41,050 nt of DNA from a virus, in IMG/VR virus record IMGVR_UViG_3300031722_000074, positions 1 to 41,050 of that record; one strand, 5' to 3'. The notes beneath the pieces are model-generated. The model was not told where the DNA came from and ran no database searches. It saw only the letters and a program-made list of their open reading frames with translations. The position numbers and the translations under genes were made by a program. Positions within the stretch are counted from its first letter, which is position 1; the number at the start of each line of letters is the position of its first letter. Positions 1 to 41,050 of the stretch are shown piece by piece.

Positions 1-99
1 CTCGCTGCGGCGGAACATGACTTGGATCAACGCAGAGTCAGCAGAACGTAGATGCAGGACACCCTTGTACAGAGTTCCCTTTCGGAACACGAGGTCCTG
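1..99 (-). pseudogene. 3' fragment of the host gene interrupted by the prophage
   Basis: The minus strand is open in one frame through the left flank. It encodes a stretch with QDLVFRKG followed by YKGVLHLRS, typical of the beta-sandwich of carbohydrate-binding domains in GH51-type and CBM4/9-type glycosidases. Joined through the TCCTG duplication to the fragment ending at 40509, it gives an uninterrupted GWIYRQDLVFRKG. This is therefore the downstream part of the gene whose start is at 40762. The gene runs off the window at base 1, so catalytic domains cannot be judged. The domain family is recognised by pattern only. Confidence 0.75.
95..99. repeat. Target-site duplication, left copy (TCCTG)
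   Basis: TCCTG lies immediately left of the element end TATGACGG and is repeated exactly at 40509-40513 next to the other end. Five base pairs is the duplication made by Mu-type transposases. Rejoining the flanks through one copy restores the host reading frame. Confidence 0.88.
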
Positions 100-126
100 T
101 ATGACGGCGCGCGCCAGGTGAGACAA
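100..126 (+). repeat. Left terminal inverted repeat of the prophage
   Basis: This end reads TATG, then GCG at positions 10-12, then TGAGACAA at positions 20-27. The right end read inward has the same elements at the same spacing. A second TGAGACAA follows at 141-148, exactly 22 bp after the first. That is two helical turns and also the length of a MuA end-binding site. These are presumed transposase-binding sites. Confidence 0.82.
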
Positions 127-132
127 TTTGGG

Positions 133-150
133 CGGTCAAATGAGACAAAA
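133..150 (+). repeat. 18-bp repeat shared with the element centre
   Basis: The sequence cggtcaaatgagacaaaa is identical to 20266-20283 at the middle of the prophage and is similar to 40353-40370 near the right end. It contains the second left-end TGAGACAA box. It is likely a transposase or accessory-protein binding site. Confidence 0.7.
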
Positions 151-182
151 AGGCCTCACCGCACGCCTGCGCAAGCGGCCTA
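147..182 (-). terminator. Possible terminator of the leftward tail operon
   Basis: Read leftward after the last tail gene, AGGCC and GGCCT arms enclose a GC-rich segment and are followed by five T residues. The stem is imperfect, with an inner CCGC/GCGG pairing and a bulge. The T-run overlaps the second TGAGACAA box. The position just downstream of the last leftward gene fits, but the fold is not strong. Confidence 0.35.
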
Positions 183-190
183 CGTACAGA

Positions 191-886
191 TCACTGGGGA
201 ACCTTTGTGGCAAGCAGATGGCAAGCCGTGACAATGCCGCCAGCAGAATCGCCGCTCATGCTTACTGTGATAGATAGCGGCTTATCATCAGCGTAAGATT
301 GAAGAATATAATGGCGAGGGAATGTGATATGAGCAACCCCGCTAGAAGGAATAGCAGGAATAGGCAAATGATCTACGATAAGACTTCCATCCAAAGTTAA
401 GCCAGCAGACACTGTTGCAAGCAGCCCAGAATTAGGAACATAAAATCGAATACTACCATCAATCACCCAGGCACCATAGGGAATATTAATAGAAAATACT
501 GGAACATTATTCGCAGGAAGGGATTGAACCACCGCGCCAGGGCCTGTCGACTGGGCATGAGATCGAAGAAAATTATACGCTGCTGATGCGACAACTGAAA
601 CGCCATCTAATTCAGTTCTGATTGCAGAGGCTAGCCCATCAGAATACGCTTTTCCAGATAAGGCGATAGCATCAGAATACGCTTTGCTAGACGAGGAGAT
701 GGCATCAGAATACGCTTTGCCAGATGCTGCAACAGTATCAAGTGCATCATTAACCCCCAATCCTTCGAGGTCAGGATAAGGGATTTCTCCATCATTATCA
801 GGGATCTTCTTGTATACTGGATTATTGATCGCAGTCCAGAACTGCGGAGTAGTAATCAACCCATCGCGGAATTGTGTCTTCGGCAT
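191..886 (-). CDS. Accessory tail protein with AYSDA repeats, possible receptor-binding protein
   Basis: A 231-residue protein and the last gene of the leftward tail operon. The start MPKTQFRDGLI was chosen because GGAG lies just upstream and the N-terminus resembles the attachment end of many phage fibre or tip proteins. Residues of about 55-85 hold three near-repeats of KAYSDAI/L, probably a short coiled or fibrous shaft. The rest is rich in beta-formers, with no enzyme motif seen. Base composition is visibly more AT-rich than the neighbouring tail genes, which suggests recent acquisition, as expected for host-range genes. The function is inferred from position and composition; I do not recognise a family. 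Confidence 0.6.
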   Translation of the reverse strand: MPKTQFRDGLITTPQFWTAINNPVYKKIPDNDGEIPYPDLEGLGVNDALDTVAASGKAYSDAISSSSKAYSDAIALSGKAYSDGLASAIRTELDGVSVVASAAYNFLRSHAQSTGPGAVVQSLPANNVPVFSINIPYGAWVIDGSIRFYVPNSGLLATVSAGLTLDGSLIVDHLPIPAIPSSGVAHITFPRHYILQSYADDKPLSITVSMSGDSAGGIVTACHLLATKVPQ

Positions 887-919
887 CGCAACGCTCCATG
901 CAATAAATGTGAGAAACGA

Positions 920-959
920 ATGCAACAGATGGGGCGCATCAGCACCACAACTGTTGCAT
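920..959. repeat. 9-bp inverted repeat in the gap before the last tail gene
   Basis: Arms ATGCAACAG (920-928) and CTGTTGCAT (951-959) are perfect complements with a 22-base spacer. They lie in the about 100-base gap between two leftward genes. There is no T-run on either strand, so a simple terminator is unlikely. It could be an operator or promoter element for the AT-rich last gene. Confidence 0.4.
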
Positions 960-985
960 AGTCACGATCGTGCAGAAATAGCCCG

Positions 986-1522
986 CTAGTCCGCCGCCAC
1001 AGGCTCCGCGCACAGCTTTTCGGCCATCGACTCCAGACGATCTCCCAGGCCAAGCCAACGTGCCGTCTTGAGCACCTCGTGAGCCGATTCCGTCGTAAGA
1101 CTCGGGTCCATCAGGCGGTCTCCCAGAACTGCCACAACAGCCGCCTGCTCGCGCTCGGTGACCGCAAAGGGCGGGAACTTCACGGACAGACCTTCTTCGG
1201 TGTGCGACCAACGCTTGACCGGCTCGTCCTTGTCGTCCAGGACAACCTGTCCAGCCTTCGGGTGCTTCTCCCAGCTGCCTCCGGGCAGCTCCTGCCAATC
1301 GGGGTACTTGACCTGGATGGCTTCGCTCTGGGCGTCCTGGAACGTGAAGACCGCCTTCTTTTCGTCGTGGCGGCCAACATCGCGAATGCGCTCCAGCAGC
1401 GAGACAACGGCCAACTTTTGATTGATGTTGCGCTTGGCCAGAGAAGCCTTTGAAAGGGTATTGAAAATCACCAGAACGCAGCGGGTTGTGATCTGGATTT
1501 TTCCGTCCTTATTGGGGGTCAT
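986..1522 (-). CDS. Hypothetical tail-fibre-linked protein
   Basis: A 178-residue soluble protein, charged and rich in alpha-helix formers, with no signal peptide or membrane segment. The start MTPNKDGKIQ overlaps the stop of the upstream gene (ATGA), which implies translational coupling. It lies two genes downstream of the tail fibre, where Mu-like phages keep fibre-assembly proteins, so a chaperone or fibre-accessory role is possible. I do not recognise the family. Confidence 0.65.
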   Translation of the reverse strand: MTPNKDGKIQITTRCVLVIFNTLSKASLAKRNINQKLAVVSLLERIRDVGRHDEKKAVFTFQDAQSEAIQVKYPDWQELPGGSWEKHPKAGQVVLDDKDEPVKRWSHTEEGLSVKFPPFAVTEREQAAVVAVLGDRLMDPSLTTESAHEVLKTARWLGLGDRLESMAEKLCAEPVAAD

Positions 1523-1845
1523 GCTGCACCGCCAACGTGTTTGGCATCGAGCATTGCAGTGGCGCGACGCTCCAGGCCTTCCACGACAGATTCCGGCATG
1601 CGACCTGCCTGGCGTTCCCGCTGCACCCCCTGCCACAACGAATTCCAGTCGACGAGGGACGTCACATCATCTCCGACCGTACCCGCCGTGACATCGGCCT
1701 GAACCTGTTCCTGGGTCGCCTGGGTGATGATCTGCTCGACGCCAAGATCAGCCACAAGCTTCTCCTGGGGGATCCCGCGCAGGATGGCCTGCGCCTCGAC
1801 GATTCGGGATTCCGTGTTGCTCAAACTGATGGTCAACTGCCTCAT
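1519..1845 (-). CDS. Small hypothetical protein downstream of the tail fibre
   Basis: A 108-residue protein. The start MRQLTISLSNTES was chosen because AAGGAG lies 6 bases upstream; the longer open frame would run into the fibre gene. The sequence is mostly helical, with a region of about residues 10-60 rich in Gln, Glu and Val. It overlaps the next gene by four bases. It may belong to a fibre-assembly or capping set. No family recognised. Confidence 0.65.
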   Translation of the reverse strand: MRQLTISLSNTESRIVEAQAILRGIPQEKLVADLGVEQIITQATQEQVQADVTAGTVGDDVTSLVDWNSLWQGVQRERQAGRMPESVVEGLERRATAMLDAKHVGGAA

Positions 1846-1871
1846 GCTATCTCCTTGGTTTTTTGGGGATG

Positions 1872-4562
1872 TCAGTACCATTTTGCCGCCATAGCTTTCC
1901 ACATGAGGATGCGCGTTGCGCCAGCAGGGATGACGACTGAATTTTGGTTTGTGCCGGACATGGTATGGCTCACCGAAGTTGAATTGGTAATGACCTTCCA
2001 CTGCCCGTCATACGCGCCATTCGCGATGGTGCCACCGCTGGAGATTGCAGTCAGCACAGAAACTTTTGCCAACGCAAAAACTGGTGGATTGCTTGTAAGC
2101 AGTTCATTGTCGGTTACAATATTCGCGATCAACTGGGTATAATTTTGAGTCACCCGAAATCTCGCCACGCCTCCAACAGACAGTTCGACCTGCGTTGCGT
2201 CTGCTAAAACAGCAGTGGTGCCGTTGACGGCCAGGTAGCTCTGGGTCGTCCCGTTGATCCCGGTGTTGGTTCCGTCGTTTGCAATCGAGATCGAGTAGTT
2301 CTGATTGCTCGGAGTCACCGTAGATCCGTAGGCTCCCGCATACGACGTTGACACTGTGTGTTTCTTCCAAGTGAGATTTGGCACAGAGAGGCTGAGCGAG
2401 CAGGTCGCATTTGGCGTATTGATGTCGCCCGCAGCACTGATCAATCCACTGAAGAGAGCCGTTGTGCCAGACAGAGATCCAGAAAGGGAGCCACCAGTCA
2501 GGGGCAGGTAATTCCCAAGGCTTGCCACTGTCGCTGCTCCGATGGCTGCTGGTGTCAGATTTCCCGAGTGCCACAGCGTTCGCCATGCCCCCCACGCGGC
2601 TCCTGCATTCGCCCGAACTGCGTAATTCTCAGTGTTGCCAGCGATGAACGCGGCAGCGATGTCGAAACTCCAGTGGGCCTGCACATTCGTCGGGTCGGTA
2701 TGCGTCGATCGGATTAGGTGTGTCCAGGTCGCTCCAAACGGGCCTGTGGTTGCCGAATTCGAGTCGTAGAATCCGGATTTGAAAAGCACATCGAATGCCG
2801 ACACATTTGTCGTGCGGTGGCCATACAATCCCTGCCCAGAGCCCTGCACGAAGTTGTCCGCCACGACTCCACCTAGCTTCTGTGAATCCTTCGCCAAGTC
2901 GCAGTAGTCGACCATCGTCGCATAAATTCCAGCTTGAGAATCACCCTCATCATTCGCCGCACGAATGCGCCAGGCGCTACCCAGCGGGCTCGTCGTTTCA
3001 AATGTGTGGTACACGTAGTATTTGCTTGAGTTCTCGTTCCTATAGAGGCGGGATACGCCGTTCGAATTCGCAGACGTGTACACCGATCCATCGCCACGGA
3101 GGTACTGGTACGCAGTGCCCCCGGAACGTACGAACGATCCCGCAGTGGCGGTGCCGACGGACAGGTTGACGAAATCCCCATTGATACCGTACACGTTCGC
3201 CCACCGCAGCGAGGTGCTGCCGAGTTCGTAGGAGTTCGACGCGTTCGGACGCAAATTTCCAGCGAGGTTACCGCCAGACAGAGGCAGATATCCAGCAAGG
3301 CTTGCTACCGGTGCTGCACCGATCGCTGCTGGCGTCAGATTTCCGTCATGCCACAGTTTGCGCCATCCTGTGGACGCACTTGCCGCGATGCATCGGACGT
3401 AGTAGTTCTCTGGAGATCCTGGGGTTGCAGCGGAGCCAAAGTTCGCAGCGATATCAAACGACCAGGCATTCGATGATCCGCCATCACTGGCATACTGAGA
3501 CCTAATGAGGTGGGTGTGCGTATTCGGCACGGGAGCATCCGACCAACTCAGGCCGCAATAGAAGCCGCTCTTGGTAAGCGCCGCAATCGTGCCGGATACA
3601 AGCCGCGTGCCTGATCCGTTGTCTCCGAAGATATAGCGAGCATCAGTAGATGCGACGGCACCAATCGCTGCTGGCGTGCAGGCAGCACGAGCGCGGGCGT
3701 CGGTGTAGTAGAGATTCACACCTTCGGCCACGTCGGTCGTGCTGCCGTTGGTGTAGGTCTTCGTGGCCCAGCCGGTCAGGCCCGAGACGTGCGCCGTGGT
3801 CAGCTGCGTCCAGGCTGCCGATCCCGCCGTGGATCCAGCCACCAAGGCGCGCCCGCTGTTGGTCGTGCTGGTCGCCGGAACGTGCATGTAGCCGTCCGTG
3901 CCCAGGTGCGTGATCACACCCGCCGAGACGGAGATCGGAGCCGTACCCGAGATCGCGGCGCGGGCGCGGGTGTCGGTGTAGTACAGGTTCGCACCCTCGG
4001 CCACGTCGGTCGTGCTGCCGTTGGTGTAGGCCTTCGTGGCCCAGCCGGTCAGCCCCAGAGTCGTGCGCTGCGCAGGGGCATCCGTTGCCGTGAGCAACGC
4101 CCGGCCTGCCACCGTGGCATCAACGATCTGGCTGGCCGTGTGCGTATGCTGCAGCGCTGCGTAGGTGCTGTCGTGGTTGTGGTCGGAGTGGGCAATAGTG
4201 GACGCCACACCGGTGCCGCCAAACACGATGGCGGCCGCGATCGCAACGGCTACTCCTGCCGGAGTCGCGTAGATGCCATCAGCCGTGGTGCGATCTAGGA
4301 AGGCCTTGTCCTGCATGGTCCAGACGGTGCCGACGCGATGCGGGTATCCGTCGCCCTCGGGGAGATCCAGGCCACCGCCGCCACCCTGCCAGTGGACATT
4401 GATCTCATCGACCGTCGCGGTTGCGATGGCATCGATGATGATTTCAGCGCCCGTCTTGTTGGCAGGCTTGATGAGCATTGCCGGATTGTCCAGCTTCATG
4501 CCGTCAGCCTTGAGTTTGGCCAAGGCGGCAGCAACGACACGAGCGTGATCGAGGCCGCTCAT
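1872..4562 (-). CDS. Tail fibre protein
   Basis: An 896-residue structural protein, expected to be a trimeric fibre attached to the baseplate that binds the host surface. The N-terminal part (about 1-130) is the likely attachment region and includes a His-rich HSDHNHDSTYAALQHTHT-like segment typical of phage fibre collars. A shaft module containing NGSTTDVAEG and LYYTD occurs twice (about residues 172-201 and 263-291). A second module with LWH.GNLTPAAIGA and GYLPL.GG also occurs twice (about 404-436 and 657-694). The C-terminus ends in RILMWKAMAAKWY, the kind of tip seen in phage fibres. The start overlaps the stop of the spike gene (ATGA). No invertase gene or crossover site was seen, so there is no sign of Mu-style fibre switching. 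Confidence 0.85.
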   Translation of the reverse strand: MSGLDHARVVAAALAKLKADGMKLDNPAMLIKPANKTGAEIIIDAIATATVDEINVHWQGGGGGLDLPEGDGYPHRVGTVWTMQDKAFLDRTTADGIYATPAGVAVAIAAAIVFGGTGVASTIAHSDHNHDSTYAALQHTHTASQIVDATVAGRALLTATDAPAQRTTLGLTGWATKAYTNGSTTDVAEGANLYYTDTRARAAISGTAPISVSAGVITHLGTDGYMHVPATSTTNSGRALVAGSTAGSAAWTQLTTAHVSGLTGWATKTYTNGSTTDVAEGVNLYYTDARARAACTPAAIGAVASTDARYIFGDNGSGTRLVSGTIAALTKSGFYCGLSWSDAPVPNTHTHLIRSQYASDGGSSNAWSFDIAANFGSAATPGSPENYYVRCIAASASTGWRKLWHDGNLTPAAIGAAPVASLAGYLPLSGGNLAGNLRPNASNSYELGSTSLRWANVYGINGDFVNLSVGTATAGSFVRSGGTAYQYLRGDGSVYTSANSNGVSRLYRNENSSKYYVYHTFETTSPLGSAWRIRAANDEGDSQAGIYATMVDYCDLAKDSQKLGGVVADNFVQGSGQGLYGHRTTNVSAFDVLFKSGFYDSNSATTGPFGATWTHLIRSTHTDPTNVQAHWSFDIAAAFIAGNTENYAVRANAGAAWGAWRTLWHSGNLTPAAIGAATVASLGNYLPLTGGSLSGSLSGTTALFSGLISAAGDINTPNATCSLSLSVPNLTWKKHTVSTSYAGAYGSTVTPSNQNYSISIANDGTNTGINGTTQSYLAVNGTTAVLADATQVELSVGGVARFRVTQNYTQLIANIVTDNELLTSNPPVFALAKVSVLTAISSGGTIANGAYDGQWKVITNSTSVSHTMSGTNQNSVVIPAGATRILMWKAMAAKWY

Positions 4563-5077
4563 TGCGAGGCCCTAACGGTCTGCGACGTGACTGGGTGCAT
4601 CAATCCAGTCACGGAGCAAATGCACATCCCTGTTACAACACCGTTTGATGGCCCCAATGGCCCCTCTCCAAGTTCTACTTCCAGCGCCTTGCCCACGATC
4701 TTCCGCCCCTCCAGCTCGATCGTTCCGTCAGGGAACATCGTGACCTTTGTGGTCAGGCCGCTTTGCATCAGCACCGATCCGTCCGGGGAGAGTTTGACGA
4801 ACACGTCCTTGGTGGCGTAGAGGACCGTCTCTCCAGTTTCTAGGACTGGTCGATCAGTGGATTCGGAGGTCGTAGCCACGACCAGGTCATCGACCTGCAT
4901 GAGCCCGAGGGAATCACCCGACTTGGGCAATGACGCAAGGCCCCGCTGTTGCATGATGGGCACATCTTCAATGGCGCGCACGCCCCGCGCCAACACCTGC
5001 CCGACACGAGGTCCTTTGGTGCTGGACTCGGTCGCATCGGCACTGAGTACGCCCCGGAAGAAACGAGCTTCGCGCAT
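4559..5077 (-). CDS. Baseplate spike protein, Mu gp45-like
   Basis: A 172-residue protein with short beta-strands and DGTIELEG / DGSVLMQSG turns typical of gp45/gpV-type spike domains, which pierce the outer membrane at the tip of a contractile tail. The start MREARFF follows the gp48-like stop by a TGATG overlap, with GGAAGG upstream. The C-terminus lacks an obvious HxH metal motif. In Mu, gp45 precedes gp46; here it follows gp48 and sits next to the fibre, a reordered baseplate module. Family assignment rests on size, position and beta pattern. Confidence 0.62.
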   Translation of the reverse strand: MREARFFRGVLSADATESSTKGPRVGQVLARGVRAIEDVPIMQQRGLASLPKSGDSLGLMQVDDLVVATTSESTDRPVLETGETVLYATKDVFVKLSPDGSVLMQSGLTTKVTMFPDGTIELEGRKIVGKALEVELGEGPLGPSNGVVTGMCICSVTGLMHPVTSQTVRASQ

Positions 5078-5637
5078 CAGGCACCTTCCCACTTGATGGA
5101 GGAGTAATACGGCTTCAAGGCTTCGAAAACAGACTGCAGAGCCAAAACGGAAGCGTTTGCTCCAAGGCTTGTGATCGTGACGGTCCAGACGAATAGCCTA
5201 GGGCAATACGGGCCTTTGACCAGGGGGTCCCAGCCGGGAGGATCCGGAAGGCCGTCAGGATTCACGTCGATGAGGGGCGAGCCAATCCTGCTCAAACCGA
5301 CCCGGAAGGGGTGAGGGCTCTGCGTGATCACGACACCGTATCCCATCTCGCTGGCAAGCCCCAAGAAAAACACCTTCGAGATACCGCCAGATGCACGGAA
5401 GAAGGCGAGGATCCGCGCTCGACGCTCAGCATCGCTCCCTGTGGACGGGAGATCAAGCACCCGCTCCCATCCCTCAATCTCGGAGGTCGTGTCGGGGAAA
5501 ATGTCAGTTTCGATACTGCGGATGGCGTCCTGGATTGAGTCGAGAAACTGCGCATCCACAGCCATGATCGCTTCGTCTTGCTCCCCCAAAGCAATCCACT
5601 TGAGGAGGCGTAACGGGGATAGATGGCGCGCGGTCAT
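5077..5637 (-). CDS. Baseplate wedge protein gp48 (DUF2313-like)
   Basis: A 186-residue protein matching the YmfQ/Mu gp48 (DUF2313) pattern: an N-terminal segment with ALGEQDEAI, a helical part ending in DTTSEIEGWERVLDLP, then ERRARILAFFRASGG and a C-terminal domain ending in an aromatic segment. In Mu-like phages this protein connects the gp47 wedge to the fibres. It overlaps the gp47 stop (ATGA) and the spike start (TGATG). Confidence 0.85.
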   Translation of the reverse strand: MTARHLSPLRLLKWIALGEQDEAIMAVDAQFLDSIQDAIRSIETDIFPDTTSEIEGWERVLDLPSTGSDAERRARILAFFRASGGISKVFFLGLASEMGYGVVITQSPHPFRVGLSRIGSPLIDVNPDGLPDPPGWDPLVKGPYCPRLFVWTVTITSLGANASVLALQSVFEALKPYYSSIKWEGA

Positions 5638-6413
5638 GCCGTCACCGAGATGGATGATGCGACAACCTTCCCGAATTTGCTGGGGGCAGTCATCTCGGTT
5701 GGAGAAAGCAGCGTGACATTCGTTGCTCCTGCCTGCCAGCAGAAGGCCTTGAAAACCTCAGGGTATACCACTTGCCCTGTGGAGAGTGCAGCCATGAAGG
5801 CCTGGATCAGGCTCGCAGCCAGAGCGGTATCACCTCCGGACATTTTCAAGGAAACGGCTACGCTCGTCTTCGTTGGGGCAACCACGTACAGTTCAGCCGG
5901 CTCGACAGGGCCCTTCTGCAGCACGTAGGACTTGATGGCATCGAGCAAAGCCGATGACGGATCGGTGCCATCGCTTTTGGTGATCACCAGGACACCTGTA
6001 CCAGGGCCGTACGCATCCACGCCGCCGTAGCATTTCGCCGAGGAGGCACTCTCGGATCCGTAGGAGACTTCCATGGCCCAGTTTTCGCAATCCGTCTTGT
6101 TGCCGCCGCCTTCCTTGTTGCGCCAACGCTTGAGCACGCGATCCAGGAAGGCGGCGAAGCTTTCGCCCGCATTCTTGGACAGCCCGTAGACTCCCCCCCA
6201 ATGGATCAGGTTGTCTTCGCTGGCCGAGTCGGGCCAGATCTGGTTCTTTGTCCATTCGCTTTCGCGGTACAGCCCCCACGCGACAGATGCGAGCCCGGCC
6301 GCGCGCACGTAGAGTTCATCTCCCACCGTGATGCAAGCAGCCAGACCTGCGTTCTGGTAGGCTGTCAGGACAGCAGCAAAGACGGCGTCAAAGCTTTTGT
6401 AGGAATCGCTCAC
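5634..6413 (-). CDS. Baseplate J-like protein, Mu gp47
   Basis: A 259-residue baseplate wedge protein. The N-terminal helix bundle includes LYVRAAGLASVAWGLYRESEW, shared with gp47/J proteins, followed by the characteristic FLDRVLKRWRNKEGGGN stretch and a C-terminal domain with GPVEPAELYVVAP. It is shorter than the about 350-residue Mu gp47, mostly in the C-terminal part. The start is GTG with GAGG 8 bases upstream. It lies between gp46 and gp48 as in Mu. Confidence 0.85.
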   Translation of the reverse strand: MSDSYKSFDAVFAAVLTAYQNAGLAACITVGDELYVRAAGLASVAWGLYRESEWTKNQIWPDSASEDNLIHWGGVYGLSKNAGESFAAFLDRVLKRWRNKEGGGNKTDCENWAMEVSYGSESASSAKCYGGVDAYGPGTGVLVITKSDGTDPSSALLDAIKSYVLQKGPVEPAELYVVAPTKTSVAVSLKMSGGDTALAASLIQAFMAALSTGQVVYPEVFKAFCWQAGATNVTLLSPTEMTAPSKFGKVVASSISVTA

Positions 6414-6416
6414 TGG

Positions 6417-6779
6417 TTACCTCGGGTCCGCAGGGATAGGGATCCAATACGTGATCTTGATCGATTGGCTGGATGATACGGCCCGCACCTCCAGGCGCAG
6501 CTTGCCGCTGCCCTCCTTCGTCGCCTGGAAAAAGAAGGAGTCGACCATTCCCTCTTCCAGCATCCAACGCGTCGCGCTGCGGGCATAGCCTTCAGCCGTT
6601 TTGGGGAGATCGGGAGTAAGCTTGGCGCGGCGTAGTTTGTGCAGGTCTGAGCCAAAGTCAGGACGCTGCCAACTGGATCCACGCCGAGTAAAAAGGGACA
6701 GCAAGATGCGATCCTGTATAGGTGTAGAAGATGAGCTCAGGACCAGAGCAAGCGATCCATCCGAAGCCATGGTGATCAT
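6417..6779 (-). CDS. Baseplate protein gp46-like
   Basis: A 120-residue protein. The start MITMASDGSLALVL overlaps the P-gene stop (ATGA). The segment with LLSLFTRRGSSWQRPDFGSDLHKLRR matches the gp46 signature, in which an aspartate-phenylalanine-glycine-serine motif is followed by a leucine-rich helix. The C-terminal half alternates strands, ending WIPIPADPR. In Mu-like phages gp46 is part of the baseplate and resembles T4 gp25. Confidence 0.8.
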   Translation of the reverse strand: MITMASDGSLALVLSSSSTPIQDRILLSLFTRRGSSWQRPDFGSDLHKLRRAKLTPDLPKTAEGYARSATRWMLEEGMVDSFFFQATKEGSGKLRLEVRAVSSSQSIKITYWIPIPADPR

Positions 6780-7795
6780 CGCAGCCCACCACCGTGGCGA
6801 AGTCGGCGACCGTGCTTCTGGAAGGCCTGGAACGGGTCTTCCAGGCGTGGCCCCAGAGTAAGGGTTGTCGTCGATCCATCCGTACGATTCCAACGCTTGA
6901 CGGTACGCACGACCACGTAGGTACCCTTGAGGCCAATCACAGCATCATCGACGCTGCACAGGGTATTGACTGCCCACGGCTTTCCGGACTGGGAGAAACC
7001 TGTCACCACATACTCCAGCGAAAAAGCGCGCATCTTCTCCTGCCTGATGTACTCCTTCGCCTGCTTTTGAAGATCGCTGGAATGGCCATTGAAGGCCGCA
7101 ACAAGGGGCCTTTCAATTGGAGCCAGGTCATTGGTTGCCGTGACCTTCTTGTGGCCCTCCTCGCCATCGGATACCAGCGTGACACTGCTGTGCAGTTGAT
7201 CCCAGTCCTGGGTCCTCTGTCCATGCATAATGTTCCGGCCATCCAGCCGGAAAGATGGCTCTCCATCCGTCACCACCTTGCCGTAGACGCGGGTGCCGTC
7301 GGGCTTGATCCAGAAAACCAGTCCACGATTGCGGGCATATTCGGAGAGCAGAGCAAACGACGTGTCGCCGACGTCCGAGGCATGGGCGTGCGTGTTGGCA
7401 ACCTTGGCCTCGTCATGGAACACAGCCTCGAAGCGGTTCAGGTATGGGATGCTCTTGGTATAGATCTCATCGGCCAACACCAACGTCTTCGGGGGAGCCT
7501 TGAACGAGGTGATGTAGCTGGTCTTCAGAAGGCCCGCCAGCGTGGATCCAGTGAGCCGGACTGAATGCGACTTGGCGTCGTAGCTCTCCGTCTGCTTGCC
7601 CACCGTTCCCACCAGTTCAACGCGATCAGCGATGCGTACCCGCACCAATTCGCCGCCCTTGACAGGGACAGTTCCTGGGGCCACGGGAACGGACCAGGAG
7701 CCTTCCGGGCTGTAGAGATCGGAGACGATTTCCACTCCCTCGGATGCCAGCACCTGCAGGCCATTGATCTCGATGGAGACAGCTTCAGCGGACAT
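6776..7795 (-). CDS. Baseplate hub protein, Mu gpP (gp44)-like
   Basis: A 339-residue tail hub protein of the P/D type. The start MSAEAVSIEINGL overlaps the N-like gene by 11 bases; a longer frame upstream would lie inside that gene. It shows the order expected for gpP: an N-terminal strand-rich region with an SPEGSWSVPV turn, a central LVRVRIADRVELVGTVG segment, an AxxLLSEYARNRGLVFWIKPDG block, and a C-terminal domain with TLTLGPRLEDPFQ. It forms the trimeric hub that carries the spike. Confidence 0.82.
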   Translation of the reverse strand: MSAEAVSIEINGLQVLASEGVEIVSDLYSPEGSWSVPVAPGTVPVKGGELVRVRIADRVELVGTVGKQTESYDAKSHSVRLTGSTLAGLLKTSYITSFKAPPKTLVLADEIYTKSIPYLNRFEAVFHDEAKVANTHAHASDVGDTSFALLSEYARNRGLVFWIKPDGTRVYGKVVTDGEPSFRLDGRNIMHGQRTQDWDQLHSSVTLVSDGEEGHKKVTATNDLAPIERPLVAAFNGHSSDLQKQAKEYIRQEKMRAFSLEYVVTGFSQSGKPWAVNTLCSVDDAVIGLKGTYVVVRTVKRWNRTDGSTTTLTLGPRLEDPFQAFQKHGRRLRHGGGLR

Positions 7796-9047
7796 AGATG
7801 CGAATCGTCCCTTCCGTGAAACTGGGGCTGCGGATGTTGTTGAGTCGCACCAGGCGTTCTGCGGCGTTGTACGGAAGGCCATGCAACAGGCACAGCACAT
7901 GCAAGGGCGTGGGCTGGGCCACAGTGATCTCGCGCAAGGTCTCGTACCGGACTAGGCGGTCACGGTACTGCTGCTGCAACGCCAGAGCCATGTCCTCCAA
8001 CGGCTGCGGGGCGCTGGTGTAGGGTCTCGCAGCATTCAGCAAGCCTCGCATGGCCACCACCATGCGCCCAACCTGGTCAGCCGTGGCAGGCATGGGAGGT
8101 GGCGAAAATGACTTGCCCACATAGTTGCTGTAGACGTCGAAGGTCACGGACTGCTCCAGCGCGACCTGGGCGTTGAGATTGTCCTCATCGGTCGCCATCA
8201 CCGCAGCAGCGATGCGAGCTCCAGTCAAGGAGGCCATCACACGCATGGCGCCATCCACAGGAGTCCCCTTGAAGTTGCCCACCAACGAATCCAGGTCGGT
8301 TGACAAGCGCTGGACTGCCAAGACCGGATCCGGAGCATTGATGGCGCTGCCCGACATCACATCGCACAAGGCGGTGATCTTGCGGGCCACCTGGCCCGGC
8401 AAGGTCGACGCGAAGTTCAGGGCATTGAAGGCCGCCGTCAACGGGGACGAGATGGCAAGCTGCAGCGCGTCGATCTTGTTCAACTGCGCAGAGATTGCGC
8501 TCACGTAGCTGTTGATCTTGTTGCCAAGGTTCAAGGCGTAGACCTTGTCCAACCACGATGGATCACTCAGATCCACCGGTCCGATGTCGCGGCACACGCC
8601 GCCCGGATCCAAGTCGGGGCACACGCCACCATCCAGCGCGGCTTGCGTTGCCGTCAGTGCCAGGTCGGAAGCATTGGGGCGATAGACCACACCCCAGTCC
8701 ATGCCGTCTTCGATGATGGTGAAGTCCACCTCGGCAGTGTCGATGCGCTGGTCGTACTTGGCGGCCACAGCACCGACCATTGCCTGGAAGGTCCCATAGA
8801 TGGGATGGCTGGCAGTGACGGATGCGCCCTGGCGCAGGACAGTCAGGAGGTCGACGTAGTCCGCAACTGCCTCCTTGCCGATGAATACGGTGCGCAGGCG
8901 AAATTCCATCTCATCGGCACCCAGGTTTTCGAGGATGGCGCCATTGCGTCCCGGCACGCGATGACGCACGATCGCGAACTTCATGTCGTCCGAAAGATCG
9001 GCGCAGGGAAGCACCAGATCACCAAGGGTCACAGTGAAGTCGGACAT
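7785..9047 (-). CDS. Baseplate/DNA circularisation protein N-like
   Basis: A 420-residue protein with the N-terminal pattern of the DNA_circ_N family (Mu gpN): an early RHRVPGRNGAILENLG motif, then FIGKEAVADYVDLLTVLRQG and GTFQAMVG. The middle is helical and Ala-rich, and the C-terminal section contains PTPLHVLCLLHG. In Mu, gpN is a baseplate protein despite its historical name. The start MSDFTV overlaps the tape-measure stop (TGATG). Length is close to that of the family. Confidence 0.85.
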   Translation of the reverse strand: MSDFTVTLGDLVLPCADLSDDMKFAIVRHRVPGRNGAILENLGADEMEFRLRTVFIGKEAVADYVDLLTVLRQGASVTASHPIYGTFQAMVGAVAAKYDQRIDTAEVDFTIIEDGMDWGVVYRPNASDLALTATQAALDGGVCPDLDPGGVCRDIGPVDLSDPSWLDKVYALNLGNKINSYVSAISAQLNKIDALQLAISSPLTAAFNALNFASTLPGQVARKITALCDVMSGSAINAPDPVLAVQRLSTDLDSLVGNFKGTPVDGAMRVMASLTGARIAAAVMATDEDNLNAQVALEQSVTFDVYSNYVGKSFSPPPMPATADQVGRMVVAMRGLLNAARPYTSAPQPLEDMALALQQQYRDRLVRYETLREITVAQPTPLHVLCLLHGLPYNAAERLVRLNNIRSPSFTEGTIRIYVR

Positions 9048-11299
9048 CAGTGCCCCAATGCCCACGGAGCGGTGAGGGAGCCAAGAGAATCGGATGCGGT
9101 CTTGAAGAATCCTGTCGGCTTATCTTGGGATACCTTGGTATTCGTGGAGCCATCCTTGGCGACATGCGTTTCCACGTTCAGGACGATGTTGAGTTTCTCC
9201 AAATCCTTGGCAGTTATGCCTGCCTGCTTAATATCGGTCGCGCTTGCGGATTGATACCCCATGCCGACACCAGTCTTCATCGCAGATTCGGCAACACGCT
9301 GCATATTCGATCCATTTGATGTCACATCGGATGCGTGCAGGAATCGTTGATTGACTGCGCGCATTTTCTTGTCGCCTAGATCCGCATCTTCTTCATACTT
9401 CTTCTGGCGTCTATTCGATTCAGCATCTTTGAGGCTCTGTCCAATAGCATTCCCAACGAACAAGCCAACAGTGTCGCCAATCTGCTGACCTATCAGCATG
9501 CCAATCGGACCACCAAAAGCACCTAAAGCAACACCCGCTGCGCCACCCAACGCACGCCCCCATCCTTCGGGGGTGTTTCCGTTTTCCGCAAAGGCCATGG
9601 CCGCGCCAACGCCTGTTATGCCGCCACCAATAGCTGCGCTGCGCCCCCACCGATTCCAGGAACTCATTGGGCGAGCGGGGCCGTACATCTCGGGGACAGA
9701 GCCAGCGCCCGACAACCCCTGAGCCCCATTCCCACTCAATCCAACGGAACCCATATTTACCACATAGACACGCTGCACTTCCATGCCAGCAACCTGCCCA
9801 AGCATGCTCGACGAACGCCCAGCATTTTTAGCTCCGCCGAAAAGTCCGCGGAACTCCTGGAACATCCGGTACATCTTCACGGAGCCCGCAACCGCCGCCA
9901 TCGCAAGGAGCCCCTTGGTGATATTGTGGATCAGAGTATCTGTAAGAACTGCATTTCCGTTGAAGAACGACAACGCCCTGGTGAGTGCAGCAAGCGGTGC
10001 AGACAAACTCTTGTCCGCAAACTCACGAAGCGCTCCCATTAGCCTGTTGATTTGGAACTTTGAGTCATTCACTCGTGCCGCAAAATCGTCATCCAGCATT
10101 TTGTTATTGCGCAGGTCACCACCGGCGTTCTTGAACGAATCAAAGGCTGTGAAGCCTTTCCCCTCGGCATACTGATTGGCCATCTTTTGAATCAGGCGTT
10201 GGGCCGGTTCATCAAAAACATTCGCCTTGATCAGGCCATCCATGTCTCCCTTAGTTCGCTTGATGATTTCCTTAACAATTTCCTCTGTAGAACGCTTAGA
10301 TCCATCCTTGTTCGTGAGCTTCAGGTTGCGAATTCCAGCCTTGGCTAGCTTCTTGTCATCCAGTTTGGCGATAGCTGTTCCCAGGCTCACGATCGATTCG
10401 GCAGCCGTCTCTGCATTTCCATTTGCAGTCCTTGACATTTGCACGAAGGCGCCAAACGACTTAAGACCATCCAAGCCTTGCACTCGAAAGTTCGGCATGG
10501 CCGTGAACATGCGTTCGCCTTGAGAAAGCATATCCTTGATCTCAAAAGCTCCGGTCTTGCCTTGGGCAACCAGCAGAGTCAAGGCTTGCTTCATTTGTTC
10601 TGGGCCTTTGATCCCGACGTTCTGCCCCAAGTTGGCGATCAGTCCTCCCATTTCTTCGACCGAGGATCCGGAGGCAGTAGCGGCAACGCCCATCAATTCC
10701 AATTGCTCGGTAGCAAGCTTCATGTCGCCGGTACGCTGAATTACGGCCCGCATCCCTCCCGCCAATTCTTCCGCGCCTTGCCCCGTGGATCTGGACACTT
10801 CCATGATCTTTGCTTTGGATTCAGTGAACCAACTGGCGAAGTTTTGCCCGTTGATCATTCCTTGGGCATCCCGTGCCGCAATGCCCATCTGGGTCATTTC
10901 ATCATTAAGATCCATCTGCTTTTTGAGGGCCAGGCCAATACCTGCGCCACCAGCCAATGCGGTGTATTGGTTCACGAACTTCTCGCTCCCCCACGACAAG
11001 ACCTTGCCGCCAGTGCGCAAGGACTGAGAGGCGCGGCCCAGATGGCTTGCTGCCTTGGATGCCTGTTCGGCCTTGCGGGCGAACCCATCGACATCTTCAC
11101 CGGCAGTGCGTGCACCTCGACTCATCCCATCCAGATCGCGCGCAGCCTCTTGAGTCTCCTTCCCCAGGACCTTAGTCTTCTTGCCAGCATTGGCAACTTC
11201 GTCGCCCATGCCTTCCAAGGCCTTGTCGCCTGCCTTGGCGGCGGCGACAAGGGCGCTTGAATTGGCTTTGAAGCCTACTTCGACGACGCTATCGCTCAC
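9047..11299 (-). CDS. Tail tape measure protein
   Basis: A 750-residue protein that sets tail length and is expected to line the tail lumen. It has a long helical N-terminal half with heptad-like Ala/Lys/Glu content, a central hydrophobic Gly/Ala-rich region (about 560-620, containing GGGITGVGAAMAF and GVALGAFGGPIGMLIG) that could form membrane-inserting hairpins, and a charged C-terminus. The start is GTG and overlaps the end of the frameshift product of the chaperone gene by 11 bases. The position after the chaperone pair is standard. A full-length tail of about 100 nm would be expected for this size. Confidence 0.9.
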   Translation of the reverse strand: MSDSVVEVGFKANSSALVAAAKAGDKALEGMGDEVANAGKKTKVLGKETQEAARDLDGMSRGARTAGEDVDGFARKAEQASKAASHLGRASQSLRTGGKVLSWGSEKFVNQYTALAGGAGIGLALKKQMDLNDEMTQMGIAARDAQGMINGQNFASWFTESKAKIMEVSRSTGQGAEELAGGMRAVIQRTGDMKLATEQLELMGVAATASGSSVEEMGGLIANLGQNVGIKGPEQMKQALTLLVAQGKTGAFEIKDMLSQGERMFTAMPNFRVQGLDGLKSFGAFVQMSRTANGNAETAAESIVSLGTAIAKLDDKKLAKAGIRNLKLTNKDGSKRSTEEIVKEIIKRTKGDMDGLIKANVFDEPAQRLIQKMANQYAEGKGFTAFDSFKNAGGDLRNNKMLDDDFAARVNDSKFQINRLMGALREFADKSLSAPLAALTRALSFFNGNAVLTDTLIHNITKGLLAMAAVAGSVKMYRMFQEFRGLFGGAKNAGRSSSMLGQVAGMEVQRVYVVNMGSVGLSGNGAQGLSGAGSVPEMYGPARPMSSWNRWGRSAAIGGGITGVGAAMAFAENGNTPEGWGRALGGAAGVALGAFGGPIGMLIGQQIGDTVGLFVGNAIGQSLKDAESNRRQKKYEEDADLGDKKMRAVNQRFLHASDVTSNGSNMQRVAESAMKTGVGMGYQSASATDIKQAGITAKDLEKLNIVLNVETHVAKDGSTNTKVSQDKPTGFFKTASDSLGSLTAPWALGH

Positions 11300-11477
11300 C
11301 GGGGGAAGTCACTTTCTGCCATTGCCCTGGCTGGTCGGGAGGTTCATTCTCAAGGCGCTCCAGCTGGATCGCCAGGAGCCATTGAGCATTTGTCAGCTCT
11401 GAAGTTGGGCGACCAAAGAACGCAGCAACCTTCTCGCCGTGGCGATACTGGAAACGCATCCAATGGTCGCTTCGGCA
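11289..11477 (-). CDS. -1 frameshift extension of the tail assembly chaperone
   Basis: In the -1 frame of the preceding gene, an open reading frame continues past its stop for 62 codons. It reads CRSDHWMRFQ, then GEKVAAFFG, SELTNAQWLLAIQLERL, ending SPGER just inside the tape-measure start. A slippery heptamer lies at its beginning. Read as a fusion, the product would be about 198 residues. This parallels lambda G/GT and the conserved chaperone frameshifts of dsDNA phage tails. An internal ATG at 11459 could alternatively give a separate 56-residue protein, but no good ribosome-binding site precedes it. Confidence 0.72.
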   Translation of the reverse strand, partial: CRSDHWMRFQYRHGEKVAAFFGRPTSELTNAQWLLAIQLERLENEPPDQPGQWQKVTSPGER

Positions 11478-11884
11478 TTTTTTCGCAAGCCCTCCATGAA
11501 GACGACAAAGTCCTCGTCGCTCATCGCCTCCAGATTGGGCGACACTTCGAGTTCATGGGCGCGATAGTCCTCTGCGAGCTTGTTTTGTACGTCAGTCGTC
11601 ACAAGCACCTTGAAGGAACTCAAGGTCGCCGTGATGGGCTTTCCAGATTCATCGGACAACGCACGGTAGAGAATCCGTATCGTTTCCTCGTCCTTGTAAG
11701 CTTCGATGGTATGGGCTTCTACCGGCACGCCCTCTGCGCGGAAATGCTTGTCGGCCGCGAACGTCGCTTCCTGAATTTCCGGCTTGGACAGCACGCGAAT
11801 CCAGACCGGCACATCGGTACCCGGCCAACGGATCTCGGCGCGAGCATTCGTACCGGCCTGGATGCGTTCGGCGATGGAGCTCAT
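11393..11884 (-). CDS. Tail assembly chaperone (short form), Mu gp41-like
   Basis: A 163-residue acidic protein between the tail tube and tape-measure genes, the place of the tail chaperone in Mu-like phages. It contains SIAERIQAG at the N-terminus, an EIRWPGTDVPVWIRVLSKPE segment and a helical C-terminal half. It should coat the tape measure during tail assembly and be absent from the virion. Translation overlaps the tube stop (ATGA). Some ribosomes are expected to slip at 11483-11477 and make the longer form. Confidence 0.8.
   Translation of the reverse strand: MSSIAERIQAGTNARAEIRWPGTDVPVWIRVLSKPEIQEATFAADKHFRAEGVPVEAHTIEAYKDEETIRILYRALSDESGKPITATLSSFKVLVTTDVQNKLAEDYRAHELEVSPNLEAMSDEDFVVFMEGLRKNAEATIGCVSSIATARRLLRSLVAQLQS
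11477..11483 (-). other. Slippery heptamer A AAA AAT for -1 frameshifting
   Basis: On the coding strand the chaperone codons read cgA AAA AAT. This fits the X XXY YYZ rule: both tRNAs can re-pair after slipping one base to AAA AAA. The zero frame ends 84 bases later, while the -1 frame stays open for 62 codons and encodes a plausible chaperone C-terminus. Confidence 0.75.
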
Positions 11885-12240
11885 TCGGTCACCTTTTCGG
11901 CAGTGAAGCTGTACGTGTAGGACAGTTCGGTCTTGCCGTCGCCGCCGCCGCTCTCGCCCTTCTTGAGCAGGTGCACCTCGTGCCAGGTCTTGCTGGTGCC
12001 TCCGTCGTAGTAGACCGTGAAGGTCACGCCCGACCCGTAGATGGCGGTGTTGAAGTTGAACTTCCCGCTCTGGGGCGGAGCGTACTTGATCGAGAACCCA
12101 TGCTTGGTCGAGATGGGAGCGTAACCGGTCTTGCCGATGAACTCGACTTCCTTGCCAAACTCCTCTTCGTTCTCCTTGAACTCCTGGATGTCATCGATGA
12201 CGGATCCATTGAAGTCGAAGGACATCTTGATGATGTTCAT
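11881..12240 (-). CDS. Tail tube protein, Mu gpM-like
   Basis: A 119-residue protein that polymerises into the inner tube of the contractile tail. It shows the typical pattern of the Mu tail tube family: short hydrophobic start, KMSFDFNGSVID, an acidic EFKENEEEFGKEVEF stretch, then strands ending SYTYSFTAEKVTE. GGGAGA precedes the ATG. It is preceded by the sheath gene and overlaps the chaperone start by four bases. Confidence 0.85.
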   Translation of the reverse strand: MNIIKMSFDFNGSVIDDIQEFKENEEEFGKEVEFIGKTGYAPISTKHGFSIKYAPPQSGKFNFNTAIYGSGVTFTVYYDGGTSKTWHEVHLLKKGESGGGDGKTELSYTYSFTAEKVTE

Positions 12241-12255
12241 TGTCGTCTCCCTGCC

Positions 12256-13668
12256 TTACTGGATGAGGTCGATGGTTTCGCAGATCTGCTGCAGTCCCGA
12301 GACGATCCCAGCCGGGAACCGCTTGCGGATGCGGCTAGGGAAGTTGGGGTCAGGCTCGACCTGGAACAGGTCCTTGTGCTTCTCCACGTCCTGGAGGATC
12401 TCCAGATCCTGCAGCTTGAGCGCCAGGCTGTAGCTGTTCTTGTTGATCGATTCCCGAATGGTGGCGGTATTCTTGGCGCGCGGGAACTTCTTCTTCACCA
12501 TGGCCATGTCTTCCTGGCGCACGTAGTCCAAGATGGCGATGGACATCGTGTCCAGGAGCACCTGGTCACTCACGCCTGCGGTCGTGGTCCTGGTGGTCAC
12601 CAAGCGGACGATTTCCACCTGGCCGGTGGAGTTGACTTCCAGGGGCGTGACACCCGCAGACAGCAGAGCCTCCTGTTCGGTACGCCCCAGGCGCTGCGAA
12701 AGATCTGGAGCATGCACGCCCGCCAGCACGACACCGTTGTAGGGTCGGGCCGGATCGGTTTCGCTGGCCACCTGGGCCGCCGTGGCGGCCGCGATCTCGC
12801 ACGGCAGAGTCCAGCTCCCAGGCAGGTAGCTCAAGCTCACGCGTTCGTGATTCGTTCCCGTCGCAAGCGTCACCTGGGCGGCGATGTTTTTGGTCCCGGT
12901 CACGCCAGCGTAAGCGCGCCCAGGACGTTCCTCGATCGGAGACGACACCGCCTCCAGATAGGTCTTGATCTTTCCCAGATTCAATGCGCTGGCATCCCAG
13001 GCTGCGACCACATGGAACTGCCCAGGGAACACCAGATCCAAGGCCGGCTGAATGTCCGGGTCGGTGGCTCCTCCCGACATGGCGACGATCGCCACCGTGA
13101 CCCCCACAGCCGATACGGCGTAGTTGACTGCGATGCTGTTGCCGTTGGTGCCCTTGTTCTTGGCCGTCAGGGTGACCACTCCAGCGGCAGCGGAAGCAGT
13201 GACCGGCAAGGCGGCGACGGCATTGATGGCTGCAGCCAGGCGTGCAGCCACGACCGTCGGGGTATCACCTTGCAGGATTCCCACTTCGATGCGGGTGTAG
13301 GCGACGTAGGTCACCATCGATCCGTTGCCCGTGGCAGTCCCCGTGATGGTGATGGTTCCGGTTGCCGCCGCCGAAGCCGGCGCATCGTCCAGCGCCACGA
13401 CCCAGGGAGCCAGGTTGGAGTCCTGCGCCATGGCAGAGAGCACCATGCGATGCGCCACCGACCCTGCGCCAAAGAACGATGCGGCATAGGCCTCGCCGAA
13501 GACCTGCGTAGCCACCAGCGCAGGCGTCAGGCCCGATGTCAGGCGCTGAGCCACGATCAGGAGTTTTTGCGAGAAGGATCCAAGTCCTGCAGCCCCTGCG
13601 GTGTTGTACTTGGCGTAGAAGCCAGGCTTCAGGATGTTCGAAGGGATTCCAGTGATGTCAATGGCCAT
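12256..13668 (-). CDS. Tail sheath protein, Mu gpL-like
   Basis: A 470-residue sheath subunit that contracts around the tube at infection. The N-terminal FYAKYNTAGAAGL and KLLIVAQRLTSG segment, the VFGEAYAASFFGAGS block and the central Ala/Thr/Gly-rich insertion domain (about 95-205) follow the Mu gpL pattern. The C-terminal domain has RVSLSYLPGSWTLPCEIAAA and a DPNFPSRIRKRFPAGIV end. GAGGAAA precedes the ATG, which lies inside the end of the gp38-like gene. Confidence 0.88.
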   Translation of the reverse strand: MAIDITGIPSNILKPGFYAKYNTAGAAGLGSFSQKLLIVAQRLTSGLTPALVATQVFGEAYAASFFGAGSVAHRMVLSAMAQDSNLAPWVVALDDAPASAAATGTITITGTATGNGSMVTYVAYTRIEVGILQGDTPTVVAARLAAAINAVAALPVTASAAAGVVTLTAKNKGTNGNSIAVNYAVSAVGVTVAIVAMSGGATDPDIQPALDLVFPGQFHVVAAWDASALNLGKIKTYLEAVSSPIEERPGRAYAGVTGTKNIAAQVTLATGTNHERVSLSYLPGSWTLPCEIAAATAAQVASETDPARPYNGVVLAGVHAPDLSQRLGRTEQEALLSAGVTPLEVNSTGQVEIVRLVTTRTTTAGVSDQVLLDTMSIAILDYVRQEDMAMVKKKFPRAKNTATIRESINKNSYSLALKLQDLEILQDVEKHKDLFQVEPDPNFPSRIRKRFPAGIVSGLQQICETIDLIQ

Positions 13669-13873
13669 CGGTTTCCTCGTCGGTCAAAGGGGTTTCCTCC
13701 CAAGCGCTGGACTCGGGAGCAGGATCAGACGGAGCGAGTTCCAAAGACTCGCAGGCCAGCATCTGGCGGTAGTAGTAGGAGTCGTTGACCTGGACTGGCT
13801 CTTGCCCGATCCAGCCCATCTGGTGTTCCATGGGAACGCGCCCATTGGGGGCAAATACGCGCAAGGATTTCAT
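13658..13873 (-). CDS. Small tail-region protein, gp38-like (DUF2635)
   Basis: A 71-residue protein beginning MKSLRVFAPNGRVPMEHQMG, followed by VQVNDSYYYRQMLACESLEL. This is the DUF2635/Mu gp38 pattern, in which a short N-terminal basic segment is followed by a Val-x-x-Ser-x-Tyr-Tyr/Trp-Arg-Arg motif. The acidic C-terminal tail is longer than usual. Its role in tail assembly is unknown. It lies between gp37 and the sheath as in Mu. Confidence 0.78.
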   Translation of the reverse strand: MKSLRVFAPNGRVPMEHQMGWIGQEPVQVNDSYYYRQMLACESLELAPSDPAPESSAWEETPLTDEETDGH

Positions 13874-14454
13874 CAGGTCTCCAGTGTGATTTCTGATTCC
13901 AACACAGGACTGCTCGACATCTCACCGGTAGCGGGATCCACCAAGTGGTATCCGACCAGCAGCGATTCCAAGAGCACATCGCTCCCGACATCGGGGGGAG
14001 AGGAGGGGAATTCGTAAGCGGTCTTGAAGCGCACTTCAATGACCATTTGCCCCAAGTTGAATTGTTCGATAGTGGTCTTTTCGTTCCACCCGTCGTAGGT
14101 GATCGCATCGATACCCAAGTCGTGCGCAGTGCCATCCTCGCCGACAAAGGAGAGCCTGGTTCCAACCAAGAGGCGCACGGCGTAGATGCGCAACGGATGC
14201 ATCAAGCGTCGGCGCTGCATCTCGGACGCCAGATTCTCGACATGGATCAGGAGGACGATCGAGATCTCCTCCTTGTACTTGGATGTCGTGGCAACCCCTG
14301 CCTTGCCCGAGAGAACAGCAACGTTCAGGCCTGGCCGCAGTGATCCTGTGAACCGACCCAAGTCGACCTTGGCAAACTTCCGATCCGGACCGGTGAAGCG
14401 CTGATAGATCGCCTGCTCGATGTCGTAGCAATCACCGACTACGAGAGCGCTCAT
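13873..14454 (-). CDS. Tail terminator-region protein gp37-like (DUF1834)
   Basis: A 193-residue protein. The start MSALVVGDCYDIEQAI was chosen because GGAGG lies upstream and it overlaps the gp36 stop (ATGA). It has the gp37/DUF1834 features: helical N-terminus, a YKEEISIVLLIHVENL strand, then RRLMHPLRIYAVRLLVG. It lies in the connector and tail-completion block between gp36 and the sheath. In Mu-like phages this family is thought to act in head-tail joining. Confidence 0.78.
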   Translation of the reverse strand: MSALVVGDCYDIEQAIYQRFTGPDRKFAKVDLGRFTGSLRPGLNVAVLSGKAGVATTSKYKEEISIVLLIHVENLASEMQRRRLMHPLRIYAVRLLVGTRLSFVGEDGTAHDLGIDAITYDGWNEKTTIEQFNLGQMVIEVRFKTAYEFPSSPPDVGSDVLLESLLVGYHLVDPATGEMSSSPVLESEITLET

Positions 14455-14927
14455 GGATGCCTCCCATCCAGCCATGGCCCACCACCCAAGGAGGCCATCG
14501 ATCGCATGCTGAACTCGGCGCGTCCCGATGCGATCAGGGTTCGCGAAGTGGGTGGATCGATGGCATCAGCTTCAGTGGCCGGCAATCCCAGAGTCAAGGT
14601 CCCCTTGCTGATCTCCTTGAGCAGCGCGATGGCATTGGTGCGCCGCGTGTCCATCTCGCTGCCATCAGGAGCCCTTCCCAGTCGCTCGTACAGCCCATGC
14701 AAGGCCAGATCCACCGCGATCTTCTTGATGATCAATGGGGTCATGGGCAGCGGCAGGGTCAGCCGCGACGCCAGGTATCCATCGATCACACCGCACGCCA
14801 GGTCGATCATTTCCTGAGCGATTGCGACCTGGAACGATCCCATCTCGTTGGGGTTTTCGTCGTCGGTCGCCTCGATCAGCCGGATCGTAGGCTGCGCCTT
14901 GAGGAGGTCGTCGGTAGTGCAGTACAT
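14451..14927 (-). CDS. Head-tail connector protein gp36-like (DUF1320)
   Basis: A 158-residue protein beginning MYCTTDDLL, the hallmark of DUF1320/Mu gp36, followed by a DLACGVIDGYLASRLTLPLP segment, KKIAVDLALHGLYERLG and an ALLKEISKGTLTLG helix. It probably forms part of the head-to-tail connector. It directly follows the major capsid gene, as gp36 does in Mu. Confidence 0.85.
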   Translation of the reverse strand: MYCTTDDLLKAQPTIRLIEATDDENPNEMGSFQVAIAQEMIDLACGVIDGYLASRLTLPLPMTPLIIKKIAVDLALHGLYERLGRAPDGSEMDTRRTNAIALLKEISKGTLTLGLPATEADAIDPPTSRTLIASGRAEFSMRSMASLGGGPWLDGRHP

Positions 14928-14930
14928 CGA

Positions 14931-15920
14931 TCAGGCCGCGAGTTTGATGACGGCGGAGGGAATGAGGTTGAGAGCCAGCGGGTTGCTCTGAGCCTCCATG
15001 TCGTGCCCCTTGTCGAACTTCATGGGCACGGCCTTGGCGTAGAACTCCTGGCCGAGCGTGTTCACGGTCTCGGTGTAGTTCGCCGGAGCCAAGGCCTCGA
15101 CAAAGATCCCGGTGGCCACCGGGAACAGGTAGGCCTCCCCGTCGGCGATGAAGTCCTGACCCGACACCGTAGCGGCGTACTCGATGAACTCGATGCCAGC
15201 ATACGTGAACCCGCTTCGCACGTCCCCTGCCAAGCGGCTGGCCGCTCCATCCGCCTGCGAGTTCCAGTTGGCGTAAGCCGCCTTGACGGTGCCGTTCTTG
15301 GTGAGCCCGTCCATGAAGCCGGGCGAGCAGTAGCAGCGCCGCGAGTTGATCAGATGTGCCCCGGTCGCCTTGTCCATGATGCGAATCGCTTCCATGAACG
15401 TTTCGCGCGGGTCCGTATTGGTGGAAAAGCTCATGGCCTTGGTCGCCTGGGTCACGCCAAAGGCGTCGTAGAGGTCTGCAATGACCGTGCTCCCGTTGGC
15501 ATCCAGCAGCAGCCCCTTGATGGCTCCCAGGCGCTGGAATTCGCGCGTGACCGCCAGGTTGTTCTTCATGTCTTGGAGGGTCTCGGCGACCTTGGTGGAC
15601 ACGGATGCGAACTGGTCCTCCGAACCGAAGTCGCGAAGCCCCTGAACGTCTTCGGCCAGCACTTGTCCAGTCTGAGGCAGGTGCGTGGTCGTGAATGCGA
15701 TCGTCTTGCCTCCGCGAGCCGACACCGGAGCGCCCGGAGCGCGACGGGAGGTGTTGGCGACCAGCGAGAGCTTGCCTTGCTGCTCCTCGATCAGCACCTG
15801 GGTGGTGCGGATCGGGCGCGGCGTGAAGAGCTTCGAGTCTCCGATCCTGGTGGGCAAGAGCGGCAGCTTCTGGATCGAGGCCGTCAGGGAGGCGAAGGTG
15901 AAGAGATCATCGAGGTTCAT
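14931..15920 (-). CDS. Major capsid protein, lambda gpE-like
   Basis: A 329-residue protein of the phage capsid E family, the shell subunit of the head. It starts MNLDDLFTFASLTASIQKLP and has the family blocks TTQVLIEEQQGKLSLV, FTTTHLPQTGQVLAEDVQ, and a C-terminal P-domain with GIFVEALAPANYTETVNTLGQEFYAK. AAGGA lies 8 bases upstream. Mu itself uses an unrelated-looking capsid subunit (gpT); here a lambda-type E plus D pair follows a Mu-type protease. Confidence 0.9.
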   Translation of the reverse strand: MNLDDLFTFASLTASIQKLPLLPTRIGDSKLFTPRPIRTTQVLIEEQQGKLSLVANTSRRAPGAPVSARGGKTIAFTTTHLPQTGQVLAEDVQGLRDFGSEDQFASVSTKVAETLQDMKNNLAVTREFQRLGAIKGLLLDANGSTVIADLYDAFGVTQATKAMSFSTNTDPRETFMEAIRIMDKATGAHLINSRRCYCSPGFMDGLTKNGTVKAAYANWNSQADGAASRLAGDVRSGFTYAGIEFIEYAATVSGQDFIADGEAYLFPVATGIFVEALAPANYTETVNTLGQEFYAKAVPMKFDKGHDMEAQSNPLALNLIPSAVIKLAA

Positions 15921-15929
15921 GAATCGTCC

Positions 15930-16586
15930 TTAGATGGATGCCCTGGCAACCAGGCCCAGAGCTTTGAGGGTGGCGAGGGCGGAGGTCTTCTGGGCAGCAG
16001 TGGCGCCGTCGGGCCAGACCAGGAAGTCGGGATTGAGTACGGCTCCGCGTGCAACGACAGCGATCTTGCGGTCCGTCGCCTGGCTGGCAACCTCGTCCAC
16101 ACTGATGGCCGCAGCGATCTGGCTGCTGTCGTTGGCGGAGAAGTTGATCGGCACATATTTCTCGATGGCCGCTGCCGCGACAGTGATGTCGAATCCATCG
16201 CCAGCAACGAAGGCCGTACCGCCTGCAGTGATGGTGAACTTGATGTCGTCCGCAAAGGCGGTGCCGGTGACACCGGAGCCAATCACGTCGCCGCTGGGAT
16301 CCTCGACCGTGAAGGCCGTAGCCGCAGTGAAGCGCACGGTGTAGACGCCCACCTTGGCACCCGCCAGCACCGGAGTGGTGGCGTCCATTGCGACCGTACC
16401 GTTGCCGGTGTTGCCGCCGGTCTTGGCAGCGGCACTAGCTGCCCCGAGCAGGATCACGGCCAGGACCGTACCGATCACGGTGGTATTGCCGGCCTTGAGG
16501 GTGACGGCGTCCCGACTCCATTCCGGGCTCACTTCGTACGTGATGACATCGCTCGCGAATCGAGGCCTGTTGTACGTCTTGGTCAT
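15930..16586 (-). CDS. Head decoration protein, lambda gpD-like
   Basis: A 218-residue protein. The start MTKTYNRPRFASDVITYEVSP overlaps the protease stop (ATGA) with GGAGAAG upstream. The C-terminal part (PINFSANDSSQIAAAISVDEV, then KIAVVARGAVLNPDFLVWP) matches the gpD trimer-forming decoration domain. The middle (about 25-115) is a Thr/Ala/Gly-rich insertion that makes it twice the length of lambda gpD, perhaps an exposed surface domain. It should stabilise the expanded head. Confidence 0.82.
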   Translation of the reverse strand: MTKTYNRPRFASDVITYEVSPEWSRDAVTLKAGNTTVIGTVLAVILLGAASAAAKTGGNTGNGTVAMDATTPVLAGAKVGVYTVRFTAATAFTVEDPSGDVIGSGVTGTAFADDIKFTITAGGTAFVAGDGFDITVAAAAIEKYVPINFSANDSSQIAAAISVDEVASQATDRKIAVVARGAVLNPDFLVWPDGATAAQKTSALATLKALGLVARASI

Positions 16587-17719
16587 GGCTTCTCCTTCTG
16601 TGCTGCTGCGGCGCGCCGTTCGCATTCCGCGATGAGGGGATTGGAATTGGAGGCGGACGGGGAACGTCCTTCTCCCAGTTCGCCAAAGGCGACGATCTGG
16701 GGCAAGGAATCGATGATCCCTTCCAGGCTTGCCGGAATAGGGTCACCCTCGCCAAAGGACAGTTCGTCTGCCGTGGTGAGTGCGGCATAGAGGCCTTGGA
16801 ACTTGGTGCGCAAGACCGGCGACAGCCGCCCTGCCGCAACAGCCTTGTCCAAGCGCTCTCCAAAGGCTCGGGAGGCGGCCTCCCCTGCCGTGGATGCAAG
16901 CTTTCGGTTCGCTTCATCCAGCTGCGCTTGCAGCTCGATCTCCCTTGCCGTAGGCGCCGCAGGCGATGCGGGAGCAGGGGCGGTAGGAGCGCTTGCTGGC
17001 GAAGCAGGCTCTCCAAAGGATTGGCCACTGGCAGTGGCCGGATTCAGGTCGTAGGGGATCTCCAGGTTTTCGAGATTCTCGATCGCGTAGGCAGGCAAGA
17101 TCTTGTCGGCCGCCTCGATGCCCTTGTCCTCGATGATGGCTTCGCGCTGGCCGCGCAGCAGAGTACCCAATTCCTTCAGCCGCCATGCCAGGCGATTGAG
17201 CCACCCTCCCACCACCGTGCCCCAGTCGGCAGGAGCCCCAAAGACCAGGAGGTCATCGGTGGTGCTGCAACCAAAGGCCATGTCAGATTCGGCAAACAGT
17301 CCTTCACCGAATTCCAGAGCGGATTGATCCTTGAGGGATGGGTTCCATCCTCCCAAAATCCCCAGGTGGCGCAAGCCTCCGTTTGCGTAGAAGGCCGGGC
17401 TGTTGTACTTGTATTCGCCCTTGCGACAGGATTCGGCGAATTCAGGCGTCAGCTCGTCCACCCGGACGTATCCGTCAGTCCCGTCGAGTTTTGCCTCCAC
17501 CACGGAGGCCACGCGCGGGCTGTCGTGCTTGGGGTGGCCAATCACGGCAGGAGGCGTGTACCCGCTGGAGAGCTGCTTCTTGATGGCCTCCACCTTGGAA
17601 GCCACATCGCTGGAAGTGAAGGTCACCTCCTTGCCGCTCAAGGAGGTGAATGTTCCCGGATAAAGGATTTTCACCCAGGGATTGACGGGGGTAACCGATA
17701 GTGGAGCACGCTTGGTCAT
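16583..17719 (-). CDS. Head maturation protease and scaffold, Mu gpI-like
   Basis: A 378-residue protein matching the Mu I protease family: the N-terminal domain has PWVKILYPGTFTSLSG, AVIGHPKHDSPRVASV (the presumed active-site region) and EYKYNSPAFYANGG. The C-terminal third (about 250-378) is Ala/Glu-rich and helical, the expected scaffold part. It is the first gene of the leftward late operon and starts 120 bases from the first rightward head gene. The next gene overlaps by four bases. Confidence 0.88.
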   Translation of the reverse strand: MTKRAPLSVTPVNPWVKILYPGTFTSLSGKEVTFTSSDVASKVEAIKKQLSSGYTPPAVIGHPKHDSPRVASVVEAKLDGTDGYVRVDELTPEFAESCRKGEYKYNSPAFYANGGLRHLGILGGWNPSLKDQSALEFGEGLFAESDMAFGCSTTDDLLVFGAPADWGTVVGGWLNRLAWRLKELGTLLRGQREAIIEDKGIEAADKILPAYAIENLENLEIPYDLNPATASGQSFGEPASPASAPTAPAPASPAAPTAREIELQAQLDEANRKLASTAGEAASRAFGERLDKAVAAGRLSPVLRTKFQGLYAALTTADELSFGEGDPIPASLEGIIDSLPQIVAFGELGEGRSPSASNSNPLIAECERRAAAAQKEKP

Positions 17720-17839
17720 GCTTCATAATTTGGGGCGGAATCGATGCGCGGTATTTGGAGCGATTCCACATTCCATTCCGCGATTCATTCAGGGAATGCG
17801 CCGTGATACGATTCCAAAGAGTCGCATCACATTCATTTC
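17720..17839. promoter_or_regulatory. Divergent late promoter region
   Basis: This 120-base gap separates the leftward capsid/tail operon from the rightward terminase operon. It contains an inverted pair GGAATCG (17737-17743) and CGATTCC (17761-17767), a TTCCATTCC at 17771-17779 and a further CGATTCC near 17809. A TCCATTCCC arm recurs upstream of the Mor-like gene. These are candidate sites for the Mor-like activator. No clear -35/-10 pair was seen, as expected for activator-dependent late promoters. Confidence 0.55.
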
Positions 17840-18175
17840 ATGTCCCTGATACAAGATACAGCAAGCCGGTCCGGAACGGATCATTCCTTTTTCTGGTGGG
17901 CCGGATTGGTCGGGGCAATCATGACAATGGTGAAACCGGCCTGGAGCGCATTCTCTTGGCTCGTCCAAAAGGTCTTCCTGGATTCTCGCGACAATCGCCT
18001 GCAGGAACTTGAAAAGGGGCAGAAGGAACTGAAGGTCTCCCAGGACGCACTCCACACCAAGCTCGACAACGTCATGGAGATCATAATCGATTTACGGATC
18101 CAAGGGCATGCACCCCAGTCTGCGCCACGCGCCGCCGCCAAGAATGACGGCGCCGAACTTGGGAGGGCTGCATGA
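17840..18175 (+). CDS. Membrane-anchored coiled-coil protein, DUF2730-like
   Basis: A 111-residue protein with one hydrophobic segment near residues 16-45 (FFWWAGLVGAIM onward) and a helical charged region (about 52-85, RDNRLQELEKGQKELKVSQD) likely to be a coiled coil. This matches the size and layout of DUF2730 proteins found just before the terminase genes in Mu-like phages. The start MSLIQDTASR follows a weak site. It overlaps the next gene by four bases. Confidence 0.7.
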   Translation: MSLIQDTASRSGTDHSFFWWAGLVGAIMTMVKPAWSAFSWLVQKVFLDSRDNRLQELEKGQKELKVSQDALHTKLDNVMEIIIDLRIQGHAPQSAPRAAAKNDGAELGRAA

Positions 18176-18594
18176 GCAAGCGCGATGACCTGGGTCCCCA
18201 GGCCCGCGAGCTGTACGTCATCCATGGACTCACCAAGCGCGAGATTGCTACGCGCCTGGGCGTGTCCGAGCGCACCATCCACAACTGGTCGGATGACGAT
18301 GGACTGAGCAAAGGAACATGGGACTCCCAGAAGGCGGCCCTGACCAATTCGTCCGAAACGTTTGCGGCGGAGCTGATGGGGTTGGGTACGGTTGTCGCTC
18401 GCAAGATCAAAGACGACCTGCTGGAAGGCAAGCTTGACAAGGCGGCGATCGCCAACCTGGACCGCATCGTCAAGACGGCGCTCAACGCCTGGAAGTACCA
18501 GCAGAAGAACCCTCCCAAGAAGGGCGCGTCGACACCTGAGCAGCGCAACAAGGATCTCAACGACAAGATCCGGGCGCGGCTGGGACTCAAGTGA
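18172..18594 (+). CDS. Terminase small subunit, DUF1804-like
   Basis: A 140-residue DNA-recognition subunit. Residues of about 10-40 form a helix-turn-helix (ARELYVIHGLTKREIATRLG, then VSERTIHNW), as in the DUF1804 family of Mu-like phages. The C-terminal half is helical, with NLDRIVKTALNAWKY. It should bind phage DNA and hand it to the large subunit. It starts and ends in four-base overlaps with its neighbours. Confidence 0.8.
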   Translation: MSKRDDLGPQARELYVIHGLTKREIATRLGVSERTIHNWSDDDGLSKGTWDSQKAALTNSSETFAAELMGLGTVVARKIKDDLLEGKLDKAAIANLDRIVKTALNAWKYQQKNPPKKGASTPEQRNKDLNDKIRARLGLK

Positions 18595-20168
18595 AAACGC
18601 CGCGCAAGGCAAAGCCTACGGCAACGGCGCAGGCTCGCAAAGTCGTAGCCAAGCCCAAGCCTCCTTTGCGGGATGAAGCACCATTGAAGGGGGCTTGCAA
18701 GCGCAACGCAGCCACACTCAAGCCGTTCCTGCACCTCTTGACCAAGTGGCAAGTCGCCTACTTGATGGACCGCAGCCGTCTCAAGAAGTTCGTCAAGAGC
18801 CGCCGCATCGGTGGGACCTGGATACAAGCCCTGGAAGACGTCTTGGATTGCATCGACACGCCGGGGCTTTCCGTGTGGTTCAGCTCCGCCGACAAGACCT
18901 CGGGCATCGAGTACATCGAATACCTGCTGATGTGGGTAGGCGTTGCCAACCTGTTGGTTCAGAGGTCGGATGTTGCCGAAGCGGATCTGGATGATGTGGA
19001 GTTCGAGTCTGACGACCCCCTGGAGGTCGCCGACGAAAGCGAGGCCACGGCCACGGTCGTGAGGTTCCACAACGGCAGCCGCATCACCGTCCTTTCCAGC
19101 AATCCCAGCCAGTTCCGCAGCAAGGGCGGCAAGGTGGTCATCGACGAGTTTGCGCACCACAAGCGCGACCGCGATCTCTGGAAGGCAGCTCAGCCCGTTG
19201 CAGCGCGTGGCCACTCCATCCGCATCATCTCCACCCAAAACGGCATGGGCTGCGTCTTCTGCAAGCTGGGCAACCGAAAAGACGACGCCAAAGGCCAGAG
19301 CAACAAATATCAGTGGTCCGAGCACCTGGTCACCATTGTCCAGGCCGTGGACGAGGGAATGCTGGATCAGATCGAGGGGCGCCCTACGACGGCGCAGGAG
19401 CGCGCCGACTACATCGCAAGCCAGCGCGCCCAGTGTCTCAATGAGGCACAGTTCCTGGAGGAGTACATGGGCATTGCCCAGGACGAGGCGCATGCCTTGC
19501 TCCCGTACGCCCTAATTGAATCGGTGGAGCGCGATGGGATCCTGGGCCTCTCCCGTGCCACCGGGCCACTGTACCTGGGAATGGATATCGCCCGGCGCCG
19601 CGATCTCACGGTCATCTACGTGCTGGAGCTGTGCGGCATGGTGCTGCACACGCGCCACCTGGTCGCCCTGGAGAAGACTCCCTTCCGACGGCAAAAAGAA
19701 GTGCTGTGGGAGCTTCTGCGGCACCCTCGCTTGGTGCGGGCCTCAATCGATGCTACAGGCATCGGAGCCCAATTGGCAGAGGAGGCGCAGGATCTCTTTG
19801 GTACCTACCGCGTGGAGGCCGTGACCTTCACATCAGCCATCAAGGACGCCCTGGCGACCCGCATGGTGCAGGAGTTCCAGGACGCGGCGGTGCTTGTGCC
19901 CATGGACCAGCAGCAGAAGGAAGGCCTGCATGCCGTGGCAAAGTCGGTGAGCAGCACCAACCAGGTGCGCTACGATGCCAAGCACGACGAGGAGAGCGGG
20001 CACGGAGATCACTTCTGGGCGCTGGCCCTTGGCATCGCGGCAGCCAGGTGCAGCGACAGCGGCCCTGTCGAGGTGATGTCCAGCGCGGTGTTGCCCACAG
20101 GCGACATGACACAGGTGTTCGGATCGTACAGCCATGGAAGCCTGGATGCATGGGCGGCCATGAAATGA
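18591..20168 (+). CDS. Terminase large subunit, Mu gp28-like
   Basis: A 525-residue packaging motor with ATPase and nuclease domains. A Walker A-like KSRRIGGTW is at residues 69-77 and a Walker B VVIDEF with D185/E186. The RNase H-like nuclease shows D332 (GMDIARRRD) and D473 (HGDHFWAL). The Walker A lacks the canonical GKT/S lysine next to Thr, a variant common in this terminase group, which uses the lysine or arginine ahead of it. The N-terminal 45 residues are basic and probably flexible. The gene ends at the 340-base central gap. Confidence 0.9.
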   Translation: MKTPRKAKPTATAQARKVVAKPKPPLRDEAPLKGACKRNAATLKPFLHLLTKWQVAYLMDRSRLKKFVKSRRIGGTWIQALEDVLDCIDTPGLSVWFSSADKTSGIEYIEYLLMWVGVANLLVQRSDVAEADLDDVEFESDDPLEVADESEATATVVRFHNGSRITVLSSNPSQFRSKGGKVVIDEFAHHKRDRDLWKAAQPVAARGHSIRIISTQNGMGCVFCKLGNRKDDAKGQSNKYQWSEHLVTIVQAVDEGMLDQIEGRPTTAQERADYIASQRAQCLNEAQFLEEYMGIAQDEAHALLPYALIESVERDGILGLSRATGPLYLGMDIARRRDLTVIYVLELCGMVLHTRHLVALEKTPFRRQKEVLWELLRHPRLVRASIDATGIGAQLAEEAQDLFGTYRVEAVTFTSAIKDALATRMVQEFQDAAVLVPMDQQQKEGLHAVAKSVSSTNQVRYDAKHDEESGHGDHFWALALGIAAARCSDSGPVEVMSSAVLPTGDMTQVFGSYSHGSLDAWAAMK

Positions 20169-20209
20169 CAAATCCTGTCAATTCAAAGATGCCTCGGTCT
20201 GGCGCAGGA

Positions 20210-20229
20210 TTTGAAGATCGATCTTCAAA
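20210..20229. repeat. 20-bp perfect palindrome with GATCGATC core
   Basis: The sequence tttgaagatcgatcttcaaa is its own reverse complement and contains two overlapping GATC sites. It lies in the central gap, 42 bases after the terminase stop and about 85 bases from the element midpoint. It could be a dimeric protein site or a topoisomerase-related site. Confidence 0.8.
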
Positions 20230-20265
20230 CGACTTTAAAGCCTTCAAACGATCGTCAACGCGAAA

Positions 20266-20283
20266 CGGTCAAATGAGACAAAA
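20266..20283 (+). repeat. Central copy of the left-end 18-bp repeat
   Basis: cggtcaaatgagacaaaa matches 133-150 in all 18 bases and in the same orientation, and resembles 40353-40370. It lies about 30 bases from the geometric centre of the prophage. Its presence suggests that the transposase or a partner binds here as well as at the ends. Confidence 0.75.
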
Positions 20284-20508
20284 CCAAACCCGCTCAGGGT
20301 GCTTGATAGGGTTTCCCCCTCTAAAAACGCGATTCGTGCCGAACTCAAAAATCGAGCACCGCCACACGGGCGCAGAAATGGCCCTAGAAGGCGCGTCAAA
20401 ATCCAGACACACAACGACAGCACCGCACCGGCTGCTGCGGAATTTAAAGCGGTCTTCAAGCGGTTTCCGTCGATCCGTGCCATACAACCCCGTAGGAGAT
20501 GCTTCCTG

Positions 20509-22062
20509 ATGGCCAAAAAACACTCGAACCGTCCCAAAAACCGATCCAAAAGCGGTGGTAGACCCCAAAATCGGGGAGCTGAGGTCATATCTTTCGGGGA
20601 ATCACGCCTGGATGAGGGCGGACTGGGGCAGGAGCTGACGACACGCCAGCTCATTCTTCAAATGTCCGACCTCCAGGGCTTGCCCAACCCCGACCCGATC
20701 CTGCGGGCGGAAGGAAAGTCCCTGTCGGTCTACCGCACCATGGTGGACGGGCACCTGTCTGCCGTGATGTCCAAACGCACCGCCGCCGTGACGGCGCGTC
20801 CCTGGAGCATCGAGCGAGGCAAGGCGTCGGCGCGAGCCACCGCCAAGCTGCAGGACACCTTCGATCACTTGGATGTGCGCTCCATGACGGACACGGCCCT
20901 TGAGTCGCGAGCCTTTGGATACTCCGTCCAGGAAGTGATCTGGGATGTGGATGACTGGATCGTGCCTCGTCGCGTTGCCCCGCGTCCGCAGGAGTGGTTC
21001 CGGTTTGGGCTGCGCGGAGAGACCCGCTTCCTGGATGACACTGGGCTCAATCAGATCGTCCCACCCCGCAAGCTCCTGGTGGCGCGACATCGCGCCGACT
21101 ACCTCAACCCCTACGGCAAGCCCATCATGAGCGAGTGCTTCTGGCCACTCGCCTTCAAGCGCGGCGGCCTGAAATTCTGGGCGCTCTATTGCGAGAAGTT
21201 CGGGTTGCCAAAGACGGTCGGCAAGGTCCCGGCATCCATGCCCGAGCCGCAGAAGCTCGATCTCCTGATGCGGCTGGAATCCATGGTGCGCGCAGCTGCG
21301 GCTGTCATCCCGGACAACTCGAGCGTCGAGCTGCTGGAAGCCAAAGCCGGCGGAAGCCTGCCTCACCCCGACCTGGTCAAGTGGGCGGATGAGGAAATGT
21401 CAACGGCATGGCTGGGCGAAGTGCTGTCCACAGCCCCCGACGCTGGAGGCACCTATGGAGCCGCCAGGTCAGCCAATGAGGTGCGCGCTGATCTTGCTCT
21501 GGATGACGCCAATGCCGTCGAGGCCTTGTGCAACCAGCTCATCACCTGGATCTGGGACGTCAACGGTCTGCCGGGCCCGCTGCCGTGGTTTCAGATCCAC
21601 ATGCCCGAAGACCTCAAGGCCGCTCGGCTGCAACGCGACCAGGGCCTCTACCGGTTAGGTGTGCGCTTTACCCAGAGCTACTTCGAGGACGTCTACGATC
21701 TCACCCCGGAGCACATCAGTCGGATCGATGACAAGGCCGCTCCGGCCCCGATGGATGCGGCGGCGGCCTTCGGTGAGGCTCCCGAACATGACCACCCCGA
21801 CGAGGTCTTGCAGGATCTGCTAAAGCAGCTGCCAGACGGAGCCCTGGGAAAGCAGGCCAATGCCTTGGCCAAGCCCATCATGGAAATGGCGAACCGCTCG
21901 TCGGGATACGATGAGTTCCTGAAACTCCTGGACACCGAGTTCGCCGAAATGGATGCCCAGGAGTTGGAAGACGCGCTGGAGAGCTTTTGCGTGCTGTCGG
22001 AGCTGGCTGGAGCTACCGACGCAGCCAAGGACGCTCAAGCCACCTTGGATGCCGATGCCTGA
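20509..22062 (+). CDS. Portal protein, Mu gp29-like (DUF935)
   Basis: A 517-residue portal subunit, forming the ring through which DNA enters and leaves the head. The start MAKKHSNRPKNRSKSGG was chosen because AGGAG (20494-20498) lies 10 bases upstream. It shows DUF935 blocks: MSKRTAAVTARPWSIE, FGYSVQEVIWDV, LNPYGKPIMSECFWP with KFWALYCEKFGLP, and a C-terminal helical part. Length agrees with Mu gp29. Its end overlaps the next gene. Confidence 0.9.
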   Translation: MAKKHSNRPKNRSKSGGRPQNRGAEVISFGESRLDEGGLGQELTTRQLILQMSDLQGLPNPDPILRAEGKSLSVYRTMVDGHLSAVMSKRTAAVTARPWSIERGKASARATAKLQDTFDHLDVRSMTDTALESRAFGYSVQEVIWDVDDWIVPRRVAPRPQEWFRFGLRGETRFLDDTGLNQIVPPRKLLVARHRADYLNPYGKPIMSECFWPLAFKRGGLKFWALYCEKFGLPKTVGKVPASMPEPQKLDLLMRLESMVRAAAAVIPDNSSVELLEAKAGGSLPHPDLVKWADEEMSTAWLGEVLSTAPDAGGTYGAARSANEVRADLALDDANAVEALCNQLITWIWDVNGLPGPLPWFQIHMPEDLKAARLQRDQGLYRLGVRFTQSYFEDVYDLTPEHISRIDDKAAPAPMDAAAAFGEAPEHDHPDEVLQDLLKQLPDGALGKQANALAKPIMEMANRSSGYDEFLKLLDTEFAEMDAQELEDALESFCVLSELAGATDAAKDAQATLDADA

Positions 22063-23467
22063 GGCTCCGAAAAAACGCCTGGGGATAAGCCTCGACGTAT
22101 CCACCCAGGATGTCGCCAAGCTCTTTGGCGTGCCAGCCGAGCAAGCCATTGCCGCCTGGGAAAAGCGCATCTTGCCCAACAAGCCCAGCCCCGGCGATGT
22201 GGCAAAGGCGGCAAAGGGCATTCCCAACCCCAAGATCCCCTGGAAGTCTTCCGACGTCCTTTGGCATGGGCATAGCCGCGCCTTCTTCGTCGCCCGCATG
22301 ACGCGGGCCGACATCTTGGCCGACATCCACAAGGAGGTCGATCGGGCAATCCGCGAAGGCCGCACCTTTGAGCAGTTTCGGCGCACCCTGGAACCCACCT
22401 TGCGAGCCAAGGGATGGTGGTCGGGGGACGAGCCGGACCAGAAGTCTTTGGTGCGCAATCCCCAGACCGGCCAGGATGAGTGGACACGCCTGGGAACGCC
22501 GCGTCGCCTCAAGACCATCTACCAGACCAACAAGGCCGTCTCCTACGATGCCGGCCACTACAAGACCATGGATGACCTGGCGGACTTGCTGCCCTACCAG
22601 CAGTACCACGTACTTGACCATGGGAAGAATCGACGCGCCGCCCATCAAGCCTTGGATGGGCGCATCTTCCGAGCAGACGACCCAGCGCTGTCAAGCATCC
22701 GCCCTCGCAATGGCTGGGGGTGTGAGTGCCGCATGAACAGCATCACCGAACGCAAGGCGCGCCGTCAAGGGGAACTTCCGGAAAAATCCACCCTCGTCAC
22801 CAAGATGGCTCGCGTAGGGCGCGACGGACCGGAGGTGCAGATCCAAGGGATCGACCTGGGAGGAGGCAAGAGCTTTTACCCCGATCCGGGTTGGGCTTAC
22901 GATGTTTCCCGCAATGCCCGCGCCGTAGAGGATCTGGCCTGGAGGAAGATCTCGGCGCTGCCTGAACCGGCGCAAAAGACATTCGTCAATTCGATTGCAA
23001 AGGATACCGGGCTATTCAATAGCCGCGCATCGCAATGGAATACTTGGACCCAAGGCATCAAGGCAAGCGAAATCGCAAAAGGCGAAAGCGTTGCGATTGG
23101 ATGGATAGATCATCCGCTCCTATCCAAGGTCACCAAAGCCGCAGGGAAATCGATATCGCCCGTCGTCGTTACCGATGATAATGCCATCAAGCACGCCTTG
23201 CGCCCAACCAAGTCAAGCGTCCAAGCTTTGACGCTTGAGCAAGTTCAAGAGATCCCCGCCATATTGGCGGCACCATACCGTGCCGTTTGGGATGGCGACA
23301 ACTTGATCATTTACAGTCCTGCGCGCGCGTCAGCAAAAGGGCTTTCAAAGCGTGTCAATGCTCATACCAAACTGGTGTTCAAGCGCGATGCATCTGGGAA
23401 CATGACCCTGGTGACCGCAAGCGAAGTCGAGGCAAGCGCCTTGAGTACAGTCGGGACGACCCTATGA
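22055..23467 (+). CDS. Head morphogenesis protein F-like with C-terminal nuclease-like domain
   Basis: A 470-residue minor head protein of the SPP1 gp7/MuF family (Mu gp30). The MuF region (about 75-230) includes FEQFRRTLEPTLRAKGWW, YQTNKAVSYDAGHYK and the metal-binding-like RPRNGWGCECRM. After a linker, residues of about 366-470 form a second domain: VVTDDNAIKHAL, then an IPAILAAPYRAVWDGDNLIIYSP block and a late VNAHTKLVFKRD. That pattern resembles the PBECR-type RNase domains that some phages attach to MuF proteins. The injected head protein could thus carry an effector into the cell. The C-terminal part is more AT-rich than the rest. Starts at 22049 and 22055 are both possible. Confidence 0.8.
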   Translation: MPEAPKKRLGISLDVSTQDVAKLFGVPAEQAIAAWEKRILPNKPSPGDVAKAAKGIPNPKIPWKSSDVLWHGHSRAFFVARMTRADILADIHKEVDRAIREGRTFEQFRRTLEPTLRAKGWWSGDEPDQKSLVRNPQTGQDEWTRLGTPRRLKTIYQTNKAVSYDAGHYKTMDDLADLLPYQQYHVLDHGKNRRAAHQALDGRIFRADDPALSSIRPRNGWGCECRMNSITERKARRQGELPEKSTLVTKMARVGRDGPEVQIQGIDLGGGKSFYPDPGWAYDVSRNARAVEDLAWRKISALPEPAQKTFVNSIAKDTGLFNSRASQWNTWTQGIKASEIAKGESVAIGWIDHPLLSKVTKAAGKSISPVVVTDDNAIKHALRPTKSSVQALTLEQVQEIPAILAAPYRAVWDGDNLIIYSPARASAKGLSKRVNAHTKLVFKRDASGNMTLVTASEVEASALSTVGTTL

Positions 23468-23478
23468 AGGAGGTTGGA

Positions 23479-23622
23479 ATGCTCCTCGGTCGGTGCGCTA
23501 GGTTCCGACTCCCACCTGTATGCTCCGGTTTCCCGGAGGGACAGTCCTACGTGCGTCTCGATTTAGGCTTCGAGGAGATTCCTTCCAGAAGATACGCCCC
23601 TTACAGCTGGAGCGCAACATGA
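23479..23622 (+). CDS. Small 47-residue protein between F and G
   Basis: A short frame MLLGRCARFRLPP...PYSWSAT. AAGGAGG (23467-23473) lies 5 bases before its ATG, one of the best ribosome-binding sites in the window. Its stop overlaps the start of the G-like gene (ATGA), the coupling used throughout this phage. The product is basic with two cysteines. No family is recognised. It may be a real protein or a leader peptide that drives translation of the next gene. Confidence 0.5.
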   Translation: MLLGRCARFRLPPVCSGFPEGQSYVRLDLGFEEIPSRRYAPYSWSAT

Positions 23623-24155
23623 GAATCGAGCTCACCTTCAGCTCTCAAGATGCGCGTCATACTCTGGCACACCTGGCCAATGGCGATCTCAGTCGTCCCA
23701 TGGCTGCCGGTGCCGAGATCCTCGTCGACTCGGTGCAGCAGAATTTCTCTGACGGCGGCAGGTACGATCGCGCCGGGTCCATCCTGGGTGGCTCCAACAA
23801 GTGGAAGGTCACCAACAATCCAACTCCTCTCATCAAGATGGGCATGCAGGGTGGCCTGATGCACTCCATTCGAGGACGCAGCGACAACGACAGCGCCTTT
23901 GTCTCTAGCGACAAGCCTTACGCCGCGATCCACAACTTCGGAGGCAGTCAGACCAGCTATGCCCGCAGCGAGATCTTCACCCGCAATCGGTCCCAAACCG
24001 GGAAATACTCTGGTGGTACCAAGTCGGGGCGCGGAAATACCTACGGAACCAGTTCACGTAAAGTAGAGGCTCGCCCCTTCGCTGTGATCCAAAAGGAAGA
24101 CATCGAGGACTTCAAGGACCTGTTGCGCGACTACCTGGCCAGGCCCGTCAGATGA
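23619..24155 (+). CDS. Virion morphogenesis protein, Mu gpG-like
   Basis: A 178-residue protein of the phage virion morphogenesis family. The start MRIELTFSSQDARHTL is coupled to the small upstream frame. It contains the family pattern PMAAGAEILVDSVQQNF, WKVTNNPTPLIKMGMQGGLM, then the YAAIHNFGGSQ motif and ARPFAVIQKEDIEDF. It is needed for joining or completing heads and tails. Its 3' end overlaps, by eight bases, the end of a leftward regulatory gene. Confidence 0.85.
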   Translation: MRIELTFSSQDARHTLAHLANGDLSRPMAAGAEILVDSVQQNFSDGGRYDRAGSILGGSNKWKVTNNPTPLIKMGMQGGLMHSIRGRSDNDSAFVSSDKPYAAIHNFGGSQTSYARSEIFTRNRSQTGKYSGGTKSGRGNTYGTSSRKVEARPFAVIQKEDIEDFKDLLRDYLARPVR

Positions 24156-24456
24156 GACTCATCTGCAACGATTCGGGGCGGCGCTTGGGAACCCGGCTCA
24201 CCAAATTGCGTACCGTGCGCGTGGTGCAACCCAATGCGCGGGCGATTTGGTCGTCATTGTCACCGGTCCAATGTGCCTGCACATACCGCAGCATGTACTC
24301 GGTCGTGAACCGCACGGGAGGCTCCAAGCGAGTGCCCCGCAACTTGCGCCAAACATCAGCCGCAACACGCGGCCCAAGGCTCTGCGCAAGCAACTGGAGG
24401 CCTCCCTCAGGGAAGTCTTCGACCGTCAATTCGTCCCAGGCGGAAGGCAGTGACAT
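24148..24456 (-). CDS. Mor-like transcriptional activator
   Basis: A 102-residue DNA-binding protein matching the Mor/C family: an acidic N-terminal dimerisation part (DELTVEDFPEGGLQLLAQSLG, VAADVWRKLRGTRLEPP) and a C-terminal helix-turn-helix (HWTGDNDDQIARALG, then CTTRTVRNLVSRVPKR). In Mu, Mor activates the middle promoter and C the late ones. Here the gene is reversed relative to its neighbours and convergent with G. The start was chosen at ATG 24456 with GGGGG upstream; a longer leftward open frame runs opposite dam and is not credible. It presumably drives the divergent late operons. Confidence 0.8.
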   Translation of the reverse strand: MSLPSAWDELTVEDFPEGGLQLLAQSLGPRVAADVWRKLRGTRLEPPVRFTTEYMLRYVQAHWTGDNDDQIARALGCTTRTVRNLVSRVPKRRPESLQMSLI

Positions 24457-24585
24457 GCCCCCAACATACGCGAAAAACGCCTCAAATGCAATAGAACGCG
24501 CATTTCCCGCGCATCCACAGGGAATGGATGGCCTGTCCATTCCCACTTTCAGAAACCGCAATTCCCTGCAGAGACCAACAACAAA
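24457..24585. promoter_or_regulatory. Divergent region between Mor-like gene and dam
   Basis: This 129-base gap carries a perfect inverted repeat, GGGAATGGA (24520-24528) and TCCATTCCC (24536-24544). Its right arm resembles TTCCATTCC in the 17.77 kb late promoter region. It may bind the Mor-like protein for autoregulation, or another regulator. Promoters for both the leftward activator and rightward dam must lie here. Confidence 0.5.
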
Positions 24586-25344
24586 ATGACAAAGCCCATC
24601 GTCCCCTGGATCGGCGGCAAGCGCAGGCTTGCCAAGTCGATCTTGCCCCTCTTTGGGGAGCACGTGTGCTATGTGGAACCTTTCTGCGGAGCGGCTGCGC
24701 TGTTCTTCTTGAAGGAGCCATCCCGAGTCGAGGTGCTCAATGACGTGAACGGCGAGATCGTGAATCTCTATCGGGTGGTGCAGCACCACCTGGACGAGTT
24801 CCTGCGCCAGTTCCGCTGGGCATTGATCAGCCGCGAGATCTACAAGTGGCTCCAGGTCACCCCCAGCCAAACTCTCACCGACATCCAGCGAGCGGCACGA
24901 TTCTTCTACCTCCAAAAACTGGCTTTCGGAGGAAAGGTCTCTGGACAAACGTTCGGCACCGCCACCACAGGCTCGCTACGCCTCAATTTGACGCGCATGG
25001 AAGAGGAGCTATCCCAGGCCCACCTGCGCCTGGCGCACGCCACAATCGAGCACCTGGACTGGGCCGAGTGCATCCGCCGCTACGACCGGTCCCACAGCCT
25101 GATATACTGCGATCCTCCGTACTGGGGGACCGAAGGGTACGGCGTGCCGTTCGGGCTGGAGCAGTACGACCGCCTGGCAGAACTAGCCCGCACCATCACG
25201 GGGCGCATGATCATCTCGGTGAACGACATCCCCGAGATGCGCAAGGCCTTCGATGGCCTGACCATCGAGCGTACGGAACTGGCCTACACGGTCGGCATCA
25301 AGGCCACCGCCCCAATGGGTGAGCTCATCATCCGCAACTGGTAA
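24586..25344 (+). CDS. dam: DNA adenine methyltransferase (Dam/D12 class)
   Basis: A 252-residue N6-adenine methyltransferase. The N-terminal PWIGGKRRLA and PFCGAAAL (32-39) form the S-adenosylmethionine-binding motif, and DPPYW begins at D176 as catalytic motif IV. Length suits a D12-class Dam. It probably methylates phage DNA to resist host restriction, as Mom does in Mu, or adjusts regulation. Target specificity cannot be read from sequence; GATC is the usual one. A stable hairpin follows the stop. Confidence 0.9.
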   Translation: MTKPIVPWIGGKRRLAKSILPLFGEHVCYVEPFCGAAALFFLKEPSRVEVLNDVNGEIVNLYRVVQHHLDEFLRQFRWALISREIYKWLQVTPSQTLTDIQRAARFFYLQKLAFGGKVSGQTFGTATTGSLRLNLTRMEEELSQAHLRLAHATIEHLDWAECIRRYDRSHSLIYCDPPYWGTEGYGVPFGLEQYDRLAELARTITGRMIISVNDIPEMRKAFDGLTIERTELAYTVGIKATAPMGELIIRNW

Positions 25345-25352
25345 ACACAAGG

Positions 25353-25375
25353 AGGGCCGGTGGTTCACCGGCCCT
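25353..25375 (+). terminator. Stable hairpin after dam
   Basis: AGGGCCGGTG and CACCGGCCCT pair perfectly over 10 bp with a 3-base loop. There is no T-run after it, so it may be an attenuator or RNA-stabilising stem rather than a full rho-independent terminator. It lies between the dam stop and a gene with its own ribosome-binding site. Confidence 0.5.
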
Positions 25376-25401
25376 TGAATGCTCTTTGAAAGGATTAGGA
25401 A

Positions 25402-25719
25402 ATGTTCGAATTCTACAGCATGTGCATCATCGCGATCATTGGAGCAACCACTGTCGGAGTGGTTTGGATTGTCATGCGCGCCTTGCTGATTGCCGATGCG
25501 ACAGATGGCATCGCTATGCGCCGCGCACTCCTGATGGCACACCATGAACTGACCACCTTGAGTGGCCTGCAAGCCTTCGACGCCGAAGATCCGAAGGATG
25601 TCTTCACCATCGACGCCTCGCAAACCCTCGCAGTCATCCGAAAAGCTATTGGCCCAATCACATCTGCCGATACCTGTACACCGCCCTATTGGGGGCACAA
25701 TCGAAAGGACAGAGCATGA
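25402..25719 (+). CDS. Small membrane-anchored hypothetical protein
   Basis: A 105-residue protein with a strong hydrophobic segment near the N-terminus (about residues 5-30, IIAIIGATTVGVVWIVM) and a soluble C-terminal part. AGGA precedes the ATG. It forms a pair with the next gene through a four-base overlap. No family recognised. Its location between dam and the repressor region, a common accessory site in Mu-like phages, suggests a host-interaction role. Confidence 0.65.
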   Translation: MFEFYSMCIIAIIGATTVGVVWIVMRALLIADATDGIAMRRALLMAHHELTTLSGLQAFDAEDPKDVFTIDASQTLAVIRKAIGPITSADTCTPPYWGHNRKDRA

Positions 25720-25916
25720 CCGGAGAACAATATCGCGCAGAGCAAGAGGCCATCGCCAAGGCCACTTCAAGCATCCTGGAGGCCGTCGATGGGCTCTCGG
25801 TGCGGCTGGCTAAGGAAGCTTTGCAGGAATCCCTTCACAGGATCACCTGCGTGTGCGAAGAGGCACCCGTCAGCCAAACGATTTGCTTGGAGAAGATGCC
25901 CTTCTACATCCTTTGA
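25716..25916 (+). CDS. Small hypothetical protein
   Basis: A 66-residue helical protein (TGEQYRAEQEAIAKATSSIL, then AKEALQESLHRITCVCEEAP). The start overlaps the upstream stop (ATGA). Three cysteines lie in the C-terminal half. Its stop abuts, on the other strand, the stop of a leftward gene, so this marks the convergence of rightward and leftward transcription. Function unknown. Confidence 0.6.
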   Translation: MTGEQYRAEQEAIAKATSSILEAVDGLSVRLAKEALQESLHRITCVCEEAPVSQTICLEKMPFYIL

Positions 25917-26129
25917 TCAGGAAACGAATAGGAGGGTGCGCTGTTTGCTCCCTCCGATGATGTACTCGATCCTCTTGATCGTGTACGAACCGTGAGCCGT
26001 TCCATTGAACGTCACCTTGCCACCTATGGTGAAAGGGCCGTAGGGCGTTGAGGCGCTCAAGACTGGGCCGGTACCAGGTTCGACTCCAGGCTGGATCACT
26101 TCTAGGTCATAGGTCAGCGGATTTGCCAT
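25917..26129 (-). CDS. Small beta-rich protein, cassette 1
   Basis: A 70-residue protein of mainly beta-forming residues (YDLEVIQPG, FTIGGKVTF, then SKQRTLLFVS). It loosely parallels the 80-residue product two genes upstream: both start MA.xYxLE, have an F-x-[IV]-G element in the middle and end R-x-LLV/LLF. It is preceded by the two-hairpin leader (copy 1) and AAGGA. It is the last gene of the repressor-side leftward cluster. Function unknown; position suggests an accessory or lysogenic role. Confidence 0.62.
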   Translation of the reverse strand: MANPLTYDLEVIQPGVEPGTGPVLSASTPYGPFTIGGKVTFNGTAHGSYTIKRIEYIIGGSKQRTLLFVS

Positions 26130-26220
26130 CTCAGTTTCCTTTGCGCGGGTTTTGGTTCCGGGATGCGCTCCCGGCAGGCGTCAGCCTCTGCTGAAATCGA
26201 TGTGAACGACATTGCCAGTA
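26130..26220 (-). promoter_or_regulatory. Two-hairpin leader, copy 1
   Basis: Read leftward, TCAGC-AGAG-GCTGA forms a 5-bp hairpin. A 6-bp hairpin CCGGGA-loop-TCCCGG (26158-26174), then a conserved ACCAAAACCCG and the ribosome-binding site follow. Similarity to copy 3 extends about 25 bases further upstream (actggcaatgtcgttcacat). Relative to copy 2, the second stem has changed on both arms and still pairs, which supports an RNA structure. Confidence 0.7.
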
Positions 26221-26269
26221 CGAGATATCACACAGCAGCCCCACTGAGGCTCAATCGAAAGGTCATAAC

Positions 26270-26449
26270 ATGGAATCGAAAATTGATCCAGCCCTCGCCA
26301 TCATTGAAAGCCTCCAAGGCTACTGCGTCAGAGATGCGATTGGAGTACTGGAAGACGCGAAGCGATACATTCTAGGATTCTCCAAAGTCGATATCACCGA
26401 TGATGTGAGGCATTCTTTTACGATTCCGCCTGCACAAGCAAACGAGTAG
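26270..26449 (+). CDS. Small helical protein, convergent with cassette 2
   Basis: A 59-residue rightward frame (MESKIDPALAIIESLQ, then VRDAIGVLEDAKRYI) with AAAGG 9 bases before the ATG. The sequence looks like a true small helical phage protein. It overlaps the 3' end of the leftward 80-residue gene by 32 bases and lies opposite the leftward transcript, so the two strands may interfere. Function unknown. Confidence 0.5.
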   Translation: MESKIDPALAIIESLQGYCVRDAIGVLEDAKRYILGFSKVDITDDVRHSFTIPPAQANE

Positions 26450-26660
26450 TGATAATACCTCCTTGTTGATTCATTAACGTCTCCACCGACAGCACAACGA
26501 AATAGCCATTTCGCTTTGCATTCATCGAGTGCGTGAGACATATACGCTCACCAACTTTGAATTCTTTGATGGGGTGGTCAGAGATCCCGAATTGAGGAAC
26601 GACGCAACCATCGCCATCTTGGTGATCTAGCCAAATCTCAAGTTTATAGGTGATCGCCAT
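26418..26660 (-). CDS. Small beta-rich protein, cassette 2
   Basis: An 80-residue protein (ITYKLEIWLDHQDGDG, FKVGERICL, GIITTRLLVQAES), mainly beta, similar in layout to the cassette 1 product. AGGAGG lies 7 bases before the ATG, and the two-hairpin leader (copy 2) precedes it. Its 3' end overlaps a rightward small gene. Function unknown. Confidence 0.62.
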   Translation of the reverse strand: MAITYKLEIWLDHQDGDGCVVPQFGISDHPIKEFKVGERICLTHSMNAKRNGYFVVLSVETLMNQQGGIITTRLLVQAES

Positions 26661-26730
26661 CTCATCCTCCTCTTCACGGGTTTTGGTTCCAGGTCACGCA
26701 CCTGGCGGCGTCAGCCTTTGCTGAAATCGT
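26661..26730 (-). promoter_or_regulatory. Two-hairpin leader, copy 2
   Basis: TCAGC-AAAG-GCTGA, then CCAGGT-loop-ACCTGG (26689-26705), then AACCAAAACCCG. Two of the six stem pairs differ from copy 1 (G to A with C to T, and A to T with T to A), and pairing is kept. The 5' extension shared by copies 1 and 3 is not present here. Confidence 0.7.
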
Positions 26731-26740
26731 TTCCAGGGGA

Positions 26741-27064
26741 TCATGCAATCTTGCGGATCGCAGCCCCTTGCGATGTGGTAGCTATGAACCAGCATTCGTC
26801 ATCCGGCTCAAGGTGCGCTCTAATTTCTTCCGCAAGCTGATCCGCATTGATCCCGCGCTCATTGAGATCAACAACAAAGCTTTCTTCTCCCAATCCACAG
26901 AATGACTCATCGCCCAAGGCGCGACGGTTCTTGAGCCTGGACTCAAGTTGCTCGGGCGCGAAGTCTTCGGTTGTGCGCTGCGTTTCAAAGAACACCACGA
27001 CCAAGCCCTCACGAAGGATATGCCAAGAATTGTCTTCGATGATCTCAAGGATCGATGCAAACAT
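26741..27064 (-). CDS. Acidic hypothetical protein, cassette 3
   Basis: A 107-residue acidic protein (ASILEIIEDNSWHIL, GLVVVFFETQRTTEDF, DECWFIATTSQGAA). It has alternating helix and strand and no signal or membrane segment. It is the first gene after the repressor in the leftward cluster and has the third leader copy before it. Acidic small proteins at such loci are often accessory or anti-defence factors, but nothing in the sequence proves it. Confidence 0.62.
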   Translation of the reverse strand: MFASILEIIEDNSWHILREGLVVVFFETQRTTEDFAPEQLESRLKNRRALGDESFCGLGEESFVVDLNERGINADQLAEEIRAHLEPDDECWFIATTSQGAAIRKIA

Positions 27065-27155
27065 GCGGGATCTTTCTTCTGCGGGTTTGTAATCCGGGAT
27101 AGCCCCCGGTAAGCGTCAGCCTCTGCTGAAATCGATGTGAACGATGTTGCCAGTG
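27065..27155 (-). promoter_or_regulatory. Two-hairpin leader, copy 3
   Basis: It begins just after the repressor stop. TCAGC-AGAG-GCTGA is followed by CCGGG-loop-CCCGG (27094-27109), a 5-bp stem with an A-C mismatch at the loop end, then an ACAAACCCG segment. It shares the actggcaa..tcgttcacat upstream block with copy 1. Confidence 0.68.
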
Positions 27156-27162
27156 CGGGCGA

Positions 27163-27663
27163 TTACCTCGGGCCGTCTGTGCCGGTCTGCGGCTCGGACT
27201 CCAAACCCTCCGATCCATGATCGCAACGCGATTTCGCCATAGCGTTCATGAGCACTGCGGCAGCACGGGCCACCTCATTGAAGAGCAAGGCAAGCTGTTG
27301 TGGAGATGGCTGCGTTTTGCCATTCATCCAGTCTCGTACTTGCTTCGGCGTCGCATCGACATCTGCTGCGACATCATCAGGCGCACCAAGGACCTTGAAG
27401 GCATCGCGCAGGCGGAGGGGAGGGAGAGTGTCGGATGAACTCCGTACAGCACTGCAATCACCGTCGTCCGCCTCTCCTGCAAGAAAGGCTATGGTGGTTC
27501 CGCATTCTTGCGCGACGACTTGCAGGAAGTCAACGGTAGGGCTGTACGCTCCTCGCAAATAATTGTTCAGCGTCGCCGGAGATACGCCCGCTTTCTCTCC
27601 AATTTCTTTTTGCGTTTTTTCGGACGCTTTGATAACAGCCCGCAGGCGCTCTGAGAATTTCAT
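27163..27663 (-). CDS. Phage repressor with two helix-turn-helix regions
   Basis: A 166-residue regulator. The N-terminal XRE-type helix-turn-helix (about 8-60) is clear: TQKEIGEKAGVSPATLNNYL. A second helix-turn-helix-like region occurs at about 95-125 (DDVAADVDATPKQVRDWMNG). No S24 peptidase active site is present, so it is not a LexA-cleaved repressor. It is divergent from the early operon across 95 bases and should hold the lysogenic state, the role of Mu c. A five-fold T-run or terminator after it was not seen, so transcription may continue into the small leftward genes. Confidence 0.8.
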   Translation of the reverse strand: MKFSERLRAVIKASEKTQKEIGEKAGVSPATLNNYLRGAYSPTVDFLQVVAQECGTTIAFLAGEADDGDCSAVRSSSDTLPPLRLRDAFKVLGAPDDVAADVDATPKQVRDWMNGKTQPSPQQLALLFNEVARAAAVLMNAMAKSRCDHGSEGLESEPQTGTDGPR

Positions 27664-27758
27664 GAAATTCCTCTTGCATCGCTAAATATCTGGCGCTAAC
27701 TTGTTGGAAGTAGCAGGAGCTACTACACCAAGCCAAAGCCTAGCAAAAGGAGCAATCA
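27664..27758. promoter_or_regulatory. Repressor/early divergent control region
   Basis: This gap between the repressor and the Ner-position gene should hold both promoters and operators. AGTAGC-AGGA-GCTACT (27709-27724) is a near-perfect inverted repeat, and GCTAA recurs at 27681 and 27695. AAAAGGAG precedes the rightward ATG. No reliable -35/-10 pairing could be assigned by eye. Confidence 0.5.
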
Positions 27759-27950
27759 ATGCCCTCGGAAATTTTTGCGACCCGCATCTCGTGGGTCGCC
27801 GTAGCCCGTGCTGTCTCTGAAAAATTGGGGCGCAAATACTCCGCGAACTACTGCCGTGAGGTCGCCATCGGCTTCCGCAGCAGCAGCGTCATCGAACCCG
27901 TCTTGAAGGAACTCGGAGCCATGCAGGAAGAACAGGCGGTGGCCGCATGA
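27759..27950 (+). CDS. Small early regulator at the Ner position
   Basis: A 63-residue protein, first gene of the rightward early operon and divergent from the repressor, the place of Ner/Cro in Mu-like phages. The middle contains VAVARAVSEKLG, then YSANYCREVAIGFRSS, compatible with a helix-turn-helix. AAAAGGAG precedes the ATG. It likely turns down repressor and early transcription. Assignment rests mainly on position. Confidence 0.6.
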   Translation: MPSEIFATRISWVAVARAVSEKLGRKYSANYCREVAIGFRSSSVIEPVLKELGAMQEEQAVAA

Positions 27951-28462
27951 ACGCCACGACCAACGCAGTGACCAGAGGCAAAGTCAGTCGCCACGGAATC
28001 GCCAGCACCAATCCGGGCGCCTTCTGGTGGGGTGAATGGATGGCCACCGAATGCGGACGCCAGGTCATTGTCCTCCATGGCGAAGACACTGACGCCAAGT
28101 GCTACGCCGATGATGGCGGAAGCATTGGTGAGCTGCTCGGCACCTGCGAGCTGATTGAAAGCAGCATGAAAGCCGCAGCAATGGAGCCCTACCCCTTCGC
28201 CGCCCGTGTCCAACCGGACCTCACCATCACCTTCCCCTTCGACAGCATCCAGCGTCATGCGCCATGGATCCGCAAGGAACATGTCGGCTCGTGGGCTGAG
28301 GTAAACGGTCGCATCAGCGAAGACATCCTCCTCGTCAAAATCCTCTTGCCCTGCGAAAAAGGCCCCGTCTGGACTGCTGGCGTGACTCCCTACGCTCCGA
28401 AGACCATGCTCTGGAAAACCCTCGTCGAGTGCGGCGCGGAAAATATGGATGTGGCCGCATGA
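27947..28462 (+). CDS. Small protein resembling the transposase C-terminal domain
   Basis: A 171-residue protein. Residues of about 26-75 align with residues 505-555 of the transposase encoded at 29889: WWGEW (27-31 here, 506-510 there), AKCY, and LLGTCELIES against LIGVCQLIEA. The DNA is also alike around the WWGEW codons. In MuA this is the beta-barrel domain after the catalytic core. The protein has no catalytic DDE region. It may modulate transposition by competing in the transpososome or by binding DNA. The C-terminal half (about 80-171) is not recognised. It overlaps both neighbours by four bases. Confidence 0.7.
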   Translation: MNATTNAVTRGKVSRHGIASTNPGAFWWGEWMATECGRQVIVLHGEDTDAKCYADDGGSIGELLGTCELIESSMKAAAMEPYPFAARVQPDLTITFPFDSIQRHAPWIRKEHVGSWAEVNGRISEDILLVKILLPCEKGPVWTAGVTPYAPKTMLWKTLVECGAENMDVAA

Positions 28463-29397
28463 GTTCCGTCTTCATCCCGGAAGAGGCCAAGCCCTACTGC
28501 AACCACATGGGGATCATCAACTGGCATGCGATCACGGAGCTGATCCGCCAGGAGCGCGGCGTAGAATCCTACCTGGAGAGCGGCTACCAGCTTGGGCTGA
28601 TCCTCGAAGGAACGATGGAAGACAAGCGCGGCGCTCTCCCGATCATGCGCCGCCTCAAACTGGACGAGATCATCAGCGCCCGTCGTCACAACAGGCATCA
28701 TCCCCATTTCATCAAATCAAAGGAGTTGGCCGAAAGGTTTGCTGCCGACTTCGATATCGATATCAGCCAAGTCCCCGGTACTGGCCCAGACGGAATGGTT
28801 CTCAAACGCGACGTGGTCGCCTACCGTCGTTTCCTCAAGGCAGGTAAGATCGCTGTCATACAGTCCCTAGAAACCGCTGCAGAAGACGATGATGCATCAA
28901 AGCCGGTCAGATGCCCTTCGAACCAAGATCGCCTCCTCCGCCAGCGCCGTATCCTGGCCAGGCACATCTACCGGATGAAGATGGCTGAACGTGAAGCTGT
29001 CTCGACTCTCGACGCCGCTTCACGGGCAATCCACAATCTGCACGGCGAGGTGGATGCCGCAAACATCCGCACCGACGACGCCACTGATCGCCTGGCAGCC
29101 ACCTCCGAGAGGCTAGCGGAAGCCTTGATCGACAAGCTCGCAGTCGAATCCAGGCTCAGCCGTGCCGAGCAAATGTGCGACGCTCTTCGGGCCGATCTCT
29201 ACAAGGCCTGCACCGACCGCACCAACGCCATTGCCCGCGCCATTGCCGCTGAAGAGCGGGCCGCCCAGGCCGACAGGATACTCTCGCAGATCCTGAGCGA
29301 ACTGCACGCACCGCGCACCCTGCGCCGCACTGGAACTTGGCTTGACCACGTCATCGGTTTCCTGTTCCGCCTTTCCCCGAAAGAAGCCCACGCATGA
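28459..29397 (+). CDS. Coiled-coil early protein with peripheral-subunit-binding-like domain
   Basis: A 312-residue protein. Residues of about 85-130 carry the E3-binding (peripheral subunit-binding) pattern: AERFAADFDIDISQVPGTGP, G-x-V-x-K-x-DVVAY. This small fold binds partner subunits in 2-oxoacid dehydrogenases, and a related fold binds DNA in Lsr2-type proteins. Residues of about 165-290 are long helices rich in Ala, Arg and Glu, probably a coiled coil, with QRRILARHIYRM at the start. The C-terminus ends in a short hydrophobic helix. Location in the early operon before transposase suggests a DNA-related or scaffold role. The start overlaps the upstream stop. Confidence 0.65.
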   Translation: MSSVFIPEEAKPYCNHMGIINWHAITELIRQERGVESYLESGYQLGLILEGTMEDKRGALPIMRRLKLDEIISARRHNRHHPHFIKSKELAERFAADFDIDISQVPGTGPDGMVLKRDVVAYRRFLKAGKIAVIQSLETAAEDDDASKPVRCPSNQDRLLRQRRILARHIYRMKMAEREAVSTLDAASRAIHNLHGEVDAANIRTDDATDRLAATSERLAEALIDKLAVESRLSRAEQMCDALRADLYKACTDRTNAIARAIAAEERAAQADRILSQILSELHAPRTLRRTGTWLDHVIGFLFRLSPKEAHA

Positions 29398-29885
29398 ACA
29401 CCCAGCAAGAACTCAGAGCGCAGAACGTTGAACTGCACAATATCCTCGCCACAGCAAACAAGCACATCCGCAACATGGAGCTGGCTATTGCCTATGTCCT
29501 GGAGGAGCGCGATCACCTGCGCAACCTGTGCATGCTTCTGCACGACGACACCATGCGCATGCAGCTGGAGCACGACAACGAGGAGATCGTGCTGCGTGAT
29601 GCCGTATCACGGCTGCGTGACGAGCTGAACATCGCCCTGGATGAGCAGGTGCGCCTGCTGGCCCAGCGCCGCATCCTGGCCAAACACCTGCGTGCCCTGA
29701 TGTACCTGGCACGTCCAGCTCCAACTGGTGGGTGGATGCTCGAAGTGGTTGCTGCAGAATACGCTCCAGATCATTCCCAGGGCGACTTCGCCTTTACCCT
29801 GGACCCCACTCCGACACCGAGTATCCTGGAGCGCATCTCCACCTGGTTCCGCGCCATCACCGCTTCGCGCACAACGGCAGCTTGA
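29394..29885 (+). CDS. Coiled-coil early protein
   Basis: A 163-residue, largely helical protein with heptad-like Leu/Ile spacing at about 5-110. It shares a QRRILAKHLRALMYL segment with the preceding protein (QRRILARHIYRM), and both end in an amphipathic hydrophobic helix (ILERISTWFRAI here). The two may have arisen by partial duplication and may interact through coiled coils. The start overlaps the upstream stop. Function unknown. Confidence 0.6.
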   Translation: MNTQQELRAQNVELHNILATANKHIRNMELAIAYVLEERDHLRNLCMLLHDDTMRMQLEHDNEEIVLRDAVSRLRDELNIALDEQVRLLAQRRILAKHLRALMYLARPAPTGGWMLEVVAAEYAPDHSQGDFAFTLDPTPTPSILERISTWFRAITASRTTAA

Positions 29886-29888
29886 TCG

Positions 29889-31895
29889 ATGGGAGCGGCT
29901 CAACCATACATCGCATTGCCAGAGTCCGATGAGGATGTCTGGCTATCCATTGCCGATGCGGCAAGTGTACTGGCCCAGCCCGAGCGCACCGTGCGCGCTC
30001 AACTGGGAAAGTATGTCGCGCGCCATAGCGAGAAGGTTGGTGCAGGAGGCGTACGCCACGAGGTGCTTCTCACGTCTCTCCCCCTGGATACGATTGCTCG
30101 CTGGGAGGCCAGGCGCAGCATCATCCCGTACATCCCCCCTCACGAGTCCGACCTCGTGGCCCAGGCCTACGAGCGCGCCGACCAACGCACCCGCAAATAC
30201 TTCGACCGCTGGTCTCAAGCCTTGCTTGCGACCGAGGGGATTACAGGGCGCAAGGCCTTGGAATCATGGGCTGACGCCTGGAACCGTAAGCACCCGGAAT
30301 GCGATGTCTCCGTACAGAGCCTGTACCGCATTCGCGCCTTGGTCCGCGAGCATGGCCGCATTGGCCTGCTGATGCGCGAATCTGGATGCCGTGAAAGCTC
30401 CGTGCGTGACGAATGGTACTCCACCTTCTGCCGCGCTTACCTGCACGAGAACCGGATCTCTGCAAACGACGCCAGGCTGGCTGCCTTGGGCGAAGCGATC
30501 ACCCAAGGCACAACTAGCGGAGAAGCCGACTTCCCTTCCGTCGGATCGTTCTTGCGCCGCTTGCGCGCCGAGTACGCTCCTGCGGTGATCTCGTTTGCCC
30601 GCGATGGCGAGAAGCGCTACTTCGACCGGCACGGCTTCTACGTGGAGCGTGACTATTCGGCTCTGGTGTCCGGGCGCATCTGGGTGGGCGACTCGCGCGT
30701 CCTGGATGTCCTGGTGAGCGTGGAAGGCTCCACCCGCCCCGTGCGCCCATGGATCACCACCTTCATCTGTATGAAGAGCTACGTACCCATGGGGTGGTAC
30801 ATCCACACCAGTGCCCCAAGCGCCGAAAACACCATGCGCTGCCTGCGCCACGGCCTGGAGCGATCCGGCAAGCCGGACTGGTGGTACCTGGACAACGGTC
30901 GCGAGTACAAGAACACGGAAGTGACCGGTGTCAAGCGTGGGCATGTGGTGAACTTCGATACCCAGCACACCGGCTCCGTGGCCGCACTGCTTGGCATCAA
31001 TGTCCACTTTGCCGAAGCCAAGCGCTCACGCGCCAAGGTGATCGAGCGGCAGTTCTTGGAAATGAAGCTGCACTTCGACAAGTGGTGGAGCACCTACAAA
31101 GGCGGCAGCACGGCAGAAAAGCCAAATCGCCTCAAAGAGGTATTGAAGCACGCTTCACAGATCCCCGCGTTCGAGGAATTCCAGCGCGATCTGAACCAGT
31201 GGATGGCAGAGACATTTCCCTCCATGGTGTGCAACGGCAAGATCCATCGCGGAAAGACACGCGCCGCCGTCCTGCTGTCGGACTACACCATGCATGGCCC
31301 CCTGCCACGCATCTCAAGCGACACCGCATCCATGCTCGTGACCAAGCTGGCCCGGCTGCGCGTAGGGCGCCGGGGTGTCACGCTCGCAGCGCTGAAGTGC
31401 ACCTGGTGGGGTGAGTGGATGCCGCTCTGGAAAGACCGCGAGGTGGTGCTGCGTTACGACCCGGACGACTTGACAACCGCCAAATGCTACGAAGCGACAG
31501 AGAATGGAAGTGGCCCACTCATCGGCGTGTGCCAGCTGATCGAAGCCGCCGGTGCCATGGTGAGCGCCAACGATGCCTATGGCCTCTCGGTGGTGGGCGA
31601 ACAGAATCGCATCCACAAGCGCGAGATCAAAGCCATGAAGGAGGCCCTGCCGCAAGCGGACAAGGGCGAACTGGAGAGCCTGCGCCAGTCCTACCGGGTC
31701 GGTGTGGGAGCCCAGGCCCTGGAGATCCCCCACGGCAACACCACCATCGTGACGGAGCATGACCGTGCCATCGCACAAGTGCGCCGCGAAGACCGCTCCG
31801 GGCGCGCCGATCTGGCGAACCTGGTACCCAAAGCAAAGCCCACCAAGAAAACCGACTGGATCTGGGTAGACGACCAGGTCGCAGCCGCAGGATGA
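29889..31895 (+). CDS. Mu A-like DDE transposase
   Basis: A 668-residue transposase that cuts and joins the phage ends during integration and replication. An N-terminal helix-turn-helix (about 18-60, LSIADAASVLAQPERTVRAQ) should bind the ends. The RNase H-like core carries D268 or D273 (WVGDSRVLD), D335 (WYLDNGREYK) and E386 (AKVIERQF), followed by the beta-barrel domain with WWGEW (506-510) and a basic C-terminal tail for partner contact. Size equals MuA (about 660). It is coupled to the ATPase gene. Its distance from the left end (30 kb) is very unlike Mu. Confidence 0.92.
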   Translation: MGAAQPYIALPESDEDVWLSIADAASVLAQPERTVRAQLGKYVARHSEKVGAGGVRHEVLLTSLPLDTIARWEARRSIIPYIPPHESDLVAQAYERADQRTRKYFDRWSQALLATEGITGRKALESWADAWNRKHPECDVSVQSLYRIRALVREHGRIGLLMRESGCRESSVRDEWYSTFCRAYLHENRISANDARLAALGEAITQGTTSGEADFPSVGSFLRRLRAEYAPAVISFARDGEKRYFDRHGFYVERDYSALVSGRIWVGDSRVLDVLVSVEGSTRPVRPWITTFICMKSYVPMGWYIHTSAPSAENTMRCLRHGLERSGKPDWWYLDNGREYKNTEVTGVKRGHVVNFDTQHTGSVAALLGINVHFAEAKRSRAKVIERQFLEMKLHFDKWWSTYKGGSTAEKPNRLKEVLKHASQIPAFEEFQRDLNQWMAETFPSMVCNGKIHRGKTRAAVLLSDYTMHGPLPRISSDTASMLVTKLARLRVGRRGVTLAALKCTWWGEWMPLWKDREVVLRYDPDDLTTAKCYEATENGSGPLIGVCQLIEAAGAMVSANDAYGLSVVGEQNRIHKREIKAMKEALPQADKGELESLRQSYRVGVGAQALEIPHGNTTIVTEHDRAIAQVRREDRSGRADLANLVPKAKPTKKTDWIWVDDQVAAAG

Positions 31896-31915
31896 CCCAT
31901 TCCCAAGGAGAGATC

Positions 31916-32839
31916 ATGCCAAACGAAACACCGCGCAATACCTCGGATCTGGCCCTGAAGCTTCAGGCGCACATGACAGAAAACGGAATAACTCAGGCAA
32001 GCGTTGCCAAGGCAATTGGATGCACTGGCGGAGTAATTAGCTCCTATCTCGCCGGGAAGTACAAGGGCGACGTGGCGGGTACTGAGAAGAAAATCCGTCA
32101 GTACCTGGAGCTGGAAGAGGAGCGCGCTGAAAGCGCGGTGCTCCCCATTGTCCCGGTGGTGAAGACCACGGCATGGGCCAGCGTGACCAACGCCATCAAG
32201 GTCGCGGCCCACAAGCGCGCCATCATCTCGGTGACGGGGCCTGCCGGGGTTGGCAAGACAACGGCTGTGGAAGAGTACCTGCGCAACAACACCGCCACGA
32301 TCCTCATCACGGCGCACCAGGGATACACCTCCCGCGACCTCTTCTGCGAGCTGTGCGACAGCTTGAGCGTTTCCCCTAAGGGCACGCTCCATGCTCAGCT
32401 CAAGCGCATCGTGGAAAAGCTGGAAGGGTCCGGCCGCCTCATCATCATCGACCAGGCCGAGTACCTGCCGCGCATCGCTTTGGACATGCTGCGCAGCGTG
32501 CGCGACTTCGCGAAGATCCCGATCGCCTTGGTCGGCCTACCGCGCCTCAACGAAATCATCGTGGGTGATCAGAACAACTTCGCACAGCTCTCCAGCCGCA
32601 TGCGTTTGCGCCGCAAGGTCGACCCCATGACGGCAAACGATGAAGAGATCCTCATCCACGCCTACATGGGCGATGTCCCGCAGGACGTCATCGTCGCGCT
32701 GCACAAGCATTGCCGACGCAACGCCCGCATCCTGGTGGACTTGATCGACTGGTGCCTGGATCTCAGCCGGCTCAACAAGACCGCTGTCACCGCCGACGCT
32801 GTCGCCTACGCCGCCGAAGTGAGTGGGGCCATTGCATGA
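31916..32839 (+). CDS. Mu B-like transposition ATPase (target selector)
   Basis: A 307-residue AAA+ ATPase that binds target DNA and stimulates the transposase. The N-terminal helix-turn-helix (ITQASVAKAIGCTGGVISSYL) is followed by Walker A GPAGVGKTT (K114) and Walker B LIIIDQAEYL (D179). A C-terminal helical domain ends the protein. The start MPNETPRN was chosen because AAGGAG lies 5 bases upstream; an earlier ATG overlaps the transposase stop. Same order as A-B in Mu. Confidence 0.92.
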   Translation: MPNETPRNTSDLALKLQAHMTENGITQASVAKAIGCTGGVISSYLAGKYKGDVAGTEKKIRQYLELEEERAESAVLPIVPVVKTTAWASVTNAIKVAAHKRAIISVTGPAGVGKTTAVEEYLRNNTATILITAHQGYTSRDLFCELCDSLSVSPKGTLHAQLKRIVEKLEGSGRLIIIDQAEYLPRIALDMLRSVRDFAKIPIALVGLPRLNEIIVGDQNNFAQLSSRMRLRRKVDPMTANDEEILIHAYMGDVPQDVIVALHKHCRRNARILVDLIDWCLDLSRLNKTAVTADAVAYAAEVSGAIA

Positions 32840-33075
32840 GCGCCACCCTCTCTGCCAACCGCGCCATCAGCGAGCTGGAGCTCCTGCTGGGTGAGCCAGG
32901 GCGGCCGCTGCTGCAGGCGATTCGTGCTGACCTGCGCGACAAGTCCACCCGCATCACTGTGCTACGCAACAAGGCCGCTGTGCTGGAGCGCGGGTTGCTC
33001 ACCATCCAGGCCGGAGGCCCAGCCATCTCCACGGCCCAGGGCGCTTTGCACACAGCCGCGAGGCACGAGGCATGA
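32836..33075 (+). CDS. Small helical early protein
   Basis: A 79-residue protein, almost all helix (ANRAISELELLLGEPGRPLL, then RITVLRNKAAVLERGLLTI). It lies between the B-like ATPase and gemA, overlapping both by four bases. Mu-like phages carry assorted small genes here. No family recognised. Confidence 0.65.
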   Translation: MSATLSANRAISELELLLGEPGRPLLQAIRADLRDKSTRITVLRNKAAVLERGLLTIQAGGPAISTAQGALHTAARHEA

Positions 33076-33599
33076 GCGCCAAACTCATCCACACCCTGGT
33101 CTCGCGGCTGGGCATGCCCGACGACCAGTACCGCCAGATGCTGCGCGACCGGTGCGGCGTGGAGACCTCCAGCGCTCTCACCCCCAGCCAGCAGCGCGAT
33201 CTGGCCCAGGACCTCAACGCCCTACTGCCCAAGGACAGCCGCATGCGCATCACCGGCGCTGGTGGTGCCCGCCGCCGGTTCGAGCACCTGGCCAACCGTG
33301 AGGCCCAGTACGCCACGCCCGCCCAGCTGCGCATGCTGGAGGCCACCTGGGTAGAGCGTTCTCGCAAGCCCACCCGGCAGGAGGCTCAAGACGCCCTCAA
33401 TGAGTTCCTGCTCCAGCACTTCCGGATCGGCCGCATCGAGTGGATCCTCAAGGACCAGGTCGGCAAGATCCTCAAGTCCCTGCAGCAAGTCGACCCTGCT
33501 GCCCCGACACGCGCCGCCTGGAACCGGGAGCGCCGCAAGCCAAAGCCCAGACCCAAGACCACCAAGACACCCACCACCACACCAACAGAAGGAGCCTAG
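33072..33599 (+). CDS. gemA: GemA-like regulator (Mu gp16, DUF1018)
   Basis: A 175-residue protein with the DUF1018 pattern: an N-terminal LIHTLVSRLGMPDDQYRQML followed by a conserved SALTPSQQRDL, then ATPAQLRMLEATW and a basic C-terminus with Pro/Lys/Thr-rich repeats. GemA of Mu alters host DNA topology and gene expression. The C-terminal extension (about 145-175) is unusually proline- and lysine-rich. It overlaps the upstream gene by four bases. Confidence 0.85.
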   Translation: MSAKLIHTLVSRLGMPDDQYRQMLRDRCGVETSSALTPSQQRDLAQDLNALLPKDSRMRITGAGGARRRFEHLANREAQYATPAQLRMLEATWVERSRKPTRQEAQDALNEFLLQHFRIGRIEWILKDQVGKILKSLQQVDPAAPTRAAWNRERRKPKPRPKTTKTPTTTPTEGA

Positions 33600-33600
33600 A

Positions 33601-34221
33601 ATGGCCATCACCAACGATCGTGGAGACTGGATCGACTCGCGAGGGGCGGCATGCCCTGCGAAGTTCATCCCGCCCGTCGAAAAGCGACGCGATGCCGCCG
33701 TGGAGCGCATCCACAAAATCGGCAAGCGCCTGGAAGAGCAGATGCGCAAGGCCAAGAAGGACGTGCTGGACGAGATCAGCGCCTACCTCGAATGGCTCGA
33801 CAAGAACTCCGACACCCCTCGCTCGCGCAAGGGAAACATCACGCTCACGAGCTACTCCGGCGACAAGCAGGTGGAGCTTGCGATGGACGATGTGATCAAG
33901 TTGGACGAACGTCTACAACAGGCCAAGGAGCTGGTCGATGCATACGTCGCAAGCCTGGGAGAGACCGCTCCCGAAGAGCTGACGACGCTAGCGCATACCA
34001 GCTTCGACACCGACAAATCCGGTCGCGTGAACCAAGCCCTGGTGCTGCGCCTAACGAAATACCAATTCAAGGACCCGCGCTGGCAGCGAGCCGTACAGCT
34101 AATCCGCGAATCCATGCAGGTCGTCGGAACACGGCAGTACCTGCAACTGCGGCAGCTTGTCCCCAACGTTTCAGGCGCCAAGAAATGGGAGCGCCTCCAC
34201 CTCAACTTCTCAGCGATGTAG
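33601..34221 (+). CDS. DUF3164 family protein
   Basis: A 206-residue protein with the DUF3164 pattern of Mu-like phages: N-terminal DRGDWIDSRGAACPAKFIP, long central helices with KAKKDVLDEISAYLEWLDK, GNITLTSYSGDKQVELAM and a C-terminal helical section. GGAGCC precedes the start. Function unknown; usually near gemA. Length agrees with the family. Confidence 0.82.
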   Translation: MAITNDRGDWIDSRGAACPAKFIPPVEKRRDAAVERIHKIGKRLEEQMRKAKKDVLDEISAYLEWLDKNSDTPRSRKGNITLTSYSGDKQVELAMDDVIKLDERLQQAKELVDAYVASLGETAPEELTTLAHTSFDTDKSGRVNQALVLRLTKYQFKDPRWQRAVQLIRESMQVVGTRQYLQLRQLVPNVSGAKKWERLHLNFSAM

Positions 34222-34233
34222 GAGATAAAACTC

Positions 34234-34704
34234 ATGCCCAAGATCAAGACCACCTACAAGGCCCGTGGGGTCACCGTCGAACTGGAACCGGAATCGATCG
34301 GAAAGATGACTCCGGCCTTGGTTCAGCGCGTCCTCATCACGCACCCTTCGCCGATTACACCTACCGACCTGGCTCGTGGATGCGCAGCGATCCTGAAGGA
34401 GATGAATCTCCGCGAAGCTAAGGCCAAGCGCAAAGCTTCCGACAAAACCAAGTCCGAAGCGAAGAAGGAGAAGGCCAAAGCACGCAAGGGCGGCAAGGCC
34501 AAGGTCATCGCCGAGGCCCGCGCCCCACGCAAGCGCAAGACTCCCCAGCTCGAGATGTTCCCGGATGCCCCCAACGATCGGATCAATCCCGAGAACATGG
34601 AGGAGTACTTCCCAATAGGGAACTACGAGAGCGAATACAGCAGCTGTACTGGAGAGGCCACGACACCAGCCCCCATCACCGCCAACTCCTGCGTGCTGGG
34701 ATGA
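34234..34704 (+). CDS. Lysine-rich hypothetical protein
   Basis: A 156-residue protein. The N-terminal 55 residues look folded (TTYKARGVTVELEPESIG). Residues of about 60-105 are a Lys/Ala/Arg-rich low-complexity stretch like a DNA-binding tail. The C-terminal 50 residues are acidic and polar, with two cysteines. AGGAG lies before the start. It may bind nucleic acid without sequence specificity. No family recognised. Confidence 0.6.
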   Translation: MPKIKTTYKARGVTVELEPESIGKMTPALVQRVLITHPSPITPTDLARGCAAILKEMNLREAKAKRKASDKTKSEAKKEKAKARKGGKAKVIAEARAPRKRKTPQLEMFPDAPNDRINPENMEEYFPIGNYESEYSSCTGEATTPAPITANSCVLG

Positions 34705-34868
34705 CCCTCTCGCAGTTCTGCCCATCCGTGATCATCGGATTCAGCGTGGCTGCGGCGTTGGTCTACCTGATCAAGGGCGACACCTCGCGATTCATCTACT
34801 GGATCGCGGGGGCGTCCCTCAACGCCGCCGTCACCTTCCCGCTCCCGAGGCTCCCATGGTCCAACTGA
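34701..34868 (+). CDS. Small membrane protein, possible holin partner
   Basis: A 55-residue protein with two hydrophobic segments (FCPSVIIGFSVAAALVYLI, then YWIAGASLNAAVTFPL) and a short charged loop, a form seen in small phage membrane proteins beside holin genes. It starts inside the previous stop (ATGA) and overlaps the next gene by 13 bases. It may be a second holin component or an antiholin. Confidence 0.62.
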   Translation: MTLSQFCPSVIIGFSVAAALVYLIKGDTSRFIYWIAGASLNAAVTFPLPRLPWSN

Positions 34869-35128
34869 CGATTCTCCAATGGCTGCGCGGCTTCCTTTCC
34901 GAATCGACCGGAGCAGCCAGCAACAGCCGCCTGATCGCCCTGCTCTCGAACCTTTCCGCCCTGGTGCTGGTCTTCATCGTGACCCTCACCAAATCCGACA
35001 TCCCTCCCGTGGCGCAGACCATTCTGCTGTGCGCCATGGGGGCCGGGACCCTCGGGTACCTGGGCAACAAGGTCGTCACCACGTCCACTACCACAAACGC
35101 CTCTTCAACCACTGGAGAAACCCCATGA
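34856..35128 (+). CDS. Putative holin
   Basis: A 90-residue protein with two transmembrane segments (about 25-45, LIALLSNLSALVLVFIVTL, and 52-75, AQTILLCAMGAGTLGYLG) and a Ser/Thr-rich polar tail. It directly precedes and overlaps the amidase gene, the usual place of a holin that lets the endolysin cross the inner membrane. The family is not certain. Confidence 0.68.
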   Translation: MVQLTILQWLRGFLSESTGAASNSRLIALLSNLSALVLVFIVTLTKSDIPPVAQTILLCAMGAGTLGYLGNKVVTTSTTTNASSTTGETP

Positions 35129-35703
35129 AATACCCGATCAAGATTTGCTGGGATGCTGGCCACGGAGGCCATGACACCGGAGCCATCGGTCCCACCAGCC
35201 TGCGCGAGAGCCTGGTCACGCTGTCCCTGGCCAACCGCGGTCACATCCTGGCCATGGCCGCAGGCCTGACCTCCATGCTCACCCGCGAACGCGACGACTT
35301 CATTTCCCTGGACCAGCGCGCCTCCATTGCCAATGCTGCCGGTGCCGACCTCTTCGTCAGCATCCACTGCAATGCCGTGGGCAATCCTGCGCCCAACGGC
35401 TACGAGGTCTGGACGACTCCCGGACAGACCCAGGCCGACCCATTGGCCGAGGCGATCTTCAGGAGCATCAAGGCGCAATTCCCTCGTGAGATCGGGCGCG
35501 CCGACCTGCAGGATGGAGACCACGACCGCGAGGCCAACTTCGCCGTCCTGCGCTTGACCAAGGCACCGGCAGCTCTGGCAGAAACCGGCTTCATCAGCCA
35601 TCCCGAAACAGAAGACCTGATGCGTCAAGATGCTTGGCTAGACCTGATGGCTCACGCCATCGTCGGTGGTGTCATGGCCTACCTCGATGGTCTCGACAGT
35701 TGA
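35125..35703 (+). CDS. Endolysin, N-acetylmuramoyl-L-alanine amidase (Amidase_3)
   Basis: A 192-residue zinc amidase that splits the peptide from the glycan in peptidoglycan. Zinc ligands H13 (DAGHGG), E28 (LRESL) and H81 (VSIHCNA) and catalytic E153 (LAETGF) are all present, in the spacing of the Amidase_3 family. There is no signal peptide, so export depends on the holin. It is coupled to the holin gene by a four-base overlap. Confidence 0.9.
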   Translation: MKYPIKICWDAGHGGHDTGAIGPTSLRESLVTLSLANRGHILAMAAGLTSMLTRERDDFISLDQRASIANAAGADLFVSIHCNAVGNPAPNGYEVWTTPGQTQADPLAEAIFRSIKAQFPREIGRADLQDGDHDREANFAVLRLTKAPAALAETGFISHPETEDLMRQDAWLDLMAHAIVGGVMAYLDGLDS

Positions 35704-35887
35704 GCCGACGGCACAGGGGGATCTCAGCTACTGCTGGACCCTCCTGTGCCCCGGCTGCCCGCTGGGACTCGTGACGCACTTCGGTACCCACGAGTCCGCC
35801 CACTCCCTGCGCGATGGCCTCCAAGCGCAGGGCCTTGCTCCCAACGGATGCACCATCCGACAAGCCACGAAAGACGACCTCCCATGA
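35687..35887 (+). CDS. Small hypothetical protein in the lysis cluster
   Basis: A 66-residue protein with three cysteines in its first third (YCWTLLCPGCPLG) and a THESAHSLRDGLQ segment. It overlaps the amidase end by 17 bases, and its stop overlaps the next start (ATGA). There is no good ribosome-binding site, so translation is probably coupled. Function unknown. Confidence 0.55.
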   Translation: MVSTVEPTAQGDLSYCWTLLCPGCPLGLVTHFGTHESAHSLRDGLQAQGLAPNGCTIRQATKDDLP

Positions 35888-36534
35888 GCCAACCCATGAC
35901 ACCCTCCCAACACCTCACCGCCGCTGGAGTGCTCGCCATCCTGATCGGGATCGGATTTGCCTCCGGGTACCACACCGCACAGAACGCATCCGCGAGCGAT
36001 GGCGATGCACGCCTGGACACCGCCCGCAAGGCTCTCAAGGATTCGCAGCACAACCTCGATTCGACCAGGTCCGAGGTCATCCGCCAGCAGCACGCCGACT
36101 CCATTCACTGGGTCGCCTACGTGAGCCAAGTGCGCGCCGAAGGCCACGACTCGCTCCAGGCTGCCCTGCGCCGCCTGTCCGTGCGCCGCGGTACCGAGGT
36201 CTCCCAGCGCATCCCCGACAGCGCACTCCGCACCCCGTTTCCCGGCGACATCCCCAGCAACCGCGACAGCGCCTGCACCGTGGACCTGCCTTGCTCCTAC
36301 GCCGCCAACCTGCTCGCCAGCGACAGCCTGCAAGCTACCCGCATCGACTCGCTCACTGGCGCCTCTGCGGTGGCCGTGGCGGCGTGCTCGACGGCGGTCC
36401 TAGGCGAGCGCGTGCGCGGCGATTCCCTGGCCACCTTGCCGCCCCGCAGGGCCTCGTTGACAGAGATGGCGCTTCCCACCGTCCTGGGTGCTGCAGCCAT
36501 GGCCATCATCATGGCAATCGCAGGCGCCCTGTGA
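35884..36534 (+). CDS. Spanin-like envelope protein
   Basis: A 216-residue protein with an N-terminal membrane segment (about 12-28, AAGVLAILIGIGFASGY), a helical charged region (about 42-105) and a C-terminal hydrophobic helix (about 197-216). Two membrane anchors around a coiled region just after the endolysin suggest a role in disrupting the outer membrane. The layout is not a classic Rz/Rz1 pair, and no lipobox was seen. Start and stop overlap the neighbours by four bases. Confidence 0.55.
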   Translation: MSQPMTPSQHLTAAGVLAILIGIGFASGYHTAQNASASDGDARLDTARKALKDSQHNLDSTRSEVIRQQHADSIHWVAYVSQVRAEGHDSLQAALRRLSVRRGTEVSQRIPDSALRTPFPGDIPSNRDSACTVDLPCSYAANLLASDSLQATRIDSLTGASAVAVAACSTAVLGERVRGDSLATLPPRRASLTEMALPTVLGAAAMAIIMAIAGAL

Positions 36535-36719
36535 CGGCGCCCCTCTACCGCTGCAACGGTGCCAGCAAGCTTTGTCCAAGCACGTGCCTCCATCGGGACC
36601 CGCATGCGCACCAAGAGAGCCTCCATGCCTCGAAGGATTGCAGGCCGGGGAAGTGCGGAGGCGTGAAGGTCTCTTGCAGGCCGGTTGAAACGCACAGCCA
36701 TGGCGCTACCACCCTTTGA
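36531..36719 (+). CDS. Small Cys/His-rich protein
   Basis: A 62-residue protein starting at GTG that overlaps the upstream stop (GTGA). It has six cysteines (8, 15, 19, 37, 42, 49) and clustered histidines (21, 25, 27), as in zinc-binding domains. No signal peptide. The next gene starts inside it. Function unknown; similar small Cys/His proteins are common in phage early operons. Confidence 0.6.
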   Translation: MTAPLYRCNGASKLCPSTCLHRDPHAHQESLHASKDCRPGKCGGVKVSCRPVETHSHGATTL

Positions 36720-37173
36720 AGCGCGGGTGCGACGTCTCGCGTCGGAGCTCTTCGCTCCCGACCCGCCGCCTCGCCCCGAGGTCAAGGCCGACAGGGCCTG
36801 GATCGATACGGGGAGAGGCGGCATCTGGGCGACCCACGATGGAGACAAGCTCACCCGCCTGACGATCCTCGCGCACAAGTACCGCCTCTACGCTCAAATC
36901 CAAATCCTCGACACCAGCCTGCGAATCCTCCTCATGCCCCGCAGTGCCGACCCGCAGGATCCCGCATTCCATCCCGGCCTGGGGGATCTCGTCGCGCGCG
37001 CCTATGCAGCGGCAGGAGCCACAGCCCCGCAAGCGGATATGCTGTGGCTAGAGGCTCGCAAACTCCTGGAGGCGACAGCGCCCATCCTCGAAAGCCTGGC
37101 CTCGCGCACCGACGACGAATCAGATGCCCTCGCCAAAACCCGATCAATCCTGGAAAGGACCCGCACCAAATGA
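36700..37173 (+). CDS. Hypothetical early-operon protein
   Basis: A 157-residue protein (ALPPFEARVRRLASELFAP, DRAWIDTGRGGIWATHDG, HKYRLYAQIQILDTSLRILL). Mixed alpha/beta, with no motif recognised. The ATG at 36700 is preferred; an in-frame TTG at 36685 is also possible. It overlaps the previous gene by 20 bases. Confidence 0.6.
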   Translation: MALPPFEARVRRLASELFAPDPPPRPEVKADRAWIDTGRGGIWATHDGDKLTRLTILAHKYRLYAQIQILDTSLRILLMPRSADPQDPAFHPGLGDLVARAYAAAGATAPQADMLWLEARKLLEATAPILESLASRTDDESDALAKTRSILERTRTK

Positions 37174-37370
37174 CCACCGCACCAACCATCCAACGAGACA
37201 GCCTGGGCGTCTACAAGTGGAGCCGCACCGTGCCCGTCCCTGACTCCATGTACCCCCGCACCGAGGTCCACTCCAGCGGCACGTTCGCCGGTCGTCTCGT
37301 CGACGCACCGGCAGAGGCGCTTCGTCGCGGAATCCTGGCATCAGACGGATGGACGCTGGGGCACGCATGA
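37170..37370 (+). CDS. Small hypothetical protein
   Basis: A 66-residue protein with Arg/Ser/Thr-rich beta-forming sequence (SLGVYKWSRTVPVPDSMYP, GTFAGRLVDAPAEALRRGIL). Both ends overlap neighbours (ATGA). No family recognised. Confidence 0.58.
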   Translation: MTTAPTIQRDSLGVYKWSRTVPVPDSMYPRTEVHSSGTFAGRLVDAPAEALRRGILASDGWTLGHA

Positions 37371-37588
37371 TGCACGTCGCCCAGATGCTCCTCATCCATT
37401 CCCTCGGCGGCCCCCGCGCCGTCGGGCCGCTCCTGGATCCGCCGGTCGAGACCTGCGTGGTCTACCGGTGGGCCAGCGGCCACAAGCACATCCCATCCGA
37501 CCGACTCAATCAGCTGCGCAACCTGCAGCGCACCTGCGGCAAGACCTGGGCACCATCCTACACCGCTACCCAGAAAGACCTGCCATGA
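37367..37588 (+). CDS. Small protein with helix-turn-helix-like layout
   Basis: A 73-residue protein. IHSLGGPRAVGPLLD, ETCVVYRWASGHKHIPSDRL and LNQLRNLQR suggest a helix-turn-helix like that of YdaS/Cro-type small regulators. It is coupled to both neighbours. Possibly a regulator within the early operon; the fold is inferred by pattern only. Confidence 0.52.
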   Translation: MMHVAQMLLIHSLGGPRAVGPLLDPPVETCVVYRWASGHKHIPSDRLNQLRNLQRTCGKTWAPSYTATQKDLP

Positions 37589-37821
37589 ACCTGATCCGCC
37601 TGGGCGTGAGCCCGATCACAGGAAACGTGTATGCTGGACGCCGAATCAAGAACGGATGCTGGGGAGCCAACAAGGAGGATGTGACCCCGGACTTTCTGGC
37701 CTGCGTGATCGAAAAGTTCCATCCACTGCCAGGACAATCCGACATGACAGCCGTGATCCTGGACAAAGACGGATGCCCGGCAGCAGAGATCCGCCTGAAG
37801 CTGCTGGGTGGCAACGGATGA
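37585..37821 (+). CDS. Conserved small phage protein
   Basis: A 78-residue protein starting MNLIRLGVSPITGNVYAGR, a pattern often seen in small phage proteins, followed by a DVTPDFLACVIEKF helix and a TAVILDKDGCPAAEI strand. Coupled to both neighbours. Function unknown. Confidence 0.62.
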   Translation: MNLIRLGVSPITGNVYAGRRIKNGCWGANKEDVTPDFLACVIEKFHPLPGQSDMTAVILDKDGCPAAEIRLKLLGGNG

Positions 37822-38066
37822 GCGGCACCATTCGGCAGTCCCGCGCCTGGGTCATCTACAGCATCATGGACAAGCCGACGCTGTACACGCGCCACGCGCT
37901 GGTCCGAGCATGGAAACGCACGCCAAAAATCCCGTTTTTTTTCGACTGGGGAAGCGGCCACGTCTACATGCGCCTGCACCCATCCGATCCAACCCGAACC
38001 TACGAACAAATCCACACCATGCGCGAGCTGCTGGAGCGCGCCAGAAGAGACGGAGTGAAGGCATGA
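37818..38066 (+). CDS. Small hypothetical protein
   Basis: An 82-residue basic protein (RQSRAWVIYSIMDKPTLYTR, KIPFFFDWGSGHVYMRLH, EQIHTMRELLERARR). Alpha/beta, no recognised motif. Coupled by four-base overlaps on both sides. Confidence 0.58.
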   Translation: MSGTIRQSRAWVIYSIMDKPTLYTRHALVRAWKRTPKIPFFFDWGSGHVYMRLHPSDPTRTYEQIHTMRELLERARRDGVKA

Positions 38067-38371
38067 AAAAAGCACCAATGAACATCGAATGTAAGGTCGG
38101 AGACCTGGTTGCTTGGGAGAGTCAGGCGGCCGGTTCCTGGCGCACCAAGATCGGTCGTATCGTCTCTATTCCGCACCCCAATGCAGACCAGCGCACCAGC
38201 GCAAGTAAGGTCCGCATCAAGGTCCTGGCATCCTATCCGGTCTCCACCGAGAAGGACATCGGCAAGGCAAAGGGAGTCATCCGCGCCAAGACCACTCAGG
38301 CCGAAGGCCGAGCGTCCATCAAGCAGATGCGCACCCCGAGCGCTGCCGAGCGGAAGGCGATACTCCTGTGA
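38063..38371 (+). CDS. Small hypothetical protein with SH3-like start
   Basis: A 102-residue basic protein. The opening IECKVGDLVAWESQAAG and GRIVSI pattern resembles small beta-barrel (hypervariable SH3-like) DNA-binding or anti-restriction proteins, and the C-terminus is Lys/Arg-rich. Coupled to both neighbours. The function is uncertain. Confidence 0.55.
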   Translation: MKKAPMNIECKVGDLVAWESQAAGSWRTKIGRIVSIPHPNADQRTSASKVRIKVLASYPVSTEKDIGKAKGVIRAKTTQAEGRASIKQMRTPSAAERKAILL

Positions 38372-39039
38372 AAGAGCGCCCCATCATCTTCAATAGCCAG
38401 ATGGTCCGATCCCTTCTAGATGGCCGCAAGACGCAGACGCGGAGGATTGTAAAACCACAACCCCCAGATGGGTGGAATTGGTGCGGGTGGCAAATCGAAG
38501 GGAGCAATCGAAAACTCGATGGATCAGCCAATTGGTCGAAAGAGGCGACAGGAAGCCCGGTCACAACAGGCCGGCACTCTGTCAAATGCCCCTATGGCCA
38601 GACCGGCGACCGCCTATGGGTGCGCGAGACGTGGTCAAGCGACGACGGCAAGACGGCCTATTACCGGGCGGATGGCGAGACGCACAATGCGGGCCTTCCG
38701 TGGCGCCCCTCCATCCACATGCCCCGGTGGGCCTCACGGATCACCTTGGAGATCACCGGCGTGCGCATCGAGCGCCTGCAGGATATCACCGAAGAGGCCG
38801 CATGGTCAGAAGGATGCATTCCCGGAGATCCAACGGATAACGGAGGATACTTCCCTGCAGAGGAACCAGATCCGAAAGGCAATGGATCACTCGGGTGGGA
38901 TTGTGCACGCGATTGGTTCGCTGATCTGTGGGACAGCATCTACGGGGGAGACCCGGCGAAGCGCTGGGATGCCAACCCCTGGGTCTGGGTAGCCGGGTTC
39001 GATGTAGTGACTCCGCGCATGGGAAAGGATGCCGATTGA
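38368..39039 (+). CDS. ASCH-like phage protein
   Basis: A 223-residue protein. KERPIIFNSQMVRSLLDGRK followed by TQTRRIVKPQPP is the signature of phage ASCH-like proteins, a PUA-related fold thought to bind RNA or nucleotides. The core also has CPYGQTGDRLWVRETW and RASRI-type WASRITLEITGVRIE, ending PWVWVAGFDVV. The start is GTG inside the previous stop (GTGA). The role in the phage is unknown. Confidence 0.75.
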   Translation: MKERPIIFNSQMVRSLLDGRKTQTRRIVKPQPPDGWNWCGWQIEGSNRKLDGSANWSKEATGSPVTTGRHSVKCPYGQTGDRLWVRETWSSDDGKTAYYRADGETHNAGLPWRPSIHMPRWASRITLEITGVRIERLQDITEEAAWSEGCIPGDPTDNGGYFPAEEPDPKGNGSLGWDCARDWFADLWDSIYGGDPAKRWDANPWVWVAGFDVVTPRMGKDAD

Positions 39040-39452
39040 TGAACGCCAAACACATCCCCTCAATCCTTGCCCCCAAGCACACTGGAATGATGGTTGAAGG
39101 TCTCCGAGTCCTGCGCCGGAGCTTCGCTGGTTCCCACTTCATGCGGAAGGAGATGGCTGATCATCTGGAGGAAGTTGCCCGCAGGTTCTACGCAGGGAAA
39201 GTGTCAATCGTCGATGAGTTCCTCCAGCTGTACCGGATTGGTACAAAGCATCGAGATGACCGCGTCCAGCTGGAGCAAGACGGTGGCGTCGAAACCGAGT
39301 GGGATGCCATGAACGAAGCGATCATCCATGCTCGCAACTACATCGAAAGTGATCGCAAGGAAAAGCGGGAATGGAAAGGGTGGACCCTGGACGAATTCGA
39401 CGCTGCCTGCGAGCGCCTCGATAAAATCCGCGCAGAAAGAACGAAGGCATGA
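39039..39452 (+). CDS. Hypothetical helical protein
   Basis: A 137-residue protein, mostly alpha-helical and charged (MMVEGLRVLRRSFAGSHFM, KEMADHLEEVARRFYAG, EFDAACERLDKIRAE). The start overlaps the ASCH-like stop (TGATG). No family recognised. Confidence 0.6.
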   Translation: MNAKHIPSILAPKHTGMMVEGLRVLRRSFAGSHFMRKEMADHLEEVARRFYAGKVSIVDEFLQLYRIGTKHRDDRVQLEQDGGVETEWDAMNEAIIHARNYIESDRKEKREWKGWTLDEFDAACERLDKIRAERTKA

Positions 39453-39625
39453 GCCGCCGCGCACCGATCTGCAAGCGATGCAGGACGCGACCGGCTACGG
39501 GGCCGGACAGGGAGCGCGACCTGGTATGGCGACTCACCATCTGCGACGAGTGCCGAATGGGCTACATGGTCGCTGATGTGGCAAGCATCCTGGATCACGC
39601 CAAGATCAAGAAGGATGTGGAATGA
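39449..39625 (+). CDS. Small zinc-ribbon-like protein
   Basis: A 58-residue protein with C8-x2-C11 (ICKRCR) and C32-x2-C35 (ICDECR), the spacing of a small zinc ribbon, followed by a helical tail. It overlaps both neighbours (ATGA). It may bind nucleic acid or a partner protein. Function unknown. Confidence 0.62.
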   Translation: MSRRAPICKRCRTRPATGPDRERDLVWRLTICDECRMGYMVADVASILDHAKIKKDVE

Positions 39626-39781
39626 TGGAATGGACGCATATCGTTCCGTTGAATGATCTGATCGAGCATTGTGAGGATTCCACAGAATGCCCCTGCAATC
39701 CTGAGGATCGATCCCTTCTACATGCTGGTGATTCACTCCGCAATGGATCGCCGGGAATGCTTCGAAGGAGGTATCTTGTGA
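39622..39781 (+). pseudogene. Small conserved phage protein with an internal frameshift
   Basis: The start MEWTHIVPLNDLIEHCEDS and ECPCNPE match a common small phage protein in which H-x-VP-x-x-DL-x-x-H and C-x-C are followed by an (I/V)-H-x-x-x-D-x-RE motif. Here that motif (VIHSAMDRRECFEGG) is present, but in the +1 frame, about 20 bases after the C-x-C. Its stop (39779-39781) overlaps the GTG start of the next gene, the usual coupling. The zero frame instead stays open into the next gene. It is either a real frameshift mutation, a sequencing error or programmed slippage near 39705-39715. Confidence 0.6.
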
Positions 39782-40026
39782 ATATGAAATGGACCGATCA
39801 AAGGCCGACCGCAAGCGGATTTTACTACTGGCAGAACAGCGAGCTACGAAGCATTTCACCTTTTGCTCTGCGAGTTGTGGACGTATCGAAGTACAAGAAT
39901 CGAGATGGCTATCGTTGCGCCACGCTCACGGAAAATGGCAATACCTGTTCTCCTGTTTTCAGCTGTGATCTTGGGAATGAGCCTATTGGATGGTGGGCAG
40001 GACCTCTGCCTAATCCGATTGATTAG
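39778..40026 (+). CDS. Last gene of the early/lysis operon, hypothetical
   Basis: An 82-residue protein. AAGGAGG (39765-39771) lies 6 bases before the GTG start, which overlaps the stop of the frameshifted upstream gene. The sequence (MKWTDQRPTASGFYYWQNS, CSPVFSCDLGNEPIGWWAGP) is aromatic-rich with beta-strand character, a pattern of small phage DUF551-like proteins. The strong terminator follows 43 bases later. Confidence 0.62.
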   Translation: MNMKWTDQRPTASGFYYWQNSELRSISPFALRVVDVSKYKNRDGYRCATLTENGNTCSPVFSCDLGNEPIGWWAGPLPNPID

Positions 40027-40068
40027 AAGGATTTGATCCGGATCGCTGGATTCATTCTGAGATTCATC

Positions 40069-40103
40069 ACAGAAAAGCCACCTTCACCGGGTGGCTTTTC
40101 TGT
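40069..40103 (+). terminator. Strong hairpin terminator of the rightward operon
   Basis: ACAGAAAAGCCACC (40069-40082) and GGTGGCTTTTCTGT (40090-40103) pair perfectly over 14 bp with a 7-base loop, and the right arm is T-rich. It ends rightward transcription before the prophage right end. Confidence 0.85.
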
Positions 40104-40481
40104 TTCCTGGGGCGGCTGTCGCGGCGTTTTCTTCCCCCTCCTGGGGCATCCGTACCACCCACATGTACCATCCCGTTGTACGGCCTTCTGTGCCAGACGG
40201 TCGACGTCTGAAAATTTCCGACTCAGGCGCGGCAAGCGCGGCAAAGTTCTGTCTCACGAGCGCGGCATGACTTTCGTGTGAAATGGCCTGGAACGCCGAT
40301 CAAATGGGGATTCTAGGCCATTTCACAATATCTACCGTGGATTGCTCGTGAACGGCCAAATGAGACAGACCCCTACGCGCTTTTCCGCTTTTGCGTTGGC
40401 ATGAAATTTCTTTGGTCGCTTCATTGAGACGAAGAAACCTAGCATTCATGCGGGTTTGTGGCCGATTTGGAGCGGCTTGCT
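40104..40481. other. Right-end non-coding region with boxes and inverted repeat
   Basis: About 380 bases with no convincing gene. TGTGAAATGGCCT (40277-40289) and AGGCCATTTCACA (40315-40327) are perfect 13-bp arms with a 25-base spacer. TGAGACA-type boxes occur at 40249-40256 (inverted), 40361-40367 and 40425-40430. cggccaaatgagacagac (40353-40370) matches the 18-bp left-end and centre repeat at 15 of 18 bases. These are likely transposase or accessory-protein sites. Confidence 0.6.
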
Positions 40482-40508
40482 TTGTCTCATCCTTTCCGCT
40501 TTTGCATA
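40482..40508 (-). repeat. Right terminal inverted repeat of the prophage
   Basis: Read inward: TATG, GCG at positions 10-12 and TGAGACAA at positions 20-27, the same spacing as the left end. The terminus CATA is followed directly by the TCCTG target duplication. Confidence 0.82.
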
Positions 40509-40513
40509 TCCTG
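40509..40513. repeat. Target-site duplication, right copy (TCCTG)
   Basis: Exact match to 95-99 on the other side of the element. It codes the CAGGA of a Gln-Asp pair in the interrupted host gene. Confidence 0.88.
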
Positions 40514-40762
40514 CCGGTAGATCCAGCCATTCTGCTTTCCGATTCCCGTGACTTGTAGCCTCTGAGCTCGGCGCCCTTCCATGGAGGATGGTGCTGTGGA
40601 AAGGGTGCCGTTCGGGGCCGGAGTTCCCCAGGAATTGACCCACCAGCTAGGCGATGCGCTGCTTCCGTCTTCGAAACCTGGATTTGAGAGGCGTTCGATA
40701 GCTGCGCTGGAAGTGGCTGCGAGGATTACGGACAACCCAAGAACGCATTGAAATCTGCACAT
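40509..40762 (-). pseudogene. 5' fragment of the host secreted carbohydrate-binding protein gene
   Basis: The start MCRFQCVLGLSVILAAT follows GGAGGAG by 5 bases and forms a signal peptide likely cut after SSAA. The mature part begins IERLSNPGFEDG and continues with W-x-x-SWG and QRLQVTGIGKQNGWIYRQ, the N-terminal pattern of CBM4/9-type beta-sandwich domains. The prophage cuts it after 84-85 codons. The rest lies at 1-99. In the lysogen it can make only a short exported fragment, ending in a few phage-encoded residues before a stop. Confidence 0.78.
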
Positions 40763-40813
40763 TGCCACTCCTCCGTTCATTTGGGGGAATGTCGCGAATC
40801 GTGGGGGGACTGT

Positions 40814-41050
40814 TCAGTTGATTTCGTTCGGATCCTTGTCGCTTTCGCCCGTTTGCAGGTTCTGCACAGGATTTGACGGATTCTGCAAAGCCGCCCGCAG
40901 GGCGCCAGGTGCGGTTTCGAATCGTTCGCGGAACACACGGTTGAAGTGGCTGACGTTGCCGTACCCCACCTTGAAGGCGATCTCCGAGACCTGGAGGTCC
41001 GTTTCCAACAATAGGCGTCGTGCTTCCTGCAGGCGCAGGCGGTTGAGGGT
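40814..41050 (-). CDS. AraC-type transcriptional regulator, C-terminal part
   Basis: The last 78 residues of an AraC/XylS regulator; the start lies beyond the window. The second helix-turn-helix is clear: LRLQEARRLLLETDLQVSEI, AFKVGYGNVSHFNRVFRERF, then TAPGALR. It is followed by a 25-residue polar tail. It is 51 bases upstream of, and on the same strand as, the interrupted carbohydrate-binding gene, so it may regulate that sugar-utilisation gene. Confidence 0.85.
   Translation of the reverse strand, partial: TLNRLRLQEARRLLLETDLQVSEIAFKVGYGNVSHFNRVFRERFETAPGALRAALQNPSNPVQNLQTGESDKDPNEIN

Follow-up and report, generated by a model that had tools for sequence, protein, structure and literature searches.

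A probable -1 translational frameshift in a putative, divergent G/GT-type tail assembly chaperone gene of a Mu-like phage

The stretch of DNA analysed here (the window) is a single virus record of 41,050 bases (IMGVR_UViG_3300031722_000074). It carries a series of Mu-like genes, encoding a Mu-type transposase C-terminal domain, an AAA ATPase, Mu portal, Mu F, Mu gp36, gp48, and sheath and baseplate proteins, together with head proteins of the lambda type, namely Phage_cap_E and head decoration protein D. The head module is mosaic, with the Phage_cap_E major capsid and decoration protein D genes (14934-16625, minus strand) lying beside those for the Mu-type portal and Mu F (20299-23464, plus strand).

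The tail module considered below lies on the minus strand. It includes a Mu-like tail sheath protein gene (12256-13668; phrog_165, E 1.7e-119; Pfam Phage_sheath_1, E 4.8e-11), whose search matched 65 phage records. This is followed by a gene for a probable tail tube protein (11881-12240), assigned by its position and without a significant family match in Pfam or PHROG, and by an open reading frame of 163 aa (11393-11884; ATG at 11884, TGA at 11395-11393), which we consider the 0-frame tail assembly chaperone, analogous to G of lambda. The tail tape measure protein gene comes next (9047-11299; GTG start at 11299; phrog_794, E 1.7e-26; PhageMin_Tail, E 1.4e-14). The order sheath, probable tube, chaperone and tape measure, all on the minus strand, is that in which a G/GT pair is placed, the tube being recognised by position only.

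Within the chaperone gene, the heptamer A AAA AAT occupies positions 11477-11483 (minus strand) in the context CGA AAA AAT GCC (11485-11474), where CGA AAA AAT are codons 134-136 of the 163-aa frame. The 0-frame codons AAA and AAT (135 and 136) become AAA AAA in the -1 frame, and the -1 register of the heptamer was checked. It differs from the heptamer of lambda, which is G GGA AAG. From the slip position, the -1 frame (11289-11477, minus strand; the analogue of T) runs for 62 codons (11477-11292) to a TAG (11291-11289), encoding a peptide that starts CRSDHWMRFQYRHGEKVAAFFGRPTSELTNAQWLL. It spans the 27 codons that separate the heptamer from the 0-frame stop, as well as that stop itself, and ends 11 nt inside the tape measure frame, the GTG start of which overlaps the end of the extension. 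The predicted fusion is 136 + 62 = 198 aa long. An earlier, sequence-only reading of the same DNA had pointed to A AAA AAT in the proper frame and to a 62-codon -1 frame ending at the tape measure start; the first proved exact to the nucleotide (11483-11477, codons 135/136), and the second is confirmed by the overlap of the TAG at 11291-11289 with the gene starting at GTG 11299.

An in-frame heptamer followed by an open -1 frame is, taken alone, modest evidence and suggestive only. Among 20,000 random synonymous recodings of the chaperone gene, 15.7% contained any in-frame X XXY YYZ and 1.3% an A6 or T6 heptamer, and 3.6% had a heptamer whose -1 frame ran on for 10 codons or more after the 0-frame stop. 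The 133 open reading frames of at least 100 aa in the window, many of them spurious, contain 55 in-frame heptamers, and for 13 of these, the chaperone's included, the -1 frame extends at least 5 codons beyond the stop of the frame itself. It is the conservation in relatives that makes the chaperone site far more than what chance would give.

Relatives were sought by scanning viral contigs with patterns taken from that part of the 0-frame alignment which precedes the slip site. Six contigs were returned, two of them identical to the window and four distinct, and scans with the -1 peptide returned the same six. Some of the sequences in the alignment behind the 0-frame scan came from the -1 scan, but the patterns searched for, like the tblastn check, were based on the 0-frame protein only. 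Scans made earlier with contig L004, or with just the 0-frame protein of the window, recovered three of the six (L004 and the two identical records). The latter agree with the window at every one of the 7998 and 8489 bases compared and were excluded from the independent count, so that conservation is assessed on only five distinct sequences, the window and the four relatives L004, L007, L008 and L010. Scans of bacterial and archaeal genome contigs yielded no relatives, and neither the 0-frame protein nor the extension found a match in the named phage genomes.

The four distinct relatives share 52-63% identity with the window's 0-frame protein, and neither the slippery site nor the -1 frame, whose loss in close relatives would have spoken against the sequence-only reading, has disappeared from any of them. 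At the slip position all four carry nine consecutive A in the same register, with the codons CTA AAA AAA AAG in L007 and L008 and CTC AAA AAA AAA in L004 and L010, the runs thus ending in A AAA AAG or A AAA AAA. A homologous -1 extension, 44-66% identical to that of the window and with the common core QYR...K..AFFG....ELT.AQWLL, follows in each. The 0-frame stop occurs at the same alignment position in all four relatives, and both C-termini are conserved. In the five sequences the extension's stop falls between 11 nt inside and 3 nt before the tape measure frame, which in the relatives encodes 735-780 aa.

The pattern of substitutions was then considered on both frames, using as a measure the fraction of identical codons among aligned identical residues, with the first ten alignment columns excluded upstream. 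Codon identity was 0.44 upstream of the slip site (651 comparisons; highest value in any 28-codon stretch, 0.503), 0.66 in the two-frame overlap (170 comparisons) and 0.34 beyond the 0-frame stop, counted in the -1 frame (103 comparisons over 19 columns), and third-position identity in the 0 frame rose from 0.40 upstream to 0.68 in the overlap. Past the 0-frame stop, positions 1, 2 and 3 of the -1 codons scored 0.64, 0.79 and 0.36, as is typical of coding sequence read in the -1 register. There the -1 frame is free of stops in all five sequences, with a mean pairwise score of 76.9; the remaining two frames, both interrupted by stops in all five, score 28.0 and 23.6. Both frames are thus under selection. 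In five sequences out of five, the -1 extension reaches to about the tape measure start and is under selection, as in G/GT pairs.

Searches against Pfam and PHROGs with five members of each part gave no convincing match for either the 0-frame protein or the extension; the weak matches were scattered over unrelated families, concerned one or two members and had a best E of 0.0033. The AlphaFold model of the 0-frame protein has a mean pLDDT of 66.5, so that fold matches are to be taken as indicative only. Its best match in the PDB was the HK97 tail assembly chaperone 2ob9 (Foldseek probability 0.99, E 0.045). HK97 is a phage with a non-contractile tail. In the VIA comparison, where a Z below about 13 may reflect a common arrangement in mostly helical models, the model and 2ob9 gave Z 9.6 with an rmsd of 3.9 over 99 aligned residues and 11% identity, and the next solved match was YqbN with Z 7.1. 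In the first 21 rows of viral models, six entries bear the name tail assembly chaperone and one that of tape measure chaperone, none of them reaching an E below 0.001, and across both the PDB and the viral models no Foldseek match passes E 0.001. With modest confidence, the predicted fold of the 0-frame protein is nearest to that of the HK97 tail assembly chaperone. The 'chaperone-like sequence' of the sequence-only reading is not backed by protein families, with no significant match in Pfam or PHROG, but the predicted fold and the gene order give it some support.

For comparison with named phages, five were chosen from the top of the sheath and tape measure match lists (65 and 4 records, respectively). 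In four of these Mu-like phages, which share the gene order of the window, the chaperone frame contains a -1 heptamer in register, and the -1 frame continues 37-74 codons beyond the stop of the chaperone. The heptamer is A AAA AAG in Klebsiella ST405-OXA48phi1.1, SuMu and Mannheimia 3927AP2, as compared with A AAA AAT in the window, and T TTT TTG, in the same register as the window's, in Bordetella PBb001. In profile comparisons, the chaperones of SuMu, Mannheimia 3927AP2 and the Klebsiella phage and their extensions showed no credible homology to those of the window (probability 3.2%, E 0.014; 2.2%, E 0.022); these three are thus not detectably homologous to it. Candidate -1 extensions in public Mu-like records are located at 6088-6300 in L014, 5587-5877 in L015, 5585-5872 in L017 and 5701-5859 in L016. 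In three of these four records the last half to two thirds of the extension is listed as a separate hypothetical protein, and in one nothing is listed. In the stretches shown, the joined product is annotated in none of the five records, a separate small coding sequence being given in three and nothing in two.

The fifth phage, Alteromonadaceae phage B23, has a chaperone frame without an in-frame -1 heptamer (L018, 3468-3963). Its +1/-2 frame extends from before the chaperone stop to the tape measure start, like the -2 shift reported for Mu.

The principle of frameshifting in tail chaperones is long established. The G/GT pair of lambda is described in PMC5009743, which calls such shifting widely conserved among long-tailed phages except T4, and in lambda, as in the window, the gene lies ahead of that for the tape measure (PMC5009743). 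A frameshift site is listed for Mu, FluMu, P2, lambda and D3 in PMC2628397, which credits Xu et al. 2004, and the same source states that no frameshift site was found in the Mu-like phage KS10. A frameshift predictor described in PMC10885494 was trained on 2476 phage genes with a frameshift, the majority of them for tail assembly chaperones. In the gp41 region of Mu, a tail module similar to that of the window likewise changes frame ahead of the tape measure, although the shift of Mu is -2, as given in PMC5009743 and PMC2628397, and that of the window -1. A Mu-type -2 (+1) shift was considered for the window and rejected: its +1/-2 frame ends 13 codons after the 0-frame stop, where 51 nt still separate it from the tape measure start, and is not conserved beyond the 0-frame stop.

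We conclude, with a probability of approximately 0.93, that this is a gene for a tail assembly chaperone of the lambda G/GT kind with a -1 frameshift, in an uncultured Mu-like phage with a contractile tail. The proposal of a G/GT-type pair made in the sequence-only reading finds its support in the site and extension of the relatives, in the gene order and, with modest confidence, in the predicted fold. The phage very probably makes a short and a long form of the chaperone by a -1 slip at the run of A. Most ribosomes would read through to the TGA (11395-11393) and give the 163-aa short form. On A AAA AAU a minority would move back by one nucleotide, both tRNAs pairing anew on AAA AAA, and would go on to produce the 198-aa form, whose 62 C-terminal residues are different and finish where the tape measure gene begins. 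If the parts act as they do in lambda, the tape measure protein would be bound by the shared N-terminal portion, and the tail encoded in the -1 frame would recruit the tube subunit. That the slippage is made by the ribosome is inferred, as are its efficiency and the assembly role of each product.

Another possible explanation is that the frame is changed by RNA polymerase, which would slip and insert an extra A into the transcript. The run of nine A at the site in all four distinct relatives would suit such an event, and runs of A7 and U7 are mentioned in PMC4066793 as possibly subject to transcriptional slippage. The distant Mu-like phages, however, have A AAA AAG (three) and T TTT TTG (one) in the same register, which argues for the ribosome, a point weakened by the length of their A runs, which is about eight in one of them or more. 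The window itself has six A followed by a T, which is short for polymerase slippage, and nevertheless keeps the ribosomal heptamer in exact register. We therefore consider slippage of the polymerase in place of the ribosome very unlikely.

The -1 segment could also be a separate small gene with a start of its own. In the window an ATG is present at codon 9 of the extension, counted from the first slipped AAA, TTG or GTG codons are found in L008 and L010, and a small coding sequence is annotated at this place in three of the five public Mu-like records. The ATG of the window, however, is not conserved; the extension of L004 (66 codons) has no ATG, GTG or TTG, that of L007 has one TTG only, near its end, and in L008 and L010 no TTG or GTG comes before codon 37 and codon 30, respectively. 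Conservation, in contrast, starts close behind the heptamer, and independent initiation at start codons of these three types fails to explain why it does so, which leaves a separate gene even less probable than polymerase slippage.

The least credible reading is that the two-frame layout comes from a mistake in sequencing or assembly, from gene decay or from chance. The window does contain 262 open reading frames of at least 60 aa, and homopolymer runs are prone to sequencing errors, but such a reading is already contradicted by the comparative data, namely the two further identical records, the four divergent contigs with the same two-frame layout and both C-termini conserved, the shared position of the 0-frame stop and the suppression of synonymous change.

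Returning to the -1 ribosomal shift, two candidate stimulators were considered. A possible hairpin (11436-11476, minus strand) is situated directly 3' of the heptamer, its core stem starting 6 nt after it. Its folding energy is -19.6 kcal/mol in the window (z -2.91) and -18.5 in L004 (z -2.74), both better than shuffled sequences; in L008 the value is -12.1 kcal/mol (z -0.70), with 45 of 200 shuffles as good, and in L007 and L010 no hairpin was found 3' of the heptamer. With 81 nt folded, the window prefers another structure (-31.1, z -2.63). In the alignment of the stem 88.9% of cells pair, but the same value is reached by 110 of 500 shuffles, and the five sequences show no compensatory changes in the stem. 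A conserved stimulatory hairpin was thus rejected as a general feature, being missing in two relatives and having a stem no better than shuffles. The second candidate, a weak one, is a Shine-Dalgarno-like GGAGGG (11490-11495, minus strand), 6 nt upstream of the heptamer. The spacing of such elements that is best for -1 shifts is larger than this. An aligned GGAGGA is present in L007 only, and GGAGG occurs in two of the five sequences.

The site A AAA AAU of the window should be weaker than those of its relatives, because ZZN codons of mixed purine and pyrimidine shift less in E. coli than AAA or AAG, as reported in PMC4066793. The same source calls the comparable A_AA.A_AA.C a low-efficiency motif, yet one used by a proven IS case (PMC4066793). 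Our conjecture, drawn from five sequences, is that the hairpin of the window compensates for its weaker heptamer. It may be imagined, as a rather unlikely course of events, that this lineage exchanged an ancestral run of nine A for the weak A AAA AAU and that the ratio of products was restored by a strong downstream hairpin. If this were true, the ancestral run could have slipped both in transcription and in translation, the heptamer having replaced that state, and the strengths of motif and stimulator would have evolved against each other inside a doubly coding stretch. Whatever the case, the aligned natural sites, with their different heptamers and downstream structures, can be used for asking how the rate of shifting is kept in range.

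The chaperone pair is very probably a sequence-divergent member of the G/GT kind, and the comparative evidence is strong enough for naming it as such ahead of experiments. Frameshifted tail chaperones thereby gain a pair without a match in either collection, the long form of which would escape annotation that ignores frameshifts.

Two further genes of the window may be mentioned. A D12-class adenine DNA methyltransferase (24586-25341, plus strand; E 1e-25) is a candidate for self-modification of the phage DNA. Just upstream of the genes for the Mu-type transposase and the AAA ATPase, a protein of 322 aa (28429-29394, plus strand) carries a Pfam E3_binding (peripheral subunit-binding) domain (E 9.2e-9), which by its name is unexpected in a phage.
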